Shown piece after piece: positions 1-64,000 of a stretch of DNA of 64,000 nt. Each line of letters starts with the position of its first letter. Position 1 is the stretch's first letter. The notes under the pieces were generated by a model that worked only from the letters and a program-made list of their open reading frames with translations, made no database searches and had not been told where the DNA came from. This DNA is from Ruminococcus sp. Its GTDB lineage: Bacteria; Bacillota; Clostridia; Oscillospirales; Acutalibacteraceae. The translations under genes and the position numbers were made by a program. Location: NCBI GenBank assembly GCA_017457155.1, contig JAFTHZ010000015.1:62001-126000 (forward strand), read 5' to 3'.

Positions 1-313
1 TACGGGTAAAGGTCACAGAATCGGGATGACGCATATCACTGTAGTCTCCGTCGTTTCGGAAAGTTGTAATCTCAAATGGCTCTCCCTTACAAATAACGCA
101 AATTGTGCCAAAATTCTTTCCTATATCGATGGTATCATACTCATTAAAACAGGATATTATATCGTCCGGCTCAGCATCAGTTGTGAAATCCCAATCCAAA
201 GGTTCAGTCCCCATCAGGCTGTCCCTGATACAACCGCCTACTGCATAACACTGAAATCCGTTACTGTTAAGTTTATCAAATATAAAATGACATTTTTTCG
301 GAATAACAGTCAT
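1..313 (-). CDS. cca: CCA tRNA nucleotidyltransferase, N-terminal part (cut by window edge)
   Basis: Reading the reverse strand from an ATG at 313 gives 104 codons that run off the left edge. The protein has the nucleotidyltransferase signature VGGCIRDSLMG followed by DWDFTTDA, which carries the two metal-binding aspartates, and then TFRNDGDYSDMRHPDSV, typical of Cca. The enzyme adds or repairs the 3' CCA of tRNAs in the cytoplasm. A GAGGTG ribosome binding site lies just upstream of the ATG. The rest of the gene is outside the window. A + strand reading frame over the same bases (26-364) is a shadow. Divergent from spoIVB. Confidence 0.93.
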   Translation of the reverse strand, partial: MTVIPKKCHFIFDKLNSNGFQCYAVGGCIRDSLMGTEPLDWDFTTDAEPDDIISCFNEYDTIDIGKNFGTICVICKGEPFEITTFRNDGDYSDMRHPDSVTFTR

Positions 314-500
314 GATCTTCACCTCAGGAATATAATAACACATTCAGGTAAAAAAAGAAAGTAAACTTATTTTCTCTCAGTTTTACACTCAGGTTGTACA
401 GAAGTTGTCTATGTATTGGAAATGAGTTTTATTATTATTAAGTTTACCACTATAAAATGCAGTCTATAAGAAAAAAATAAAAGCAGACAGGAGGTGAACA

Positions 501-1505
501 ATGAAAAAAGTCATAAAGATCGCTTTTTTTCTATTATTTGCATTTAGTATTTATCTGCCTTGTAATGTGTGGGCAGAAGAAAAAAACACAGTAACTCTGG
601 GTGGAGAGCCCTTCTCCGTTAATTTATTCTGTGACGGAGTGCTTGTAATCGGAACACAGATAGTACAGAATAAAAATCCCGCTGAAGATGCAGGAATAAA
701 ACAAAACGATATTATCACCTTTGCAAATGGAGAGAAAATAATATCCAATGAACAGCTGCAGGAAATAATAGAGGATTCAGGCGGCGAAGAACTGAACCTC
801 ACGATAAAAAGAGGCGAAGAGAGTATTTATACTACGTTATACCCTGAAGAAGACCCACAGGGCAACTACAAGGCAGGAATGTGGATAAGAGACAGTGCTG
901 CAGGAATCGGCACCATAACCTTCTACAGCCAGGACTTGGAAGGATTCTGTGGTTTAGGTCACGGAATCTGTGACAAGGACACAGGCACGCTGATGCCTCT
1001 TGCAACAGGTGATGTTGATATATCGTATATAACATCTGTAACCAAAAGCACTGATGGTTGTGTCGGCAAACTCAACGGATATTTTCAGGACTATGATATT
1101 GGTACAGCATTATCAAATAATGAAAACGGATTATACGGAACGATGACAAAATGGAAGGAATCAGGTCAGATAATTGAGATCGGAACCAAATCTGAAGTTC
1201 AGACAGGACCGGCACTTGTATACGCAACCATTGAAGGTAGTGTACCCAAATCTTATAATGCGGAGATAATAAATATTAACGAGGAAAACGCAACCAGAAA
1301 TCTTGTCATCAGAATAACAGACGAGACGCTTCTGGATAAAACAGGAGGAATTGTACAAGGAATGTCAGGTTCTCCTATTGTTCAGAACGGCAAGCTTGTG
1401 GGAGCTGTCACCCATGTTATGATTGATAACGTTGAATACGGTTATGGAATCTTCGCAGAAAATATGCTGCGGGAACTTGAGGAAACCTGTAAGAACATGT
1501 CATAA
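501..1505 (+). CDS. spoIVB: SpoIVB peptidase (sporulation, S55 family)
   Basis: 334 aa. An N-terminal hydrophobic segment (about residues 5-24) is followed by a PDZ domain (about 45-110) and a SpoIVB serine peptidase domain. The catalytic His sits in GLGHG (His154) and the catalytic Ser in GMSGSPI (about 289-291). In sporulating Firmicutes SpoIVB is secreted from the forespore and triggers pro-sigma-K processing through BofA/SpoIVFA. The protein is shorter than B. subtilis SpoIVB (about 425 aa), mainly before the PDZ. The start is supported by AGGAGGTG 5 nt upstream. Directly upstream of spo0A, the classical clostridial order. No clear vegetative promoter was found; a forespore promoter is expected but not recognised. 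Confidence 0.93.
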   Translation: MKKVIKIAFFLLFAFSIYLPCNVWAEEKNTVTLGGEPFSVNLFCDGVLVIGTQIVQNKNPAEDAGIKQNDIITFANGEKIISNEQLQEIIEDSGGEELNLTIKRGEESIYTTLYPEEDPQGNYKAGMWIRDSAAGIGTITFYSQDLEGFCGLGHGICDKDTGTLMPLATGDVDISYITSVTKSTDGCVGKLNGYFQDYDIGTALSNNENGLYGTMTKWKESGQIIEIGTKSEVQTGPALVYATIEGSVPKSYNAEIININEENATRNLVIRITDETLLDKTGGIVQGMSGSPIVQNGKLVGAVTHVMIDNVEYGYGIFAENMLRELEETCKNMS

Positions 1506-1571
1506 AATGCTGTCAGAAAAATACTCTCAAAATTATTATATGAATTTTTCAAAAAAATCCTCAGGAAACTA

Positions 1572-1600
1572 TTGCCAATATTATTAATTTGTGATATTAT
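1572..1600 (+). promoter_or_regulatory. sigma-A-type promoter of spo0A
   Basis: TTGCCA, 17 bp, TATTAT, ending 34 bp before the spo0A ATG. This is a consensus-like vegetative promoter. Inferred from sequence only. Confidence 0.6.
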
Positions 1601-1634
1601 TTCACTAATAAATAATTTTTATGGGGGATTTACC

Positions 1635-2408
1635 ATGGACAGCAAAACCAAATTTCTTATCACAGAAGAACAGATTGACAACAGAGAAGCAAGCAACAGT
1701 GTTTTCTCTGAGCTTGCAGTTACTCCACTATATTGCAAGCGTGACGGAGAAGAACTGGTGAGGAGAATCCAGACAGAAAAACCTGATGTGGTATTTATGG
1801 ATCTCTTCATGTCCGGGCTTGACAGCATGGGAGTACTGAAGGCAATCAACAGACTTGATAGTTCGGATAAGCCTTTGTTTGTAGTATTCTCTGCTTTTGA
1901 CAGTCCTACCCTTGAGCGGGAGATCATGTCAGCCGGAGCATCGTATTTTGTAATCAAGCCATATAACCTGAGAAGTCTTGTGGAAAACGTGCTTTGTCTT
2001 GTCAAGAGCACAAGGAATACAAATGGAGCCATCCACAAACTGGACAAGAGTGCAGGAATTGAAGTCAGAGTAACAGAGATTCTGCACCAGATAGGAGTAC
2101 CTGCTCACATCAAGGGTTATCATTATCTGAGAGATTCTATTATAATGTCAGTAGAAAAGCCCGAGGTGATTAACGCTGTAACAAAACAACTCTACCCTAC
2201 TGTTGCCAAAAACTATGACACAACCTCATCAAGAGTTGAGCGAGCCATACGCCATGCCATTGAGGTAGCTTGGGATCGGGGTGATGTGGATGTGCTGAAC
2301 TCATACTTCGGATATACAATCCATATCAGTCGAGGCAAGCCCACAAACAGCGAATTCATCGCTATGATTGCTGACAAATTGAGACTGCAACTGAAAAACG
2401 CTAGCTGA
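1635..2408 (+). CDS. spo0A: Spo0A, master regulator of sporulation
   Basis: 257 aa response regulator: receiver (about 1-120) and the Spo0A C-terminal DNA-binding domain (about 145-257). The latter has the nearly invariant recognition-helix region ending in SSRVERAIRHAIEVAW. The ATG at 1635 is preferred over an in-frame ATG at 1572 because GGGGGATT precedes it and the 1572 codon falls inside the promoter. The phospho-acceptor is Asp56 (VFMDLFM), with Ser86 and Lys108 as the other switch residues. The acidic Asp-Asp pair that binds Mg in most Spo0A receivers is Glu11-Glu12 here (ITEEQ), and the usual MPxxDG loop reads MSGLDS. Phosphorylation chemistry may therefore be altered. Follows spoIVB and is followed by a hairpin. 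Confidence 0.95.
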   Translation: MDSKTKFLITEEQIDNREASNSVFSELAVTPLYCKRDGEELVRRIQTEKPDVVFMDLFMSGLDSMGVLKAINRLDSSDKPLFVVFSAFDSPTLEREIMSAGASYFVIKPYNLRSLVENVLCLVKSTRNTNGAIHKLDKSAGIEVRVTEILHQIGVPAHIKGYHYLRDSIIMSVEKPEVINAVTKQLYPTVAKNYDTTSSRVERAIRHAIEVAWDRGDVDVLNSYFGYTIHISRGKPTNSEFIAMIADKLRLQLKNAS

Positions 2409-2413
2409 TAAAA

Positions 2414-2448
2414 AGACCTCTGCCCTAAAAGGTAGAGGTCTGTTCAAT
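2414..2448 (+). terminator. terminator after spo0A
   Basis: GACCTCTGCC and GGTAGAGGTC pair around a 6-nt loop (2415-2440), 6 bp after the stop codon. The following tract is T-rich but interrupted. Confidence 0.6.
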
Positions 2449-2470
2449 TTGTGTTCCCGATCAGCAATCA

Positions 2471-2499
2471 TTGACAAGTAAATGAAAGATTGTTAAAAT
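2471..2499 (+). promoter_or_regulatory. sigma-A-type promoter of the copper ATPase gene
   Basis: TTGACA, 17 bp, TAAAAT, ending 25 bp before the ATG at 2525. The -35 is a perfect consensus. No CsoR or CopY gene is nearby. Confidence 0.7.
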
Positions 2500-2524
2500 T
2501 ATAACGTATAAAAGGAGGTTCAGT

Positions 2525-4936
2525 ATGACAAGCAATATCTTTGATATAAAAGGAATGTCCTGCTCTGCGTGCAGTGCTGCTGTACAAAGAGCCGTAGACA
2601 AGCTCGAGGGTATAGTAAAGGCAGATGTGAATCTGCTGACTAACTCAATGACTGCCACCTATGATGAAACTATCCTTAGAGAGCAGGATATTATCAAGGC
2701 AATTAAGGCAGCAGGATATGGAGCACAAATCAGAAAAAGTAATTCAGTAGATGATAATCAGAGTAGTCTGGATAAATCCGCAAAAAAACTGAAAATAAGA
2801 CTTATATCATCCATTATTCTTCTGTTAGTGCTTATGATGGTTGCTATGGGACATAAAATCGGAATTAACCTTATACCCCATAGTATGATGGTTCTTAAAG
2901 GAATCATAGAGATTATAGTTCTGATTCCTATTATTGTTCTGAATTTTAAATATTTCTCATCCGGATTCAAGGCAATGGTCAGACTGAATCCAAATATGGA
3001 TTCGTTGATAGCAGTTGGAGCTTCTGCATCGGTTATCTACAGCTTGTATCTGCTGTGCACAGGTGGAGCTGACCACTACTACTTTGAATCTGCGGGTATG
3101 ATACTGACCTTCATAACCATTGGAAAGTATCTGGAGAGTAAATCAAAAGCAAAGACTACAAATGCTGTCACAAAGCTTATGGACCTGTCCCCAAAAACAT
3201 CCATCGTACTCATTGACGGCGTTGAAACAGAAATCCCCTCGAAAGATATCAAGCAGGGTGACATCGTAATTGTAAAAGGCGGAATGAACTTTCCGGCTGA
3301 CGGCGAAATTCTGGATGGAAACGGTACCTGCGACGAGGCAGCAATTACAGGCGAGAGTCTTCCTGTAGAAAAAAAGCCGGGCGACAAGGTCACAGGAGGA
3401 ACAATGCTGCTCAGCGGCTATGTGCAGTTTCGCGCAGAGCGGGTCGGAGAAGAGACCACACTCTCGGGAATTATCAGACTTGTTGAACAGGCAACAGTCA
3501 CTAAACCTAAGATTGCACGTCTGGCTGACAAAATCAGCAGAATTTTTGTGCCTGCTGTAATTTCTGTGGCAATCATAACAACTATCATCTGGTATCTGAT
3601 ATCAAAAGACTTTGAACTCTCACTGATATTCGGTATCTCTGTACTGGTTATTTCATGCCCGTGCGCTCTGGGTCTTGCCACACCAACAGCTATTATGGTT
3701 GGCACAGGAAAGGCCGCCGAGCTTGGTATTCTCATCAAATCCGCGGAAGTCTTCGAATCAGGTGCGAAGATCAAATCGGTAATGCTTGACAAAACAGGTA
3801 CAATCACCACAGGTAAACCTAAGGTGACAGACGTAATTACATCAGTAAAAGATGAAAAAGCTCTGATGGCTGTATGCTCATCTATCGAAAGCATGAGTGA
3901 TCATCCTCTTGCTCAGGCTGTAGTTGATTATGTAGGAATCATCACAACAGAAAAGGTAACTGACTTTGAATCTGTGACAGGAAAAGGTGTCAGTGCCACG
4001 GTTAACGGAATCGAATACAAAATCGGAAACATTACTTTTGCGGCTGATGACAAGCTTGATAACCGACTGAAATCCGCAGGAGACAAACTGGCTACTGAAG
4101 GCAAGACTGCTCTGTACATCAGAGAAAACAACATAGTTGTCGGTGTAATCGGAATCGCAGATACGGTTAAAGAGACCTCCAAGGAAGCTGTACAGCTTCT
4201 CAACAAAGCAGGAATCGAAACCGTTATGCTAACAGGCGATAACAGAAAAACTGCAGAAAATATTCAGAGACAAGTCAAAATCGATAAAATTAAAGCAGAG
4301 CTTATGCCTGCTGAGAAAAATGAGATCATCAGACAATATCAGATAGACAATCCCACTGCTATGGTTGGAGACGGAATAAACGACTCCCCTGCTCTTGCTG
4401 TGGCAGATGTTGGAATTGCGTTGGGTGCAGGTACTGATATTGCCATGGAATCTGCTGATGTGGTACTAATCAGGAACGACCTGAGAGATGTGCACACCAC
4501 ACTTGATATTTGCCGCAAGGTTATGCGAAACATAAAAGAGAATTTATTCTGGGCACTTATCTACAACACAATCGGTATTCCACTGGCTGCAGGAGCACTG
4601 TACGGTCTTGGGATAAAGCTATCCCCGGAGCTGGGTACAATCGCAATGAGCCTCAGCTCTATATGCGTAATATCCAATGCACTCAGGCTGAAATTTATCA
4701 AAAGGGACTACAACACCCATGAAAGCTGCTGTACAAACAAAACCAAAACAATATACATTGAGGGCATGGCTTGCGGACACTGTGAAGCAAGGGTCGCAGA
4801 GCTGCTCAGACCTTTGGATAAAAATGTTGTTGTGAGCTTTGAGGCAGGGACTGCTGTTATTGACAGTAATACTGACAATAAGAAGATTACAAAAACAATT
4901 GAATCAAACGGATACAAGGTAAAAAATATCAGATAA
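2525..4936 (+). CDS. copA: Copper-type P1B ATPase with N- and C-terminal HMA domains
   Basis: 803 aa membrane cation pump. Order: N-terminal heavy-metal-associated domain with GMSCSACS (Cys13, Cys16); membrane helices; actuator loop TGES; the metal-site helix with CPCALGLATP; DKTGT phosphorylation site; SDHP; GDGINDSPAL hinge; last helices; then a second HMA domain at the extreme C-terminus (about 740-803, GMACGHCEA). CPC-ALG with an HMA domain points to Cu(I) export. Most CopA proteins carry HMA domains only at the N-terminus, so the C-terminal one looks like a fused CopZ-type chaperone. AAAGGAGG precedes the ATG. Monocistronic, with its own promoter and terminator. Confidence 0.92.
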   Translation: MTSNIFDIKGMSCSACSAAVQRAVDKLEGIVKADVNLLTNSMTATYDETILREQDIIKAIKAAGYGAQIRKSNSVDDNQSSLDKSAKKLKIRLISSIILLLVLMMVAMGHKIGINLIPHSMMVLKGIIEIIVLIPIIVLNFKYFSSGFKAMVRLNPNMDSLIAVGASASVIYSLYLLCTGGADHYYFESAGMILTFITIGKYLESKSKAKTTNAVTKLMDLSPKTSIVLIDGVETEIPSKDIKQGDIVIVKGGMNFPADGEILDGNGTCDEAAITGESLPVEKKPGDKVTGGTMLLSGYVQFRAERVGEETTLSGIIRLVEQATVTKPKIARLADKISRIFVPAVISVAIITTIIWYLISKDFELSLIFGISVLVISCPCALGLATPTAIMVGTGKAAELGILIKSAEVFESGAKIKSVMLDKTGTITTGKPKVTDVITSVKDEKALMAVCSSIESMSDHPLAQAVVDYVGIITTEKVTDFESVTGKGVSATVNGIEYKIGNITFAADDKLDNRLKSAGDKLATEGKTALYIRENNIVVGVIGIADTVKETSKEAVQLLNKAGIETVMLTGDNRKTAENIQRQVKIDKIKAELMPAEKNEIIRQYQIDNPTAMVGDGINDSPALAVADVGIALGAGTDIAMESADVVLIRNDLRDVHTTLDICRKVMRNIKENLFWALIYNTIGIPLAAGALYGLGIKLSPELGTIAMSLSSICVISNALRLKFIKRDYNTHESCCTNKTKTIYIEGMACGHCEARVAELLRPLDKNVVVSFEAGTAVIDSNTDNKKITKTIESNGYKVKNIR

Positions 4937-4939
4937 AAA

Positions 4940-4980
4940 AACAGGACGCACATCAAATAATGTGCGTCCTGTTATGTTTT
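4940..4980. terminator. bidirectional terminator between copA and the SPFH gene
   Basis: AACAGGACGCACA and TGTGCGTCCTGTT form a 13-bp stem (4940-4973), with an A-run before and a T-rich tract after it. It can serve both convergent genes. Confidence 0.85.
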
Positions 4981-5882
4981 TAAATTCCATCAGGAGTATC
5001 TGTTGCGAAAACTTCTTTGACTGAGGATGCAAGACCTGCAAGGCCCTGAATCTCTGAAGGAATGATGATCTTTGTGGATTTGCCATCTGCCACCTTCTCA
5101 AAAGACTCAAGACTCTTGAGAGCGATTACCTTGTCTGAAGGAGCGGCCTCGTTAAGCATCTTCAGGGAATCCGCATAAGCCTTCTGTACCATCAGAATAG
5201 CCTCTGCCTCACCCTGTGCCTCACGAATCTTGGTCTCTTTGACAGCATCAGCCTTGAGGATAGCGGACTCCTTGAGACCCTCGGCAACAAGAATCTGACT
5301 ACGCTTCTCACCTTCTGCATCAAGAATTCTTGCTCGACGCTCTCGCTCTGCCTTCATCTGCTTTTCCATTGCATCCTGAATCTCTCTGGGAGGAAGGATG
5401 TTCTTGAGCTCTACTCGGATAACGCGGATACCCCAAGCGTCTGTTGCCTCGTCAAGGATGATCCTGATTTTATCGTTGATGGTATCACGGGATGTGAGAG
5501 TACTGTCCAGCTCCAGATCACCGATGATGTTACGGAGTGTGGTTGCTGTCAGGTTCTCGATAGCATCCAGAGGACGCTCAACACCATAGGTGTAGAGTTT
5601 GGGGTCTGTAATCTCAAAATACACAACGGTATCTATCTGCATGGTAACGTTGTCGCGTGTGATAACAGGCTGAGGAGGAAAGTCGACCACCTGCTCCTTG
5701 AGAGAAACCTTACGGGAAATCTTATCAATAAAAGGAATCTTAAGATGCAGACCTGTATCCCAGGTAGTATAATATGCACCGAGACGCTCCACAACAAAAG
5801 CATTTGCCTGAGGCACTATCTTGATATTTCTGACGATGATAACAAGTACGACAATGAATAAGATAAGAATTAATATTGGCAT
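4980..5882 (-). CDS. SPFH/band 7 membrane protein (stomatin/QmcA-like)
   Basis: 300 aa. One N-terminal membrane helix (PILILILFIVVLVIIV) is followed by a band 7/SPFH domain (about 25-190), a charged coiled-coil rich in Ala/Glu (about 190-250) and a C-terminal tail. Such proteins oligomerise in membrane microdomains and usually pair with NfeD, encoded just upstream here with a 21-bp gap. The ATG at 5882 is chosen because GAGG lies about 8 nt upstream. A GTG at 5897 is in frame but overlaps that ribosome binding site. Substrate or partner beyond NfeD is unknown. Confidence 0.88.
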   Translation of the reverse strand: MPILILILFIVVLVIIVRNIKIVPQANAFVVERLGAYYTTWDTGLHLKIPFIDKISRKVSLKEQVVDFPPQPVITRDNVTMQIDTVVYFEITDPKLYTYGVERPLDAIENLTATTLRNIIGDLELDSTLTSRDTINDKIRIILDEATDAWGIRVIRVELKNILPPREIQDAMEKQMKAERERRARILDAEGEKRSQILVAEGLKESAILKADAVKETKIREAQGEAEAILMVQKAYADSLKMLNEAAPSDKVIALKSLESFEKVADGKSTKIIIPSEIQGLAGLASSVKEVFATDTPDGI

Positions 5883-5903
5883 AATCTGAAACCTCACTTT
5901 TTA

Positions 5904-6344
5904 TTACTTACAGAGTGTGACAATAAGCTTGACACCCTCTATAGATTCAACAATTACGGTTGAGCCTTTGGGAATAACACTGTCATCAGAGGATCTGGCC
6001 GTCCAACGCTGACCATCAACCTCAACAAGTCCTGTTGATTTATTCCTGTCAATCTCCGTAATCACTCTGGCCTTCTTGCCAATATTGCGATCGGAGTTGG
6101 TGCTGGTCTTGTTAACCTTCTTAAGCTTTCTGACCAATGGGAGTGTTACAACCAACGCAACCGCAGAAACAACAATGAATACTACTATCTGCCAGACGAC
6201 ATTATGAAGGAAGAAGGCAGAACAGATGGATGTTACAACTGCGCCGACAACAAACCAGATTGAAACAAGCTGAGCTGTTGATACCTCAACAAAAGCAAGA
6301 AACAGAGCTAGCCCCAACCATATATAAGGCATATATTGTTCCAT
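5904..6344 (-). CDS. NfeD-like membrane protein
   Basis: 146 aa. Hydrophobic segments at about 7-27, 30-47 and 50-72 are followed by a soluble beta domain (about 90-146) of the NfeD OB-fold type, including GLVEVDGQRWTARS and IPKGSTVIVESIEG. It is the short NfeD form without a ClpP-like protease domain. It is first in a two-gene unit with the SPFH protein, its normal partner. AGAGGTG precedes the ATG. Confidence 0.88.
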   Translation of the reverse strand: MEQYMPYIWLGLALFLAFVEVSTAQLVSIWFVVGAVVTSICSAFFLHNVVWQIVVFIVVSAVALVVTLPLVRKLKKVNKTSTNSDRNIGKKARVITEIDRNKSTGLVEVDGQRWTARSSDDSVIPKGSTVIVESIEGVKLIVTLCK

Positions 6345-6482
6345 AAATAATCACCTCTTATGTATCAATTTACCTTGATAATTATTTTATCACATGCAGT
6401 ATATTCCGTCAAATAAAAAAAGCTACACATTACAATAAATTTATGGTATAATAAGAAAAAAGTTACGGATGGTGAGCTTAAT

Positions 6483-7085
6483 ATGGCATTTGATACATTT
6501 GATGAAGGAATCAGCCTGGGTGGAGTAAGAACAAAAACAGAAGTCAGGATTCTCATCTGCTATCTTTTCACTGCAGTCAAGGAGCCAATGTCAAAAGAAA
6601 CTATAATAAACGCTCTGCTTGAAAAAGGACTTACCAACTATTTTGAGGCAAGCTCGTGCTTCGACGACCTTGTCAGAGGTGGAAACCTGTGTCCTCTTGA
6701 TAATAACGCTAAGCTTTACAAGGCAACCTCAAACGGCAAAATCATCTCTGAACAGCTTGAGAATAATCTCCCCCTCACAGTAAAAGAGAGAGCATACGAG
6801 TGTGCTATGGCCCTGCTTGAAAGAGAAAGAAACGAAAAAGAGAACAAGGTCTCCATCGAGAAGACAGAAAACGGATACACCGTCAGATGCAGTATATCCG
6901 GCGGTGATATGGAGCTTATGTCCATCTCGCTTCATCTGGCAGATATTAATCAGGCAAAAATCGTGAAAAAGAACTTCTATAAGAATCCTCAGATGTTCTA
7001 CAAGGTTATGATTGCCGCAATGACCAGAAACAATGCACTCATAAAAGACACACTGACTGACCTCGGAAACATATCCAACAACTGA
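6483..7085 (+). CDS. DUF4364 family protein
   Basis: 200 aa, cytosolic. The N-terminal part (about 15-85) reads as a winged-helix-like segment: TKTEVRILICYLF, then a small-domain region ending in LYKATSNGK. The C-terminal half (about 95-190) matches the DUF4364 pattern known from clostridia. Function is unknown; a DNA-binding role is inferred from the fold only. It stands alone, divergent from nfeD and convergent with the BofA-like gene, whose stop codon is 4 bp away. Its probable terminator lies inside that neighbour. Confidence 0.75.
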   Translation: MAFDTFDEGISLGGVRTKTEVRILICYLFTAVKEPMSKETIINALLEKGLTNYFEASSCFDDLVRGGNLCPLDNNAKLYKATSNGKIISEQLENNLPLTVKERAYECAMALLERERNEKENKVSIEKTENGYTVRCSISGGDMELMSISLHLADINQAKIVKKNFYKNPQMFYKVMIAAMTRNNALIKDTLTDLGNISNN

Positions 7086-7089
7086 AGCT

Positions 7090-7356
7090 TCAGATAATAT
7101 AGCTCATAACCAGCATTGATGCCACACCCGGAATACCTAGACAGGCGGAAATTGTCAGTGACAAGGCAGAAATCGGAAGATATACATTCGTGTATATTCC
7201 CAGAATGTTTGTCAAAACCAGAGTCAGAACTCCACATAGCATAGAGAGAAAAGCCCTTTTCAGGGGCTTTTTCTTTTTTTTGAGCTTATATATAAGAACA
7301 AAAAGCAGAAGAACAAATACTACAACAATGACCAGATTCCTGACCTGCACAATCAT
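7090..7356 (-). CDS. BofA-like pro-sigma-K processing inhibitor family protein
   Basis: About 88 aa, mostly hydrophobic: a helix at 5-20, a KLKKKKK stretch, and two more hydrophobic segments, ending with LGIPGVASMLVM. The GIPG motif near the C-terminus is typical of BofA, which keeps the SpoIVFB protease inactive until SpoIVB signals. That links it to spoIVB in this window. Start is uncertain: GTG 7359, ATG 7356 or GTG 7350 are in frame, and GGAG spacing favours 7350. Possibly co-transcribed with secG, although a strong terminator separates them. Confidence 0.72.
   Translation of the reverse strand: MIVQVRNLVIVVVFVLLLFVLIYKLKKKKKPLKRAFLSMLCGVLTLVLTNILGIYTNVYLPISALSLTISACLGIPGVASMLVMSYII
7249..7281 (+). 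terminator. terminator on + strand inside the bofA-like gene
   Basis: AAAAGCCC and GGGCTTTT form a hairpin followed by TTTCTTTTTTTT. It lies about 165 bp after the DUF4364 stop, antisense to the BofA-like gene, and codes for that protein's lysine-rich stretch on the other strand. Confidence 0.65.
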
Positions 7357-7362
7357 CACTCC

Positions 7363-7398
7363 AAAAAAATAAGGACTGTGGGGACAAACCCACAGTCC
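7363..7398 (-). terminator. terminator of secG
   Basis: On the - strand GGACTGTGGG and CCCACAGTCC form a 10-bp stem (7373-7398), followed by TTATTTTTTT. Confidence 0.85.
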
Positions 7399-7421
7399 AT
7401 ACTATGTCTGAAATCTGCTGA

Positions 7422-7688
7422 TTATGCTACAGGAGGAGTTGATGTGAAAACAACATTCAGTACGTTCATTGCAATGATAAGAATGAAGAAACCGATAGCA
7501 AAGAACTTAGTCCAACGGCTGAGGAAAGCATCGATGGAGCGAGCCTTGTTCTTAGAGAAGAAAGAATCTGCACCGCCGCTGACAACGCCAACGCCCTTGC
7601 TGTTACCTTCCTGAAGAATAACTACGATAATAAGTGCAACAGCAGCAAGAAGTGTGATTGCACCTGTGAGGTATAAATACCAAGTCAT
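7422..7688 (-). CDS. secG: Preprotein translocase subunit SecG
   Basis: 88 aa. Two membrane helices (about 3-24 and 60-82) flank a loop with LQEGNSKGVG and SGGADSFFSKNKA, the SecG signature (glycine-rich GGA...FF). SecG is the small accessory subunit of the SecYEG export channel. The ATG at 7688 is chosen because AAAGGA lies 8 nt upstream; the ATG at 7697 overlaps that site. Own promoter and terminator. Confidence 0.92.
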   Translation of the reverse strand: MTWYLYLTGAITLLAAVALIIVVILQEGNSKGVGVVSGGADSFFSKNKARSIDAFLSRWTKFFAIGFFILIIAMNVLNVVFTSTPPVA

Positions 7689-7742
7689 AATAAACATCCT
7701 TTCGTATAAAAGCCGTTAGGCTGAAAATTCGATAGCTTTAAT

Positions 7743-7771
7743 ATTTTATCATAAGAATATTAATAATGCAA
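7743..7771 (-). promoter_or_regulatory. sigma-A-type promoter of secG
   Basis: On the - strand TTGCAT, 17 bp, TAAAAT, about 55 bp upstream of the secG ATG. Confidence 0.6.
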
Positions 7772-7815
7772 GTGTTTTTTCTACAAAGAAAAAATATTTT
7801 TTAAAAAATAGAAAA

Positions 7816-10050
7816 TCAGATAATTGACAGCTGCTCTGCTGTATCATCTGCCGCAGGCAAAGCTCCCAGAGCGGGTAATGTGCGGGTACGATAACGAGCG
7901 GGCTTTGAGAAGGTACCGTCAATATAAGCACGGATGCTCATCAATCTCTGACCCTTCTTGAGTTTCATAACGGCCACACCCTGAGTTGAACGCGAGGTCT
8001 TGAGGGCAATGGAGCCTGTATGAAGCAGAAGCATTCTGCCTGAAGACGAAACAAGAAGGAACTCCTTATCCTCAGAGGTAAACTCAACACCAACCAAGGG
8101 AGATTTATCAGAATAAGCATTGGTGAGACGCTTGCGGTTGGTTTTTGTGGCGTAGGCACTGAGGGGCACCTTTGCAACCTTGCCATTCTCAAATGCAAAC
8201 AAGAGCATTCCCTCATAGTCCTTAGTAATTATCATACCAACGGCCTGCTCGCCCTCGTCCATAGAAAGCTTGGCAGGAATATAGTCACCCAGAACACTTG
8301 CCTTGGTGTCTGCAAACTCTGAAGCCTTAGTCTTATACACCTGGGCTTTATCTGTGAAGAACAGCAGGTCTGTGTTGTTGGTTGTCTCAATAGAAGTAAT
8401 GATAGAGTCCCCATCTTTGAGTTTCTGCTCTCCGCTCATTCTAAGAGACTGTGGAGTAATCTTCTTGAAGTAACCGTCCTTTGTGAAGAAAAGGTTGACA
8501 GGATAATCAGGGATTTCCTCAACCACATCCTCAAAGGCCTCATCCTCAATATAAAGAATCTGAGACTTTCTGTCTTGGCCGTACTTCTCTCCAACTGCCT
8601 TGAGCTCTTTGACGATGATGGTCTTGATGCGTGCCTTGCTGGCAAGTATTGCCTCCAGCTCTTTGATGCTCTCCTCAAGCTCATCAATATCCTCTGTACG
8701 CTTGAGAATATACTCACGGTTGAGATGACGGAGCTTGATCTCAGCAACATACTCAGCCTGAACCTCGTCGATGCCAAAACCGATCATCAAGTTGGGGACT
8801 ACCTCTTTCTCCTGCTCTGTCTCGCGGACAATGCGGACAGCCTTATCGATATCAAGAAGAATCTCACGAAGTCCGTAAAGAAGATGAAGTCTCTCTTTTT
8901 TCTTATGAAGTTCAAAGTAAGTTCTGCGACGAACGCACTCGATACGAAACGCGATCCACTCCTCAAGCAGAGCTCTGACTCCCAGAACCATGGGAGCGCC
9001 ACCGATGAGGATATTAAAATTACAGGAGAAGGAATCCTCCAGCGGTGTCATTTTGTAAAGCTTGCGCATAAGAGCATCAGGGTCTGTGCCACGCTTGAGG
9101 TCGATGGTGATTCTCAGTCCATGTAGACCTGTTTCATCTCTTATATCGGAGATTTCCTTCAATTTACCCGCCTTTACCAAGTCAATGATTTTCTCAATAA
9201 TTGCCTCGATAGTTGTAGAGGGAGCGATAGAAGAGATATCAATACAGTTCTGGCTCTTGTCGTAGGTATACTCGGAGCGAACTTTAATGCTACCGCGACC
9301 TGTCTCATAAATATCCTTAAGTGCCTGCTCGTTATAAACAATCTGTCCCCCACCTGAAAAATCAGGAGCGGGCAGTGTTGAGAAAATATCGTGATCGGGG
9401 TCACGAATGAGAGCAGCGGTAGTATCACAAATCTCTCTCAAATTAAAAGAGCATACTGAGGATGCCATACCAACCGCAATACCTGTGTTGGCATTAACCA
9501 GCACAGATGGGAAGGTTACAGGAAGGAGCGTGGGCTCCTTCATGGTGTTATCATAGTTGTCTACAAAATCAACGGTGTCCTTGTCGATATCACGGAAAAG
9601 TTCATTACAAAGAGGCTCAAGCTTTGCCTCGGTGTATCGGGGGGCAGCCCATGCCATATCTCTGGAATAAAACTTTCCGAAGTTACCCTTTGACTCAACG
9701 AAAGGATGCAGAAGTGCCTCGTATCCGCGGGACAAACGAACCATTGTGTCATAGATAGCGGCGTCACCGTGAGGGTTAAGCTTCATTGTTTCTCCCACAA
9801 TATTGGCGGATTTGGTGAGCTTTCCTGTGAGAAGGCCTTTCTTGTACATTGTGTAGAGAAGCTTTCTGTGGGAAGGCTTGAAGCCGTCAATCTCCGGGAT
9901 AGCTCGGGAGAGAATTACGCTCATGGCGTATGGCATATAGTTCTGCTCCAGAGTATCAACTATTCTCTGTTCTACTATCTCTCCTGCTCCTTCAATAACC
10001 CCTGTTGCAGTAGGCGCAAGGACAGGTCTGTCAACTTTTTTCTTTGCCAA
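7816..10050 (-). CDS. parC: Type IIA topoisomerase A subunit (ParC / second GyrA)
   Basis: 744 aa. N-terminal breakage-reunion domain with PSHRKLLYTMYK, the quinolone-determining segment NPHGDAAIYD and the DNA-attacking tyrosine in APRYTEAKL (Tyr139). Coiled coil at about 350-470, then a beta-pinwheel C-terminal domain (about 490-720). The GyrA-box QRRGGKG is not evident, which favours a ParC/topoisomerase IV role in decatenation. The position equal to E. coli GyrA Ser83 is Ala97, while Asp101 equals Asp87. The gene begins with TTG (10050) behind AAAGGAGGGG. It follows the B subunit gene by 14 bp. Whether it is topoisomerase IV or a paralogous gyrase cannot be settled here. Confidence 0.88.
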   Translation of the reverse strand: MAKKKVDRPVLAPTATGVIEGAGEIVEQRIVDTLEQNYMPYAMSVILSRAIPEIDGFKPSHRKLLYTMYKKGLLTGKLTKSANIVGETMKLNPHGDAAIYDTMVRLSRGYEALLHPFVESKGNFGKFYSRDMAWAAPRYTEAKLEPLCNELFRDIDKDTVDFVDNYDNTMKEPTLLPVTFPSVLVNANTGIAVGMASSVCSFNLREICDTTAALIRDPDHDIFSTLPAPDFSGGGQIVYNEQALKDIYETGRGSIKVRSEYTYDKSQNCIDISSIAPSTTIEAIIEKIIDLVKAGKLKEISDIRDETGLHGLRITIDLKRGTDPDALMRKLYKMTPLEDSFSCNFNILIGGAPMVLGVRALLEEWIAFRIECVRRRTYFELHKKKERLHLLYGLREILLDIDKAVRIVRETEQEKEVVPNLMIGFGIDEVQAEYVAEIKLRHLNREYILKRTEDIDELEESIKELEAILASKARIKTIIVKELKAVGEKYGQDRKSQILYIEDEAFEDVVEEIPDYPVNLFFTKDGYFKKITPQSLRMSGEQKLKDGDSIITSIETTNNTDLLFFTDKAQVYKTKASEFADTKASVLGDYIPAKLSMDEGEQAVGMIITKDYEGMLLFAFENGKVAKVPLSAYATKTNRKRLTNAYSDKSPLVGVEFTSEDKEFLLVSSSGRMLLLHTGSIALKTSRSTQGVAVMKLKKGQRLMSIRAYIDGTFSKPARYRTRTLPALGALPAADDTAEQLSII

Positions 10051-10064
10051 TCTTCTCCCCTCCT

Positions 10065-12053
10065 TTAGCTAAGATCAAGATTATCAATATAATTGGCACC
10101 ATAACTGACGATGTAATCTTTTCTGCCCTGGAGATTATCTCCAAGGAGAACGTCAAACATCTCAGCGGTTTTCTCAGCGTCTGAGGGCATAACCTTAATG
10201 AGTCTGCGGGTTGCAGGGTTCATTGTTGTCAGGTTCATCATATCTGCCTGGTTCTCACCAAGTCCCTTGCTTCGCTGTACGGAGTACTTTCCGCTGCCAA
10301 TCTCCTGAATGTACTTTTCTATTTCCTGCTCTGTATATGCAAAGTATGTCTTGTCCTTTGCGGTGATCTCATACAAAGGAGATTCCGCAATAAACACCTT
10401 GCCCTCCTGTATAAGAGTTGGCGCAAGACGATAGATCATTGTGAGCAGGAGTGTTCTGATCTGATATCCGTCTACATCAGCATCAGTACAGATAATGACC
10501 TTATTATATCTGAGATTCTCAATATTGAAGGCGGACAGGTCCTTGTTGGACTTTGAGCTGACCTCTACTCCGCAACCGAGAACCTTGATAAGGTCGGTGA
10601 TGATATCACTCTTGAATATTCTTGCATAGTCTGCCTTTAGGCAGTTGAGAATCTTGCCTCGGATAGGCATAACAGCCTGAAAATACGGATCACGAGCCTG
10701 CTTACAGGAGCCAAGAGCAGAGTCACCCTCTACGATAAAGAGCTCGCGCTCTGCTGAATCCTTGCTTCGGCAATCAACAAACTTTGCCACACGGTTGGTC
10801 ATATCCATTGTGACGGTGAGCTTCTTCTTTAGATTCTGTCGGGTTTTTTCAGCATTCTCGCGGCTTCTCTTGTTAATAAGTACCTGATTGCAGATTTTCT
10901 CTGCGTCAAGGGGATTCTCGATAAAATATATCTCCAGCTGATGACGCAGGAATTCTGTCATGGCATCCTGAATACCTTTATTGGTGATAGATTTCTTAGT
11001 CTGGTTCTCGTAGGATGTGACGCTTGAGAAAGAGGAAATGACAATAACAAGACAATCCTCCACATCTGCAAAGAGAATTTTTGACTCGTTTTTATTATAT
11101 TTGGAATTGGACTTCAGCCAGTTATCAATCTGATATACAAAAGCATTACGAACCGCCTTCTCGGGAGCTCCGCCATGCTCAAGCCAGCTGGAGTTATGAT
11201 AATATTCCGCAACGGAGTGTTTGTTGGAAAAGGCAAAGGCAAAGTTCATCTTGCACTTATACTCGTCCTTATCGGCACGGTCTCTAGCCATACGCTCGGT
11301 CACATAATACTGGGGAGCTGTCAAAGATTCCTCCCCTATGATTTCCTTCACATGGTCAAGGATACCGTCCTTGTATGAAAACTCTGTTGTCTCGAATTTA
11401 TTAGTACCAATCTGGTTTTTGAAAATAAACCTTATGCCCGCATTAACAATAGCCTGTCGCTTGAGAATATCGAGAAAATAAGCAGGTTCAATATTAATAT
11501 CGGTGAAAACCTCAAGGTCGGGTTTCCATCTGATGATAGTACCTGTATCCTTCTTCGGATATTCCTCCTTCTTCATCTTGCCGGAGATTTTTCCTTTTTT
11601 GAAGTTGAGAGTATAGCGGAAACCATCACGTCTTATATCAGCAGACATATACTCGGAGGCGTACTGAGTGGAACAAAGTCCCAGACCGTTAAGGCCCAGT
11701 GAATACTCGTAGCTACCTCCATCATTGTTGTTATACTTACTGCCACCATATAACTCGCAGAAAACCAGCTCCCAGTTGTATTTCTTCTCTCTGGGGTTAT
11801 AGTCAACGGGAAGTCCTCTGCCGTGGTCCTCCACCTGAATGGACTGATCTGAGAAGAGTGTGACAGTTATCTCCTTGCCGTAGCCCTCGCGAGCTTCGTC
11901 AATGGAGTTGGAAATAATCTCAAAAGCAGAGTGCTGACAGCCCTCAATTCCGTCAGAGCCGAAAATAACAGCAGGTCTCTTTCTGACTCTGTCGGCGCCT
12001 TTTAGCGTAGTGATACTTTCGTTACCGTATTCATTCTTTACATTCTGTGCCAT
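10065..12053 (-). CDS. parE: Type IIA topoisomerase B subunit (ParE / second GyrB)
   Basis: 662 aa. GHKL ATPase with ISNSIDEA, DHGRGLPVD and GLNGLGLC (ATP lid), then transducer domain and TOPRIM with ELFIVEGDSALGS and DADVDGYQIRTLL. The canonical TOPRIM signature EGDSA is present, as is the C-terminal tail with NPATRRLIKV. It supplies ATP-driven strand passage to the A subunit encoded immediately downstream. The start codon follows the uvrB stop region closely on the other side (12058), so uvrB, parE and parC look like one transcription unit. Confidence 0.9.
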   Translation of the reverse strand: MAQNVKNEYGNESITTLKGADRVRKRPAVIFGSDGIEGCQHSAFEIISNSIDEAREGYGKEITVTLFSDQSIQVEDHGRGLPVDYNPREKKYNWELVFCELYGGSKYNNNDGGSYEYSLGLNGLGLCSTQYASEYMSADIRRDGFRYTLNFKKGKISGKMKKEEYPKKDTGTIIRWKPDLEVFTDINIEPAYFLDILKRQAIVNAGIRFIFKNQIGTNKFETTEFSYKDGILDHVKEIIGEESLTAPQYYVTERMARDRADKDEYKCKMNFAFAFSNKHSVAEYYHNSSWLEHGGAPEKAVRNAFVYQIDNWLKSNSKYNKNESKILFADVEDCLVIVISSFSSVTSYENQTKKSITNKGIQDAMTEFLRHQLEIYFIENPLDAEKICNQVLINKRSRENAEKTRQNLKKKLTVTMDMTNRVAKFVDCRSKDSAERELFIVEGDSALGSCKQARDPYFQAVMPIRGKILNCLKADYARIFKSDIITDLIKVLGCGVEVSSKSNKDLSAFNIENLRYNKVIICTDADVDGYQIRTLLLTMIYRLAPTLIQEGKVFIAESPLYEITAKDKTYFAYTEQEIEKYIQEIGSGKYSVQRSKGLGENQADMMNLTTMNPATRRLIKVMPSDAEKTAEMFDVLLGDNLQGRKDYIVSYGANYIDNLDLS

Positions 12054-12057
12054 ACGT

Positions 12058-14019
12058 TCATTTCCTATCCTTTAGCTTGTTAATTTTATCTCGTAAAAAG
12101 GCCGCATGCTCAAACTCAAGCAATCTGGCGGCGGCTTTCATCTCCTTGGTTAGTGCCTCAATAAGCTCTATCCTTTGAGCCTTTGTCAGGTGACGTGTGT
12201 CATCATCAGGATCGTTCTCGTGGGTTGAAATCTCAAGCACATCGGCCACCTTCTTGATGATGGTTTTAGGGACAATATTGTGTTCTTCATTATATTTCTG
12301 TTGGATCTCACGACGTCGATTAGTCTCAACAATGGCCCTCTTCATAGATCCTGTCACGCTGTCAGCATACATGATAACTTTGCCCTCGGAGTTTCGGGCA
12401 GCGCGTCCGATAGTCTGGATGAGGGAACTCTCGGAACGAAGGAATCCTTCTTTATCAGCGTCCAGAATCGCAACAAGGGAAACCTCTGGAATATCCAGAC
12501 CCTCACGCAGAAGGTTGATGCCTACAAGCACATCGAATTCTCCCAGACGAAGGTCCCTGACTATCTCCATACGCTCGACAGTATCAATGTCATGATGCAT
12601 ATATCTGACTTTGATTCCAGCGTTTTCCAGATAAGAAGTCAAATCCTCTGCCATCTTCTTTGTGAGAGTTGTGACAAGTACACGTTGTTTCTTCTCTGTG
12701 CGAAGATTGATCTCAGAGATAAGATCATCGATCTGCCCCTCAACAGGTCTGACGGAAATCTCAGGGTCAAGAAGTCCTGTAGGACGAATGATCTGCTGTG
12801 CGATATGTGCGCTGTGGGATTTTTCAAATTCTCCAGGAGTGGCGCTGACAAATACAGCCTGATTCAGATGTCCATAAAACTCATCAAAATTAAGAGGACG
12901 GTTATCAAAGGCTGAGGGCAGACGGAATCCATAATCGACAAGAACCTCCTTACGGGCTCTGTCGCCTGCATACATACCGCGAACCTGAGGAAGAGACACG
13001 TGGGACTCATCCACAAAAAGCAGAAAATCATCAGGAAAATAATCAAGAAGAGTGGTAGGCATACTGCCTGCAGCTCGCCCTGAGAGAACACGGGAATAGT
13101 TCTCGATTCCCGAACAGAAGCCAACCTCACGAAGCATCTCGATGTCATATCTGGTTCGTTGCTCAATCCGCTGAGCTTCAAGTAACTTTCCTTTGTCATT
13201 GAAAAAAGCAATCCGCTCCTCAAGCTCACGCTCAAGTTCTTCGGTGGCTTTCTGGATTTTGTCAGCGGACACAATATAATGGGAAGCAGGATAAATACCT
13301 GCATGTTTGACGGTGGCAAGGAGCTCTCCTGTGAGAGGATCGATCTCAGTAAGACGGTCGATCTCATCCCCAAAGAACTCCACACGTATAATTCTATTGG
13401 TGGAATATGCAGGATAAATCTCCACCACATCTCCCCTGACACGGAATTTGTTACGAGTCAGAGATATATCGTTGCGTTCATATTGAAGATCAACGAGCTT
13501 TCGAAGAAGTTGATCTCTCTCCATTATCATACCAGGACGCAGAGAGATAACCATAGAGCGATAATCGATAGGGTCTCCCAAAGAATAAATACAGGATACA
13601 GAGGCTACTATGATAACATCTCTACGCTCTGAAAGCGCAAGGGTTGCACTGTGACGCAGCTTGTCTATCTCGTCATTGATGGAAGAATCCTTCTCGATAT
13701 AAGTATCTGTGTTGGGAATATATGCCTCCGGCTGATAGTAATCATAGTAAGATACAAAGTACTCCACCGCATTCTCGGGGAAAAACTCCTTGAACTCGGT
13801 GCAAAGCTGTGCAGCCAGGGTCTTGTTATGAGCAAGAACGAGGGTGGGTCGGTTTAGTCTTGCAATAATATTTGCCATGGTAAATGTCTTACCTGAGCCT
13901 GTTACTCCAAGCAAAGTCTGCTCTCGATTGCCCTGTTCTATACTTCTGACCAGCTCATCAATAGCCTGAGGCTGATCACCTGTGGGCTGATACTCCGACA
14001 CCAATTTAAATTTGTCCAT
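12058..14019 (-). CDS. uvrB: UvrABC system protein B
   Basis: 653 aa, full length. Walker [12 protein letters not shown] near residue 40; the damage-probing beta-hairpin with [12 protein letters not shown] at about 90-105; helicase motifs including DESH and QTIGRAARN; a C-terminal UVR motif (about 615-650) that contacts UvrC. It acts in nucleotide excision repair, handing over from UvrA. No uvrA or uvrC is adjacent. GAAAGGGG precedes the ATG. A 5-bp gap to parE suggests a shared transcript. Confidence 0.96.
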
Positions 14020-14050
14020 TAATAATCAGCCCCTTTCTATAAAACGCTAA

Positions 14051-15223
14051 TTAATATTTACGCCATACCATTTTGTCCACAATGGATGTGTATGACTGAA
14101 TGATTTTGACCACCTTAGTGGAAACATTCTCCTCCTTATAATCAGGCACAACGGAGGAATAGTCGGAATTATTGTTCATGGATACTGCGGTATCCACAGC
14201 CTGCAGAAGAGAATCTGTGGTGATACCTGCCAGTACAAAGCAGGCCTTCTCCATAGCCTCGGGACGCTCTGTGGAGGTACGGATACAGACTGCAGGGAAA
14301 GAATTGCCAATGGAGGCAAAGTACGCAGACTCCTCGGGAAGAGTTCCGCTGTCTGATACAACAGCGTATGCATTCATCTGCAAGCAGTTGTAATCGAAAA
14401 AGCCCAAGGGCTCATGACAGACTACTCTGGGATCAAGTGTGAACCCACTGGCCTCCAGACGCTTTTTGCTTCGGGGATGACATGAATACAGTATGGGCAT
14501 ATCATATTTCTCAGCCATTTTATTGATGGCTGTGAACAACGAGAAGAAGTTTGCATCTGTGTCGATATTCTCCTCGCGATGAGCAGAAAGAAGAATGTAT
14601 TCTCCCTTCTCGAGACCAAGACGGTCGTGTATATCGCTGGCGACGATGCTTTCAATACTACCAGAGAGAACCTCTGCCATAGGGCTGCCTGTAACAAAGG
14701 TGCGCTCTCTGGGCAAGCCGCAATCCGCCAGATACCGTCTTGCATGCTCAGAGTATGCCAGGTTCACGTCGGAAATTATATCTACTATACGTCGGTTTGT
14801 TTCTTCAGGCAGGCACTCGTCCTTGCAGCGGTTGCCTGCTTCCATATGGAATATAGGAATATGGAGTCTCTTGGCACCGATAACCGAGAGACAGGAGTTG
14901 GTATCTCCCAGCACAAGCACAGCATCTGGACGGAGCTGTGCCATCAGGTCGTATGACTTGGCAATAATATTGCCCATAGTCTGACCCAGAGTGTCACCAA
15001 CAGCATTCATATATGCATCGGGAGGTAACAACCTAAGATCCTCAAAAAAGACTCCGTTGAGATTATAGTCATAGTTCTGGCCTGTATGCACCAAAAGTGT
15101 ATCAAAATATACTCTGCACTTGTCGATGACCTTTGAAAGACGGATTATCTCGGGTCGGGTGCCAACGATAATCATAAGCTTAAGCTTGCCGTTATTCTTG
15201 AAGGATACCATATTCTCGCTCAT
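14051..15223 (-). CDS. UDP-N-acetylglucosamine 2-epimerase family (CapG/WbjD type)
   Basis: 390 aa, GT-B fold. MIIVGTRPEIIRLSKV, HTGQNYD, LGDTNSCL, HMEAGNRCKDECLPEETNRR and SDSGTLPEES are family motifs of WecB-type 2-epimerases. Next to capF- and capE-like genes, the most likely reaction is the last C2 epimerisation that yields UDP-N-acetyl-L-fucosamine, rather than UDP-ManNAc synthesis. The NxDYxxNxxFF segment and overall length fit the CapG/WbjD subgroup. AAAGGA precedes the ATG. Third gene of the cluster. Confidence 0.85.
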   Translation of the reverse strand: MSENMVSFKNNGKLKLMIIVGTRPEIIRLSKVIDKCRVYFDTLLVHTGQNYDYNLNGVFFEDLRLLPPDAYMNAVGDTLGQTMGNIIAKSYDLMAQLRPDAVLVLGDTNSCLSVIGAKRLHIPIFHMEAGNRCKDECLPEETNRRIVDIISDVNLAYSEHARRYLADCGLPRERTFVTGSPMAEVLSGSIESIVASDIHDRLGLEKGEYILLSAHREENIDTDANFFSLFTAINKMAEKYDMPILYSCHPRSKKRLEASGFTLDPRVVCHEPLGFFDYNCLQMNAYAVVSDSGTLPEESAYFASIGNSFPAVCIRTSTERPEAMEKACFVLAGITTDSLLQAVDTAVSMNNNSDYSSVVPDYKEENVSTKVVKIIQSYTSIVDKMVWRKY

Positions 15224-15249
15224 TAATATTTCAGTCCTTTCGGAAAATA

Positions 15250-16452
15250 TTATTCAACAATCTCAAAAAAAGTATCGGGTTTGTCAGGGTCAAAGCTCTC
15301 GTTTGCCCACATTACCGTAATCAGCTTGTCTGTATCTGACAGGTTGATTATATTATGGGTATAGCCCGGCAGCATATGTACCGCCTGAATCTCATCCCCT
15401 GAAACACGGAAGTTGAGAACCTCATCAGTTCCGATTTTTCTCTGTTGAATGAGAGCTTGTCCGTAAACAACAATGAAAAACTCCCATTTGCTGTGATGCC
15501 AATGCTGACCCTTTGTAATACCGGGCAGAGATACATTAACACTAAACTGACCACAACCTGAGGTCTTGAGCATCTCAGTAAAACTACCCCTTGCATCAAC
15601 GTTCATCTTCAAAGGGAAAGAAACCTTTCGCTCGGGAAGATACGACAGATAGGTGGAATACAACTTCTTTGAAAAACTGCCCATTGGTATGGAAGGCATC
15701 ATAAGTGTCTCAGGCTGAGAAGAAAACTCCCTCAAAAGAGAGACAATCTCTCCAAGAGTAACTCTGTGTGTTGTTTCAACCGCAAAATATCTGCCCTCGC
15801 TGTCAAATTCAACGTCCAGTCCATTTATATTACATCTGTGTCCCCCACCCTCAAGCAGAGAGATCATCTCATCAACAAGGTCATCAATATAGAGAAGCTC
15901 AAGCTCTACGGAAGGATCGTTGACAACAATGTCAAGGTCATTTGCTATATTGTGACAAAAGGTTGCTACTGCAGAGTTATAGTTAGGTCTGCACCACTTG
16001 CCGAAAAGATTGGGAAAACGATAAACATAAACGGAAGCTCCTGTGCTTTGAGAATACTCAAAAACAGCCTCCTCGGCTGCACGTTTGCTCTTGCCGTATT
16101 CACTACCCTCAAACCTTCCAACAAGACTTGCCTGAGTGGAGCTTGAAAGCATTACGGGACAAGGGGACTCTCTCTCAGAAATCAGAGAGAGCAGGGTTTT
16201 GGTGAAATCAAGATTTCCCCGAGTAAACTCACAGTTATCCTTGGGACGATTGACTCCTGCAAGATTAAATACAAAATCTGCCTGAGCACAAGCTGTCTTA
16301 AGCTCCTCAAACGTAGAGTCAACATCGTAAAGATAAAGGTGATCGATATTAAGACCGGGATGAGTCCTGTCCTTTCCGTCCCTGATATTCTCAAGTGAAA
16401 CAGTCAGGTTGCGGCCTACAAAACCCTTGGCGCCTGTTATTAAAATATTCAT
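15250..16452 (-). CDS. CapF/WbjC-like bifunctional epimerase-reductase
   Basis: 400 aa. N-terminal short-chain-dehydrogenase domain with ITGAKGFVGRNL (NAD(P) site) and YGKSKRAAE; C-terminal cupin domain (about 285-400) with GQHWHHSKWEFF, whose histidines bind a metal, and LPGYTHNIIN. CapF converts the CapE product by C3 epimerisation (cupin) and C4 reduction (SDR) towards UDP-N-acetyl-L-talosamine. The two-domain layout is diagnostic. It lies 9 bp after the capE-like gene. Confidence 0.9.
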   Translation of the reverse strand: MNILITGAKGFVGRNLTVSLENIRDGKDRTHPGLNIDHLYLYDVDSTFEELKTACAQADFVFNLAGVNRPKDNCEFTRGNLDFTKTLLSLISERESPCPVMLSSSTQASLVGRFEGSEYGKSKRAAEEAVFEYSQSTGASVYVYRFPNLFGKWCRPNYNSAVATFCHNIANDLDIVVNDPSVELELLYIDDLVDEMISLLEGGGHRCNINGLDVEFDSEGRYFAVETTHRVTLGEIVSLLREFSSQPETLMMPSIPMGSFSKKLYSTYLSYLPERKVSFPLKMNVDARGSFTEMLKTSGCGQFSVNVSLPGITKGQHWHHSKWEFFIVVYGQALIQQRKIGTDEVLNFRVSGDEIQAVHMLPGYTHNIINLSDTDKLITVMWANESFDPDKPDTFFEIVE

Positions 16453-16461
16453 AAACTATCC

Positions 16462-17514
16462 TCAGAATTCAATATTCATCTTAATCAGTTCGTCACGGAT
16501 ATATTCAAGAGAAAGGAGCTTTTCTTTGACCTGCTCAACAGTGAGCAGACAAGTGTTGTTGGAGTTAAACTCCTGCAGAGGATTACGCTCGGTATCTCCC
16601 TTGGCATAATATTTATCATAGTTGAGGTCTCTCTTGTCACAGGGTACACAGTAGAAATCGCCCATATCCACTGCATTTGCACACTCTTCGTTAGTAAGGA
16701 GTGTCTCGTACACCTTCTCACCATGACGGATTCCGATGGTCCTGATGTTATCTTTGTCTCCGCCAAAAAGCTCACAAACAGCCACAGCCAGAGTCTCGAT
16801 GGTACAAGCAGGAGACTTGCGGACAAGAATATCTCCTGTGTTACCCTCCTGGAATGCAAAGATAACCAGGTCCACTGCCTCTTCCAGAGACATGATGAAT
16901 CGGGTCATTTCAGGGTCGGTGATAGTAATAGGCTGATTATTCTTTATCTGATCGATCCAAAGAGGTATCACAGAACCGCGGCTGCACATAACGTTTCCGT
17001 AACGTGTACAGCAGATCTTTGTTTTCTCAGGGGATACGGTACGAGATTTGGCAACAACAACCTTCTCCATCATAGCCTTTGAGGTACCCATAGCATTGAC
17101 AGGGTATGCCGCCTTGTCTGTTGAGAGGCATACTACACATTTGACTCCCTCCGCAATAGCTGCGGTGAGAACATTATCTGTACCAAGAACATTTGTCTTA
17201 ACTGCCTCAATGGGAAAAAACTCACAGGAAGGAACCTGCTTGAGCGCAGCAGCATGAAAGATATAGTCTACCCCGTACATTGCGTTTCGCAGGGAATCCA
17301 CATCCCTCACATCACCAATGAAGAATTTAATCTTATCGGCGACCTCAGGCATTCTGGACTGGAACTCGTGACGCATATCATCCTGCTTCTTCTCATCTCT
17401 GGAGAAAACACGAATCTCGCCAATATCTGTATGAAGAAAACGATTGAGCACAGCGTTGCCAAATGAACCTGTGCCACCTGTTATAAGTAAGGTTTTGTTA
17501 GCAAACAAAGACAT
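16462..17514 (-). CDS. CapE/WbjB-like UDP-GlcNAc inverting 4,6-dehydratase
   Basis: 350 aa extended SDR. LLITGGTGSFGNAVLNRF binds NADP; STDKAAYPVNAMGTSKAMMEK carries the catalytic Lys with Met in the usual Tyr position, which agrees with the CapE type rather than PseB/FlaA1; CTRYGNVMCSRGSVIP follows. It starts UDP-FucNAc synthesis from UDP-GlcNAc. It opens a capE-F-G set with small gaps. GAGGGG precedes the ATG. The polysaccharide receiving the sugar is not encoded beside it; a sugar transferase and ligase lie about 31 kb away. Confidence 0.9.
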   Translation of the reverse strand: MSLFANKTLLITGGTGSFGNAVLNRFLHTDIGEIRVFSRDEKKQDDMRHEFQSRMPEVADKIKFFIGDVRDVDSLRNAMYGVDYIFHAAALKQVPSCEFFPIEAVKTNVLGTDNVLTAAIAEGVKCVVCLSTDKAAYPVNAMGTSKAMMEKVVVAKSRTVSPEKTKICCTRYGNVMCSRGSVIPLWIDQIKNNQPITITDPEMTRFIMSLEEAVDLVIFAFQEGNTGDILVRKSPACTIETLAVAVCELFGGDKDNIRTIGIRHGEKVYETLLTNEECANAVDMGDFYCVPCDKRDLNYDKYYAKGDTERNPLQEFNSNNTCLLTVEQVKEKLLSLEYIRDELIKMNIEF

Positions 17515-17549
17515 AAGGACTACCCCTCTTATATAAAATTTATATAGTA

Positions 17550-18257
17550 TTATTTCAGTACATCTATGGAATTAAGCTCCTCAAGTCGTCTTGTGTAGGC
17601 TTTTTTTACATCCTCGCAATAAGGCAGAGAATAGTCCTCCACACCCAGCAAGCGAAGCAGATACTCAGTAAAAGACGGATTGAGGATGAGTAGCGGACCG
17701 ATGAGATAAGTGCCGAAGAAATTATTTCTGCGTATTCCCTCCAGACGAGACTCAGGATTGAGGCCGATGCCCTTTACCACCTGAGCAAAATAGCCGTTTG
17801 TATTATCTCCATACATCTGAGTAAACTGGCTCTTAAAACCTACAATATCAATATTCTCAAATTTGCCAAGAAAGTTAGAGTTGTGACGCTTCATCATTCT
17901 TCTGACCGAATACACATCAAAGATGGACAGAGCTTCTATCTGCTTTTTGTCGTCGGTCTCAATATATTTGCCAAAAACTTCTGCGGAATTGCCTGTACAA
18001 AGAAAAACTGTGCCTTTGTCAATAAGCTCTATGAGTCGGTCACGATAGGGTCTCAGAGCATTGATGACAAGTTCCTGAGAATGCTCACTCATAGCACCCA
18101 TATAAATCATATCCACATCCTCTGTAACAAACAGAGGAGTCTCTGTGATGAGAGTCTCATTGACACTGATACTCTTGCTGCAGGAGGAAAAATATTTGAT
18201 ATTGAAGAGATCGCCGTACAGATTACAAATCTGAGGAAAAAGGACTTCCAGCTTCAT
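17550..18257 (-). CDS. gatD: GatD-like glutamine amidotransferase of lipid II amidation
   Basis: 235 aa class I GATase-like (CobB/CobQ type). ICNLYGDLFNI at the N-terminus and FFGTYLIGPLL near residue 180-190 match GatD. GatD normally feeds ammonia to MurT for amidation of D-Glu in lipid II. The nucleophile appears as Cys87 in FLCTGNS, but the surrounding GG-Q is altered, and the catalytic His (GTYLHGP in GatD) is Ile186 here, codon ATC. This protein may therefore be inactive as a glutaminase or use another residue. It overlaps murT by one base (TAATG), so the pair is coupled. Confidence 0.82.
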   Translation of the reverse strand: MKLEVLFPQICNLYGDLFNIKYFSSCSKSISVNETLITETPLFVTEDVDMIYMGAMSEHSQELVINALRPYRDRLIELIDKGTVFLCTGNSAEVFGKYIETDDKKQIEALSIFDVYSVRRMMKRHNSNFLGKFENIDIVGFKSQFTQMYGDNTNGYFAQVVKGIGLNPESRLEGIRRNNFFGTYLIGPLLILNPSFTEYLLRLLGVEDYSLPYCEDVKKAYTRRLEELNSIDVLK

Positions 18258-19630
18258 TACATTTCCTCCTTGAATTTATTTATGAGTTCCTCTTTGAGCT
18301 TCTGTGCAACTGATACACAGTGAAGATCATAGAGAACTATGATTTTATCTGCGGCAGTATTTACAAGACGAGAGACAGCCGAATAATCATCGGTGGTTGT
18401 GATAACATCCTTGCTGACTCCTGCCACGAGTAGGCGGACAGCATCGTCCAGATGACGGGCTCCGACTGCTACAACCTGAATAATATCGGGAGAATTAAGA
18501 AGTTCGAAATCTGCATCATACATCCAGCACACGTTCTCGGGAGATTTCTCCACTCCTTCGATCTCATCAAGAAGAAGTACAACAGATTTCGTCCCCTCGA
18601 GCTTTCTTGCATAGCTGAAAGCTCTTGAGCAAGCAATAGGATTCTGAGCCTTGGAGAGAGTCATGAGAACTTCCTTGTTACCGTATGATGCCTCGCTGTA
18701 GCGGCTGCCAACAACAAAGATGCGGCTTTTCCTGATAGTATCAGGAGCAAGGCCAAACTCGCGGGCAAATGCTACTGCTGAAAGGTAATTATAAATATTG
18801 ATGATATTAGAATTAGGAAATTTGTATTCCTGAACAGTACCATCTTCTTCTCTGAGAGTCATCATCATGTTGTCTCTGTCAATCTCGGTCAGTCGATACC
18901 TGATAACATCGGGGGACCCGAAGGAACATTTGGGACAATGGAGTCTGCCAATGTGATGGTATCTGCGGAAATCATATTCAAGCAAAGAAGAGCACTCAGG
19001 ACAAATACGCAGGTCACAGGAAAGGTTAGCTTCCTCTGACTCCTCGAAAGACTGCTTATCTATGCCAAAGAATACACAAGAGTTGCCGGGAGCAAGGTTG
19101 GAAGATATAGGATCATCACCATTGAGGATGAGCTTTGTACTCTCGGGGATAGATGTATCCAAAAACTCTTTGATAAACTCTGTGTGTGCGTTACGTGTGA
19201 GTGAATCACGGAAAAGATTGGTACAAAGAAGATATGTGGGCTTTACATATGGATAGATAAGCTTTGAGCTTCTCTCGTCTACCTCAAGAACAGCAATACT
19301 GTGCTTTGTCTTGCCCGAAAAAGCAGAGCCTGTCACAAGTACAGAGGCTATACCTGTGTAGGTATTGGATCCTTTGTCGTTGCAGAGCACATCGTATCCG
19401 GCATCTGTCAAAAGAAGGCGGATCATATTGGTGACGGTAGTCTTTCCGTTAGTACCAGTGATAGCGATTATTGTCTCAGGCTTTGAGACCCTATCAAGAA
19501 AATCAGGGCAAAGCTTCAAAGCTACAACACCGGGAAAATGGCTGGCATCTCTGCCTGTGAGTCTGACAAGCTTATAGGAAATCTTTGCTGTCCACAGGGC
19601 AATTTTAAATCGTAAGTTTTGTTTTTTCAT
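18257..19630 (-). CDS. murT: MurT-like Mur ligase (lipid II isoglutaminyl synthase)
   Basis: 457 aa. Mur ligase central domain with IAITGTNGKTTVTNM, the NGDDP loop, and a Cys4 zinc ribbon inserted at about 210-240 (CPEC ... CPKC), which is a MurT hallmark. C-terminal DUF1727 domain from about 310. The complex with GatD converts D-Glu to D-iGln in lipid II at the cytoplasmic face. It lies upstream of gatD with stop/start overlap. AGAGGAATAACT precedes the ATG. Confidence 0.92.
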   Translation of the reverse strand: MKKQNLRFKIALWTAKISYKLVRLTGRDASHFPGVVALKLCPDFLDRVSKPETIIAITGTNGKTTVTNMIRLLLTDAGYDVLCNDKGSNTYTGIASVLVTGSAFSGKTKHSIAVLEVDERSSKLIYPYVKPTYLLCTNLFRDSLTRNAHTEFIKEFLDTSIPESTKLILNGDDPISSNLAPGNSCVFFGIDKQSFEESEEANLSCDLRICPECSSLLEYDFRRYHHIGRLHCPKCSFGSPDVIRYRLTEIDRDNMMMTLREEDGTVQEYKFPNSNIINIYNYLSAVAFAREFGLAPDTIRKSRIFVVGSRYSEASYGNKEVLMTLSKAQNPIACSRAFSYARKLEGTKSVVLLLDEIEGVEKSPENVCWMYDADFELLNSPDIIQVVAVGARHLDDAVRLLVAGVSKDVITTTDDYSAVSRLVNTAADKIIVLYDLHCVSVAQKLKEELINKFKEEM

Positions 19631-19653
19631 AGTTATTCCTCTTTATATAGGTA

Positions 19654-20346
19654 TCAGTCTCCTGTAATAAATGCGGAGCACAAGGAGGACTCACGCAGGG
19701 AAACAAAGTCATTATCAGATACAATAATGTGATCCACAAGCTGAACTCCGATAAGCTCAAGGGCTGCTGCCAGTTCATTGGTGGCACGGATATCAGCACG
19801 GCTGGGTAGAGCTACTCCGCTGGGATGATTATGTGCTATGACTGCGTTGGTTGCATTATAGCGCATTGACAGATCTACTATCCTCCTCACAGGAACATCT
19901 GCACCGCAGGAGGTACCTGTTGCAACTACTCCACAGAAAAGTTCCTTACCTTTGGCATCGGTAAGCAAAAGAATTAAATGCTCATCGATTCGCCCAATGA
20001 ATTTGGGAAGGAAATACTCCCCCACATCATCAAAAGAAATAATTTTGCTGCGGGAGTTGTTTCTGTCGTCCAGATAAACTCGTGATATATCGGGAATCAT
20101 ACGAAGATACACCGCCACATTTTCTGAGAGACCTGCGTTTCTCAGAGAATCATAGGGTGCCTCAAACACAGCACTCAAAGACCCGAAAGAGTCGAGGAGT
20201 CTGTGTGCGATAGGGTTTGTGTCAATCTGTTTATAGCAATTATACAGGATCATCTCCAGTATCTCGTGGTCCTCGAAATTCTCGAACCCTCCTGCAAGGT
20301 ATCTTTTGCGCATCCTGGCACGGTGACCCTTGTGTTCTTCTGCCAT
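19654..20346 (-). CDS. radC: RadC-family JAB/MPN protein
   Basis: 230 aa. N-terminal helix-hairpin-helix-like region (about 1-100) and a C-terminal JAB1/MPN domain with the metal motif AHNHPSGVALPSRAD. RadC-like proteins are conserved, but a role in DNA repair is not proven. The ATG at 20346 is selected because GAGGTG lies 6 nt upstream; the longer frame starting at 20391 has no such site. It is 23 bp upstream of murT and may be co-transcribed with it. Confidence 0.88.
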   Translation of the reverse strand: MAEEHKGHRARMRKRYLAGGFENFEDHEILEMILYNCYKQIDTNPIAHRLLDSFGSLSAVFEAPYDSLRNAGLSENVAVYLRMIPDISRVYLDDRNNSRSKIISFDDVGEYFLPKFIGRIDEHLILLLTDAKGKELFCGVVATGTSCGADVPVRRIVDLSMRYNATNAVIAHNHPSGVALPSRADIRATNELAAALELIGVQLVDHIIVSDNDFVSLRESSLCSAFITGD

Positions 20347-20419
20347 ATCTTCACCTCGAAAATATGTCGATAAAACTATAATTACCGACACTAATACACA
20401 ATAACCCCATTTTATGTGT

Positions 20420-20448
20420 ATTATAATCTATCTGAACGGATAAAACAA
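20420..20448 (-). promoter_or_regulatory. sigma-A-type promoter of radC
   Basis: On the - strand TTGTTT, 17 bp, TATAAT, about 75 bp upstream of the radC start. Confidence 0.55.
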
Positions 20449-20514
20449 TAACTTAAAAGAATTAAGACACAATATATACGAATTTTCTACTTCTAAAACT
20501 CAATATAAAGTAAA

Positions 20515-20540
20515 ATGGCTGACAGAAAACTGTCAGCCAT
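20515..20540 (-). terminator. terminator of cysK
   Basis: ATGGCTGACA and TGTCAGCCAT pair perfectly around GAAAAC. On the - strand the sequence TTTTACTTTA follows. Confidence 0.8.
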
Positions 20541-20548
20541 AAAGCACA

Positions 20549-21481
20549 TTATTCAGAAAACATCTGTGTAGATAGATATCTGTCTCCTGTATCGGGCAGG
20601 ATAACCATAATATTCTTGCCTGCATAAGCATCACACCTGGCAAGCTCCAAAGCTGCATGCAAGGCAGCTCCCGAGGAAATACCTACAAGAACACCCTCAA
20701 CCTTGCCAAAAAGTCTGCCTGCGGTATATGCCTGCTCTTCAGAAACAGTTATTATGCGATCAATAACGCTAACATCAAGAACCTTCGGCACAAAACCTGC
20801 ACCAATCCCCTGCAGTCCGTGGGGACCCGGCTCCTCTCCTGACAGCACAGCTGAGGAAGAAGGCTCTACGCCTACAATCTCAACTTCAGGTTTCTGCTCC
20901 TTTAGATAACGTCCCACACCTGTTATGGTTCCGCCTGTTCCAACACCTGCAACAAGCACATCAACTTCTCCGTCCATATCCTCGAAAATCTCTGGACCTG
21001 TTGTGAGGAAGTGCGCCTGAGCATTGGCAGGATTAGAAAACTGACCTGGTACAAAGCTGTTTGGAATTTCTTTTGAAAGCTCTTCTGCCTTAGCAATTGA
21101 GCCGCTCATACCAAGCTTACCGTCAGTGAGGACAAGCTCCGCACCATAAGCTGTCATAAGAATCCGACGCTCTACAGACATTGTATCGGGCATAACAATA
21201 ATTACGCGATATCCTCTGGATGCAGCAACAGCCGCAAGACCGATGCCTGTATTGCCAGAGGTAGGTTCGATGATAACGGAGTCCTCGGTAAGAATTCCTT
21301 CTCTCTCAGCACAATCGATCATATTCTTTGCGACACGGTCTTTGATGGAACCTGCGGGATTCAGGTACTCAAGCTTCGCAAAAACACGGGCTTTCAGTCC
21401 GCATTCCTTTGATATAGCACAAAGCTCGAGGATAGGTGTTCCTCCTATAAGACTATCCACTGATTTATGAATCTTCGGCAT
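20549..21481 (-). CDS. cysK: Cysteine synthase A (O-acetylserine sulfhydrylase)
   Basis: 310 aa, PLP fold type II. The PLP lysine is in NPAGSIKDRVAKNM, the phosphate loop is GVGTGGTITG, and PTSGNTGIGLA is the substrate loop. It makes cysteine from O-acetylserine and sulfide. The length is normal. It begins 31 bp after the marR stop on the same strand, so it probably shares the marR transcript. No S-box or T-box leader was found upstream. Confidence 0.94.
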   Translation of the reverse strand: MPKIHKSVDSLIGGTPILELCAISKECGLKARVFAKLEYLNPAGSIKDRVAKNMIDCAEREGILTEDSVIIEPTSGNTGIGLAAVAASRGYRVIIVMPDTMSVERRILMTAYGAELVLTDGKLGMSGSIAKAEELSKEIPNSFVPGQFSNPANAQAHFLTTGPEIFEDMDGEVDVLVAGVGTGGTITGVGRYLKEQKPEVEIVGVEPSSSAVLSGEEPGPHGLQGIGAGFVPKVLDVSVIDRIITVSEEQAYTAGRLFGKVEGVLVGISSGAALHAALELARCDAYAGKNIMVILPDTGDRYLSTQMFSE

Positions 21482-21512
21482 AAAATCACCTTAATAATAA
21501 AATGTCTGATAC

Positions 21513-21944
21513 TTATTGTTTGATAAGCTTATAGATAAGAGTATAAAGCTGGTAGGCCTCCTCATTGGTCAGCTTGACGCATTTTGCCATTTCGCGAGGA
21601 ACCTTAAGTGCTTTATCACGTAGTTCCATTCCAACCGCTGTGAGTGAAATATCCAGATTACGCTCATCTTTGTAGGATCTTGTTCTGGTGATGAAACCCT
21701 TCTTCTCCAGTTTCTTGAGAAGAGGAGTCAAGGTACCTGAATCAAGGTACAACCTGTCACCAAGTTCCTTTACAGTCATAGTACTATGCTCCCACAAAAG
21801 CATCATGGTTATGTACTGTGTGTAGGTCAGATCCAGTTCATCCAGAAAAGGCTTGTATAATCGTATGGTTTCCTTAGCCGCAACATACAAAGGAAAGCAT
21901 AATTGATTCTCCAATTTCAGAGAATCATATTGGGAATTTGACAT
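21513..21944 (-). CDS. MarR-family transcriptional regulator
   Basis: 143 aa winged helix-turn-helix (about 35-110), with LTYTQYITMMLLWEH, LYLDSGTLTPLLKKLEKKGF and a wing with RSYKDERNLDISLT. The LDSGTLTPLLK pattern resembles the OhrR/organic-peroxide-type MarR proteins, but the N-terminal Cys here (residue 12, LCFPLY) is only suggestive of redox sensing. It precedes cysK and follows azlD. GAGGAG precedes the ATG. Confidence 0.85.
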   Translation of the reverse strand: MSNSQYDSLKLENQLCFPLYVAAKETIRLYKPFLDELDLTYTQYITMMLLWEHSTMTVKELGDRLYLDSGTLTPLLKKLEKKGFITRTRSYKDERNLDISLTAVGMELRDKALKVPREMAKCVKLTNEEAYQLYTLIYKLIKQ

Positions 21945-21989
21945 GATATCGTCTCCTCAACTAAGTTTTTCCCCTATTTTTTATATATA

Positions 21990-22017
21990 ATTATAACTCT
22001 AAATAAAATAATTACAA
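21990..22017 (-). promoter_or_regulatory. promoter of marR-cysK
   Basis: On the - strand TTGTAA, 16 bp, TATAAT, 45 bp upstream of the marR ATG. The region is AT-rich, so chance matches are possible. Confidence 0.45.
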
Positions 22018-22031
22018 GTGATAAATACCAA

Positions 22032-22352
22032 TCAAATTGACATTGTCATAAGAAAAGTCACTGCCATAACAGTTACACATGACATAACAGCAACTATTGT
22101 AAGGCTATGTCCTCTGACTGCAAATATCATGGCAACAATCAATCCTGCTGCGGCAGCATAGATATTTCCTGTGGCATACAAGGCGGTTGGAAAGGTCATG
22201 GCAGCAAGAACGGTATATGGAATATAGTAAAGAAAAGACCTGATGAAAACATTTTGAATCTTCTTCTGTACAGCAGCAAAAGGAATCGCCCTTATAAGAT
22301 ATGTAGAACCTGCCATTATCAGAAGATATATCCAGAACTCCTTGTTATTCAT
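22032..22352 (-). CDS. azlD: AzlD-family branched-chain amino acid exporter subunit
   Basis: 106 aa with about four hydrophobic helices; TYLIRAIPFA near the start and SFLYYIPYTVLAAMTFPTAL are AzlD traits. AzlC and AzlD form a two-component branched-chain amino acid exporter. It overlaps azlC by 8 bp, and GGAGGGCGAGC at the end of azlC serves as ribosome binding site. Confidence 0.87.
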   Translation of the reverse strand: MNNKEFWIYLLIMAGSTYLIRAIPFAAVQKKIQNVFIRSFLYYIPYTVLAAMTFPTALYATGNIYAAAAGLIVAMIFAVRGHSLTIVAVMSCVTVMAVTFLMTMSI

Positions 22353-23046
22353 GTAGCTCGCCCTCCTTCACAGGAAAGGTCACAGCACCAAACACCGCTG
22401 CAATCACAGCACAGAGACTTATGGAAAGGCCCTGTGACACAACAGACAGAATCGGCACATAATAAAAAGCACAGCTGAGCGCTATTGCTACAATAACAAC
22501 AGACAAAAGCTTCATAGAATCCTTTGCTTTGGGCGCTATGATAGCGATAAACATTCCGTATATTGCCAGACACAGAGCGTTCATTATAAACTCAGGGAGT
22601 ACATTGCCAAGTACTGCTCCGAAAAGTGTTCCCAAAGTCCAACCAAAATAAGGCGCAACCGTCAATCCCGCAAAGAATCGGGTGCTGACCTGAGACTCGC
22701 CTGATGCCACAGCAAAGATCTCATCAGTCATAAAGAATCCGAATATCCATCTGCGAATTCCCGAAAACTCAGGAGACGTCTTCTGAGAAAGTGACACAGA
22801 CATAAAGGAATATCTTATATTAATAGTAAGCTGAGAAATTAGCATCTGTATATACTGACCGGGGTCTATCATAATTCCGATACCTGCCAGCTGTCCTGCA
22901 GAAGTGAGCGTTGTCATAGAAATGAGCACAGCCTGCCACCACTCAAAACCGTAAGACACAGCGAGGATGCCGAATGTAAAGGACACAGAGAGATAGCCAA
23001 AACCTATGGGAAGTCCGCACCCGAGTCCTTTTCTGAAATCTTTCAT
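22345..23046 (-). CDS. azlC: AzlC-family branched-chain amino acid permease
   Basis: 233 aa, about seven to eight membrane helices. Family features include the N-terminal GLGCGLPIGFGYLSVSFTFG and SAGQLAG, then FGWTLGTLFGAVLG. It forms the export channel with AzlD. First gene of the azlCD pair; a terminator from the upstream P-ATPase separates it. A weak AAGG precedes the ATG at a long distance. Confidence 0.88.
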   Translation of the reverse strand: MKDFRKGLGCGLPIGFGYLSVSFTFGILAVSYGFEWWQAVLISMTTLTSAGQLAGIGIMIDPGQYIQMLISQLTINIRYSFMSVSLSQKTSPEFSGIRRWIFGFFMTDEIFAVASGESQVSTRFFAGLTVAPYFGWTLGTLFGAVLGNVLPEFIMNALCLAIYGMFIAIIAPKAKDSMKLLSVVIVAIALSCAFYYVPILSVVSQGLSISLCAVIAAVFGAVTFPVKEGELHE

Positions 23047-23116
23047 AGTAAAACAAAAACCTTCTTATCACCGGATAATACTACATAGCTTACCACAAAA
23101 AATCAAATATAGCAAC

Positions 23117-23147
23117 AAAAGACGACGAGATTATCGCCGTCTTTTTA
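23117..23147 (-). terminator. terminator of the Zn/Cd-type ATPase gene
   Basis: AAAAGACGGCGA and TCGTCGTCTTTT pair with one mismatch (- strand), within the 127-bp gap between azlC and the ATPase. Confidence 0.65.
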
Positions 23148-23173
23148 TTCAATAAAGTATTATCTTCAACTTA

Positions 23174-25045
23174 TCAGATATCCCTGTCATAGAGCATAGC
23201 AGCAATAAGCACAATAATAACTGAACCAATATTATGTACCAAAGCTCCTGTGGCAGGATTTAAAAGTCCGAAGAAAGACAGAATAATTGCAATAAAATTT
23301 ATTGCCAGAGAAAGAGTGATTCCAAACCTGATGGTGGAGAGCGTTGACCTTGAGAGACGTTTGAGATACGTAAGCTCCTTGATACCGTCAGTTGTGAGTG
23401 CAATATCTGCAGCCTCAACAGCAATATCGCTGCCGATTGTGCCCATGGCTACTCCCACTTGAGCGGTTTTGAGGGCAGGGGCATCGTTGACACCATCACC
23501 TATCATACAAACTTTTTTACCTTCTGATTGGAGCGTGGTAACAGCATTGACCTTATCCTCAGGCAAAAGCTGTGAACGAACATTGCTGATGCCGATTTTA
23601 TCAGCAATATACATAGCAGTTTTGTCGTTGTCTCCAGTGAGAAGAACTGAATCAACACCCATAGATGCAAGCTGACCAACTACACTTTTCGCCTCAGTTC
23701 TGAGCACATCCGACATTGCAACAATACCCAGTACACAAGTTTTATCAGAAATCAGAACAGAGACTTTTCCGCTTTGACGTAGATCTGACAGAATATTCTG
23801 AACTTCAGAACTAATACTGATGTTATTCTCCGAAAGATATGATTCACTACCGCAGTAATAGCGGATATTATTTATCAGGCCGCTGACACCTTTGCCTGCA
23901 ATCATTGAGAAATCTGATACATCAGAAATATCAATACCTTTCTCCTCTGCTTTTGAAACGATAGCCTTTCCAAGTGGATGCTCGCTCCTTGATTCAACTG
24001 AGGCACAAAGAGACAAGAGTTCATCTTCGGTATAATCCTCGGAAACTGTGATAACATCAGAAACAGAGAGTTTACCCTTTGTCAGTGTTCCTGTCTTATC
24101 AAATGCTACTGTATCGACAGACGCCATCTTCTCCAGTGCTTCGCCCGACTTAATGATAACACCGTGCCTTGTGGCCTGACCAATGGCTGCCATAACAGCT
24201 GTTGGTGTTGCGAGCACCATGGCGCAAGGACAGAACACAACCAGGATAGTCACAGCAACAACAACGTCCTGACGAACTATACCTGCTATCACAGCAACCA
24301 ACAATGCAAGAGGGACAAGCCAACTAGCCCATTTGTCAGCAGTACGCTGCATGGGAGCTTTATTATCACGAGCAGAACGGACCATTCGGATGAGTTTTTG
24401 CAAGGATGAATCCTCTCCTACTCCTACGGCTTTAATATCAATGCTTCCGAATCGGTTGATTGTTGCACAGTAAACATCATCACCCACAGTCTTATCAACA
24501 GGAAGGGATTCGCCTGTAACCACAGATTGATCTACGCTTGTGTTGCCCTCAATAATAACACCATCCACAGGGATTGTCTCCCCCGGAAGGATCCTGAGGA
24601 TATCCCCTTTTCTGATTTCGTCCGCAGAAACGATTCGTTCTACGTCGTTTTCTACAATTCTGCCCTGTGTGGGAGTCAGGGATATGAGATTATGAAGCCC
24701 TTTCCTGGCTTTCTCCGTGGTTTTGTGCTCGAGGAGCTCTCCTAATGCCATCAGAAAAGCTATCTCTGCAGCCGCAAAAAGGTCTCCGATAATCACAGAT
24801 GCCAAAAGAGCCATAGATATCAGCAGAGGCGAGGATATTCTTCTGATACCTTTGGAGATAATAAGCTTTTTCATTGCGCTGTAGATTATGGGAATACCTG
24901 AAATCAGAATTGTAATCCACAAAGGGTTCAGGAATATGGGAACATCCACAGATAACAAGGACAAGATAATTCCAAGAGCAAGAATGACTCCGCTCAGAAC
25001 AACCATTTTTACATCTTCTAAAAACTCAACGATACTTTTTATCAT
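23174..25045 (-). CDS. Heavy-metal P1B ATPase without HMA domain (Zn/Cd/Co type)
   Basis: 623 aa. Actuator TGES, metal-site helix VVFCPCAMVLATPTAV, DKTGTLTKGK, SEHPLGKA and GDGVNDAPAL are present. There is no N-terminal CxxC domain, unlike the copper pump at 2.5 kb. The CPC motif followed by AMVLATPTA resembles ZosA/CadA-like pumps, so Zn(II), Cd(II) or Co(II) export is most likely, but the ion cannot be assigned. Start preceded by AAAGGAG. It is divergent from a tetR gene; the shared 173-bp gap holds repeats. Own terminator. Confidence 0.88.
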   Translation of the reverse strand: MIKSIVEFLEDVKMVVLSGVILALGIILSLLSVDVPIFLNPLWITILISGIPIIYSAMKKLIISKGIRRISSPLLISMALLASVIIGDLFAAAEIAFLMALGELLEHKTTEKARKGLHNLISLTPTQGRIVENDVERIVSADEIRKGDILRILPGETIPVDGVIIEGNTSVDQSVVTGESLPVDKTVGDDVYCATINRFGSIDIKAVGVGEDSSLQKLIRMVRSARDNKAPMQRTADKWASWLVPLALLVAVIAGIVRQDVVVAVTILVVFCPCAMVLATPTAVMAAIGQATRHGVIIKSGEALEKMASVDTVAFDKTGTLTKGKLSVSDVITVSEDYTEDELLSLCASVESRSEHPLGKAIVSKAEEKGIDISDVSDFSMIAGKGVSGLINNIRYYCGSESYLSENNISISSEVQNILSDLRQSGKVSVLISDKTCVLGIVAMSDVLRTEAKSVVGQLASMGVDSVLLTGDNDKTAMYIADKIGISNVRSQLLPEDKVNAVTTLQSEGKKVCMIGDGVNDAPALKTAQVGVAMGTIGSDIAVEAADIALTTDGIKELTYLKRLSRSTLSTIRFGITLSLAINFIAIILSFFGLLNPATGALVHNIGSVIIVLIAAMLYDRDI

Positions 25046-25083
25046 TTTCTCTTACTCCTTTCGTTGACTTTAGCTCAATAATG

Positions 25084-25120
25084 TTGTACGATAGATTCGT
25101 TATAGAACACTTTGTACGAT
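25084..25120. repeat. direct repeat TTGTACGAT in the ATPase leader
   Basis: TTGTACGAT occurs at 25084-25092 and 25112-25120, 28 bp apart, 39-75 bp upstream of the P-ATPase ATG. Possible regulator binding site. The regulator is unknown; TetR or a metal sensor elsewhere are candidates. Confidence 0.5.
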
Positions 25121-25181
25121 TATTATATTACAAAGCTATCAACCTTTTTTCAACAATCAAAAATTAGAAAAAGTATGATAA

Positions 25182-25205
25182 TGAACAAATATTCAAAAAT
25201 GTTCA
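25182..25205. promoter_or_regulatory. inverted repeat before tetR
   Basis: TGAACA and TGTTCA are exact reverse complements separated by 12 bp, ending 14 bp before the tetR start. A plausible autoregulatory operator. Confidence 0.5.
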
Positions 25206-25218
25206 GGAAAGGTTAATT

Positions 25219-25752
25219 ATGGACAGACGCCAACAAAAAACAAGAAAGGCCATATTCGTAGCTTTCAGGAGCCTTCTGGAGAAGAAAAGATACGACCACA
25301 TTACTGTTCAGGAAATCATAGATGAAGCCGATGTTGGCAGAAGCACATTCTACGCCCACTTTGAGACAAAGGACCTGCTGTTGGATGCTGTCTGCGAAAG
25401 CCTTTTCTATCATATCTTTGAGAATGACCCCTGTCCCTGGGTAGGTCAGGACAAGGATCTTCAGTCGAAACTGTCCCATACCCTGTGGCACATCAGAGCT
25501 GAGAAAGAAAACCTGACGGGAATTCTCCTGTCTGACAGCGGTGAGCTGTTTATGAGGTACTTTAAAGAACACCTGAAGATTATGTTCAGGGAACATCTTT
25601 CTGTGTTCAATATTGATGTCCCTGAGGATTTTCTGCTGAACCATCTGGTAGGAAGCTTTGCAGAGACAGTTACATGGTGGATGAAAGAAGATATGAAAAC
25701 ATCTCCCGAGAAGCTTGCTGAATACTTTATGAAAATGACTGAGACCCACTAA
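25219..25752 (+). CDS. TetR-family regulator
   Basis: 177 aa. N-terminal HTH (about 8-55) with ITVQEIIDEADVGRSTFYAHFETKDLLL, so written in two halves: ITVQEIIDEADVG and RSTFYAHFETK. The C-terminal half resembles the TetR_C_7/8-type ligand domain (IRAEKENLTGILLS). Such regulators often control efflux pumps. It is divergent from the metal ATPase and has its own inverted repeat and terminator. Ligand unknown. AGGAAAGG precedes the ATG. Confidence 0.85.
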   Translation: MDRRQQKTRKAIFVAFRSLLEKKRYDHITVQEIIDEADVGRSTFYAHFETKDLLLDAVCESLFYHIFENDPCPWVGQDKDLQSKLSHTLWHIRAEKENLTGILLSDSGELFMRYFKEHLKIMFREHLSVFNIDVPEDFLLNHLVGSFAETVTWWMKEDMKTSPEKLAEYFMKMTETH

Positions 25753-25754
25753 AA

Positions 25755-25790
25755 AAACAGCAGACGACACAAGATGTCAATCTGCTGTTT
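25755..25790 (+). terminator. terminator of tetR
   Basis: AAACAGCAGA and TCTGCTGTTT pair with a 16-nt loop that can form an inner GACA/TGTC stem. The T-run is short. Confidence 0.6.
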
Positions 25791-25843
25791 AGTGATATTC
25801 TTATATTCTGTTTTGCTGATAAAGAGTATGATATTGTAAAGAT

Positions 25844-26677
25844 TTATTTCTCCCTATGCGAAAACACACGCCTGATAAGCATTGCGATAGCGGTGATTAT
25901 GTATCCTGCTGCAGTAAATCCTGCAATATAGATAAACAGTGACCAAGGATAAGAAACATACTGCTGCACGATACTGTATACAGGCAAAGACGGCGCATAA
26001 TGAGGACTGAAGAAAAACATATTGAAGGTCTCATCACCGACAAATCCCGTAAAATAAGCAAGCTCGTTCAGAATAATGGCGATTATCACATTCACCACAA
26101 ATACAGGCAGAGCTCTGAGAATTGTTTTATGGTCGAGTTTCACGGCTTCTGAGAACATCAGATAAATGCCTACAACTATCATTAGACCGTGGCATATCAT
26201 TGTTTGGATGTTAATTCCAATTGTACTGATAAACACCTGGGCAGGGTACAACATTACGCATAAGCCCGCAAACAATCCGTAGGTTGCAAGATATGAGTAG
26301 AGGGCATCCCTCACCTTGCAGGGTCTGAGAAGTCCTGCCAGGAGCCCCACATACATTGGAGTTGAGCAAAACTGAAAAGGAAATGCATACCACTGATAAT
26401 CAGTTACAATAACGCCATCGGTAACAAAGAAGGTGTAGTTTATCTGCTTGTATACCTCAAGAACGATTGATATGACAGATGTATACAAAACTATTCTCCG
26501 TACCGTCTTTTCCTCGGCTGAAGAAAAAACACGGCATAACAACACTGCGACCAGAATTGTCAGTACAAGGCTCAGAATATGAAACCAACCGAACATTACG
26601 GGAGTGGTCATATCAAAGTCGAGAAAGGTCAGCAAAGACACAAGAATTTTCATAGAATCACAACCAATATTACTCAT
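25844..26677 (-). CDS. YwaF/TIGR02206-family integral membrane protein
   Basis: About 277 aa with seven or more hydrophobic helices. GWFHILSLVL near the N-terminus, PFQFCSTPMYVGLLAGLL in the middle and PHYAPSLPVYSI in the last third fit the TIGR02206 family (B. subtilis YwaF). The function of that family is unknown. Starts at ATG 26677 or ATG 26653 are both possible; a GGAA before 26677 favours the longer one. The 227-bp gap to the next gene (26678-26904) is AT-rich and holds only promoter-like sequence. Confidence 0.78.
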   Translation of the reverse strand: MSNIGCDSMKILVSLLTFLDFDMTTPVMFGWFHILSLVLTILVAVLLCRVFSSAEEKTVRRIVLYTSVISIVLEVYKQINYTFFVTDGVIVTDYQWYAFPFQFCSTPMYVGLLAGLLRPCKVRDALYSYLATYGLFAGLCVMLYPAQVFISTIGINIQTMICHGLMIVVGIYLMFSEAVKLDHKTILRALPVFVVNVIIAIILNELAYFTGFVGDETFNMFFFSPHYAPSLPVYSIVQQYVSYPWSLFIYIAGFTAAGYIITAIAMLIRRVFSHREK

Positions 26678-26904
26678 CAATATTCCATTAGAGAATAATT
26701 CAAAACATAATATAATATATCATAATTTGTCGTAATAATCAACCTTGTGGCTAAGACATTATGAAAAATCACTTCTGTCTTTGTCCCAAAGAAAAAAAGC
26801 AAAAAGTATTTACATAAGGTCAAAGAAATTTTATTATAATATATGAACAAAAATGTATATAAAGTCTGAGCAATATAAATATTCTCTGACAAGGGGCTGA
26901 TATT

Positions 26905-27807
26905 GTGTCCAACGGAAAAATAGCAAAATTCAGGATTCTTTGCAAAACGATAATTCAGAATTACTTTAAGCACAGGATAAACAGAAGTGCAGCGGCGCTT
27001 GCATATTATCTGCTTTTCGCGTTCTTCCCTCTTCTGATATTTATAACAAACCTGTTGGGTGTACTGGATCTTGATATTCACAACATAACATGGGTGCTGC
27101 AGCAGATTCTGCCTGCTGACACCATTGAGATAGTTAAGAACTTTCTGGATTATATAGTAAATGTTTCCAATCGTACATTAATGTGGATTGCTCTGACTAT
27201 GACCATATGGTTCACAACATTGGCATCACAGGGACTTATGGATGCGGTACGACAGGCGCATAATCTGGAGCGACCCGCTCGTCCTGTTATGTATACAATA
27301 AAGCAGATACTGTTCACAGTTATTTTGCTTTTTGTTATTGCACTGACCCTGATACTTTCCTTTGTGGGAGAGAACGTAATCATCTTCATCATCAATCTTA
27401 TCCCCAACCATATCTTTCACATCACGGAGGATCACATCAATCTGTGGCATTACCTAAGATTTGTGCCTATCGCTCTGCTGATGTTTCTCGGTATCGGCAC
27501 TCTATACGGAATCTCTCTGGACCACAAACCCAAGGTCAAGTCTCTTTTGCCGGGAACCTTTTTCTCTCTTATCCTATGGCTGATGCTGAGTATGGGATTC
27601 TCGTTCTATGTTGAAAACTTTGGTAACTATTCCTTTGTATATGGAGCGCTGGGAGCTGTTATTGTGCTCCTTGTGTGGCTATATATGAGTGCAATAATTC
27701 TGATTCTCGGAGCTGAGCTCAACTCTACGCTTCAGACAGTTTATGGAAATAATAAACTCTCAGCAGACAAAGCTGAAACCACAGACCGCAAGACGCCTTC
27801 AAAATAA
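26905..27807 (+). CDS. YihY/BrkB-family membrane protein
   Basis: 300 aa with about six membrane helices. AAALAYYLLFAFFPLLIF near the N-terminus and SFVYGALGAVIVLLVWLYMSA near 250-270 are family signatures. Often annotated ribonuclease BN, which is an old misassignment; the real role is unknown, perhaps transport of small molecules. GTG start behind AAGGGG. The C-terminal tail after residue 280 is hydrophilic. Divergent from the YwaF-like gene. Confidence 0.88.
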   Translation: MSNGKIAKFRILCKTIIQNYFKHRINRSAAALAYYLLFAFFPLLIFITNLLGVLDLDIHNITWVLQQILPADTIEIVKNFLDYIVNVSNRTLMWIALTMTIWFTTLASQGLMDAVRQAHNLERPARPVMYTIKQILFTVILLFVIALTLILSFVGENVIIFIINLIPNHIFHITEDHINLWHYLRFVPIALLMFLGIGTLYGISLDHKPKVKSLLPGTFFSLILWLMLSMGFSFYVENFGNYSFVYGALGAVIVLLVWLYMSAIILILGAELNSTLQTVYGNNKLSADKAETTDRKTPSK

Positions 27808-27811
27808 AAAA

Positions 27812-27847
27812 GGAAAGCAGGATGCGTGATGCATCCTGCTTTTTTAT
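27812..27847. terminator. bidirectional terminator
   Basis: AAAGCAGGATGC and GCATCCTGCTTT form a 12-bp stem with an A-run before and a T-run after it, between the convergent yihY-like and DUF4234 genes. Confidence 0.88.
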
Positions 27848-27853
27848 TACTTA

Positions 27854-28411
27854 TTACTTGATTAACTTGTTGATAGAATCCTGCATCAGAGCATATGCAA
27901 CGATACCTAAACCAAAGAAGCAAAGACCAAGATACACAAGACCTGTGTAGCTAGAGCTCATACCTCTGTTTGTCTTGAGTCGGTCAATGGTTTCTCCCTG
28001 CTTGTACATCCAGAAATATGTATAGATTCCGCAGGTAACAAGAGACAGAAGAATTGTCACAGGACCTGAAACAGCTGTGGTATCACCGGAAAGAGTGTTC
28101 AAATCCTCGGTGAGGGTGAACATCCAATAGATAGCATAGAGACCGCAGGTTACAATAGTGAGAATAATGTAGACCACCAGATTTCTCTCAGGAACAGGGG
28201 CAACAGGACGATAGGGCTGCTGGTACTGGGGCTGCTGATACTGGGGCTGCTGGTACTGAGGCTGCTGGTACTGAGGCTGCTGGTACTGAGGCTGCTGATA
28301 CTGGGGCTGCTGGTACTGAGGCTGCTGGTACTGAGGCTGCTGGTACTGAGGCTGCTGGTACTGGGGCTGCTGATTATACTGATTATTATTGGGATCGTAA
28401 TTATTATTCAT
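27854..28411 (-). CDS. DUF4234 membrane protein with a tandem QQPQY repeat tail
   Basis: 185 aa. Residues about 12-70 are a low-complexity array of QQPQY units (ten full copies and a final QQPYRP). The rest has three to four hydrophobic helices with NLVVYIILTIVTCGLYAIYW, a DUF4234 pattern. Its role is unknown. Gln/Pro/Tyr repeats before membrane domains are common in Firmicute membrane proteins and may mediate self-association. The ATG at 28411 is chosen because AAAGGA lies 9 nt upstream; the ATG at 28420 is too close. Confidence 0.82.
   Translation of the reverse strand: MNNNYDPNNNQYNQQPQYQQPQYQQPQYQQPQYQQPQYQQPQYQQPQYQQPQYQQPQYQQPQYQQPYRPVAPVPERNLVVYIILTIVTCGLYAIYWMFTLTEDLNTLSGDTTAVSGPVTILLSLVTCGIYTYFWMYKQGETIDRLKTNRGMSSSYTGLVYLGLCFFGLGIVAYALMQDSINKLIK
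28216..28372. repeat. 15-bp tandem repeat (coding minisatellite)
   Basis: Eleven GCTGCTG starts occur exactly 15 bp apart, with unit consensus GCTGCTGGTACTGAG. Units differ mainly at two sites (GGTA/GATA and GAG/GGG), giving three or four variants. The unit length keeps frame, so copy changes lengthen or shorten the protein. Not a CRISPR: there are no spacers. Confidence 0.95.
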
Positions 28412-28511
28412 AATACTCATTCCTTTCTTATTTATGACATTATACGAAATAAGATTTATTTTGTCAATGATTATTCAGTTTCAGTTAACATATTCATAAA
28501 CTAACAAAATA

Positions 28512-28997
28512 TCATATATTCATTAATATTGCATTCTCTTTCATATTATTAACAGACACTTCCCCACTTTCATCAAAAAGAGGAAACAAATCGTTATGTG
28601 TACAGAAGTCATTGACCCATGAGATTGTAGCATCGTCTTCTATCAGGTGTATAAATGGATAAATCAGATTCAGGCGAAGTCTTATATCGTTCTCGTTAAA
28701 TCGATCTGATTTATGCTCAAAAACATTTTCAATATAAAAATCGATAATGTTTGTATTAGAAACGATAAGTTTGAAATAATCTCTGTTTACAATCTGATTG
28801 TTGATTGGTTTGGTATCGTACCCCATATATCTGAAATCTGAAAAACAATGGATTTAATATTCACTAACACACTCAGATTGAGCGTCATTGAAAATAAAAA
28901 GACGATAATTCTTTTTATCAATATACAGTTGCGCTTTACTTATCTCTTGTATACCACTTATGCCTGTAACATATCCGAGATTATCATACAACTTCAT
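28512..28997 (-). pseudogene. unknown gene split by an in-frame TAA
   Basis: From ATG 28997 (GGGGGT upstream) 47 codons are read, ending NDAQSECVSEY, then TAA at 28854-28856. Reading continues in the same frame through IHCFSDFRYMGYDTK for 113 more codons to a stop at 28512. The downstream part has an internal ATG at 28826 but no ribosome binding site. The simplest reading is one gene of about 161 codons broken by a nonsense change (for example CAA to TAA). The protein is not recognised; it is soluble and rich in Asn/Ile/Asp. The region is more AT-rich than its neighbours, which suggests acquired DNA. Two separate short genes are the alternative. Confidence 0.6.
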
Positions 28998-29090
28998 ATG
29001 AACCCCCAAAATATAAATTAGAATAAATACAGGATAGTGCACAAACAGATTAAAAGTCAACTAAAAATGATTAAATATTTTGGATCTATA

Positions 29091-29130
29091 AAAAACCGCC
29101 AATCAGCGTAAACTGAAAGGCGGTTTTGTG
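29091..29130 (-). terminator. terminator of the GMP synthetase gene
   Basis: AAAACCGCC and GGCGGTTTT pair, with an inner AGTTT/AAACT stem, 70 bp past the guaA stop. On the - strand a T-rich run follows. Confidence 0.75.
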
Positions 29131-29195
29131 ATTTAACCAGGATATTTAAGTTTGTTCTTTTGGGGATAAACTAGTTTGTCTGGTGACATTTGATA

Positions 29196-30197
29196 TTATT
29201 CCCACTCGATAGTGCCGATGGGCTTGGGAGTAAGGTCGAAAAGAACGCGGTTGATACCCTCTACCTCGTGAGTGATTCTGTCGGTGATACGATGGAGAAC
29301 ATCGTAGGGTATCTCCTCGATGGTTGCAGTCATGGCATCGGTGGTATTGACAGCGCGAATGATTGCAGGCCAGCCTTCATAGCGGCTCTCGTTTTTGACA
29401 CCTACGCTCTTGATATCAGGAACAGCGATGAAATACTGCCATACCTTGCCAGCGAGACCACAGTTGTCGAACTCCTCGCGGAGGATTGCGTCTGCCTCGC
29501 GCAGTGCATGAAGCCTGTCGCGGGTGATTGCACCCAGACAACGTACACCAAGACCGGGGCCGGGGAAAGGCTGACGATATACCATTGCATGAGGAAGACC
29601 AAGAGCCTCACCTACCACACGAACCTCGTCCTTGAAAAGAAGCTTGATGGGCTCAACCAGCTCAAACTTCAGATCCTCGGGGAGACCGCCAACATTGTGG
29701 TGGGACTTGACTGCCTTTTTACCCTCAGCCTGCTTGAAGCTCTCAAGAATATCGGGATAGATAGTACCCTGTGCAAGATATGCAACACCCTCGAGCTTAC
29801 GAGCCTCATCAGCAAAAACATTGATAAACTCTGCGCCAATGATCTTTCTCTTCTTCTCAGGATCGCTGACACCTGCAAGAAGATCGAGAAAACGATCAGT
29901 AGCATCTACATATATAAGGTTAGCATCAAGCTCCTTGCCGAACATATCAATTACAGCCTCGCTCTCGCCTTTGCGCATAAGACCGTGGTTAACATGAACA
30001 CATACAAGCTGCTTGCCGATAGCTTTGATAAGAAGAGCTGCAACAACAGAGGAATCTACACCGCCGGAAAGTGCGAGGAGAACCTTTTTATCTCCTACCT
30101 GTGCACGGACCTGTGCGATCTGCTCATTAATGAACTCCTCTGCAAGAGCAACTGTTGTAATACGCTGCATGCTTTCGGGACGCTTGTTATTTTCCAT
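29196..30197 (-). CDS. guaA: GMP synthetase, ATP-pyrophosphatase subunit only
   Basis: 333 aa. ATP-PPase motif LLALSGGVDSSVVAALL at about 40-57, then the dimerisation domain ending LTPKPIGTIEWE, as in GuaA. XMP and ATP are bound here and the product is GMP. The N-terminal glutamine amidotransferase half (about 190 aa) found in usual bacterial GuaA is missing: the gene begins with a short leader and AGAGGTG is 6 nt before ATG 30197. The frame is not truncated by an upstream stop in a longer gene, because a promoter sits immediately upstream. This is the archaeal-type split GuaAb form. A GATase partner is not in the window; free ammonia could replace it. Confidence 0.93.
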   Translation of the reverse strand: MENNKRPESMQRITTVALAEEFINEQIAQVRAQVGDKKVLLALSGGVDSSVVAALLIKAIGKQLVCVHVNHGLMRKGESEAVIDMFGKELDANLIYVDATDRFLDLLAGVSDPEKKRKIIGAEFINVFADEARKLEGVAYLAQGTIYPDILESFKQAEGKKAVKSHHNVGGLPEDLKFELVEPIKLLFKDEVRVVGEALGLPHAMVYRQPFPGPGLGVRCLGAITRDRLHALREADAILREEFDNCGLAGKVWQYFIAVPDIKSVGVKNESRYEGWPAIIRAVNTTDAMTATIEEIPYDVLHRITDRITHEVEGINRVLFDLTPKPIGTIEWE

Positions 30198-30229
30198 ATA
30201 CAACACCTCTTTGAAAAAAATATATAAAT

Positions 30230-30258
30230 ATTATAAGTCAATGCTTTTTTATTTTCAA
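30230..30258 (-). promoter_or_regulatory. sigma-A-type promoter of guaA
   Basis: On the - strand TTGAAA, 17 bp, TATAAT, 33 bp before the guaA ATG. No guanine riboswitch-like motif lies in the leader. Confidence 0.65.
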
Positions 30259-30339
30259 GTAGATAGTTCTAATTTATACAGAAAAATACTTTTATCATCC
30301 CTGATAATTTCTGTAAAAAATATACATATTATCAACTTT

Positions 30340-30921
30340 TTATAAAATACCCGTAATAAATATCTCTGTTCCGATTAATATCAGGATCAGACCACCGAGT
30401 ATGGAGGCTTTACCAGAAAGCTTTGTACCGAATTTTTTGCCGATGATAATACCTGTAACACAGATGATAAAAGTGACAGCAGCAATCACTAAAGCGGATA
30501 TGAGCGCCATCATAATATTATAATCAGATATGGTGAAACCTACGGAGAGGGCATCGATGGATGTAGCGATTCCCTGTATCAGTAGCGCTGTCAAGCCAAC
30601 TCCTGCACAGGTCTCAGACTCTTTGTGCCGAATAGCACCCACAATCATACTAATGCCGATATACAGAAGAAGTCCGAGGGCTATATATGGGATAAACTTT
30701 TGAAAGGACGAAAAAAAACTTATGAAAGTATGCACACATACCCAACCTATCATAGGCATAAGAGCCTGAAAAAAGCCGAAGACACCTGCCACAAGGCACA
30801 TCTTGCGTCGCTTCATCCCGGGCTCGTTGAGACCGTTTGCAAGAGACACAGAGAATGCATCCATTGCAAGTCCGATTCCAAGCAGCACGCTGTTGAAAAA
30901 GAACATAAAATTCAAGGTCAC
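30340..30921 (-). CDS. mntP: MntP-type manganese efflux pump
   Basis: 193 aa with six hydrophobic helices in two repeats. GIGLAMDAFSVSLANGL in the first and GIATSIDALSVGFTI in the second carry the conserved aspartates of MntP. It exports Mn(II). GTG start behind GGGGGA; the next ATG is five codons later. No yybP-ykoY Mn riboswitch fits in the short gap to the tRNA gene upstream. Confidence 0.9.
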   Translation of the reverse strand: MTLNFMFFFNSVLLGIGLAMDAFSVSLANGLNEPGMKRRKMCLVAGVFGFFQALMPMIGWVCVHTFISFFSSFQKFIPYIALGLLLYIGISMIVGAIRHKESETCAGVGLTALLIQGIATSIDALSVGFTISDYNIMMALISALVIAAVTFIICVTGIIIGKKFGTKLSGKASILGGLILILIGTEIFITGIL

Positions 30922-30946
30922 TATTATCCCCCACTTCTGTAAATAT

Positions 30947-30980
30947 TAAAAAACCACATCTGTAAGCTACAAATGTGGTT
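30947..30980 (-). terminator. terminator of tRNA-Leu
   Basis: AACCACA and TGTGGTT pair, extended by TTTGT/ACAGA-type pairs, followed on the - strand by TTTTTTAA. Confidence 0.7.
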
Positions 30981-30988
30981 ATGGGTAT

Positions 30989-31075
30989 TGGTGCCGGTAG
31001 TGGGACTCGAACCCACACGGTATCGCTACCAACGGATTTTGAGTCCGTCACGTCTGCCAATTCCATCATACCGGC
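30989..31075 (-). tRNA. tRNA-Leu (anticodon CAA)
   Basis: 87 nt including encoded CCA. The acceptor GCCGGTA (31069-31075) pairs with TACCGGC. The anticodon arm is CGGA-CTCAAAA-TCCG, so the anticodon is CAA (reads UUG). There is a long variable arm (GGTAGCGATACC), as expected for Leu, and the T arm is GTGGG-TTCGAGT-CCCAC. Own promoter and terminator. Confidence 0.97.
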
Positions 31076-31086
31076 GTATGGATGAT

Positions 31087-31115
31087 ATTATACACTATAA
31101 AACAGTAAAAATCAA
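31087..31115 (-). promoter_or_regulatory. sigma-A-type promoter of tRNA-Leu
   Basis: On the - strand TTGATT, 17 bp, TATAAT, 11 bp upstream of the tRNA 5' end. Confidence 0.75.
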
Positions 31116-31125
31116 GATTTTTTAT

Positions 31126-31157
31126 GCAGGACAGAAATAATGATACTTCTGTCCTGC
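31126..31157 (-). other. hairpin after rpiB, possible terminator
   Basis: GCAGGACAGAA and TTCTGTCCTGC form an 11-bp perfect stem. The - strand after it is A-rich, not U-rich, so it is not a classical intrinsic terminator. Confidence 0.5.
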
Positions 31158-31165
31158 AATATTTA

Positions 31166-31618
31166 TCAGATGTTAAATTCGTCGTTTTCGATCTGAGTGA
31201 TCATATCAACTCGACGGGTATGACGATCACCGTCAAAGGGAGTATTGAGGAAGATATCTGCAAGCTTTACTGCTGTCTCTGAGTCAATTACTCTGCCGCC
31301 CATGGTGATGATATTGGAATCGTTATGACGGCGGGTCATTTCCGCACAGAACTCGTTGGTAACGGTTGCAGCACGAACGCCCTTGACCTTATTGGCAACG
31401 ATTGCTACACCGATACCGGTTCCACAGCAGATGATGCCCTTCTCGCACTCGCCTGTTGCAACAGCCTTGGCTGCCTTGTATGCATACTCGGGATAATCTA
31501 CGCTGTCCTCTGTGTAGGTACCAAAGTCCTTGTACTCGACTCCGGACTCTTTCATATACTCAACAATAGCGTTCTTGATCTCAAGACCGCCGTGATCACA
31601 AGCAATTGCTACTACCAT
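31166..31618 (-). CDS. rpiB: Ribose-5-phosphate isomerase B
   Basis: 150 aa. ACDHGG at the N-terminus, the active-site loop with IICCGTGIGVAIVANKV (Cys) and RRHNDSN are RpiB signatures. It interconverts ribose-5-P and ribulose-5-P. The ATG at 31618 follows AAAGGAGAG by a few bases; a longer in-frame start at 31774 would run into tsaB and is rejected. LacAB/RpiB-type isomerases for other pentoses or allose are alternatives. It follows tsaB by 25 bp. Confidence 0.93.
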   Translation of the reverse strand: MVVAIACDHGGLEIKNAIVEYMKESGVEYKDFGTYTEDSVDYPEYAYKAAKAVATGECEKGIICCGTGIGVAIVANKVKGVRAATVTNEFCAEMTRRHNDSNIITMGGRVIDSETAVKLADIFLNTPFDGDRHTRRVDMITQIENDEFNI

Positions 31619-31643
31619 TTTTATCTCTCCTTTAATATATAGA

Positions 31644-32360
31644 TTATTTATTTGATTCGATTTTTTCTTTACGTTCCCGTTCTGCCTGAGAAAGACGCAG
31701 ATATGAGGGCAGAAGCTGAGCGGAGCTTTGAGGCTCTTCTCCCTGACGGATGTGGTCAAAAGCAGCAGCCGCAACAGAGGAAGCTCGCTGATATCTCAGC
31801 GCTTCAGGGGCAAGCTCCACAGAACAATCTGTATCTGCAAACTCCTTCATTACAAGATGGGCTCCGTCACCCACAAGGATAACCCGCTCTGTAGAATATA
31901 CAGCGGTTATCTCATTCTTCAGCTCCTCGATGGAGATGGCTCTGTCATCGCACAGGCGCTGAACCTCTCTGCCTTTGATACGGAAGAGAGCATTATACAC
32001 CTGATTACGACGGGCGTCCATAGCGGCACAGACAACTGCATCAGTAACAGTCAGATTGTATGCCATAGACTCGAGAGTGGAGATTGCCATACAAGGGATC
32101 TCAGCAGGGAAAGCAAGTCCCTTGGCTACAGAAACCCCTATTCTCACTCCTGTGAAGGAGCCCGGGCCGTTGTTGACGGCAATCATATTCACATCAGAAA
32201 TATTCTTGCCGGTAACGGTGAGCAGGCTCTCAACCATGGGAACAAGTGTACGGCTATGGGTGAAATCCGTATTGACGAAATACTCTCCAACAAGCCTGCT
32301 ATCCTCAGACAATGCCACGGACGCAGCAGTTGCAGAGGAATCGATTGATAATATATACAT
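31644..32360 (-). CDS. tsaB: TsaB, tRNA threonylcarbamoyladenosine biosynthesis
   Basis: 238 aa ASKHA fold: ILSIDSSATAASVAL, NNGPGSFTGVRIGVSVAKGLA and MDARRNQVYNA. Scaffold that, with TsaD and TsaE, completes the t6A37 modification of tRNAs decoding ANN. It lies 4 bp after tsaE. The C-terminal end is hydrophilic. TsaD is not in this window. Confidence 0.93.
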   Translation of the reverse strand: MYILSIDSSATAASVALSEDSRLVGEYFVNTDFTHSRTLVPMVESLLTVTGKNISDVNMIAVNNGPGSFTGVRIGVSVAKGLAFPAEIPCMAISTLESMAYNLTVTDAVVCAAMDARRNQVYNALFRIKGREVQRLCDDRAISIEELKNEITAVYSTERVILVGDGAHLVMKEFADTDCSVELAPEALRYQRASSVAAAAFDHIRQGEEPQSSAQLLPSYLRLSQAERERKEKIESNK

Positions 32361-32364
32361 TGGT

Positions 32365-32793
32365 TTACTTCCTTTTTATTATACGAGTGTTCATATCTTC
32401 TCCGTAGGAAAGCTCGATGAACAGGGTATCCTCAGGCAGGTAATCCAGGATATTCTCGCTCCACTCAATTATGAGCAGACCTTTTCCCAGATAATCATAA
32501 AAGCCTGTGGAATAGAGATCGTCCTCGTCGGAAACCCTGTACATATCAAAGTGATATACGGGAACAGCTCCGTTAAGATACTCATTGACAATAGAAAACG
32601 TGGGACTATGAACACCTTCTTCTATGCCAAACGCTTTGACAAGGCCTCGGGTGAAAGTAGTCTTGCCTACACCGAGTCCTCCGAGCATGGCAACAACCTC
32701 TGTACCTGAAAGCTCGGATGCGATCTCAGAGGCGATGCGCTCTGTATCCTGAAGGCTGTGAGATATATACTCTGTCATATCAGAACAAACCAT
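32365..32793 (-). CDS. tsaE: TsaE, ATPase for t6A biosynthesis
   Basis: 142 aa. Walker [33 protein letters not shown] and LLIIEWSE are TsaE motifs. It supplies ATP hydrolysis to the TsaBD complex. The start overlaps the end of fhs by 14 bp; GAGGGC inside fhs precedes the ATG. A second ATG five codons later is possible. Confidence 0.93.
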
Positions 32794-34447
32794 CTATCTT
32801 GCCCTCAGAGCTGACATCAATACGCTCTGCGGCTGGAACCTTGGGAAGTCCGGGCATAGTCATAATATCGCCTGTATAAACAACAACGAAGCCTGCACCA
32901 TTGGAGAGCTTCAGGTCACGGACAGTAATGGTGTGGCCTGTGGGAGCTCCAAGCTTTGTGGGATCATCGGAGATAGAATACTGGGTCTTTGCAACACAGA
33001 CAGGAAGCTTGTCTCCACCAAGAGCAGAGATCTCCTTCATAGCCTTCTCGGCAGCTGCTGTGAAGTTGACGGCATCCGCACGATAGATCTCACGAGCGAT
33101 AGTCTCTACCTTCTCACGGATAGACATTGAATCGGGATAGAGAACGGTGAAATCGGAGGGTTTCTCGCAAGCCTCGACAACCTTATGTGCAAGCTCTACA
33201 CCGCCGTCGCCGCCGTTGGCAAATACATCGGAAAGGGCAAAGTCAGCACCCTTCTCGATACAATACTCCTTAATGTAATCAAGCTCCGCCTGTGAGTCTG
33301 TGAGGAAACGGTTGATGGCTACAACTACGGGAACTCCGTATTTGCGCATATTCTCAATGTGAACACCGAGATTTACAATTCCATCCTTGAGTGCGGAGAG
33401 GTTCTCGTTGGCTGTCTCGGCCTTGGGCACTCCGCCGTTATACTTAAGTGCACGACAGGTAGCAACAAGCACTACTGCGGAGGGCTTGAGTCCTGCGTAT
33501 CTGCATTTGATATCAAAGAATTTTTCTGCGCCAAGGTCAGAGCCGAAGCCTGCCTCGGTAATGCAGTAGTCAGCAAGCTTCAGAGAAAGCTTGGTTGCAC
33601 GGACAGAGTTACATCCGTGTGCGATATTTGCAAAGGGACCGCCATGCATAACAGCAGGGGTTGCCTCAATTGTCTGAACCAGATTGGGCTTGAGAGCATC
33701 CTTGAGCAGAGCTGTCATAGCTCCCTCTGCCTTAAGGTCACGGGCATATACAGGCTCACCTGAATAGTTATATGCTACAAGGATATTGCCCAGACGCTTC
33801 TTAAGGTCATCGATATCAGATGCAAGACAAAGGATAGCCATAACCTCTGTTGCAACAGTGATTACAAAACCATCCTCACGAGGAACACCGTTGACCTTGC
33901 CGCCGAGACCTACGTTGACAAAACGCAGAGCTCTGTCGTTCATATCCAGACAGCGCTTGATAAGAATTCTGCGCTGATCGATTCCGAGCAGGTTACCCTG
34001 CTGGAGATGGTTATCAAGTAAAGCACAAAGAAGATTGTTGGCAGATGTGATAGCGTGCATATCACCTGTGAAGTGCAGGTTGATATCCTCCATGGGAAGA
34101 ACCTGGCTGTAACCGCCGCCTGCGGCACCACCCTTGATTCCGAATACAGGACCCAGAGAGGGCTCGCGCAGTGCGATGATAGCATTCTTGCCGATTTTTG
34201 CCATAGCCTGTCCCAATCCGCAGGTAGTAGTAGTCTTGCCCTCGCCTGCAGGGGTAGGATTGATTGCTGTTACGAGAATAAGCTTGCCATCAGGCTTAGT
34301 GCTCAGACGAGCTGCCAGCTCATCGCTGAGCTTTGCCTTATATCTGCCGTAGGGCTCAAGCTCCTCGGGTACAATACCGAGAGCATCTGCAATCTCGGTT
34401 ATGGGTTTAAGTTCTGTCTGTTGTGCGATCTGAATGTCTGAAAGCAT
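32780..34447 (-). CDS. fhs: Formate-tetrahydrofolate ligase
   Basis: 555 aa, full length. P-loop [20 protein letters not shown] near residue 65-85 and [20 protein letters not shown]. It forms 10-formyl-THF from formate, THF and ATP in one-carbon metabolism, and is important in acetogenic and anaerobic bacteria. AAAGGAG precedes the ATG. It heads a unit fhs-tsaE-tsaB-rpiB. The leader (165 bp) shows a promoter but no recognised THF riboswitch. Confidence 0.97.
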
Positions 34448-34500
34448 GGTAGTCGCTCCTTTTAGAATATTAAATACTGAATTGTATATACATATTGTAA

Positions 34501-34529
34501 ATTATATCATCGAGATGCGCTAACTTCAA
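34501..34529 (-). promoter_or_regulatory. sigma-A-type promoter of fhs
   Basis: On the - strand TTGAAG, 17 bp, TATAAT, about 54 bp upstream of the fhs ATG. Confidence 0.65.
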
Positions 34530-34557
34530 GTATTTTATCAACTTTTCTCTTTTGGTC

Positions 34558-34586
34558 TTGATATTTATGGAAAGTTTTTATATAAT
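34558..34586 (+). promoter_or_regulatory. sigma-A-type promoter of the SEDS gene
   Basis: TTGATA, 17 bp, TATAAT, 28 bp before the ATG at 34614. It is back-to-back with the fhs promoter. Confidence 0.7.
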
Positions 34587-34613
34587 AGATAAACACGAAA
34601 GGACGGTGAGCAG

Positions 34614-35777
34614 ATGAGAAAATTCTTCTCCGGTATCGGAGACTACATTATGAATACTGATAAGGCCCTATGGATATTCGCAATATCTGCTACTGTCTAC
34701 GGACTGCTGCTATTATCCAGCGTTGAGAGAGCAGGCGGAAGCTATGTTACCACTCAGATGTTTGCCGCAGGTATTGGAATTGTCATCGCTGTTGTTATCT
34801 CAGTGATAGACTATGAGTACATCGGCCGACTATGGTGGCTGCTGGGTATTGTTGCTCTTGGGCTGTTTGTAGCGGTTTTTCTGTTTGGTATGACTGTTGA
34901 GGGTACGGACGACACTGCATGGATCAAGCTTCCCGGCGGACTTACCTTCCAGCCATCTGAGCTTGTAAAGATTCTGTTCATTGTCACCTTTGCAAAACAC
35001 CTGGATTTTCTGAAACAAACAGAAAAACTCAAAAGCTTTATTGCAGTTATCTCTCTGTTAGGTCATGCAATGATTCCTATCATTATTATTCACCTTCAGG
35101 GCGATGATGGTTCGGCGCTGATATTCTTCTTTATCGCGCTGATTATGATGTTCACGGCAGGTATTCAGGCAAGATACTTCATAGCTCTGCTGGGACTTGT
35201 GGCTGTTGGCGTTCCTGTTCTATGGAATGTTATTATGAATGATGAGCACAGAAATCGTATACTGGCACTGAACGATATTGACGGAAATGCTCTTACTGAC
35301 TATGGATATCAGCAGTATCAGAGTAAGGTATCCATCGCATCCGGCGAGCTGACTGGATACGGACTTGGAAACGGCGTCAGAATTGAGCGCGGATTGGTTC
35401 CTGAACAGTACAATGACTTTATCTTCTCCGTAGCAGGAGAAGAGCTGGGATTTATTGGCTGTGTCCTTCTGCTGACTATCCTCATGATAGTTATTGTGAG
35501 GGTGTTCATTAACGCTCTCAAGGCAAGAGATGATATGGGATCATACATCTGTTTCGGAGTATTTGCAATGCTTGCCTCTCAGATACTGATCAACATAGGA
35601 ATGGTTATCGGATTCCTTCCTGTTATAGGAATCACTCTCCCCTTCTTCTCTGCGGGAGGTACCTCTGTGATGTGTGTGTTCTTTGGAATAGGACTTGTAC
35701 AGAGTGTGCACCTGCACAACAAGGACGTGGAGACCGTCAAGGTCAGCTACACAAGAAACGAAAGAATCAAAATATAA
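34614..35777 (+). CDS. rodA: SEDS-family peptidoglycan polymerase (RodA/FtsW)
   Basis: 387 aa with about ten hydrophobic helices. GLTFQPSELVKILFIV, HLQGDDGSALIF (putative catalytic Asp region), YNDFIFSVAGEELGFIG and PFFSAGGTSVM are SEDS signatures. It polymerises lipid II glycan strands, in concert with a PBP2-type transpeptidase that is not adjacent. RodA versus FtsW or SpoVE is not settled; the standalone position and sequence lean to RodA. GGACGGTGAGC precedes the ATG. Confidence 0.88.
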   Translation: MRKFFSGIGDYIMNTDKALWIFAISATVYGLLLLSSVERAGGSYVTTQMFAAGIGIVIAVVISVIDYEYIGRLWWLLGIVALGLFVAVFLFGMTVEGTDDTAWIKLPGGLTFQPSELVKILFIVTFAKHLDFLKQTEKLKSFIAVISLLGHAMIPIIIIHLQGDDGSALIFFFIALIMMFTAGIQARYFIALLGLVAVGVPVLWNVIMNDEHRNRILALNDIDGNALTDYGYQQYQSKVSIASGELTGYGLGNGVRIERGLVPEQYNDFIFSVAGEELGFIGCVLLLTILMIVIVRVFINALKARDDMGSYICFGVFAMLASQILINIGMVIGFLPVIGITLPFFSAGGTSVMCVFFGIGLVQSVHLHNKDVETVKVSYTRNERIKI

Positions 35778-35782
35778 AAATC

Positions 35783-35813
35783 ACAGGCATCGAGAATACG
35801 GTGCCTGTTTTTT
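35783..35813 (+). terminator. terminator of the SEDS gene
   Basis: ACAGGCATCG and CGGTGCCTGT pair, followed by TTTTTTAT. Confidence 0.82.
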
Positions 35814-35852
35814 ATAGTTAAAAATCCCTGTGACAGGATTAGTCACAGGGAT
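35814..35852 (-). terminator. terminator of the dockerin esterase gene
   Basis: ATCCCTGTGAC and GTCACAGGGAT pair perfectly around AGGATTA; on the - strand TTTTTAACTA follows. Confidence 0.82.
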
Positions 35853-35871
35853 TGTTTATTTATGGATACAT

Positions 35872-37362
35872 TTACTGAAGCTCAAAGAGCCATGTAACGA
35901 TCTCAGGCATTACGCAACGCCATGCAGTCTCGTTGTGCTGGTTCTTCTCTTCATAAGCAAATATCATCTTATCTGAAGGATAACCAAGGGCTTCCATCCA
36001 CTGAGGCATAGCCTTAGCGTAAGGGTTAAGCTCTACCTCAAGAGAATCTCCGCCGCCGTTGTAGAAGTAGATTCTGGGAAGCTCATCAGGATTGGAGAAA
36101 TCGAACTTATCAAGATATTTGTCCCAATCGGCCTTATCAAAAAGCATAAACGCAGGTGAAAGTGAGCCGATGTTGCCAAATTTGTCCATATGCTCCATGC
36201 CAATGTAGAATGCCTCAAGTCCGCCTGAGGAGCTACCTGCGATGGCATTGTCCTCGGGTTTGTCAGAGACATTGTAATTCTCACAGATATAGGGCATAAC
36301 TGTGTCTGCTACGAAATCGGAGAAGCGCTCGCCGGTACCGTTGAGGAATCCGCCGTATGCATACTGAGGAATGATGGGTCCGATATCGGGAGTGAGCTCG
36401 TTGTCACGATTACGTGAGTTGTCAATACCTACGAGGATAATTCCCTCGCCGCCGTTGTGCTGGAGGGATGTGACGGTTTTGTCAGTTGCCCAGATTCCAT
36501 TGAATGCTGTTGCAGAATGGTCAAGGAACTGGTTCTGTCCGTCCAGAAGGTAGATTACCTTGTACTCCTTGGAGGTATCCTCAGGGTCATATCCGTTGGG
36601 AGTCCAGATGTATATGGGTTTCTGGTATCCATCAGGATAGTTGAGATTTACGGTCTCCATCTTGCCGTAGTTTGCCTCATCAAAAGCATAGATACCAAGC
36701 TGCATTCCGCTCTTGGGAGTCTGGGATGTGATGTAGAAGCCTGAGCTTGCAACAGACAAAGAAGCATTCATTGTCTGGCTCTTGCCGTTGTTGAATACAA
36801 CACGGTTATACACAGAGACATCAACTTCCATCTTATAGATCTTCTCACCAAAATCGTTGGTACCATGAAGAGTCATGGCAACACCGGGCCAACTTGCATT
36901 CTCAACGCCGACTGACTCATTATAAAGATAAGCATTGACGGTAGACCAACCTACATTGTTTGAAAAATAAATAGTGATATTAGTATCCATTTTTTCCTCC
37001 GGCTGTGTTGTTGAGGGAGTTGTTGTACCGGGTTCTGTAGGATCATCGCCTATAATAGGCTCACCTACAGGGTACGACTGAGGTAACATAGCAACATGCT
37101 TTTGAATTACTGTTGCATCCTTGATATTTACGGCCTCTGACAGATCAGCATCTGCGCAAAGAAGCTGGGTTTCATCAAGAGTAACAATCATGGCCAAATG
37201 CTTCTGTATCAGAGTGGCATCCTTGACGTTTACTGAGGAGTTAAGGTCTGTGTCACCATAATACAGGGTGGATCCGGTATCATCTGCGGAAACTGCGACC
37301 ATAAAAGTCAGTGAAAGCAGAAGCACCAGAATCGTCGAGATAAACACAACTATCTTCTTCAT
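35872..37362 (-). CDS. Secreted esterase with dockerin and starch-binding-like (CBM26) module
   Basis: 496 aa. Signal peptide (1-27, cleavage after VSA); a type I dockerin with two repeats, GDTDLNSSVNVKDAT and DADLSEAVNIKDAT (about 33-95); a Pro/Thr linker; a beta module with YFSNNVGWSTVNAYLY, SWPGVAM and VVFNNGKSQT, similar to CBM26; then an esterase D/alpha-beta hydrolase (about 240-490) with Ser in AGSSSGG, Asp in GGGDS and His in NQHNE. It should attach to a cohesin scaffoldin and remove an ester from a polysaccharide. The substrate is unknown; the starch-type module is unusual for an esterase. The start overlaps the addA stop by one base (TAATG, GGAGGT upstream). Confidence 0.85.
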   Translation of the reverse strand: MKKIVVFISTILVLLLSLTFMVAVSADDTGSTLYYGDTDLNSSVNVKDATLIQKHLAMIVTLDETQLLCADADLSEAVNIKDATVIQKHVAMLPQSYPVGEPIIGDDPTEPGTTTPSTTQPEEKMDTNITIYFSNNVGWSTVNAYLYNESVGVENASWPGVAMTLHGTNDFGEKIYKMEVDVSVYNRVVFNNGKSQTMNASLSVASSGFYITSQTPKSGMQLGIYAFDEANYGKMETVNLNYPDGYQKPIYIWTPNGYDPEDTSKEYKVIYLLDGQNQFLDHSATAFNGIWATDKTVTSLQHNGGEGIILVGIDNSRNRDNELTPDIGPIIPQYAYGGFLNGTGERFSDFVADTVMPYICENYNVSDKPEDNAIAGSSSGGLEAFYIGMEHMDKFGNIGSLSPAFMLFDKADWDKYLDKFDFSNPDELPRIYFYNGGGDSLEVELNPYAKAMPQWMEALGYPSDKMIFAYEEKNQHNETAWRCVMPEIVTWLFELQ

Positions 37363-40300
37363 TACATTACCTCCGTTATCTGTGATAAATAAACAGAATA
37401 TATAAGACATCGGATAACCTTCTTACCTGTAGTCTGCTGTATTGCCTCACGATAAAGCTCAAGTTGTTTGGAATACATTGAAAGAAGGTCATCGGTGTTA
37501 TTCACACGATCCGTCTTATAATCTACTATGATTATACCACTTTCTGTTTCAATTGCAAGGTCTATTGAACCCTGAAGAATCACTGAATGTTCAGAAACTT
37601 CTCCTGTGAGAGTGTCATCTGTCATCCCTGCAGGGATATCAACCGTGAAGCGATACTCTCTGTGATAAGCTCGGCTGTTGAGAGCAAGAGTGATAATATC
37701 GCTATGGATAAAATTCTCAAGCTGCTCTATATCCAGAGAATCAGCCTGAAGCTGATCAAGAATTTCATGGTTCACAAGACGACGTATCTCAGTTGAAATA
37801 TCCTCGCGAGCCCGTATATAATCACAATTCTCAAGGAAAAGGTGCATAGCTGTTCCTCGCTGAGCAGGAGTCAGACCGGACTCATAGAATGCGGCGATCC
37901 TCCTGAGAGAATGGCTATGCGGGTTATCAGAGGATTTGTGAGCAATCTCTGAGGCGGTCACCTTCTGAGGAAGGGTACAATATGCCTCGTAAGGATATTG
38001 ATAATCAAAGCGCTTTGAGATAACATCCGCAAAATTATCGGGAGCATCCTCGTGAAGTATACGTGAGGACACAGTGCCGTCTGCATCGATGAAGGTAGGC
38101 TCTTCTTTGTTTGAGGAGAACACAACCTTAAAATTAGAGGTATCTTCGCAATAAAAATAATAAATATCATCCATATGCCCAAAGGACCTAAGCTCGTCAC
38201 CGTTGGGATGAAGCAAAGCACAGATAACAAGCCAGTCGCTGAGGTATCTTGAGTTGCTTACTACGTAGCCATCTACACAATACGATGTTAGCTTTGCTGC
38301 AAGAGAAGTCACGTAATTTTGCATATTTTTCCTTGATGCCAGCATAATCAGACGTTCCTTGGCACGGGTCATTGCAACATAAAGCACACGAAGCTCATCG
38401 GCTTTCTCCCGCTTTTTGATTTCAAGAGAGACCGCTGTACGGGTTATGGTATTGTATCTGCATCGGGTGTCTTTATCATAGAGCTTGCAGGCAAAACCAA
38501 GTTTGGAGTCTATAAGCGCATTCTCGTTAGCATCCGTGGAGAATTGTCTGCCTGTGTTTGCAAGAATACAAACAGGAAACTCAAGGCCCTTGCTTCCGTG
38601 AATGGTCATAATGCGGACAGCGTTGAGATTGTCGTCGTTGCCGCTGACTGCTGCAGGCAGATCGGTACCGTCACGCTCAAGGCGATCAAGATAATCTACA
38701 AAAGCGCTGACACCTCTGGCAGAGCCGTTCTCGTAACGATTAGCATACTCAGAAAGCAATCTGAGATTTGAAACAGCAAGCTCTCCCCCTGTGGTCATTG
38801 CCACGGAGAGAAGTCCTGTCATATCATACATTGTGTTGATAAACAAATCAGCGGGCATTGTAAGGGACAGATCCCGCAGGGTATCAAGAGTGCTGAGAAA
38901 GGCTGAACTCTTTCTGTCTCCGCTGTCTGCAAAGTTGCGAAGAGCGATAAACAAGGAAGACTTGCGGGAAGCACTTCGGATACATGCCATATCGTCAGGA
39001 GTGAAACCGAACACAGGCGACATAAGTACAGACGCCAATGGAATATCCTGAATGGGGTTGTCGATTACCCGCAGGAAATTAACAGCCAGTTTTATCTCCA
39101 ATGCTGTGAGAAAACCTGCAGAAGCCTTGCACACAGCAGGGACTCCGCAACGCTTGAGCTCCTGAGCATAGATATCTCCGTACTTGTTCATATTTCTCAT
39201 GAGAATCGCCACGTCACCGAAAGTGACAAGTCGCTGCTCTGAGTTATCGGTTATATAGGTTTCCTTACACATTCTGTGGATAACGGAGGCCATGTGACGA
39301 GCCTCGACCAGGCTGACATCATCCTCGTCCTCATCGTCAAAATCAAGATCAATGAGGTGAAGTTCTGTGCAGGGAGAATCAGCAGGAGGATATGGCGCCT
39401 GAGGTACCAGATACTCCTCTTTGTTATATTCAATCTCTCCTGTGAACTTAGTCATCAGCTGAGAGAATGTGAAGTTTATGTAGTCAGTAACTTCCTTTCT
39501 GCTGCGGAAGTTCTTCTCAAGAATCACCTTGGAAGGATAGTTATCCTGCTCCGGGTCGTAGTAAGGGAGGCTTTCTTTTCTGGAGATAAAAATCTCGGGC
39601 ATAGCCTGTCGGAATCCATATATGCTCTGCTTGGCATCACCTACTACAAAGAGATTCTTGCCACCTGAGCTGACTGCGTTGAAGATTAGGTCCTGAACCT
39701 CGTTAGCATCCTGATACTCGTCTACCATTACGTGATCAAAACGCTTTGATACAAGCTTTGAAACCTCTGTAAATTGAGGTTTCAAAGAAGAACCATCAAC
39801 CAACAGATCCAGAGCCCAATGCTCTATATCAGAGAAATCAGCTATTTTGCGCTTACGCTTAAGATCGCTATATATGGAGCTGAATTCTTTGACACATCTG
39901 AACATCTGATTGACGATGGGTTTCTGAATCTCCAGCTCAGCTATGAACTGCTCCTCGTCACAGAAATACATGGACTTTATCTTGTCGATAACCTTTCGAA
40001 ACTGTTTGCGGTTTTCTGCCACATGAAGTTTAACAGGGTGATTTGTGAATCCTGTGGCTACGAGTCTGCCTGCCTCAAATGAATTGACAGCAGCGCGGGT
40101 TTTGTTCCAGTCGCTTTCTTTTAATGCAGAAATAACATTATTGATATACTCCTGATCACGCAAGAACAGTTCTCCCACCTTGGACATCAGCTCAGGCTCA
40201 TCTTCAAGAAGGAGCAGAGAATCACGGACCAGACCTTGGGCATAAAGCGCAGATAAATAGGCATGCTTAAAAAGTACAAAACTCCAGTCATTCAACTCAC

Positions 40301-40916
40301 CACAGGAACAGTTGTCATATAGTCTTTCTCTGTCTTTGAGCCAAGAGCGCTCGAAGGGGTGAGAACGAATGAAATCATACAAACGAAGAATATTCTTCTC
40401 AAGGCGCCTGTCATCACGGGCAGATGAAAAGGCATCAACAAGATCGTAGAAGCTCTCAGCTGCGTTCTCATACATTAAGTCAAGGGTGTGAGCCATAGCC
40501 TCCTGTCTGAGGACAGACAGCTCTCCATCCTCAGCAATACGAAAGTCCCCTGCCTCATCGTGAGAGCTCTGATAGAACTCCTTGACCAGATCGCCGCAGA
40601 AGCTGTCTACGGTTGATATGTGTGCACAGGGCAGATGAACAAGCTGCCTACGATACCAGGAATTGTGAGGATCGGAGGATATAAGACTATTTAGAGCCCG
40701 ATTGATACGCTCACGAAGTTCGGCCGCCGCGGCACGGGTATAGGTCACAATAAGAAGACGATCGATGGGTACAGGGTTGGAGCTGTCGGTAACAATCTGA
40801 ATCACTCGTTCTACAAGGACGGCTGTTTTGCCTGAGCCTGCGGCAGCGCTGACAAGAACAGACCCTGAGCGTGCCTCTATGGCTAATTTCTGATTTTCGG
40901 TCCAGTTTCTGCTCAT
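37362..40916 (-). CDS. addA: AddA helicase-nuclease subunit
   Basis: 1184 aa UvrD-type helicase: Walker A SAAAGSGKTAVLVER, TVDSFC, DEYQDAN, VGDAKQSIYGFR, TIHGSKGLEFP and YVAMTRAKERL, then a RecB-family nuclease domain with GSIDLAIE and IVDYKTD. With AddB it resects double-strand ends to a Chi site and loads recombinase. It overlaps addB by 4 bp (ATGA). The dockerin esterase follows with a one-base overlap. Confidence 0.96.
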   Translation of the reverse strand: MSRNWTENQKLAIEARSGSVLVSAAAGSGKTAVLVERVIQIVTDSSNPVPIDRLLIVTYTRAAAAELRERINRALNSLISSDPHNSWYRRQLVHLPCAHISTVDSFCGDLVKEFYQSSHDEAGDFRIAEDGELSVLRQEAMAHTLDLMYENAAESFYDLVDAFSSARDDRRLEKNILRLYDFIRSHPFERSWLKDRERLYDNCSCGELNDWSFVLFKHAYLSALYAQGLVRDSLLLLEDEPELMSKVGELFLRDQEYINNVISALKESDWNKTRAAVNSFEAGRLVATGFTNHPVKLHVAENRKQFRKVIDKIKSMYFCDEEQFIAELEIQKPIVNQMFRCVKEFSSIYSDLKRKRKIADFSDIEHWALDLLVDGSSLKPQFTEVSKLVSKRFDHVMVDEYQDANEVQDLIFNAVSSGGKNLFVVGDAKQSIYGFRQAMPEIFISRKESLPYYDPEQDNYPSKVILEKNFRSRKEVTDYINFTFSQLMTKFTGEIEYNKEEYLVPQAPYPPADSPCTELHLIDLDFDDEDEDDVSLVEARHMASVIHRMCKETYITDNSEQRLVTFGDVAILMRNMNKYGDIYAQELKRCGVPAVCKASAGFLTALEIKLAVNFLRVIDNPIQDIPLASVLMSPVFGFTPDDMACIRSASRKSSLFIALRNFADSGDRKSSAFLSTLDTLRDLSLTMPADLFINTMYDMTGLLSVAMTTGGELAVSNLRLLSEYANRYENGSARGVSAFVDYLDRLERDGTDLPAAVSGNDDNLNAVRIMTIHGSKGLEFPVCILANTGRQFSTDANENALIDSKLGFACKLYDKDTRCRYNTITRTAVSLEIKKREKADELRVLYVAMTRAKERLIMLASRKNMQNYVTSLAAKLTSYCVDGYVVSNSRYLSDWLVICALLHPNGDELRSFGHMDDIYYFYCEDTSNFKVVFSSNKEEPTFIDADGTVSSRILHEDAPDNFADVISKRFDYQYPYEAYCTLPQKVTASEIAHKSSDNPHSHSLRRIAAFYESGLTPAQRGTAMHLFLENCDYIRAREDISTEIRRLVNHEILDQLQADSLDIEQLENFIHSDIITLALNSRAYHREYRFTVDIPAGMTDDTLTGEVSEHSVILQGSIDLAIETESGIIIVDYKTDRVNNTDDLLSMYSKQLELYREAIQQTTGKKVIRCLIYSVYLSQITEVM

Positions 40917-43900
40917 TGTGTCACCTCCTGTGACTTGTCATCAACAAGTCCAAGCTCTGAAATAATCTGATCTCTGTCCAGCTTTGTGATATCCCTCACC
41001 GGGTCTGCGTCAGAATGTCCGCAGACAGATGAATAGGGACAGTACTTGCAGGCATCGTAGGTATCAGATGCAGGGTTGGGGCTTATTGTGCCCGAGTGGA
41101 GCTCCTGCTCCATCTGTGAAATAAGAGAATCTATCTTTGAGAAAATTGCACCGAACTGCTCAAGGGTTGCCAGATTGTCCAAACCTTTGAGATCATCGCC
41201 CTTGAGACTGACAGGGATATATACACCGGTGCAGTCCTTCTCCATAGCTTTGAGGATATCGGTATCATTCAGGATAAGGCCGTTCATCCGAAGCTTGGAG
41301 TTTATCTCCTTGGCAATTTTATCGGAAGGTGCGTTGAATGCAGCATCGATAACAGGTGCTATGGCGGGCATATACAGAACGCCTGCAGGAGTGACCGCTC
41401 CGCCGAAGAACTCTCCCCCGTTCTTTGTCAGGGCGGAAAGATAAATCAGCATCTGCATGTTGAGGCCGTACATTACATCAGAAAGCTCAAACTCTTTTTT
41501 GCCCGTTTTGTAGTCAACAATTCGCAGATATGTTTTGTCTCCGTCACGATATACATCCGCACGGTCTACCTTGCCGCGGATTGTGACGGTGTTGCCGTTT
41601 GTCAGGGTGAGTTTGTAGGCAGGCACGTCGTTTCCGATATCAAGCTCAAATGCCTGAGGAACAAAGGAGGACTGAGAAAGCTCATTGATGAGATGTCTGA
41701 CAAGGGCAAAGGCAGAATCACCTACACGATTAAACAGGAAACGGAAACGATGAGTCTTGTCTTCAAGACCGCCCATATGATTCTCTGCATACTGATCCAT
41801 TATACTACGGATCTCTTCCTTAATCTCAGAATCACTGAGCAAAAGCAGAGCTTCCTTGTCATACTTTTTAATAAAGTATTCCAGTATGTAATGAACGAAT
41901 GAGCCGTACTCCATAGCATCCATGGTTGCGGGTCTTCGCTCCTTGAGAGCAAGGCCGTAATTGAGAAAGTATCTGAATCTGCAGTTATGATACTGCTCTA
42001 CCTGTGAGGCAGAAAGCCTCAGATCTGAACCAAAGAGTTTCTCGGCGTTGAGCTTGTCCTTGATTACAAAGGGAGCACGTTCGGCAGCTCGGGTCACGGC
42101 CTGAGCAGAATCTTTATATAATTCGTTATTAGAATAATAGTTTCTCAATGCCTGTGTGACACCATCAGAGGAAGTTACTCTCTCCGCAAAAATATTAAAG
42201 GAAGGCTTGTGTGCCCACAATCTGTCTGACACAGGAATCAGGGAATAATGCTCGGGGGTCAGGTTATCAAACAATCCCAGAAGCTCCGTAACAATAACGG
42301 AGGGTTGAATAATGGTGCCTGTAAGGTTAGCGGCAGGATAGCTGCACAGAAGCTTGTCTGAGGCGCTGGTGAGTGCATAGTAGCACAGGTACTTCTCACG
42401 GAGAGTGTGAGTCTCCACAGATGGATCAGAGAGCAAACCCTGCTCAAACAACTCAAGACGCTCAGAGTCAGAGAAAAGTCCGCCTGTGCTCGGTGACGCA
42501 GGAAACTCGTCCTCAACAGCACCAATGACAAACACAACTTTTTTGTCGGATAGTCTGAGTCTCTCTATATCACCCACTGTGACCTGATCTGCCGAATGAG
42601 GAATGAAAGCAAGCTTCTGGCTTGCAAACTGAAGCTCCAGAAGTTCTGCAAATTCCTTTGGAGGTATTGTTACATTGTTGAATAGACGGCTTGTTCTGTC
42701 AAGGGTATCGATGAGAATATCCCACAGCCTGAGCTGTTCCTGAGCAAGGTGATAGCAGGAGGCTTTCTCCAGAGAATCGTAAAGACGCAGGATCTGCTTG
42801 TCAACACCCAGCTCCAGAAGGAGATTATACAGGTGAACACAAATGGATTGTCCATTGGTACGTCCGGTCTCCTGACGGAAGTGATACAGCGGCATAATAA
42901 TCTTTTTTCTGACCTTTTCCACACGAGAAAGCTCAACCATATCCTCAGTAGTGAACTCATCTGCAAAACCACGGGGATTGGCTGTAAACTCCGAGAAAAA
43001 ACCTTTGCCTGTGATGGACCAGGTGAAGATATAGTTCTCAAACAATGCAGCATCTATGCTGTCTATATCCACAAGGCCCGACTTGACAACTGACAGGACA
43101 GATTCCTTAGTAAAACAGTTTTCTTTGAAACTGCTGCTGATTACATCAAAAACCGCCGAAACAAGCTTCATGAGAGGCTTTGAGAGAATGTGGGACGTGG
43201 TGTCCATAAAATATGATATATTATATTTTTCCAGAGCAAAGTCAAGAATACCCTCATAAGGCGTGAGACTTCGGCTGACAACAGCAAAGTCGTTGTAGCG
43301 ATAGCCCTCTTCCATAACAAGACGTCTGATGTTGCGGGCCACATAGTCGGCCTCGTCATATCTGTCTCGGGCAACATAAACTTTGAGGGAATCTTTATTA
43401 TTTATCGTATCGGAAAAGCTGTCGCTGCGAAAGATATTTTCTTCGATATGTACAAGTTCAGGAGAAGTAAAATATCCGTTATAGTCGCACACAACAGGAT
43501 CTGAAACATCAATATTGTTATCTGAGGCTGATCTTCTAAGACGACTGAGGGTCTGTTGGGATATGCCGAATATATTATCCTCATAAATCATTCCATCATC
43601 AGAGGCTGTAACCAGCAGGTCCTTGCTCTGACGCATAAGCTCCTCAACAATCAGGAACTCAGGCTCTGTGAAGCTCAGATATGAATCGATGCATACGGTA
43701 TAGCCCTCGAAGATTTTCTCCTCTTTCAAAAGATCAAGGGCAAAATTCAACGCCCCATCAGGGTCCTGATAATACTGTGTGAGTAAAGCATCGTAAGTAT
43801 TGAAAATGAGAGAAATATCGTGGAGCTTTTCGGACAGGACCTTGTCACCGATTTTGGCATAAGAATCAGAAAGCACACTATGGGAAACATTACTGCGTGA

Positions 43901-44281
43901 AAACTCTGTCTTTGTCTCCAGCATCAAAGAGACAAACTGAGGAGATGAGCTGTCTATGTCATAATGCTTCAGTTGAGATGAAATCGACTTCAAAGCATAG
44001 CTCATCACCAGAACTTTGTCGGCTTCTTCTGCTAAACCGGTGGATTTACAGTTTGTTTCGCTGAAGATATAATCACACAGACGGGAAAAACCCAGCACTG
44101 TGATGCTCCTTGAGAGTACGGGACCCAGCTCACGCAGGAAGAACTTCTCTGTGTCAAATGACTGCTGGTCAGGCACTATCATCAGGAGCTTATCCTCCCC
44201 CTGCTTTGCAAGAGAAGACAGGTAGTTTCTTACATATTCTGTTTTGCCGCTTTTGCTGCGACCTGATATTAACTTCAGCAT
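40913..44281 (-). CDS. addB: AddB helicase-nuclease subunit
   Basis: 1122 aa. Walker A SGRSKSGKTEYVRNY at the N-terminus and a RecB-like nuclease with IVDYKTGKKEF near 950. An iron-sulfur cluster is formed by a distal Cys (HNCRFRYF) and CKYCPYSSVCG near the C-terminus, the AddB pattern. It starts behind TTAGGTGG. First gene of the addB-addA unit. Full length for the family (about 1150 aa). Confidence 0.96.
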   Translation of the reverse strand: MLKLISGRSKSGKTEYVRNYLSSLAKQGEDKLLMIVPDQQSFDTEKFFLRELGPVLSRSITVLGFSRLCDYIFSETNCKSTGLAEEADKVLVMSYALKSISSQLKHYDIDSSSPQFVSLMLETKTEFSRSNVSHSVLSDSYAKIGDKVLSEKLHDISLIFNTYDALLTQYYQDPDGALNFALDLLKEEKIFEGYTVCIDSYLSFTEPEFLIVEELMRQSKDLLVTASDDGMIYEDNIFGISQQTLSRLRRSASDNNIDVSDPVVCDYNGYFTSPELVHIEENIFRSDSFSDTINNKDSLKVYVARDRYDEADYVARNIRRLVMEEGYRYNDFAVVSRSLTPYEGILDFALEKYNISYFMDTTSHILSKPLMKLVSAVFDVISSSFKENCFTKESVLSVVKSGLVDIDSIDAALFENYIFTWSITGKGFFSEFTANPRGFADEFTTEDMVELSRVEKVRKKIIMPLYHFRQETGRTNGQSICVHLYNLLLELGVDKQILRLYDSLEKASCYHLAQEQLRLWDILIDTLDRTSRLFNNVTIPPKEFAELLELQFASQKLAFIPHSADQVTVGDIERLRLSDKKVVFVIGAVEDEFPASPSTGGLFSDSERLELFEQGLLSDPSVETHTLREKYLCYYALTSASDKLLCSYPAANLTGTIIQPSVIVTELLGLFDNLTPEHYSLIPVSDRLWAHKPSFNIFAERVTSSDGVTQALRNYYSNNELYKDSAQAVTRAAERAPFVIKDKLNAEKLFGSDLRLSASQVEQYHNCRFRYFLNYGLALKERRPATMDAMEYGSFVHYILEYFIKKYDKEALLLLSDSEIKEEIRSIMDQYAENHMGGLEDKTHRFRFLFNRVGDSAFALVRHLINELSQSSFVPQAFELDIGNDVPAYKLTLTNGNTVTIRGKVDRADVYRDGDKTYLRIVDYKTGKKEFELSDVMYGLNMQMLIYLSALTKNGGEFFGGAVTPAGVLYMPAIAPVIDAAFNAPSDKIAKEINSKLRMNGLILNDTDILKAMEKDCTGVYIPVSLKGDDLKGLDNLATLEQFGAIFSKIDSLISQMEQELHSGTISPNPASDTYDACKYCPYSSVCGHSDADPVRDITKLDRDQIISELGLVDDKSQEVTQ

Positions 44282-44345
44282 AACAATACCACCTAAAGAT
44301 TGTTTTTACTTATTATAGAAAAGTCACTGTACCAAAAACAGTACA

Positions 44346-44945
44346 TTAATCTGAAAAACAGCTGCATACACGGCTGAACACCTCAACTATCTTCAGCCGA
44401 AATTCATACTTGCCGTCTGAAGAAAGAATTCTGTATTGTGGGGCTGTGAGGCTTTTATCCAGAGAATCAGTATCAGATGCCGCATAAAGACACAAGGATG
44501 GATACATTACACACCACCAGTTCTTGCCCTGAGCCTTGCCGATGCATATACGCAGAGCATCATACACACCTGAAGGCATAGTAATATCTCCGTAATATCT
44601 GGTATCAAACCACACCTTGTCTATCAAAGCGGTGACCTCATAATCAAAGCCTTCGTCGATAACGACCTGCTCTGCAACAGAAACAAAATCATCTATATTT
44701 TTGCTGACAATTTCCATAGCTTCGTCCTTGCTGTGTACGTCAGAAAGAAGAGTCTCTCCATGAGCAATAACGGCATCACGAACTTTAAGCTTTAAGGCCT
44801 GATCCTGTTTGCTGTCAGAATTTGCAAGGATATGAACACGGAAAACGCTGTCACTGATCTCCTTACACTCTCCCTCAAAAGGAACAAATGTAAACAGAAT
44901 TGAGATAACAAAGCCTACGCAAAGAGATTTCAAAAACAGTTTCAT
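44346..44945 (-). CDS. spoIIR: SpoIIR, forespore-to-mother-cell signal
   Basis: 199 aa. Signal peptide or anchor (1-27) and the SpoIIR domain: VFRVHILANSDSKQDQALKLK, then WWCVMYPSLC. Secreted from the forespore, it triggers SpoIIGA to process pro-sigma-E. Only 7 bp separate its ATG from the stem of the ispE terminator, so its leader is unusual. It is one of four sporulation genes in the window. Confidence 0.92.
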   Translation of the reverse strand: MKLFLKSLCVGFVISILFTFVPFEGECKEISDSVFRVHILANSDSKQDQALKLKVRDAVIAHGETLLSDVHSKDEAMEIVSKNIDDFVSVAEQVVIDEGFDYEVTALIDKVWFDTRYYGDITMPSGVYDALRICIGKAQGKNWWCVMYPSLCLYAASDTDSLDKSLTAPQYRILSSDGKYEFRLKIVEVFSRVCSCFSD

Positions 44946-44996
44946 TGTAAAAAAACCCGCCTAATCAGTATTTTCACACTGATTATTGACAGGTTT
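44946..44996 (-). terminator. terminator of ispE, just before spoIIR
   Basis: On the - strand AAACC and GGTTT close a long hairpin that contains TAATCAGT/ACTGATTA, followed by TTTTTTTACA and then the spoIIR ATG. Confidence 0.8.
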
Positions 44997-45004
44997 CTTT
45001 CTGC

Positions 45005-45907
45005 TTATTCAGGGAGGGAAATGTCTGTAATAGTGACTCCGCTCTTCACAGGTTCAGTCACATACACATCCGTGTACGTCTCACGGAGAATGGACGCGCA
45101 CTTTTCTGCAGCGGAGGCAGTCAGAAACAGTCCGAACACCGCAGAACCCGAACCGCTCATAGCAGCCCCTCTTGCTTTGTTGTTATACATAATTTTCTTT
45201 ATGGAAGTGATTTCATCAAGAGCAAGCACTTCCTCAAAATCATTATGAAGATAGTCGGACACGTTGCGGATGCTTCCACTTGAAAGTGACTGAAGACACA
45301 GGTCAGTATATGAAAAATCAATCCCCTGACGCTCATCTGCCAGAGCATAGGCTTTGGCGGTGGAGATTGAAATCTCGGGCTTGCATATAAGCACGTAGCA
45401 TTTGGGAAGAGATCTGACCTTCCTGAGGGTTGTGCCCGTACCTGTGGCGTGACGGGTGCCGCCCAATATACAGAAAGGCACATCGGCTCCTACCTTCTCG
45501 CCTATCTGACAAAGCTCTTTCTCGCTCAGACGGCAATCATATATACGGTTAAGGATAACTATAACAGCAGCGCCATCCGCACTTCCTCCTGCAAGCCCTG
45601 CACCAAAGGGAATGGATTTTTTGATGTCTATCCTCACCTGGCCATGTGAAAGGTCTGTATACCTGAAGAAAGCCACTGCCGCCTTGTGGGCAATGTTGGT
45701 ATGGTCGCAAGGAACACCCTCTTTGTCACAGGTGATTATGATGTCACCATCTGTATCACAGGACCCGGGGTCTGCCTCAACCGTAACCCGCTCATACAGG
45801 GACACTGCCTGCATCAGCATAGATACATCGTGGTATCCGTCAGGTCTGCGCGAGAGGATATCCAGGGTGAGGTTTATCTTTGCAGGTGCCAATGCTTCTA
45901 CTCGCAT
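45005..45907 (-). CDS. ispE: 4-diphosphocytidyl-2-C-methyl-D-erythritol kinase
   Basis: 300 aa GHMP kinase: PAKINLTLDILSRRPDGYH at the N-terminus, IPFGAGLAGGSADGAAV (ATP loop) and MSGSGSAVFG near the C-terminus. It phosphorylates CDP-ME in the non-mevalonate isoprenoid pathway, which feeds undecaprenyl carriers. AGAGGAGC precedes the ATG. It follows the aminotransferase by 1 bp. Confidence 0.95.
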   Translation of the reverse strand: MRVEALAPAKINLTLDILSRRPDGYHDVSMLMQAVSLYERVTVEADPGSCDTDGDIIITCDKEGVPCDHTNIAHKAAVAFFRYTDLSHGQVRIDIKKSIPFGAGLAGGSADGAAVIVILNRIYDCRLSEKELCQIGEKVGADVPFCILGGTRHATGTGTTLRKVRSLPKCYVLICKPEISISTAKAYALADERQGIDFSYTDLCLQSLSSGSIRNVSDYLHNDFEEVLALDEITSIKKIMYNNKARGAAMSGSGSAVFGLFLTASAAEKCASILRETYTDVYVTEPVKSGVTITDISLPE

Positions 45908-45908
45908 A

Positions 45909-47072
45909 TTAAAGCTCCTCTAAAAATTCTTTTATTCTGCTGACTGCTTCGTTGAGATGCTTGAGAGAATATGAATAGGATACTCTCACAAAGCCCTCTC
46001 CACACTCGCCGAATGCGTTGCCGGGTACAATAGCGACCTTCTTGCTGTTGAGAAGTCTTGTGCAGAACTCCTCAGAGGAAAGGCCTGTTGACTTGATGCA
46101 TGGGAACGCATAAAAAGCTCCGTTAGGCTCAAAACATGTGAGGCCCATAGAGTTGAAGCTGCCCACCACGAATCTGCGGCGCATCTCATACTCAGAGCGC
46201 ATCTTCTCAATGTCCTTGTCGCCGTTTCTGAGCGCTTCGATAGCAGCATACTGAGAAACTGTGGGAGATGACATGATTCCGTACTGATGGAGCTTGGTCA
46301 TCATGGCAAGTATCTCAGAGGGACCGAGAGCATATCCAAGCCTCCAGCCTGTCATGGCAAAAGCCTTGGAGAAGCCGTTGATAACAACTGTACGCTCACG
46401 CATACCCTCAAGGGATGCAATAGAAACATGGCTGCCGTTATATGTAAGCTCGCTGTAGATCTCGTCGGAAATCACAAGCAGGTCATGACGAATAATAACC
46501 TCTGAAAGAGCCTCCAGGTCGGCCTTGCGCATAACTGCACCTGTGGGGTTGTTGGGATATGAGAGGATAAGAAGCTTGGTTTTGTCAGTAATGGAAGCTT
46601 CCAGCTCCTGAGGTGTCAGTCGGAAAGAGTTCTCTTCCTTAGTATTGATAATTACAGGAACAGCTCCGCTCATCAGAGTCAGGGGCTCATAGCACACAAA
46701 AGAAGGCTGATGAATGAGCACCTCGTCTCCGGGATTCACCATACAACGAATGGCAACATCAAGTGCCTCGCTGCCACCAACTGTGACAAGCACCTCTGTG
46801 TCGGGGTCATATTGCAGGTCGTACTTTCTGGATGCAAAGCCTGAGATCTCTCTGCGCAGCTTGTCAAATCCGCGGTTGGGAGAATACCAGGTTTTGCCAC
46901 CCTCCAGAGAATCAATACCCGCCTTGCGGATATGCCAGGGGGTCTTGAAATCAGGCTCTCCGATAGACAGAGAGATGACATCATCCATCTCTGCCACAAT
47001 ATCGAAGAAGCGTCTGATGCCTGAGGGCTTTACGTCCTGAATTGTTTTATTCAGATAATTTTTATATTCCAT
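45909..47072 (-). CDS. Class I/II aminotransferase
   Basis: 387 aa PLP enzyme. Substrate-binding ISLSIGEPDFKTPWHI, NNPTGAV, the SDEIYSEL region and the PLP lysine in GFSKAFAMTGWRLGYA. These features match the aspartate/aromatic/alanine aminotransferase group (PatA-like). Substrate cannot be read from the sequence. The start ATG 47072 overlaps the stop of the upstream Lrp-type regulator (TGATG), which points to regulation by that protein and an amino acid substrate. A longer GTG start at 47087 is less likely. Confidence 0.9.
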   Translation of the reverse strand: MEYKNYLNKTIQDVKPSGIRRFFDIVAEMDDVISLSIGEPDFKTPWHIRKAGIDSLEGGKTWYSPNRGFDKLRREISGFASRKYDLQYDPDTEVLVTVGGSEALDVAIRCMVNPGDEVLIHQPSFVCYEPLTLMSGAVPVIINTKEENSFRLTPQELEASITDKTKLLILSYPNNPTGAVMRKADLEALSEVIIRHDLLVISDEIYSELTYNGSHVSIASLEGMRERTVVINGFSKAFAMTGWRLGYALGPSEILAMMTKLHQYGIMSSPTVSQYAAIEALRNGDKDIEKMRSEYEMRRRFVVGSFNSMGLTCFEPNGAFYAFPCIKSTGLSSEEFCTRLLNSKKVAIVPGNAFGECGEGFVRVSYSYSLKHLNEAVSRIKEFLEEL

Positions 47073-47548
47073 CAGAACTGCATACACCTTTCATCTTTTG
47101 CACTGTCAGAGAGGATAACTCCATCGTCCTTGTATCTCTTGAGAATAAAATGAGTTGCTGTGCTGAGAATACCATCCAGAGTAGACAGTTTTCTTGCAAC
47201 AAAGGAGGATACATCCTGAATTGTGTCACCCTTGACAGTAACACCCAAGTCATATGTACCTGCCATCAGATGAAGAGAGGATACCTCTTCAAAGTTCATG
47301 ATCCGCTCAGCAATCTCGTCAAAACCGGTCTGACGCTGAGGAGTGACCTTCAGCTCAATATAGGCAGTAACTCCGCTGTCCTGAACAACCTCCCAGTTGA
47401 TGGCTGCCTGATAACCACGGATGATACCCTGTTTCTCGTAATCTTTGATACGTTTTTTAACGCTTGCCTCGTCCTCACCCAGAAGCATGGAGAGCTCGGA
47501 TGTGGTGTAAGCGGAATTCTCGGAGAGAAGTCTGAGAAGTTTGTCCAT
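47072..47548 (-). CDS. Lrp/AsnC-family regulator
   Basis: 158 aa. N-terminal HTH (about 5-50; YTTSELSMLLGEDEASVKKR) and C-terminal RAM ligand domain (about 65-145; AYIELKVTPQ, MAGTYDLGVTVKG). Lrp-type proteins sense amino acids. It is coupled to the aminotransferase gene through TGATG. GGAGATAAT precedes the ATG. The gap to the upstream gene is 32 bp. Confidence 0.9.
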   Translation of the reverse strand: MDKLLRLLSENSAYTTSELSMLLGEDEASVKKRIKDYEKQGIIRGYQAAINWEVVQDSGVTAYIELKVTPQRQTGFDEIAERIMNFEEVSSLHLMAGTYDLGVTVKGDTIQDVSSFVARKLSTLDGILSTATHFILKRYKDDGVILSDSAKDERCMQF

Positions 47549-47580
47549 AATATTATCTCCTTACTATAAAACTAATTTAT

Positions 47581-48069
47581 CTACACAGTAGCCGCCAGCG
47601 CGGCATCAGCATAATTCAGAACGTCAGCACAGACAGCGGCAGCGATTGCAAACAGCTCTCTGTGTTCCTTAAAAATATTAAGCTCATAGGAGCCTGTAGC
47701 CAGATATCGGTCTGCAGACTGATACAGCACGGGAGTGTTGTCAGCGTCAAAAATCTCAAAAGAACGCCTGTCAGTGCTTCGGCACAGCACCCAACTTATG
47801 CCGTGAAAGTGAAATTCCGTACGGGTGCGGACATGGGTGGCTGTCATAGAAAACCGCTCATGTCCATCGCTGATGCTGAAGGCATAGAAAACATGGAAGG
47901 GAGCCACTCGGATAATCACAAGAGGATTGTCGTTCATATCCAAAATCGCCATTCTGTCTACTGAAGAGGAACGCCTTCCGCATATTCTGTATTTCTCTCT
48001 GCCATTTTCATCATATACAACAAATCTGGAACTGTCGCAGGAATTGTCCCGTCTGAGAAAAAGCTTCAA
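47581..48069 (-). CDS. LURP-one/Tubby-like domain protein
   Basis: 162 aa, no signal peptide. FVVYDENGREKYRI, MAILDMNDNPLVIIR and FEIFDADNTPVLYQ recur as beta-strand pairs, and the C-terminal helix is AIAAAVCADVLNYADAAL, a pattern of LURP-one-related/Tubby C-terminal-like proteins. The bacterial role is unknown. Upstream of lrp on the same strand; possibly part of the same unit. Confidence in the family is moderate. Confidence 0.6.
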   Translation of the reverse strand: MKLFLRRDNSCDSSRFVVYDENGREKYRICGRRSSSVDRMAILDMNDNPLVIIRVAPFHVFYAFSISDGHERFSMTATHVRTRTEFHFHGISWVLCRSTDRRSFEIFDADNTPVLYQSADRYLATGSYELNIFKEHRELFAIAAAVCADVLNYADAALAATV

Positions 48070-48163
48070 ATAATCACCATCTTATCATTAAATGACAGAG
48101 GAATCTGTCTGTTTGGTAATTAGTATGCATCAAAATCTTAAAAGAATTATGAAACACATAGTA

Positions 48164-49600
48164 TTAAATAAGCTTTTTATGAATTTCCTTGCCAAATATC
48201 TGATATGAGCCACGACGTCTGTATCCGAAATCTTTTGCATAACACATAGTGTAGCCGACTACAAGCCAGAAGCTGATGACAAGATAACTCATATCAAAGA
48301 GGATCGTCTTCTCGATAAGGGAATAACAGAAATAAGAACCAATAAAAGCCAGCAGACAAGGATAAACGCTGTACTGCATTATATGTCGCTGAACGTACCA
48401 TACAGGTAGTATGACCCGTAGGTACTTGATAAGAAAGGTCATAAACAATATAAATCCGATAATACCTGCTGTAACAAGAATTGTCAGGTATCCGTTATGA
48501 AGGTCCGTGTAACCTATGAGGAAAAGTCCCTCATAGTTACCGTAGAGTCCGACCCTTCCGCTGACTTCTACGATACTATCATAGAGATTGCCCTTGCCGA
48601 TACCAAATATGGGATGGAGCTTGAACACCTCCACACCTGACTCCCAAAGAAACCAACGACTGGTAAAACCTGAGTCCTTGCTGGGAACAAAGAACATATC
48701 GGCGCTAAGCTTGTCAACCTCTGATTCACTGATACCTGTCTCGCTAAAGAATGCGGCAACACCAATTCGACAGAAGACCCGGACAAACATCATAATGCTA
48801 AGCACAAGAAGTCCCATAGCAACAAGAGTGAAAAAACGAATCAGCATGCGCTTAGGAGTAAGGTCCTCTACGGGTGAGAGGAACTTCATAAGAACTATAA
48901 GAGCCGCATAAACAACAAGCATCAAAAGGCTTCCGTTGCTGTCACAAAGGAGCAAAGCCACACAGTTGCACAGAACACAGCTGACAAGCCATATACGGCT
49001 TACACGCTTCTGGCCTGAATTTACGATAAAATTGGGTTTTGTAAGCATATGACAGAAGATAATTGCCAAAGCAGAAACATAACCCTGATAGTTGGGATTG
49101 ATGTAAAATCCTTTGAACACATTCTCTGTGTAGTACATATAATCATCAAACTGTCCCTTGGTAAAGAGCATCAGAACAAGTCCAATGAAGGTAAACAAAG
49201 TGCCAAGATAGACAGAAAGCCTTGCAATAAGGTAAAGCTCCCATCTGAAATCGATGCCTTCCTCCGTATGCATACCATAGAACACAAAGAAGCATATAAC
49301 ACTATGAAGCAGCATAAAGAGATTATAGAGGAAAGTATTTACATCAGAATTAATATTGATGATTGTAGTAATGGCAAATGAAACCAAAAAGGCCATAAGC
49401 CATAATCCAAGATACATCTTTGTGTGAATCTTCTCCTTGACTATCTTATACACTGTCAGGGCAAGGCCCCAGATAAACAGCACCACAAGGATAGCTACTG
49501 CGGGAACAACCGCGTACATCACAGTACAAAAAAACACGCAAAGCAAGTATGAAACCCTGAACAACGAGGTATCAAGGAAAAGAGATCTGAGCTTTTGCAT
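48164..49600 (-). CDS. O-antigen ligase/polymerase-like membrane protein (Wzy-C type)
   Basis: 478 aa with about eleven hydrophobic helices. A large extracytoplasmic loop (about 295-370) has FTSRWFLWESGVEVFKLHPIFGIGKG and later DLHNGYL, written in parts: the WESGV...PIFGIGKG and LHNGYL motifs typify PF04932. It probably polymerises or ligates a lipid-linked polysaccharide. Behind it lies an initiating sugar transferase (21-bp gap), so the two act together. No flippase or glycosyltransferases are adjacent. Confidence 0.82.
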   Translation of the reverse strand: MQKLRSLFLDTSLFRVSYLLCVFFCTVMYAVVPAVAILVVLFIWGLALTVYKIVKEKIHTKMYLGLWLMAFLVSFAITTIININSDVNTFLYNLFMLLHSVICFFVFYGMHTEEGIDFRWELYLIARLSVYLGTLFTFIGLVLMLFTKGQFDDYMYYTENVFKGFYINPNYQGYVSALAIIFCHMLTKPNFIVNSGQKRVSRIWLVSCVLCNCVALLLCDSNGSLLMLVVYAALIVLMKFLSPVEDLTPKRMLIRFFTLVAMGLLVLSIMMFVRVFCRIGVAAFFSETGISESEVDKLSADMFFVPSKDSGFTSRWFLWESGVEVFKLHPIFGIGKGNLYDSIVEVSGRVGLYGNYEGLFLIGYTDLHNGYLTILVTAGIIGFILFMTFLIKYLRVILPVWYVQRHIMQYSVYPCLLAFIGSYFCYSLIEKTILFDMSYLVISFWLVVGYTMCYAKDFGYRRRGSYQIFGKEIHKKLI

Positions 49601-49621
49601 AATAAATCCTCTTGTAAGAGA

Positions 49622-50308
49622 TTATTTTAATACTTCGACAATTGTTTTGAAAATAAGATACATATCACGCCTGAATCCGAATCGTGAGATGTACTTAAGG
49701 TTATACTCCATCTTCTGCGGAAGGATAACGTTGATGTACTGAGCATCTATATCCTCACACCCCTCCAGAAGCTGTGCCTCATCCTTGAACATAATACTGG
49801 CAAGAGAGGTAACACCAGCAGGCATCAGAAGTGTGGCCATCATCGAAGGAGTGTATGCCTCAACGTACTTAGGCACCTCAGGCCTGGTGCCTACAATGCT
49901 CATCTTACCTGACAATACATGAAAAATCTGAGGGAGCTCATCCAGACGGTACTTGCGCAGTATCCCGCCTATTTTTGTGACACGGCTGTCCCCCGCCTTG
50001 GTTACAAGCTCTCCGATTTTATCGGCGTCTGTACACATGGTGCGGAACTTCCAGATTCTGAACTGTCTGCCGTAGGTCGTGACTCTGACCTGCTTGTAAA
50101 TGACAGGTCCCTTGGAGGTAACCTTGACCAGCAGAGCGATAACAAGCATAGGAAGAGCAAGAATAACAATGAGCAACAAAGAAGCTATGATATCTATCAC
50201 ACGCTTCCAAAACAGGCTCCACTGCTTTTTCTTCAGTATATCATAATATGGTCTGACCGCCTCTGTGCGAAGCTCCGAAGGCAAATCAGAAAAAGATTTC
50301 ATTATCAT
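49622..50308 (-). CDS. Polyisoprenyl-phosphate sugar transferase (initiating)
   Basis: 228 aa. One N-terminal membrane hairpin (about 30-55), then the catalytic core: KVTSKGPVIYKQVRV, WKFRTMCTDAD, LRKYRLDELPQ and GTRPEVPKYV. This is the PglC/WbaP C-terminal type, which transfers a sugar-phosphate to undecaprenyl-phosphate. The ATG at 50308 has GAGG 6 nt upstream. First gene of a two-gene unit with the O-antigen ligase-like protein. The sugar could be GlcNAc- or FucNAc-related, which is inference. Confidence 0.88.
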   Translation of the reverse strand: MIMKSFSDLPSELRTEAVRPYYDILKKKQWSLFWKRVIDIIASLLLIVILALPMLVIALLVKVTSKGPVIYKQVRVTTYGRQFRIWKFRTMCTDADKIGELVTKAGDSRVTKIGGILRKYRLDELPQIFHVLSGKMSIVGTRPEVPKYVEAYTPSMMATLLMPAGVTSLASIMFKDEAQLLEGCEDIDAQYINVILPQKMEYNLKYISRFGFRRDMYLIFKTIVEVLK

Positions 50309-50480
50309 AATCAACCTCAGAATTATTTTTTTGAGATATATTCTTTTATATTATACTATTAATATTAAAATTTTTCAACTATTTAGCTAAAATATATGGA
50401 CTCGACAGAATTCTGTTATTTCAGGAGTAGATAGGATGTAGAATAAAATTCAGTTAACAATATTTTTATATGGCATATAC

Positions 50481-50509
50481 TTGACTAAATGTTGTGTTAT
50501 GGGTAAAAT
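50481..50509 (+). promoter_or_regulatory. sigma-A-type promoter of the DUF1292 gene
   Basis: TTGACT, 17 bp, TAAAAT, 32 bp before the ATG at 50541. Confidence 0.7.
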
Positions 50510-50540
50510 ACTTTTTAGAGAAACAATTAGGAGTGATTAT

Positions 50541-50828
50541 ATGAGCAACGAATACTCACCCGATCTTGTAACACTGGTTGACGAGGATAACGTTGAGCAC
50601 AACTTCGAGATACTTGATACTATTGAATTTGACGGAAAAGAGTACTACGCTCTATACCCTGTATTTGACAACGCGGAGGACAGACTCAGCGACAGCGGCG
50701 AATACTACATTATGGAGGCTCTGGACTCAGAAGAAGGCTGGGAGCTCAGCGAGGTTGACGATGATGACCTGATTGACAAGCTTGCCGCTATCTTTGAGGA
50801 AAGATTCGAGGAAAACTACGGAGAATGA
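50541..50828 (+). CDS. DUF1292 family protein
   Basis: 95 aa, very acidic. LVTLVDEDNVEHNFEILDTIEFDGKEYYAL is the family core (two parts: TLVDEDNVEHNFEIL and EFDGKEYYALYPV). DUF1292 proteins are common in Firmicutes, often near ruvX or mltG; function unknown. The ATG at 50541 has AGGAG 8 nt upstream; the longer frame starting at 50481 lies in the promoter. The 6S-like RNA follows within 26 bp. Confidence 0.85.
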   Translation: MSNEYSPDLVTLVDEDNVEHNFEILDTIEFDGKEYYALYPVFDNAEDRLSDSGEYYIMEALDSEEGWELSEVDDDDLIDKLAAIFEERFEENYGE

Positions 50829-50854
50829 TCCTCCATCAATATTTGAATAACCAT

Positions 50855-51034
50855 CCTGCCTGATGCGCGAATGGGGCTAAAATAACCCTACAACCTTTAA
50901 ATCGGGAGCTTTGCTCCGATAGTGGCGTGCAGACCTCCCCTATACGGGACGAAGGGAGCCAAAAGCTATCGGGAGGGCACCCACCTGCTTTTTTTAGTAG
51001 CAGGTTATATTATAGCCACATACGATCAGGCGGG
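50855..51034 (+). ncRNA. ssrS: 6S-like RNA (SsrS)
   Basis: A 180-nt intergenic segment closed by a 10-bp stem: CCTGCCTGAT (50855-50864) with ATCAGGCGGG (51025-51034). Inside are a hairpin around ATCGGAGCAAAGCTCC-type pairs (50913-50932), a long apical region with CCTCCCC and GGGAGGG, and a CCTGC...GCAGG hairpin. The CGTGCA...CCTCCCC and GACGAAGGGAGCC blocks resemble what I remember of firmicute 6S RNA, which mimics an open promoter and binds sigma-A RNA polymerase. A short T-run (TCTTTTTT) follows. No promoter was found, so it may be processed from the DUF1292 transcript. Another structured RNA is possible. Confidence 0.7.
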
Positions 51035-51087
51035 AGTCTTTTTTATATTACAACCCGTATGATACGGTTTAACAGGAGAATACATAA

Positions 51088-52050
51088 ATGAAGATTTCTG
51101 TACTTGGCTGCGGAAGATGGGGCAGCTGTATTGCGTGGTATCTGGACAAGACAGGACACGAGGTGCTCTCCTCGGGTCTTGAAAATGCACCTGAATTTAT
51201 CACACTGAAAGAAACAAGAAAGAACGACTACCTGGAGTTTCCCCAGAGCATAGAGCTCAGTTCTGACCTGGAATATGCAGTAAACAGAGCCGAGGTAATA
51301 ATTATCTCCATATCCGCTCAGCATCTCCGTGAATATATGGCTGACATCTCCAAATACAATTTGGACGGCAAGATCATCGTCCTGTGTATGAAGGGTGTAG
51401 AGGTTACCACAGGAGCCAGACTCAGTGAGGTTGTGGGAGATTTTGTGGACGAAGAAAAAACACCCATAGCAGTATGGGTCGGTCCCGGCCATCCTCAGGA
51501 TTTTGTCAAGGGTATTCCCAACTGTATGGTTATCGACAGTAAGAACGAAGAGGTAAAGAACTTGCTTTGCAGGGAGCTTTCCAGCTCACTCATCAGAATG
51601 TACATCGGTAACGACTTCCTCGGAAGCGAGATCGGCGCTGCTGCAAAGAATGTTGTCGGCATTGTTGCAGGTATGCTGGACGGTATGAACTATCAATCTA
51701 TGAAGGGTGCGCTCATGGCAAGAGGCACAAGAGAAATATCCAGACTTATCGAAGCCATGGGTGGCAATCCCCTGTCTTCATATGGTCTGTGTCACCTGGG
51801 AGACTATGAGGCAACACTCTTCTCCAAATGGAGCCACAACAGAATGTATGGAGAAAAATTCGTACAGGGTGACAAGTTCGACAAGCTTGCAGAGGGTGTT
51901 ATGACCACAAAAGCTCTGAAGAAACTGGCCGACAAATACAATGTGGATATGCCCATTGTATCCAATCTCTATGAGATGCTCTTTGAAGGCAAGTCCTTTG
52001 ACAAAGCACTGGAAGATCTTTTCGGAAGATCAGTCAAGCAGGAATTCTAA
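51088..52050 (+). CDS. gpsA: NAD(P)-dependent glycerol-3-phosphate dehydrogenase
   Basis: 320 aa. Rossmann motif VLGCGRWGSCIAWYL at the N-terminus (usual GAGSWGTA), then VWVGPGHPQDF and GSEIGAAAKNVVGIVAG with the catalytic Lys. It makes sn-glycerol-3-P for phospholipid synthesis. The first glycine-rich loop differs from the consensus but keeps G-x-G-x-x-G. The sequence ISAQHLREYM agrees with a GpsA-like branch. AGGAGAA precedes the ATG. Separated from the 6S-like RNA by 53 bp. Confidence 0.88.
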   Translation: MKISVLGCGRWGSCIAWYLDKTGHEVLSSGLENAPEFITLKETRKNDYLEFPQSIELSSDLEYAVNRAEVIIISISAQHLREYMADISKYNLDGKIIVLCMKGVEVTTGARLSEVVGDFVDEEKTPIAVWVGPGHPQDFVKGIPNCMVIDSKNEEVKNLLCRELSSSLIRMYIGNDFLGSEIGAAAKNVVGIVAGMLDGMNYQSMKGALMARGTREISRLIEAMGGNPLSSYGLCHLGDYEATLFSKWSHNRMYGEKFVQGDKFDKLAEGVMTTKALKKLADKYNVDMPIVSNLYEMLFEGKSFDKALEDLFGRSVKQEF

Positions 52051-52064
52051 ACATAAAACAAATC

Positions 52065-52106
52065 AAAAAACAGCCGGGAATTTCACTTCCCGGCTGTTTT
52101 GTTTTT
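52065..52106. terminator. bidirectional terminator between gpsA and the kinase gene
   Basis: AAAACAGCCGGGAA and TTCCCGGCTGTTTT form a 14-bp stem with a T-run on both strands. Confidence 0.9.
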
Positions 52107-52827
52107 ATAAGGCATCGCACAAATCCTTAACGGACTGATAACGTTCATCAGGAGAAATAGCTGTGCATTTCTTAATTACACGTCCAAGCTGTCCCGAAGG
52201 AATGATCTCGCAGGGATGATTACCTGTGATCATTACATTTAGAAGAATCCCCATAGAGTATATATCTGCCCGTGCATCAGAGCGAGCTGTACTGATAAGT
52301 TCGGGAGACACATAGCCTACGGTTCCCATGATCTCGGTGTCCTTTTTCTCGGGAGTGATATATCTGGAGGCATTAAAATCCAGAAGCACTACCCTGCCGT
52401 TTTTTGTAACAACAATATTCTCCGGTTTTATATCCCTATGAACAATGTTATTACTGTGAAGGAAATCGAGGGCGTTGCAGACTCCCCTCAATACAACTTT
52501 AGCACCTCTGACGCTATACCTGCCTGTTTCCATAACCTGAGCAATGGTCAGACCTTCGATGTATTCTTCCAGCACAATCTGACCATCCTTAAGATTTATG
52601 GTGTCATAAATCTCAGGCAGGTTGGGACATCTGTAGCCTGAGAGAAACTCATATATACCCGAATGCTCAGAAAGCTGATGCAAAACCATATCTCTGCCCA
52701 GGGTATTGTGTCTGAGCCTGAGGGTCTTGCAATTATTCTTATCGGAGAGTACACAGATAAGCTTATAGTTCTGAAATACTATTTTTAAATAGTCCTCACA
52801 AGTCATATCATACTTATCCATACTCAT
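52105..52827 (-). CDS. Ser/Thr protein kinase-like protein lacking the beta-3 lysine
   Basis: 240 aa kinase domain without other domains. The C-lobe is complete: IVHRDIKPENIVV (Asp132), LLDFNASRY (Asp150 with DFN), GTVGYVSPE and DIYSMGILL. The N-lobe is degenerate: the glycine loop reads LSDKNNCKTL and the ATP-binding lysine of VAIK/VLK is His50 (DMVLHQLS, codon CAT). It may be a pseudokinase or use another lysine. The start ATG 52827 overlaps the stop of the LRR protein gene (ATGA); ATG 52821 is possible. Third gene of the cassette. Confidence 0.85.
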   Translation of the reverse strand: MSMDKYDMTCEDYLKIVFQNYKLICVLSDKNNCKTLRLRHNTLGRDMVLHQLSEHSGIYEFLSGYRCPNLPEIYDTINLKDGQIVLEEYIEGLTIAQVMETGRYSVRGAKVVLRGVCNALDFLHSNNIVHRDIKPENIVVTKNGRVVLLDFNASRYITPEKKDTEIMGTVGYVSPELISTARSDARADIYSMGILLNVMITGNHPCEIIPSGQLGRVIKKCTAISPDERYQSVKDLCDAL

Positions 52828-53858
52828 ACCCCGCCATTCCAGTTTTTATATACAGCACCATAATAGGATGCAGAGTTTCTGTAGTATCGCAGATTACGAT
52901 CACTACAATCATATGCGCAATGAATAGTGAGGGTACCTGACCTTTGGGATGGGTCAACAAAAGCAGTGGTCTCTGTATATATACTTTTGCCACAGAAATA
53001 TATATCCGTCAGGTTTGTACAATTATAGAATGCGTTTCCCCATATAGTCTTCACAGTTGATGGAACGATCACAGACTTCACAGTACTTGATACACCGCTG
53101 GCCGAAAAGCTCAGGGGCATAATGGCAATAACTGTTTTTCCGTCAATCTGAGAGGGAATCACATACCCTCCATCAGATGAGGTACCATTGACACCTGTGA
53201 TTACGATCTCATCTGACGAAAACGGATAATTCGCACTGAAATCGTCTCCACGCTGAGCCTGTCTGTATGTATAGGAAACATTGCTCGCAGAGGGTTTTTC
53301 CTCTGTCTGAGGGGAATCCTGCTGTATATTCTCCTGAGGTTTTGTGGTAATTGCAGGTGTCTGGGAAGAGTTCTGGGAAGAGTTCTGAGAAGAGTTCTGG
53401 GAAGAGTTCTGGGGAGTATCAGCCTGAGGCACTTTGTTCTCCTGCTGCGGATTCACGGTCGCACCTTCTGTGACCTCGGGGTTATTGTGAGCATTGAAGT
53501 CTGCCTGCGAATCGGCACTCCCGATCAGAGATGACTCGGGGTCGTATATGGTTATATCCTTGTCAAGAGAATCATCCGATATATGTGTATCTGAAACAAC
53601 ATTTGATACTATAGTCTCATCCTGAGTAGCAGAAGCGGAATCAGGTGCACTGCCTGTGCAAGATAAACGAAGTAGGAGAAAAACACCTAAAACAAGGAGT
53701 AAAATCAAAAGCACCGCAGCAGACAGGATAACAGGAAAACGCCTTTTGCCTTTGCTGATATCAGGAACATTCTTTTTTTCCTCAAGAGAGCTCATACAGT
53801 AAAGGCAAAACACCGCATTATCCTCTATCTGTGCTTTGCAAAAGGGACATTTCTTCAT
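52824..53858 (-). CDS. Zinc-ribbon, single-TM, leucine-rich-repeat protein
   Basis: 344 aa. An N-terminal zinc ribbon (CPFC 4-7, CLYC 18-21), a basic stretch, one membrane helix (about 42-66), a Ser/Thr/Gln/Asn-rich linker with four SQNS units, and a BspA-type LRR_5 region (about 220-300; VIPSTVKTIWGNAFYNCTNL). Topology predicts a cytosolic ribbon and an outside repeat domain, so it could be a sensor or adhesin linked to the kinase. AGGTGAAAAT precedes the ATG, and only 8 bp separate it from the HTH gene. Function unknown. Confidence 0.75.
   Translation of the reverse strand: MKKCPFCKAQIEDNAVFCLYCMSSLEEKKNVPDISKGKRRFPVILSAAVLLILLLVLGVFLLLRLSCTGSAPDSASATQDETIVSNVVSDTHISDDSLDKDITIYDPESSLIGSADSQADFNAHNNPEVTEGATVNPQQENKVPQADTPQNSSQNSSQNSSQNSSQTPAITTKPQENIQQDSPQTEEKPSASNVSYTYRQAQRGDDFSANYPFSSDEIVITGVNGTSSDGGYVIPSQIDGKTVIAIMPLSFSASGVSSTVKSVIVPSTVKTIWGNAFYNCTNLTDIYFCGKSIYTETTAFVDPSQRSGTLTIHCAYDCSDRNLRYYRNSASYYGAVYKNWNGGV
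53362..53412. repeat. 12-bp tandem repeat in the LRR gene linker
   Basis: GGGAAGAGTTCT repeats about four times with one variant (GAGAAGAGTTCT). It codes for SQNS units in the linker. Confidence 0.85.
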
Positions 53859-53866
53859 ATTTTCAC

Positions 53867-54289
53867 CTAGCCGAGGGTCTCAAATCCGTAATCATAAAGA
53901 AGCTCGTTGATCTGAGGCACAGTAAGATTGTTGCATACTCCGTAAATCACAATGCTGTCAAAAGGAAGTTTGACATAAAGCTGAGGGTACCCAGCACTTC
54001 TGAGCAGAGTCTGCACCTGCTGCAGATTCAGCCTCATGCCGATACATAAGGAAAGGAGCTTCTTACGCTCGGGCACACGGACTCCCGAAAAAATCTGATA
54101 TGCATAAACCTCTGAAAGCTCGGAATCACGAATAACCTGAGATTTCTTCAGATTGCTCTCACAAAGAATCTGTGCAAGCAAATCAGAAAGAGAGTCAGAA
54201 ACCATATACTCCTTGTTCTCAGAGTAAAATGTCCTGAAATTCTCACAAAGTCCCAATTCCTCGATTATCTTTCCCGTATCCTTGACCAT
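53867..54289 (-). CDS. HTH (XRE-like) protein heading the kinase cassette
   Basis: 140 aa. A lambda-repressor-like helix-turn-helix is suggested at about 45-75: ESNLKKSQVIRDSELSEVYAYQIF and GVRVPERKKLLSLC. The tail has helical repeats with LNLQQVQTLLRSAGYP, NLTVPQINELLYDYGFETL. I recall this repeat-plus-HTH arrangement from clostridial proteins next to Ser/Thr kinases, but a search is needed. ATG 54289 has AAGAGGTGG 4 nt upstream. It probably binds the divergent region that holds two inverted repeats. Confidence 0.7.
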   Translation of the reverse strand: MVKDTGKIIEELGLCENFRTFYSENKEYMVSDSLSDLLAQILCESNLKKSQVIRDSELSEVYAYQIFSGVRVPERKKLLSLCIGMRLNLQQVQTLLRSAGYPQLYVKLPFDSIVIYGVCNNLTVPQINELLYDYGFETLG

Positions 54290-54335
54290 TTTACCACCTC
54301 TTGTGTACGTTTCTACATAAGCATACCACAAAATA

Positions 54336-54364
54336 ATTATAAAAACAACTATGCTATCAGCATA
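54336..54364 (-). promoter_or_regulatory. promoter of the HTH cassette with a palindrome over -35
   Basis: On the - strand TATAAT is at 54336-54341. The -35 position (54359-54364) lacks a consensus and lies in the perfect palindrome TATGCT-ATC-AGCATA (54350-54364). This suggests control by a bound protein. Confidence 0.45.
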
Positions 54365-54369
54365 GGACT

Positions 54370-54403
54370 TTGTTATCTTTGAGGATTATAATTTAGATAA
54401 CAA
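54370..54403. promoter_or_regulatory. 9-bp inverted repeat around the -10 of the divergent gene
   Basis: TTGTTATCT (54370-54378) and AGATAACAA (54395-54403) are exact reverse complements, 16 bp apart. They flank TATAAT at 54387-54392. A likely operator for the HTH protein or another regulator. No T-run follows, so it is not a terminator. Confidence 0.6.
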
Positions 54404-54426
54404 ATAGAAAGAAAGGGGCCCATATT

Positions 54427-55122
54427 ATGACACACAACAATACCGGAAACAATGAACAAAATAATATGATACGAGAAGCAAAACAAGAATTAATTGAAAA
54501 TAATGTATCAGAGGTTGCAACAAGCCAAAGAAAATCTAACAGAATTGTGAAACTTGTGCTGACTGCTATTGCTGTTATAATTTTCATACCTCTTCCCTTC
54601 TACGGCAAGCTTCTGTTTCTTCAATACGCACCGCTGATTATAGCAATTATTTTCTTTTTATTGTCAAGCTTTTTCAACAGCGGAAAAGATTCAAGCAATG
54701 CCAATTCAGAAGAAAACAGACGCCTAATAACAGCCGTTGAAAAGAAGCCCGGAAATGAAACAAAACTTAAACTATATTACCTATGGGAAGGCATCGTACT
54801 GATTACACAGGTTGTTGTCGTTATACTGCTGACTATATTTGCTGATGGCGGGTTCTTTAATAAAATAACAACATTTTTTGTTTCTGCAATTATGGGTCTG
54901 ATATGTTACACAGTACTCACAGGACAAGCACATGCAACCACAACTAAGGGTAAACCAAAGAAGGACAAGAACGGACAAACCAGCTTCGAAAAAACCATAT
55001 TCCCCAATAAGGACAGAGAATATGTAGTTGAAACAAACACATACAGAGACGAAAATGGAAATCATTATGATTTAAATGGTGTTCCTGTTCCTACCCCTGT
55101 AAATATAAACATCAAGAAATAA
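54427..55122 (+). CDS. Unknown membrane protein divergent from the HTH cassette
   Basis: 231 aa. A hydrophilic N-terminus (1-35), a pair of hydrophobic segments (about 40-80), a charged loop (80-115), another hydrophobic pair (about 118-158), and a basic-to-polar C-terminal tail with YRDENGNHYDLNG. No family recognised. It shares the 137-bp intergenic region with the HTH gene, so it may be co-regulated. GAAAGGGG precedes the ATG. Confidence 0.7.
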   Translation: MTHNNTGNNEQNNMIREAKQELIENNVSEVATSQRKSNRIVKLVLTAIAVIIFIPLPFYGKLLFLQYAPLIIAIIFFLLSSFFNSGKDSSNANSEENRRLITAVEKKPGNETKLKLYYLWEGIVLITQVVVVILLTIFADGGFFNKITTFFVSAIMGLICYTVLTGQAHATTTKGKPKKDKNGQTSFEKTIFPNKDREYVVETNTYRDENGNHYDLNGVPVPTPVNINIKK

Positions 55123-55167
55123 ATAGAACCACAAATTCAAAACATAACATTTCATAACAATAAAAGT

Positions 55168-55206
55168 AAAAGGCGGTACAGCAAAAAGCTGTATCGCCTT
55201 GTTTTA
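55168..55206. terminator. bidirectional terminator between the membrane-protein gene and argF
   Basis: AAGGCGGTACAGC and GCTGTATCGCCTT pair with one mismatch around AAAAA; T-rich tracts on both strands. Confidence 0.85.
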
Positions 55207-55217
55207 TTACATAAAGA

Positions 55218-56225
55218 TTAATTGTTGATCATTGTGGCCGCGAGAACTGCCTTGATGGTGTGCATACGGTTCTCTGCCTCGTCAAATACGATGGACTGCT
55301 CTGATTCGAACACCTCATCGGTAACCTCAAGTGCATCAAGTCCGAACTGCTCTCCTACCTGCTTGCCTACACCAGTGTTCAGGTCGTGGAATGCAGGCAA
55401 ACAGTGCATAAACACTGCGTCGGGACGTGCACCCTCCATGAGGGTTTTGTTGACCTGATAAGGAAGCAGGTCCGAAATACGCTCCTGCCATACCTGTGCA
55501 GGCTCACCCATTGATACCCATACATCAGTATAGATAACGTGTGCGTTCTCAACTGCCTTCTTGGGTTCTGTCTCAAACTTGAGTGTGGCGCCTGTCTCCT
55601 TTGCGATTTCCTGACACTGAGCGATGAGCTCCTTGTTGGGGAAATACTTCTCGGGTGCACAAGCAGTGAAAGACATACCCATCTTTGCACAACCTACCAT
55701 AAGGGAGTTGCCCATATTGTAGCGAGCATCACCCATATAGACGAAGTTGATACCCTCAAGGGTGCCAAACTTCTCTTTGATTGTGAGGAAATCGGCCAGA
55801 ATCTGTGTGGGATGGAACTCGTTGGTGAGACCATTGAACACGGGAACTCCAGCCTTCTCGCTAAGCTCTTCGACTATCTCCTGACCAAAACCACGATACT
55901 CGATTCCGTCGTACATTCTGCCCAGAACACGAGCTGTGTCAGCTATGCTCTCCTTCTTGCCCATCTGGGATGCATCGGGATCAAGATATGTTGTGCCCAT
56001 TCCCAGATCATGAGCTGCAACCTCAAAGGCACAGCGGGTACGGGTGCTGGTCTTCTCGAATACAAGAGCAATATTCTTGCCCTCACAAAGCTTGTGAGGA
56101 ATACCAGCCTTCTTCTGAGTCTTAAGAAGTGCTGCCAGATCGATTAAAGAAGAAATCTCTTCCGAAGTAAAATCCAAAAGCTTCAGAAAGCTTTTGTTCT
56201 TTAAGTTCTTAAGTGTGTTTTCCAT
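55218..56225 (-). CDS. argF: Ornithine carbamoyltransferase
   Basis: 335 aa. The carbamoyl phosphate site [25 protein letters not shown] and the ornithine-site HCLPAFHD are diagnostic. It converts ornithine and carbamoyl phosphate to citrulline. It is the last gene of the arg operon, 3 bp after argD. GGAGG precedes the ATG. Anabolic versus catabolic (ArcB) use is settled by context: all neighbours are biosynthetic. Confidence 0.96.
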
Positions 56226-56228
56226 ATA

Positions 56229-57398
56229 TTATGCCTCCGTTTTACATGCGGTTTTTATATTCTCAACTGCCTGCTTCAGAGTATCCCAGGGAATATTGAG
56301 AGCAGGAAGTAAACGAAGTTTTGTTTTTGCTTTAATAACAAGCAGACCATCAGCCATACAACGGTTGACAATCTCATCCACAGGCTTCACTGTGGTGATA
56401 CCAAGCATAAGTCCCATTCCGTCGATGGAGACTACGCCGTCAGCAGATGAAAGCTCGCTGCGGATGTACTCTGCCTTCTCCTTGACCTGAGCAAATAGTT
56501 CATCATCCAGACGACTAAGAATACTGAGAGCACCTGCACAACAGATGGGATTGCCACCAAAGGTGGAGCCGTGGTCACCGGGTACGAAGACCTCAGAAAG
56601 CTTATCTGAGAGCATGGTTGCACCAAGAGGAAGGCCTCCTGCAAGTCCCTTGGCGGTTGAAATGATATCAGGGGTAACACCGTAATTCATATAGGCATAG
56701 AGGGCACCTGTGCGGCCGTTGCCTGTCTGTACTTCGTCAGCGATGGTGACAATGTCATTCTCTGCACAAAGGCTGAAGATTGCATCCACAAACTCCTTGC
56801 TGAGAGGTGTGACTCCCCCCTCACCCTGTACAAACTCGAACATGATTGCGGCAACCTTGTTGTCTTTTACCTTGTTTTTCAGGTCCTCAATATTATTGGC
56901 CTCGACATAGTCAAAGCCCTCTGTCAGAGGCAGAAACTCATTGTGAAAGGTATCCTGTCCTGTAGCAGCAAGGGTTGTGATAGTTCTGCCGTGAAAGCTG
57001 TTTCTGAGGGTGAGAATGGTAAAATAGTCATTGCCACGTCTGGCAGCAGCATACTTACGGGCTGCCTTAATGGCACACTCATTGGCCTCTGCACCTGAAT
57101 TTGAAAAGAACACCTTGCTCATTCCTGTGCGTTGACACAGAAGCTCGGCGAGCTTCGCACAAGGCTCAGTAAAGTAAAGATTGGATGTATGAGAAAGGGT
57201 GCTTGCCTGAGAAGCAACAGCCTGAGCCCATACATCATCTGAATAGCCAAAAGTGTTAACTGCTATACCCGTGGACATATCAATGTATTCTCTGCCATTC
57301 TCGTCATAAGCCAAAGAGCCCTTTCCCCTTGTGATAGTCAAAGGAAAACGGCCGTAGGTATGAGCTATATATTTACTATCAAGTTCTTTAACATTCAT
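56229..57398 (-). CDS. argD: Acetylornithine aminotransferase
   Basis: 389 aa class III aminotransferase: FFSNSGAEANECAIKAAR, ADEVQTGNGRTG and the PLP lysine in STAKGLAGGLPLGA. It converts N-acetylglutamate semialdehyde to N-acetylornithine. The ATG at 57398 lies inside the end of argB (11-bp overlap) behind GGAGG; the GTG further upstream (57437) is rejected. Confidence 0.95.
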   Translation of the reverse strand: MNVKELDSKYIAHTYGRFPLTITRGKGSLAYDENGREYIDMSTGIAVNTFGYSDDVWAQAVASQASTLSHTSNLYFTEPCAKLAELLCQRTGMSKVFFSNSGAEANECAIKAARKYAAARRGNDYFTILTLRNSFHGRTITTLAATGQDTFHNEFLPLTEGFDYVEANNIEDLKNKVKDNKVAAIMFEFVQGEGGVTPLSKEFVDAIFSLCAENDIVTIADEVQTGNGRTGALYAYMNYGVTPDIISTAKGLAGGLPLGATMLSDKLSEVFVPGDHGSTFGGNPICCAGALSILSRLDDELFAQVKEKAEYIRSELSSADGVVSIDGMGLMLGITTVKPVDEIVNRCMADGLLVIKAKTKLRLLPALNIPWDTLKQAVENIKTACKTEA

Positions 57399-58266
57399 CG
57401 GAAAAATCCTCCGCAACCATAGTACCTGCACCCTCATTGGTGAGAGTCTCGATAAGCAGAGAGTGGTGGACTCTGCCGTCCATAATAATAACTCGTTTTA
57501 CTCCGCGGGCTATAGCCTCAAGACAACACTCAACCTTGGGTATCATACCACCGGAGATTGTTCCGTCGCGGAAGAGTCCTACTGCGGACTTTGTATCAAT
57601 AGCGGTGATGAGAGTTGAGGGATCGTCCTTATCACGCAGGATGCCTGCGATATCGGTCATGGTGATAAGGCGCTCTGCCTTCAGCTCACCTGCAATATAT
57701 GCAGCAGCTGAGTCAGCATTGATATTATAAACGTTGCCCTCATCGTCACATGCAACAGTGGAAACAATGGGAATATATCCGTTATCAAGCAGATCGTTGA
57801 TGGGCTCGACGTTGACTTCGGTAATACGACCCACATAACCAAGACGCTCGTCCTTCTGAACAGCTTTGATCATCTTGCCATCGATACCTGAGATACCCAT
57901 AGCTTTTCCGCCCTTGGTCTGGATAAGGTTGACAAGACTCTTGTTGATCTTGCCCGCAAGAACCATCTGAACAATATCGATGGTCTCCTTATCGGTTACA
58001 CGCAGGCCATCGACCCATTCTGTCTCCTTGCCCATCTGCTTCAGGGTGTCGGTAATCTCGGGGCCGCCGCCGTGAACGAGGACTACCTTGACACCGATAA
58101 GCCACAGCAGGACTATATCCTGCATAACTTCCTGCTTCAGCTCCTCGCTGACCATGGCGTTTCCGCCGTATTTGACTACAACTACTTTTCCGTTGTATTT
58201 CTGAATGTAAGGCAGAGCGTGAGTCAGAACTTCTGCACGCTGTGCGTTAGTAATATTTAAAGACAT
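57388..58266 (-). CDS. argB: N-acetylglutamate kinase
   Basis: 292 aa amino acid kinase: VVKYGGNAM, LVHGGGPEI and the arginine-type N-terminal helix. It phosphorylates N-acetylglutamate. Its N-terminal extension (about 25 aa) fits the hexameric, arginine-inhibited type. Second base of the pathway control next to ArgR-like boxes. Confidence 0.95.
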   Translation of the reverse strand: MSLNITNAQRAEVLTHALPYIQKYNGKVVVVKYGGNAMVSEELKQEVMQDIVLLWLIGVKVVLVHGGGPEITDTLKQMGKETEWVDGLRVTDKETIDIVQMVLAGKINKSLVNLIQTKGGKAMGISGIDGKMIKAVQKDERLGYVGRITEVNVEPINDLLDNGYIPIVSTVACDDEGNVYNINADSAAAYIAGELKAERLITMTDIAGILRDKDDPSTLITAIDTKSAVGLFRDGTISGGMIPKVECCLEAIARGVKRVIIMDGRVHHSLLIETLTNEGAGTMVAEDFSDEC

Positions 58267-58299
58267 CTGTATCTAATCCTTTGTGTTAATTGGTTGGGA

Positions 58300-59511
58300 T
58301 TATGTACGATAATCACCGTTAATACGAACATAGTCGTAGGTCAGGTCACATCCCCAGGCACAGGAGGAGTACTCCCCTACACCCAGGTCAACCAGAATCT
58401 CGATTTCCTTCTCGAGAAGAATCTCCTTTGCCTTCTCCTCGCTGAAGGGGACTCCTGCACCATCTACGCAGACAGGAAGCTGACCCTTTGCGGACCTGAA
58501 GGAAACGGACACTGTATCGGGATTCAGGTCAGAAACACCATATCCCAGAGCACAGAGAACACGGCCCCAGTTTGCGTCAGAGCCGAACATAGCTGCCTTG
58601 ACGAGAGATGAGGTGATGACAGACTTAGCTGCAAGCTTGGCCTGCTGCTTTGAGGCTGCACCCTCTACCCTACACTCCACAAGCTTTGTGGCACCCTCGC
58701 CGTCAGCTGCAATACTGCGACAAAGATAAACTGTGACAGTGTTGAGAGCCTTCATAAAGGTCTCGAAGTCCTCTGAATCCTCCGCAATCTCCTTATTGCC
58801 GGCAAGGCCGTTTGCAAGGATGGTGACCATATCGTTTGTGGAGGTGTCTCCATCAACGCTGGTCATATTAAATGTATCCTGAATATCTGTGCTGAGAGCC
58901 TTCTGAAGCATTTCGGAAGAAACTGCACAGTCAGTAGTAATGAATACAAGCATAGTCGCCATATTGGGGTGAATCATACCTGAACCCTTGGCGATACCAC
59001 CGATACGACATTCCTTGCCGTCAATCTCAAATGAAACAGCAATCTCTTTGCGGACTGTATCGGTAGTCATGATGCCCTCCGCGGCAAAGGCAGAGTTATC
59101 ACCCAGACCTGAAACAAGCTCAGGGATTCCGTTCTTTATGGGAGTGATGTCAAGCACCTCGCCGATAACACCTGTGGATGCAACAACAACGTCATCCGCA
59201 GGAACACCAAGCTCAGATGACAAGAGACTGCACATCTGCTGTGCTATCTCAATTCCGTTGGCATTACAGGTATTTGCATTGCCTGAGTTACAGATAACCG
59301 CCTGAGCGTATCCGTCTGAAATGTTGCTCTTTGTGACCGCTATGGGAGCTCCCTTGACCAGATTGGTGGTATATACAGCAGCTGCTGTTGCACGCTGAGA
59401 GCTGTAAATGAGAGCAAGGTCACGTTTTGATTTATTTTTGCGGATACCACAGTGGATACCGTTGGCAGTAAAGCCTTTTGCAGCACAAATGCCGCCTTCG
59501 ATTATTTTCAT
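58300..59511 (-). CDS. argJ: ArgJ, ornithine acetyltransferase
   Basis: 403 aa. The self-cleavage site HPNMATMLVF (cut between Ala and Thr) divides it into alpha and beta chains; GDTSTNDMV follows. It transfers acetyl from N-acetylornithine to glutamate (and possibly from acetyl-CoA), making the cyclic pathway. Shares one base with argC. Its presence explains why no argA or argE is needed. 33 bp to argB. Confidence 0.96.
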   Translation of the reverse strand: MKIIEGGICAAKGFTANGIHCGIRKNKSKRDLALIYSSQRATAAAVYTTNLVKGAPIAVTKSNISDGYAQAVICNSGNANTCNANGIEIAQQMCSLLSSELGVPADDVVVASTGVIGEVLDITPIKNGIPELVSGLGDNSAFAAEGIMTTDTVRKEIAVSFEIDGKECRIGGIAKGSGMIHPNMATMLVFITTDCAVSSEMLQKALSTDIQDTFNMTSVDGDTSTNDMVTILANGLAGNKEIAEDSEDFETFMKALNTVTVYLCRSIAADGEGATKLVECRVEGAASKQQAKLAAKSVITSSLVKAAMFGSDANWGRVLCALGYGVSDLNPDTVSVSFRSAKGQLPVCVDGAGVPFSEEKAKEILLEKEIEILVDLGVGEYSSCAWGCDLTYDYVRINGDYRT

Positions 59512-60455
59512 CAGTTCACGTCCTTAATAACAAGGGAGGTTGTTTTGTCAAGGCCGAGAGCGATGTTCATACACTCAACGGCGGCACCCGACGCACCCTT
59601 GCCAAGATTATCATAACGGGCAATAAGAAGGATTCTGTCCTCATTACCCTCTACTGTAATCTGCATATTATCATAACCTGTCAGCTCGTTGGATGAAATG
59701 AAACCGCTCTCATCCATCTTCTCAACAAAGCGTACCAGGGAATCTGCGTATTTAGTTCTGTATGCTTCTTTTATATTTTCGATTGTGTTGCCTGCAAGAA
59801 GCATGGAGCTGTGAAGAGGCACTGTAACCTGCATTCCGCTGTAAAAATCGGCAACAACAGGGCTGAATACGGGGCTCATACTGATGCCTGTGATAGCGGT
59901 CATCTCGGGAATGTGCTTGTGCATCTGTGCAACACCGTACTGACGGGGAGACGAAAGTGCCTGCTGTCTGTTCTCGTCCTCGTAGTCTGCGATCATCTGC
60001 TTGCCTCCACCGCTGTATCCTGTGATGGAAAAAGCGCAGAGGAGTGTATCAGGGCTGATGATACCGGCGCTGACAAGAGGATATATCAGAGCGATAAAAC
60101 CGCTGGCATGGCATCCGGGAACAGCGATACGCTTTGATATTCTCACCTTATTGTAAAAATCATCGGAAAGCTCGGGAAAACCATATGCCCAATCGGGATT
60201 TGTACGATGGGCAGTGGAAGTATCGATGACAACTGTGTCAGGATTGTCTATAAGCGACACAGCCTCCCGGGCTGCCGCATCGGGCAGACACAGGAAGGCA
60301 ATGTCAGCTTTATTAAGCATTTCTTTACGAGCCGCAGAGTCCTTTCTGAGAGATTCCTCAAGAGTGAGAATCTCAAGATCTGAACGCTGGCTGAGTCGGT
60401 CAAATATCTTAAGACCGGTTGTGCCGGCCTTGCCATCTATAAAAACTTTTATCAT
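59511..60455 (-). CDS. argC: N-acetyl-gamma-glutamyl-phosphate reductase
   Basis: 314 aa. FIDGKAGTTGLKIFDRL at the N-terminus and the catalytic Cys in AVPGCHASGFIAL. The short length and GKAGTTGL motif match the type 2 (AGPR short) family rather than the 345-aa type. It reduces acetylglutamyl phosphate with NADPH. Overlaps argH by 4 bp (ATGA) and argJ by 1. Confidence 0.94.
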   Translation of the reverse strand: MIKVFIDGKAGTTGLKIFDRLSQRSDLEILTLEESLRKDSAARKEMLNKADIAFLCLPDAAAREAVSLIDNPDTVVIDTSTAHRTNPDWAYGFPELSDDFYNKVRISKRIAVPGCHASGFIALIYPLVSAGIISPDTLLCAFSITGYSGGGKQMIADYEDENRQQALSSPRQYGVAQMHKHIPEMTAITGISMSPVFSPVVADFYSGMQVTVPLHSSMLLAGNTIENIKEAYRTKYADSLVRFVEKMDESGFISSNELTGYDNMQITVEGNEDRILLIARYDNLGKGASGAAVECMNIALGLDKTTSLVIKDVN

Positions 60456-61828
60456 TTAGCTAAAAACTCCGTAATATAGTCTATCTGGTCCTGTACAGAC
60501 TTGGGACCTGTGCCACCCTGAGAGATGCGCTTGTTGACGCATGCCTCAAGAGAAATCTCATCGTAAACATCCTCATCAAACAGCTCGGACAGTTCCTTGT
60601 ACTTATCGAAGGGGAGCTCCTCCAGGACGGTGTTGTTGCTGATACAATAAGCAACTGTCTCGCCTACAAGCTTATAGGCGACACGGAAGGGCATTCCCTT
60701 CTTCACAAGATAATCTGCCAGGTCTGTGGCATTGATGAAACCCTTGCGGGATGCGGTGAGCATATTGTCCTTGAGAACACTTGCGGTGGAGATCATGGGC
60801 TCAAAAACATCCAGACACATGTTGACGGTATCAACTGCGTCGAATATAGCCTCCTTGTCCTCCTGCATGTCCTTGTTATATGCAAGGGGAAGTCCCTTGA
60901 GAGTAGTGAGCAGTGCCACCAGATCACCATAAACCCTGCCACACTTGCCGCGGATGAGCTCTGCCATATCGGGGTTTTTCTTCTGAGGCATAATGGAGGA
61001 GCCTGTGGAGTAGCTGTCTGAAAGCTCAATAAACTTGAACTCCCAGGAGGACCACATGACGATCTCCTCGCAGAAACGGCTCAGGTGCATCATCAGAACA
61101 GAATATGCTGAAAGAAGCTCCAGACAGAAGTCACGATCGGAAACTCCGTCAATACTGTTCATGGTGATGGAATCAAAACCCAGATGCTGTGCCTCAAAGT
61201 AACGATCTGTGTTGTAGGTTGTACCCGCGAGAGCACAACAACCGATGGGAGATGAATTCATACGCTTTATAGCATCAGAGATACGTCCGCAGTCACGGAT
61301 GAACATCATGGCGTATGCCAGAATATGATGAGCAAAGGTTACGGGCTGAGCACGCTGAAGGTGAGTGTAGCCGGGCATAATTGCGTCAGTATTCTCGGCT
61401 GCCTTGTCACGCAGTGCAGCGATAAGGCTGTAAATCTTGCTGAGAATCTGCTCATTCTCTGCTCGCAGATACATACGGATATCAAGAGCTACCTGATCGT
61501 TACGGCTGCGGGCAGTATGAAGACGCTTGCCTGCGTCACCGATACGCTTTGTAAGCTCAGACTCGATGAACATATGGATATCCTCGGCGTTCATATCGAA
61601 GGCAAGAGTGCCGTTGTCGATATCCTCAAGAATTGAGGTGAGTCCGTCGATGATCTTTGCTGAGTCATCAGCGCTGATAATACCCTTGGACGCAAGCATG
61701 AGTGCGTGCGCAATAGAGCCTTCTATATCCTGTTTGTACATACGGCAATCAAAGCGGATGGATGAGTTGAAGTCATCTGCAATCTTATCCAGCTGCTGAG
61801 AGAATCTGCCTGCCCACATTTTGTCCAT
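60452..61828 (-). CDS. argH: Argininosuccinate lyase
   Basis: 458 aa. WAGRFSQQLD start, the ASL signature GSSIMPQKKNPDMAE near residue 280, and HTARSRNDQ. It releases arginine and fumarate. Length is normal. It follows argG by 42 bp. GCAGG precedes the ATG. Confidence 0.97.
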   Translation of the reverse strand: MDKMWAGRFSQQLDKIADDFNSSIRFDCRMYKQDIEGSIAHALMLASKGIISADDSAKIIDGLTSILEDIDNGTLAFDMNAEDIHMFIESELTKRIGDAGKRLHTARSRNDQVALDIRMYLRAENEQILSKIYSLIAALRDKAAENTDAIMPGYTHLQRAQPVTFAHHILAYAMMFIRDCGRISDAIKRMNSSPIGCCALAGTTYNTDRYFEAQHLGFDSITMNSIDGVSDRDFCLELLSAYSVLMMHLSRFCEEIVMWSSWEFKFIELSDSYSTGSSIMPQKKNPDMAELIRGKCGRVYGDLVALLTTLKGLPLAYNKDMQEDKEAIFDAVDTVNMCLDVFEPMISTASVLKDNMLTASRKGFINATDLADYLVKKGMPFRVAYKLVGETVAYCISNNTVLEELPFDKYKELSELFDEDVYDEISLEACVNKRISQGGTGPKSVQDQIDYITEFLAK

Positions 61829-61870
61829 AATGATACCTGCTTATCTATGTAGTGAAAATACTGAATCTAA

Positions 61871-63103
61871 TCAGTCAAGACCGTTCTTCTTCTTCATACG
61901 AGCGTAAACGGTAGTTGACAGACCGTAGAGATTGATGAAGCCTGTTGCCTCGGACTGATCGTAAACATCGTCCTCGTCGAAGGTTGCAATCTCGGGATCA
62001 TAGAGTGAATAAGGTGAAGAAACGGATGCGTTGATCATGTTGCCCTTGTAGAGCTTGAGTGTAACATCACCTGTAACAGTACGCTGGGTTGTCTTTACGA
62101 AGGAGAGGATAGCCTCAGTGAGAGGTGTGAACCACTGTGCGTTGTATACAAGCTCTGCCAGCTTCTGAGCAACAAGTGCCTTGTAGTGTGCTGTGTCCTT
62201 ATCGAGACAGATTGTCTCAAGAACCTGATGAGCCTTGTAGAGAATTGCACCACCGGGAGTCTCGTAAACACCACGGCACTTCATACCAACAAGACGATTC
62301 TCAACGATATCGAGGAGACCGATGCCGTTCTCGCCGCCCAGCTTGTTGAGGGTAAGAACCAACTCAGTAGCGTTCATTTCCTTACCGTCTACTGCAGTGG
62401 GAACGCCCTGCTCGAAATGAATTGTAACGTAGGTGGGCTTATCAGGAGCCATCTCGGGGGATACGCCCATCTCGAGGAAGCCCTCTTTGTTGTATGTAGG
62501 CTCATTGGTGGGATCCTCAAGATCCAGACCCTCATGAGAAAGATGCCAGATGTTCTTGTCCTTGGAGTAGTTGGTCTCACGGCTTATCTTGAGAGGTACG
62601 TTGTGAGCCTCGGCGTAATCGATCTCTTCGTCACGGGACTTGATATCCCACTCACGCCAGGGAGCGATGATAGGCATATCAGGAGCAAAAGCCTTGATAG
62701 CCATCTCGAAACGAACCTGATCGTTACCCTTACCTGTGCAACCGTGGCAGATAGCATCTGCGCCCTCTGCGATTGCGATCTCAGCAATACGCTTTGCAAT
62801 GGGAGGACGAGCAAAAGCTGTGCCCAGCATATAATCCTCGTAAAGTGCACCTGCCTGTACACAGGGGAAAACATAGTCGGTGAGGAACTCCTCTGTAAGG
62901 TCCTCAACATAGAGCTTGGAAGCACCGGTCTTCAGAGCCTTCTCCTCAAGACCCTCCAGCTCGTCAGCCTGACCAACGTTACCGGAAACAGCGATGATCT
63001 CGGGATCACCATAGTTCTCCTTCAGCCAGGGAATGATGATGGATGTATCCAGTCCGCCGGAATAAGCAAGGACGATTTTCTTGAATTCTTTGTTGTTATT
63101 CAT
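61871..63103 (-). CDS. argG: Argininosuccinate synthase
   Basis: 410 aa. ATP loop [17 protein letters not shown] at the N-terminus, [13 protein letters not shown] and DLEDPTNEP. It condenses citrulline and aspartate. The ATG at 63103 is chosen because GGAGG is 8 nt upstream and the longer frame from 63190 reads AT-rich promoter DNA. First gene of the arg operon argG-H-C-J-B-D-F. Confidence 0.97.
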
Positions 63104-63133
63104 TTTGATTTCCTCCAAATTGATTAATATTTT

Positions 63134-63175
63134 AAGAATATGCATAAATTTTATCATATTTAGAATATTTATGCA
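63134..63175. promoter_or_regulatory. tandem ArgR-like boxes over the argG promoter
   Basis: AGAATATTTATGCA (63162-63175) and AAGAATATGCATAAA (63134-63148) resemble the ArgR box TGAATAAATATTCA; on the - strand box 1 reads TGCATAAATATTCT. A wider inverted repeat TGCATAAA/TTTATGCA links them (63141-63175). Arginine repression is the inferred role. No argR gene is in the window. Confidence 0.6.
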
Positions 63176-63176
63176 A
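63148..63176 (-). promoter_or_regulatory. sigma-A-type promoter of the arg operon
   Basis: On the - strand TTGCAT, 17 bp, TAAAAT, 45 bp before the argG ATG. Overlaps the ARG-box-like sites. Confidence 0.7.
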
Positions 63177-63407
63177 GCTTTTAGATTCAATAAATAATAT
63201 TTTCAGTAGTTTGCTGTAAACCACCAAAAGTACGTTGTATCTTTTGGTAATATTAACTATATAAACACAGATAAATACGGATCCAGAGGTGATAAGACCT
63301 GTTGAAAAGACAGGAATCAAAGGAGAATTATATATATTCCGTCTCTTAATCAATATGTATACTCTGCATATTTATTCATCATTATGCATAATACAATGCA
63401 TAGTAAG
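63177..63407. other. AT-rich intergenic stretch between arg operon and next gene
   Basis: Together with the argG promoter and boxes this gap is 304 bp (63104-63407). Apart from those sites I see only AT-rich sequence with short inverted repeats such as ACCAAAAG near 63222 and CTTTTGGT near 63240. A 73-codon frame (63132-63353) shows no ribosome binding site. Confidence 0.6.
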
Positions 63408-64000
63408 TTACTTTTCTGTTCTGTAGTACATATTCTCACCGATATAGAGAATATCGTCGCTGATTGTATAGTACTGCTCAGGATACTGTGTAACCGCAGT
63501 TCCGTCATGATAAGAAAGATTGAGGACTCCATCCTGGGCGGAATAAACATAATCCACGGTGAATTTGTATCCGTAAACCATAGACTGATCAATGTTATAC
63601 ACAGCAGTGCCATCCTCAAAGAACTCATAGGAATCAAGGTAGATATCGCTGTACCAATATCCTGTCAGGTTATCATCCACCTGTCTGAAAGAGGAAGGCT
63701 TAAGTTCATAATCAGGCTTCTCTACTCTGATAAAGGTCTGGCCTTCTTCGGGAGTTTCGTAATCTCTGTAGACAGTCATAGTGTCTTTCTTGATATCAAA
63801 ATTAAGCTTTCCGTTCAGATACTGGAAATCGCTGTCGTAAAGATACTTGCCTTTGCCCAGATCGGTGATAATTGCTTTGCCCTCGTATACAGAGCTGCCA
63901 ATGTGCATTCTGATGTCGCCCTCCTTGGTAAACTGAAAGGCTGCGCCGTCAGAAATCGCCTGATTGAGCAGATGGTCATTCTCTGAGTTCTGTGAACCAT
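63408..64000 (-). CDS. Unknown protein, C-terminal part (cut by window edge)
   Basis: The frame is open from the right edge (64000) through an internal ATG at 63908 to a stop at 63408. It encodes at least 197 residues, starting GSQNSENDHLLNQAISDG. It is a beta-rich, Tyr/Asp/Gly-rich sequence with GYWYSDIYLDSYEFFEDG and repeated Y-x-x-D patterns. Two copies of a lipocalin-like DUF5640-type module are plausible (I recall such proteins as clostridial lipoproteins). N-terminus and signal sequence lie outside. Confidence 0.6.
   Translation of the reverse strand, partial: GSQNSENDHLLNQAISDGAAFQFTKEGDIRMHIGSSVYEGKAIITDLGKGKYLYDSDFQYLNGKLNFDIKKDTMTVYRDYETPEEGQTFIRVEKPDYELKPSSFRQVDDNLTGYWYSDIYLDSYEFFEDGTAVYNIDQSMVYGYKFTVDYVYSAQDGVLNLSYHDGTAVTQYPEQYYTISDDILYIGENMYYRTEK

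Follow-up and report, generated by a model that had tools for sequence, protein, structure and literature searches.

A conserved three-gene operon as a candidate pseudokinase/XRE-like transmembrane switch in Clostridia

Can a degenerate kinase-like protein connect a surface sensor to a dedicated transcription regulator? This question was raised by a three-gene operon on the minus strand of a Ruminococcus sp. contig (assembly GCA_017457155.1, JAFTHZ010000015.1), of which we analyzed a whole stretch of 64,000 nucleotides, referred to here as the window. A sequence-only reading had proposed an outside-in path in which a leucine-rich repeat (LRR) protein senses, a kinase relays and a helix-turn-helix (HTH) protein binds operators upstream of the operon.

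Operon layout and related loci

The operon is transcribed in the order HTH, zinc-ribbon/transmembrane (TM)/LRR and kinase-like gene (Table 1), with a gap of 8 bp between the first two genes and a 4-bp ATGA overlap between the last two. The coordinates, order and spacing given by the sequence-only reading were borne out, and a terminator-like hairpin closes the operon. Conservation of the neighbourhood in related genomes had been set beforehand as the refutation test, and the three genes were found to recur together. Among the named related loci counted, which were the best 80 of 113, the order HTH, zinc-ribbon/TM, kinase was called by script in 50 and was present in 54 of the 80 with four more cases checked; L128, where the script called no HTH ORF, and L151, with 2 nt of upstream sequence, were excluded from the counts. 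Five of these best 80 loci had no kinase in the examined stretch, one of them lying at a contig end. The flanks varied, no non-cassette family being shared by more than 14 of 81 loci, and small XRE-like genes of three kinds lay upstream at 14, 13 and 9 loci. Comparison of the loci shows a unit whose three genes stay together, and we found no description of the cassette in the freely licensed articles that made up the literature searched.

Table 1. Features of the operon and its surroundings in the window
Feature	Position	Strand	Basis
Terminator-like hairpin, bidirectional, 14 pairs, operon end	52067..52100	.	Hairpin scan
Kinase-like protein, 240 aa; retains HRD, KPEN and DFN; lacks beta3 Lys, alphaC Glu and Gly loop	52105..52827	-	Pfam, alignment
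Presumed sensor of 344 aa: zinc ribbon (CPFC...CLYC), then TM, a linker of low complexity and an LRR ectodomain	52824..53858	-	ORF call, Pfam
HTH gene (140 aa) for a predicted regulator of divergent XRE-like type	53867..54289	-	ORF call, family profile searches
Putative operon promoter, TTGTTT - 17 nt - TATGCT	54320..54348	-	Sequence and conserved geometry; absent from consensus promoter matches
Putative conserved operator palindrome, TATGC-N5-GCATA	54350..54364	.	Upstream-region comparison
Putative outward promoter, AGGACT - 17 nt - TATAAT; -10 begins 22 nt past palindrome	54364..54392	+	Geometry; absent from consensus matches
Second inverted repeat, with arms of 10 bp and a spacer of 16 nt, surrounding the outward -10; not conserved	54369..54404	.	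Inverted-repeat scan
Candidate output gene for a divergent membrane protein of 231 aa with no family over cut-off	54427..55122	+	ORF call, profile searches
Terminator-like hairpin past divergent gene	55170..55200	+	Hairpin scan

In more distant Clostridia, a kinase was encoded within two genes of the HTH gene at 51 of 59 loci (a count that keeps L113, whose kinase is canonical) and was absent near it at 8 of 59. The HTH-kinase pair was retained at loci without a zinc-ribbon gene, and the HTH-linked kinases of this wider class were mostly fused to TM segments, some also to LRRs. Ribbon-kinase fusion proteins occur in L084 and L177, and single kinase-TM-LRR proteins adjoin the HTH gene in L109, L137 and L142.

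The sequence-only call of a zinc ribbon and an LRR domain agreed with the proteins that occupy the same slot (the window protein and 68 homologues, n=69), of which 55 matched Zn_Ribbon_1 and 41 matched LRR_5 at E<=0.001, the window protein itself scoring 24.4 bits against LRR_5, under the Pfam cut-off of 27.7. LRR_5 repeats over the cut-off mark BspA-type LRR surface proteins, to which the window protein may be related.

The HTH protein of the window had by itself no HTH family match in the profile search. HTH_31 was matched by 32 of 81 family members at E<=0.1 (best E 2.6e-4), and the best PDB match of the family profile was 3op9 (Pli0006; E 0.013), which we take to be an XRE-type HTH. When the HTH profile was aligned by hhalign with the small XRE proteins adjoining some cassettes, the match was weak (probability 8.6%). 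Since the family matches HTH_31 and 3op9 while the window protein and the hhalign comparison gave weak results, a divergent XRE-like HTH is predicted as the likely, though not proven, identity of this protein. Its ORF is open up to a TTG at 54331, and the tblastn matches of relatives begin at the ATG at 54289. The C-terminal extension recurs at the C-terminus of macrodomain proteins. A phage or plasmid origin was among the readings rejected: HTH relatives of <60% identity, mostly from Listeria, are contained in six phage and five plasmid records, the places inspected being those of L. innocua and R. albus. Listeria innocua carries the HTH-kinase pair.

The kinase-like protein

The kinase domain spans nearly the whole protein, in which a hydropathy script called no TM segment, and the alignment to PF00069 (E=2.3e-33) is limited to residues 61-208. 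In 75 aligned kinases, HxD, Lys134, Asn137 and the metal-binding Asp150 were invariant. The beta3 Lys position held Arg in 46, His in 20, Lys in 8 and Asn in 1, with His in the window. Aligned position 58, which we take to be that of the alphaC Glu from the Pfam consensus and the alignment offset, the helix being short, was Ala, Val, Ile or Leu in 75 of 75 and never Glu. The Gly of DFG was kept in 1 of 75, Asn stood there in 63, and the window reads DFN. VAIK Lys and DFG were both kept in 29 of 29 canonical comparison kinases, read from a choice of 30 loci; this set is biased to canonical kinases, as it comprised mostly the best kinase match of other genomes. A glycine-loop pattern was discarded, having missed the canonical controls too.

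The PF00069 match upholds the kinase-like domain of the proposed relay, but a phosphorelay is not to be assumed because the N-lobe is degenerate and pseudokinase-like. The protein is probably nucleotide-binding, with weak or absent activity. A true phosphorelay, in which an active Ser/Thr kinase with an unusual ATP site phosphorylates the HTH protein, is consistent with the invariant residues, and ATP binding is argued for the similar DYD family in passages of PMC12599244. The scarcity of Lys at beta3, the alphaC position that is never Glu and the nearly complete loss of the DFG Gly argue against it, and we consider this alternative unlikely.

Bacterial Ser/Thr pseudokinases of the DYD type, as described in those passages, occur in Firmicutes, carry Arg in place of the beta3 Lys, lack the alphaC Glu, retain HxD and are families of unknown function (PMC12599244). 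The kinases of the window type are similar in their missing alphaC Glu and their retained HxD; at beta3, Arg stands in 46 of the 75 and His in the window kinase. The likeness goes further in the wider class: of 62 HTH-linked kinases, 25 have DYD or DFD (13 of the 62 DYD itself) and 50 have predicted TM segments. These counts again keep the canonical kinase of L113, and the DYD/DFD tallies are limited to HTH-linked kinases, not every kinase at the loci. The window kinase differs in having DFN rather than DYD and in being soluble, the TM segment sitting in its partner protein. The DYD passages of PMC12599244 name no HTH partner, and the terms HTH, helix-turn-helix and zinc ribbon are absent from its text. 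Through the present locus such pseudokinases gain two partners, a predicted regulator and a membrane protein, as well as a DNA site and candidate output genes, and their role is therefore directly testable.

Operator palindrome and promoters

Of 80 regions upstream of HTH genes, 68 contained the palindrome, as compared to means of 0.07 in shuffles and 2.6 in random windows. Both arms were altered symmetrically in 5 of the 68 (variant TAAGC-N5-GCTTA), and in 37 of 63 palindromes the dyad extended into the central bases, which are unpairable within an RNA loop. The palindrome was nearly limited to genomes with a close HTH. Among 31 cassette genomes, picked mostly for loci already showing the site, TATGCTGNCAGCATA was found in 29, in 28 of these as a single site, and the backward control gave 0. 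The pattern AGTCYTATGCNNNNNGCATA was found in 34 of 47 cassette genomes; of 59 relatives one alone had it, the window's own genome (backward control, 0 in the 47 and 1 match among the 59). When one mismatch was allowed, the backward control gave 12 against 69 matches listed. These comparisons show that one palindrome accompanies the close HTH family. In the wider set the palindrome lay ahead of only 4 of 72 HTH genes, and linkage of HTH and kinase is therefore possible without this operator. A global-regulator site is disfavoured, since cassette genomes have roughly one copy each and 58 other relatives have 0. A second match in the window's own genome to a looser pattern (C18:4044) lies within a 369-aa ORF and was regarded as chance.

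The sequence-only reading had placed operators at 54350-54403, corresponding to two inverted repeats. The first is the conserved palindrome, while the second was present in 0 of 79 other upstream regions. Some inverted repeat of at least 8 bp occurred in that region at 7 of 72 loci including the window, with sequences that differ except in L195/L197.

We also considered whether another protein binds the palindrome or whether it acts as RNA, its link to the HTH protein being indirect. The small XRE-like genes upstream at some loci are conceivable sources of a binder, and the hairpin scan lists the palindrome as terminator-like. However, the window has the palindrome and a cassette without a small XRE gene, the HTH protein is the sole DNA-binding-like protein common to the loci, and an RNA hairpin is disfavoured by the central dyad and by the position before the -35; an indirect link is thus very unlikely.

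Comparison shows a promoter-like element at fixed spacing on either side of the palindrome: that of the operon, and another directed outward, whose -10 stands exactly 22 nt beyond the palindrome in 49 of 72 palindrome-bearing loci. The suggestion that the divergent gene at 54427 is the target held in part: the putative outward promoter reads into the gene, but as a conserved partner it was rejected, being present in 0 of 58 other relatives. The outward slot is variable between loci, its genes being for the most part of membrane or surface type. At 33 of 72 palindrome loci the nearest upstream gene is co-oriented with the HTH gene, and the outward promoter therefore faces the 3' end of that gene. 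Six extra palindromes with outward geometry were found before other operons in 3 of 47 genomes, five of them with envelope or secreted products; two of the six lie within 5 kb of the cassette.

These sites bear on whether the HTH protein is a plain autoregulator, setting the dose of a membrane complex of the kinase-like and zinc-ribbon/LRR proteins that has another job, such as an assembly or secretion scaffold. The exact site is confined to the cassette in most cassette genomes and the kinase is degenerate, both of which would fit, and a passage of PMC12599244 offers the pseudokinase EssB/YukC as a scaffold precedent. The conserved outward promoter, the extra sites at other operons and the survival of the HTH-kinase pair without the zinc-ribbon gene argue otherwise, making simple autoregulation rather unlikely. 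A cassette that moves between genomes and serves defence or itself, as anti-phage or toxin-antitoxin-like systems do, would account for the patchy distribution, with 12 of 59 relatives having a full-length HTH, for the unrelated flanks and for the alternative small XRE-like neighbours, and the kinase matches PD-T4-6 models of PADLOC. Those are whole-kinase models that generic kinases also match, and we read the matches as generic kinase similarity. PADLOC gave the HTH protein no match and the other two proteins weak matches only, tRNA genes were present at 2 of 37 loci scanned, and with output-side genes of largely membrane or surface type we regard a defence role as highly improbable.

Proposed switch and known systems

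On balance, the locus probably constitutes a self-contained, envelope-sensing transmembrane switch of a pseudokinase and an XRE-like regulator, of which the signal, any phosphotransfer, the binding to DNA and the sign of regulation are inferred. An HTH dimer would bind the palindrome beside both -35 boxes and thereby set its own operon and an output gene, which in the window would be that of the membrane protein at 54427. Outside, the LRR or an alternative ectodomain would respond to something on the cell surface, the zinc ribbon on the cytosolic side of this protein may dock the kinase-like protein at the membrane (compare the ribbon-kinase fusions and the kinase-TM-LRR proteins elsewhere), and the kinase-like protein would hold, release or modify the HTH protein. 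Activation of the output promoter is favoured since the outward -35 is far from consensus, although repression could also occur.

More tentatively, the locus may represent an undescribed signalling system, widespread in Clostridia and extending into Bacilli, in which a DYD/DFN-type pseudokinase relays from an exchangeable surface sensor to a dedicated XRE-like regulator, the window's clade having a bidirectional operator for its own operon and for surface genes (LRR, collagen-like, SipW-linked). If true, a function would be assigned to this pseudokinase group for the first time, the signal perhaps passing via nucleotide-dependent binding and not phosphotransfer, and rumen and gut Oscillospiraceae would have a way to link what they sense at the surface to the expression of surface genes.

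Clostridial RsgI/SigI biosensors combine an exchangeable ectodomain, one TM segment and a cytosolic anchor in the control of surface genes. The working plan is similar, whereas no sigma factor or anti-sigma domain was found in the window's four proteins with Pfam and NCBIfam, among whose matches there was likewise no histidine kinase or receiver domain of a two-component system. Plant LRR receptor-like kinases unite an LRR ectodomain, a TM segment and a kinase domain in one protein; the same parts occur in L109, L137 and L142 but in the order kinase-TM-LRR, and common descent is not claimed. In AfsK-AfsR a Ser/Thr kinase is paired with a transcription regulator, an idea shared with the present locus, whereas the regulator, sensor and genetics differ; the window kinase scored 41.2 bits against the AfsK model NF053615 (cut-off 1300). 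PASTA kinases (PrkC/PknB) share the Pkinase C-lobe, and PknB was among the best PDB matches of the window kinase, which differs from them in its lost N-lobe motifs and in having no PASTA domain, TM segment, VAIK Lys or DFG, and which scored 129.9 against NF033483 (cut-off 450).

Conservation of the three-gene cassette

The cassette lies in a 1.64-Mb assembly of 40 contigs, between what we take, from reading the sequence, to be a glycerol-3-phosphate dehydrogenase-like gene on one side (window 51088-52050) and arginine-synthesis-like genes on the other (55218-58266).

Features of the cassette and its divergent neighbour in the window
Feature	Position	Strand	Remark
HTH gene	53867-54289	-	first gene of the cassette
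Zinc-ribbon/TM/LRR gene	52824-53858	-	8 bases after the HTH gene
Kinase-like gene	52105-52827	-	ATGA overlap with the zinc-ribbon/TM/LRR gene
Bidirectional terminator	52067-52100		after the kinase-like gene
Membrane protein gene, 231 aa	54427-55122	+	137-bp gap from the cassette

The HTH protein was matched in 23 of the 59 relatives at E<=1e-3 and, nearly full length at E<1e-12, in 12 (own genome counted both times); a kinase of the same family lay within 4 kb of the HTH gene in all 11 others of these 12. Across the class, the HTH profile matched in 145 of 391 genomes, where the matches were short proteins of ~140 aa and weaker ones of ~345 aa. We sampled this wider set as 60 stretches over the strongest HTH-profile places outside the window (E<=2.1e-23), and a script called the HTH gene in 59. 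A kinase was found within two genes of HTH in 51 of the 59, on the opposite strand in 42 and on the same strand in 9. Listeria innocua encodes a 151-aa HTH homologue and, divergently, a kinase of 383 aa that has DFD and three predicted TM segments, so the HTH-kinase pair extends to Bacilli.

For closer comparison we scanned named genomes and kept the best 80 of 113 loci (the named loci); most come from Oscillospiraceae or Clostridia MAGs obtained from ruminants and other animals. In 50 of these 80 the script found HTH, zinc-ribbon/TM and kinase in that order, and the count was 54 after the addition of L145, which has a second HTH copy, and of L161, L164 and L174, where the chosen start had hidden the ribbon; a kinase was present somewhere in 75. 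When flanking genes were clustered, families other than the cassette's own three each reached at most 14 of 81 loci, so the unit persists while its surroundings vary. The sequence-only reading had proposed a three-gene cassette, and the order kept in 54 of 80 loci amid different neighbours indicates that it is real and conserved. A description of it was sought in open-licence papers and was not found there. What we say of mechanism beyond co-occurrence and sequence geometry is what we infer.

At one locus (L321, G448:C23:29000-35000) two tandem HTH genes, each preceded by palindromes, were followed by a single zinc-ribbon/kinase pair. Small proteins of three different kinds, XRE-like by reading, were encoded one or two genes before HTH (L143-L222) in 14, 13 and 9 of 81 loci, respectively. 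In 9 of 81, a helical-looking protein of 85 aa was encoded divergently.

The palindrome and its two putative promoters

We identified a palindrome in 68 of the 80 upstream regions (within 300 nt before the HTH start), as TATGC-N5-GCATA in 63 and TAAGC-N5-GCTTA in 5. Shuffled sequences gave a mean of 0.07 (maximum 1 in 200 rounds) and random 300-nt windows from the same loci a mean of 2.6 (maximum 7). Both arms change symmetrically, which argues for binding by a protein dimer. TATGCTGNCAGCATA was present in 29 of 31 cassette genomes (backward control 0), as a single site in 28 and as a pair 636 bp apart in the remaining one. AGTCYTATGCNNNNNGCATA was found in 34 of 47 cassette genomes and in 1 of the 59 relatives, the window's own genome. 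Allowing one mismatch, 45 of 48 genomes matched, yet the backward control gave 12. Just 4 of 72 HTH genes of the wider set had the palindrome (L036, L083 twice, L084), so the operator is a feature of the window's clade. Two operators had been proposed from the sequence; the palindrome stands, while the other falls away. A second inverted repeat surrounds the outward -10 in the window (54369-54404) and in L195, L197, L184, L155 and L182, its sequence differing from locus to locus except between L195 and L197; it may serve a further local regulator.

On the outward side of the palindrome, opposite HTH, 49 of 72 loci had a TATAAT-like box, allowing one mismatch, that began at exactly 22 nt; every other offset from 5 to 44 occurred in at most two. 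Towards HTH, 26 of 68 had a TTG box one base from the palindrome with a 17-nt spacer, and 34 of 72 had a looser -10 at 24 nt. The divergent membrane gene had been suggested as a possible target; in the window the outward promoter-like element reads into this gene, at 54427. The nearest upstream gene was codirectional with HTH in 33 of 72 loci, and there the outward element therefore faces that gene's 3' end.

The outward gene differs between loci. It encoded an LRR protein in L180 and L190 (by Pfam) and L181 (by similarity), a collagen-LRR protein in L165, a lipoprotein-like protein in L185 and a membrane protein in L178, L213, L218 and L219. Outward proteins beginning MGF or MGL recurred (L153, L157, L169, L174, L176, L186, L196), and a Pfam scan of five of these gave no matches. 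A similar protein shares an operon with a two-TM protein (L317:670-2845).

Outside the HTH promoter we traced exact extended sites in four genomes: three in G482, all off the cassette contig; two in G484, no more than 5 kb from the cassette; one in G490, on a different contig; and, in G466, a second site at the cassette itself. The six found in G482, G484 and G490 all had the orientation of the outward promoter, with the -10 at 22 nt in four, TATAAC there in one and a poor match in one. As candidate targets, one site faced a SipW-like signal peptidase gene with a gene behind it whose product carries a SipW-dependent signal. The others faced genes for an S8 protease whose start resembles that of a lipoprotein, a small protein with weak TM2 similarity, an operon of unknown proteins that includes one with TM segments, a collagen-LRR protein and an LRR protein of >1,000 aa. 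Five of the six sites faced envelope or secreted products, a raw count from a small sample.

Kinase motifs and the putative split sensor

Among 75 aligned kinases, His130, Asp132, Lys134, Asn137 and Asp150 were invariant. The beta3 Lys position held Arg in 46, His in 20, Lys in 8 and Asn in 1, and position 58, taken as the alphaC Glu position, was never Glu. The third DFG position was Asn in 63 and Gly in one, and a mostly S-x-K-N stretch occupied the place of the glycine loop. DFG and A[LIVM]K were kept in all 29 comparison kinases of other genomes. Of the 61 kinases linked to HTH in the named loci, 50 had DFN or DLN, one had DFG and none had A[LIVM]K. The 62 HTH-linked kinases in the wider class had DYD or DFD in 25, DFN or DLN in 11, a motif ending in Gly in 16 (DFG 10, DYG 5, DLG 1) and A[LIVM]K in three. 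The assumption of a phosphorelay, made in the sequence-only reading, falls away.

A review describes a 'DYD' family, found in Firmicutes and Actinobacteria, in which Arg replaces the Lys and the alphaC Glu is missing; ATP binding is modelled and the family has no assigned function (PMC12599244). The window kinase resembles this group but differs in having neither the DYD motif nor a membrane part.

The zinc ribbon of the cassette was fused straight onto the kinase in L084 and L177, and TM segments were predicted for 50 of the 62 kinases linked to HTH in the wider set (one, L113, a canonical kinase). A domain scan of 10 of the 20 long HTH-linked kinases gave LRRs above the Pfam cut-off in three (L109, L137, L142), a weaker LRR in L105 and a copper-amine-oxidase-N domain in L118. 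Given these fusions and the TM/LRR kinases elsewhere, the window, where the zinc-ribbon/LRR protein is encoded apart from a soluble kinase, looks to have the split form of a sensor kinase. Mean pairwise identity of the zinc-ribbon protein was 63% in the ribbon versus 25% in the ectodomain, and domain matches in 69 proteins of this slot included LRR_5 (41), DUF6273 (1) and DUF5050 (1).

Relatives of the HTH protein

The ~345-aa HTH relative in the window's own genome was a macrodomain protein (L047:4496-5542, C34; Pfam Macro, E 1.1e-38), and its C-terminus matched the HTH protein in an hhalign alignment of 110 columns (probability 98.6%, template of four proteins). The HTH-like domain forms the C-terminus of ~345-aa macrodomain proteins frequent in the class; L014, L023 and L030 also encode macrodomain-HTH proteins, the macrodomain label there being by reading only. 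Proteins that read as von Willebrand A-like adjoin distant HTH relatives in L050, L051 and L052.
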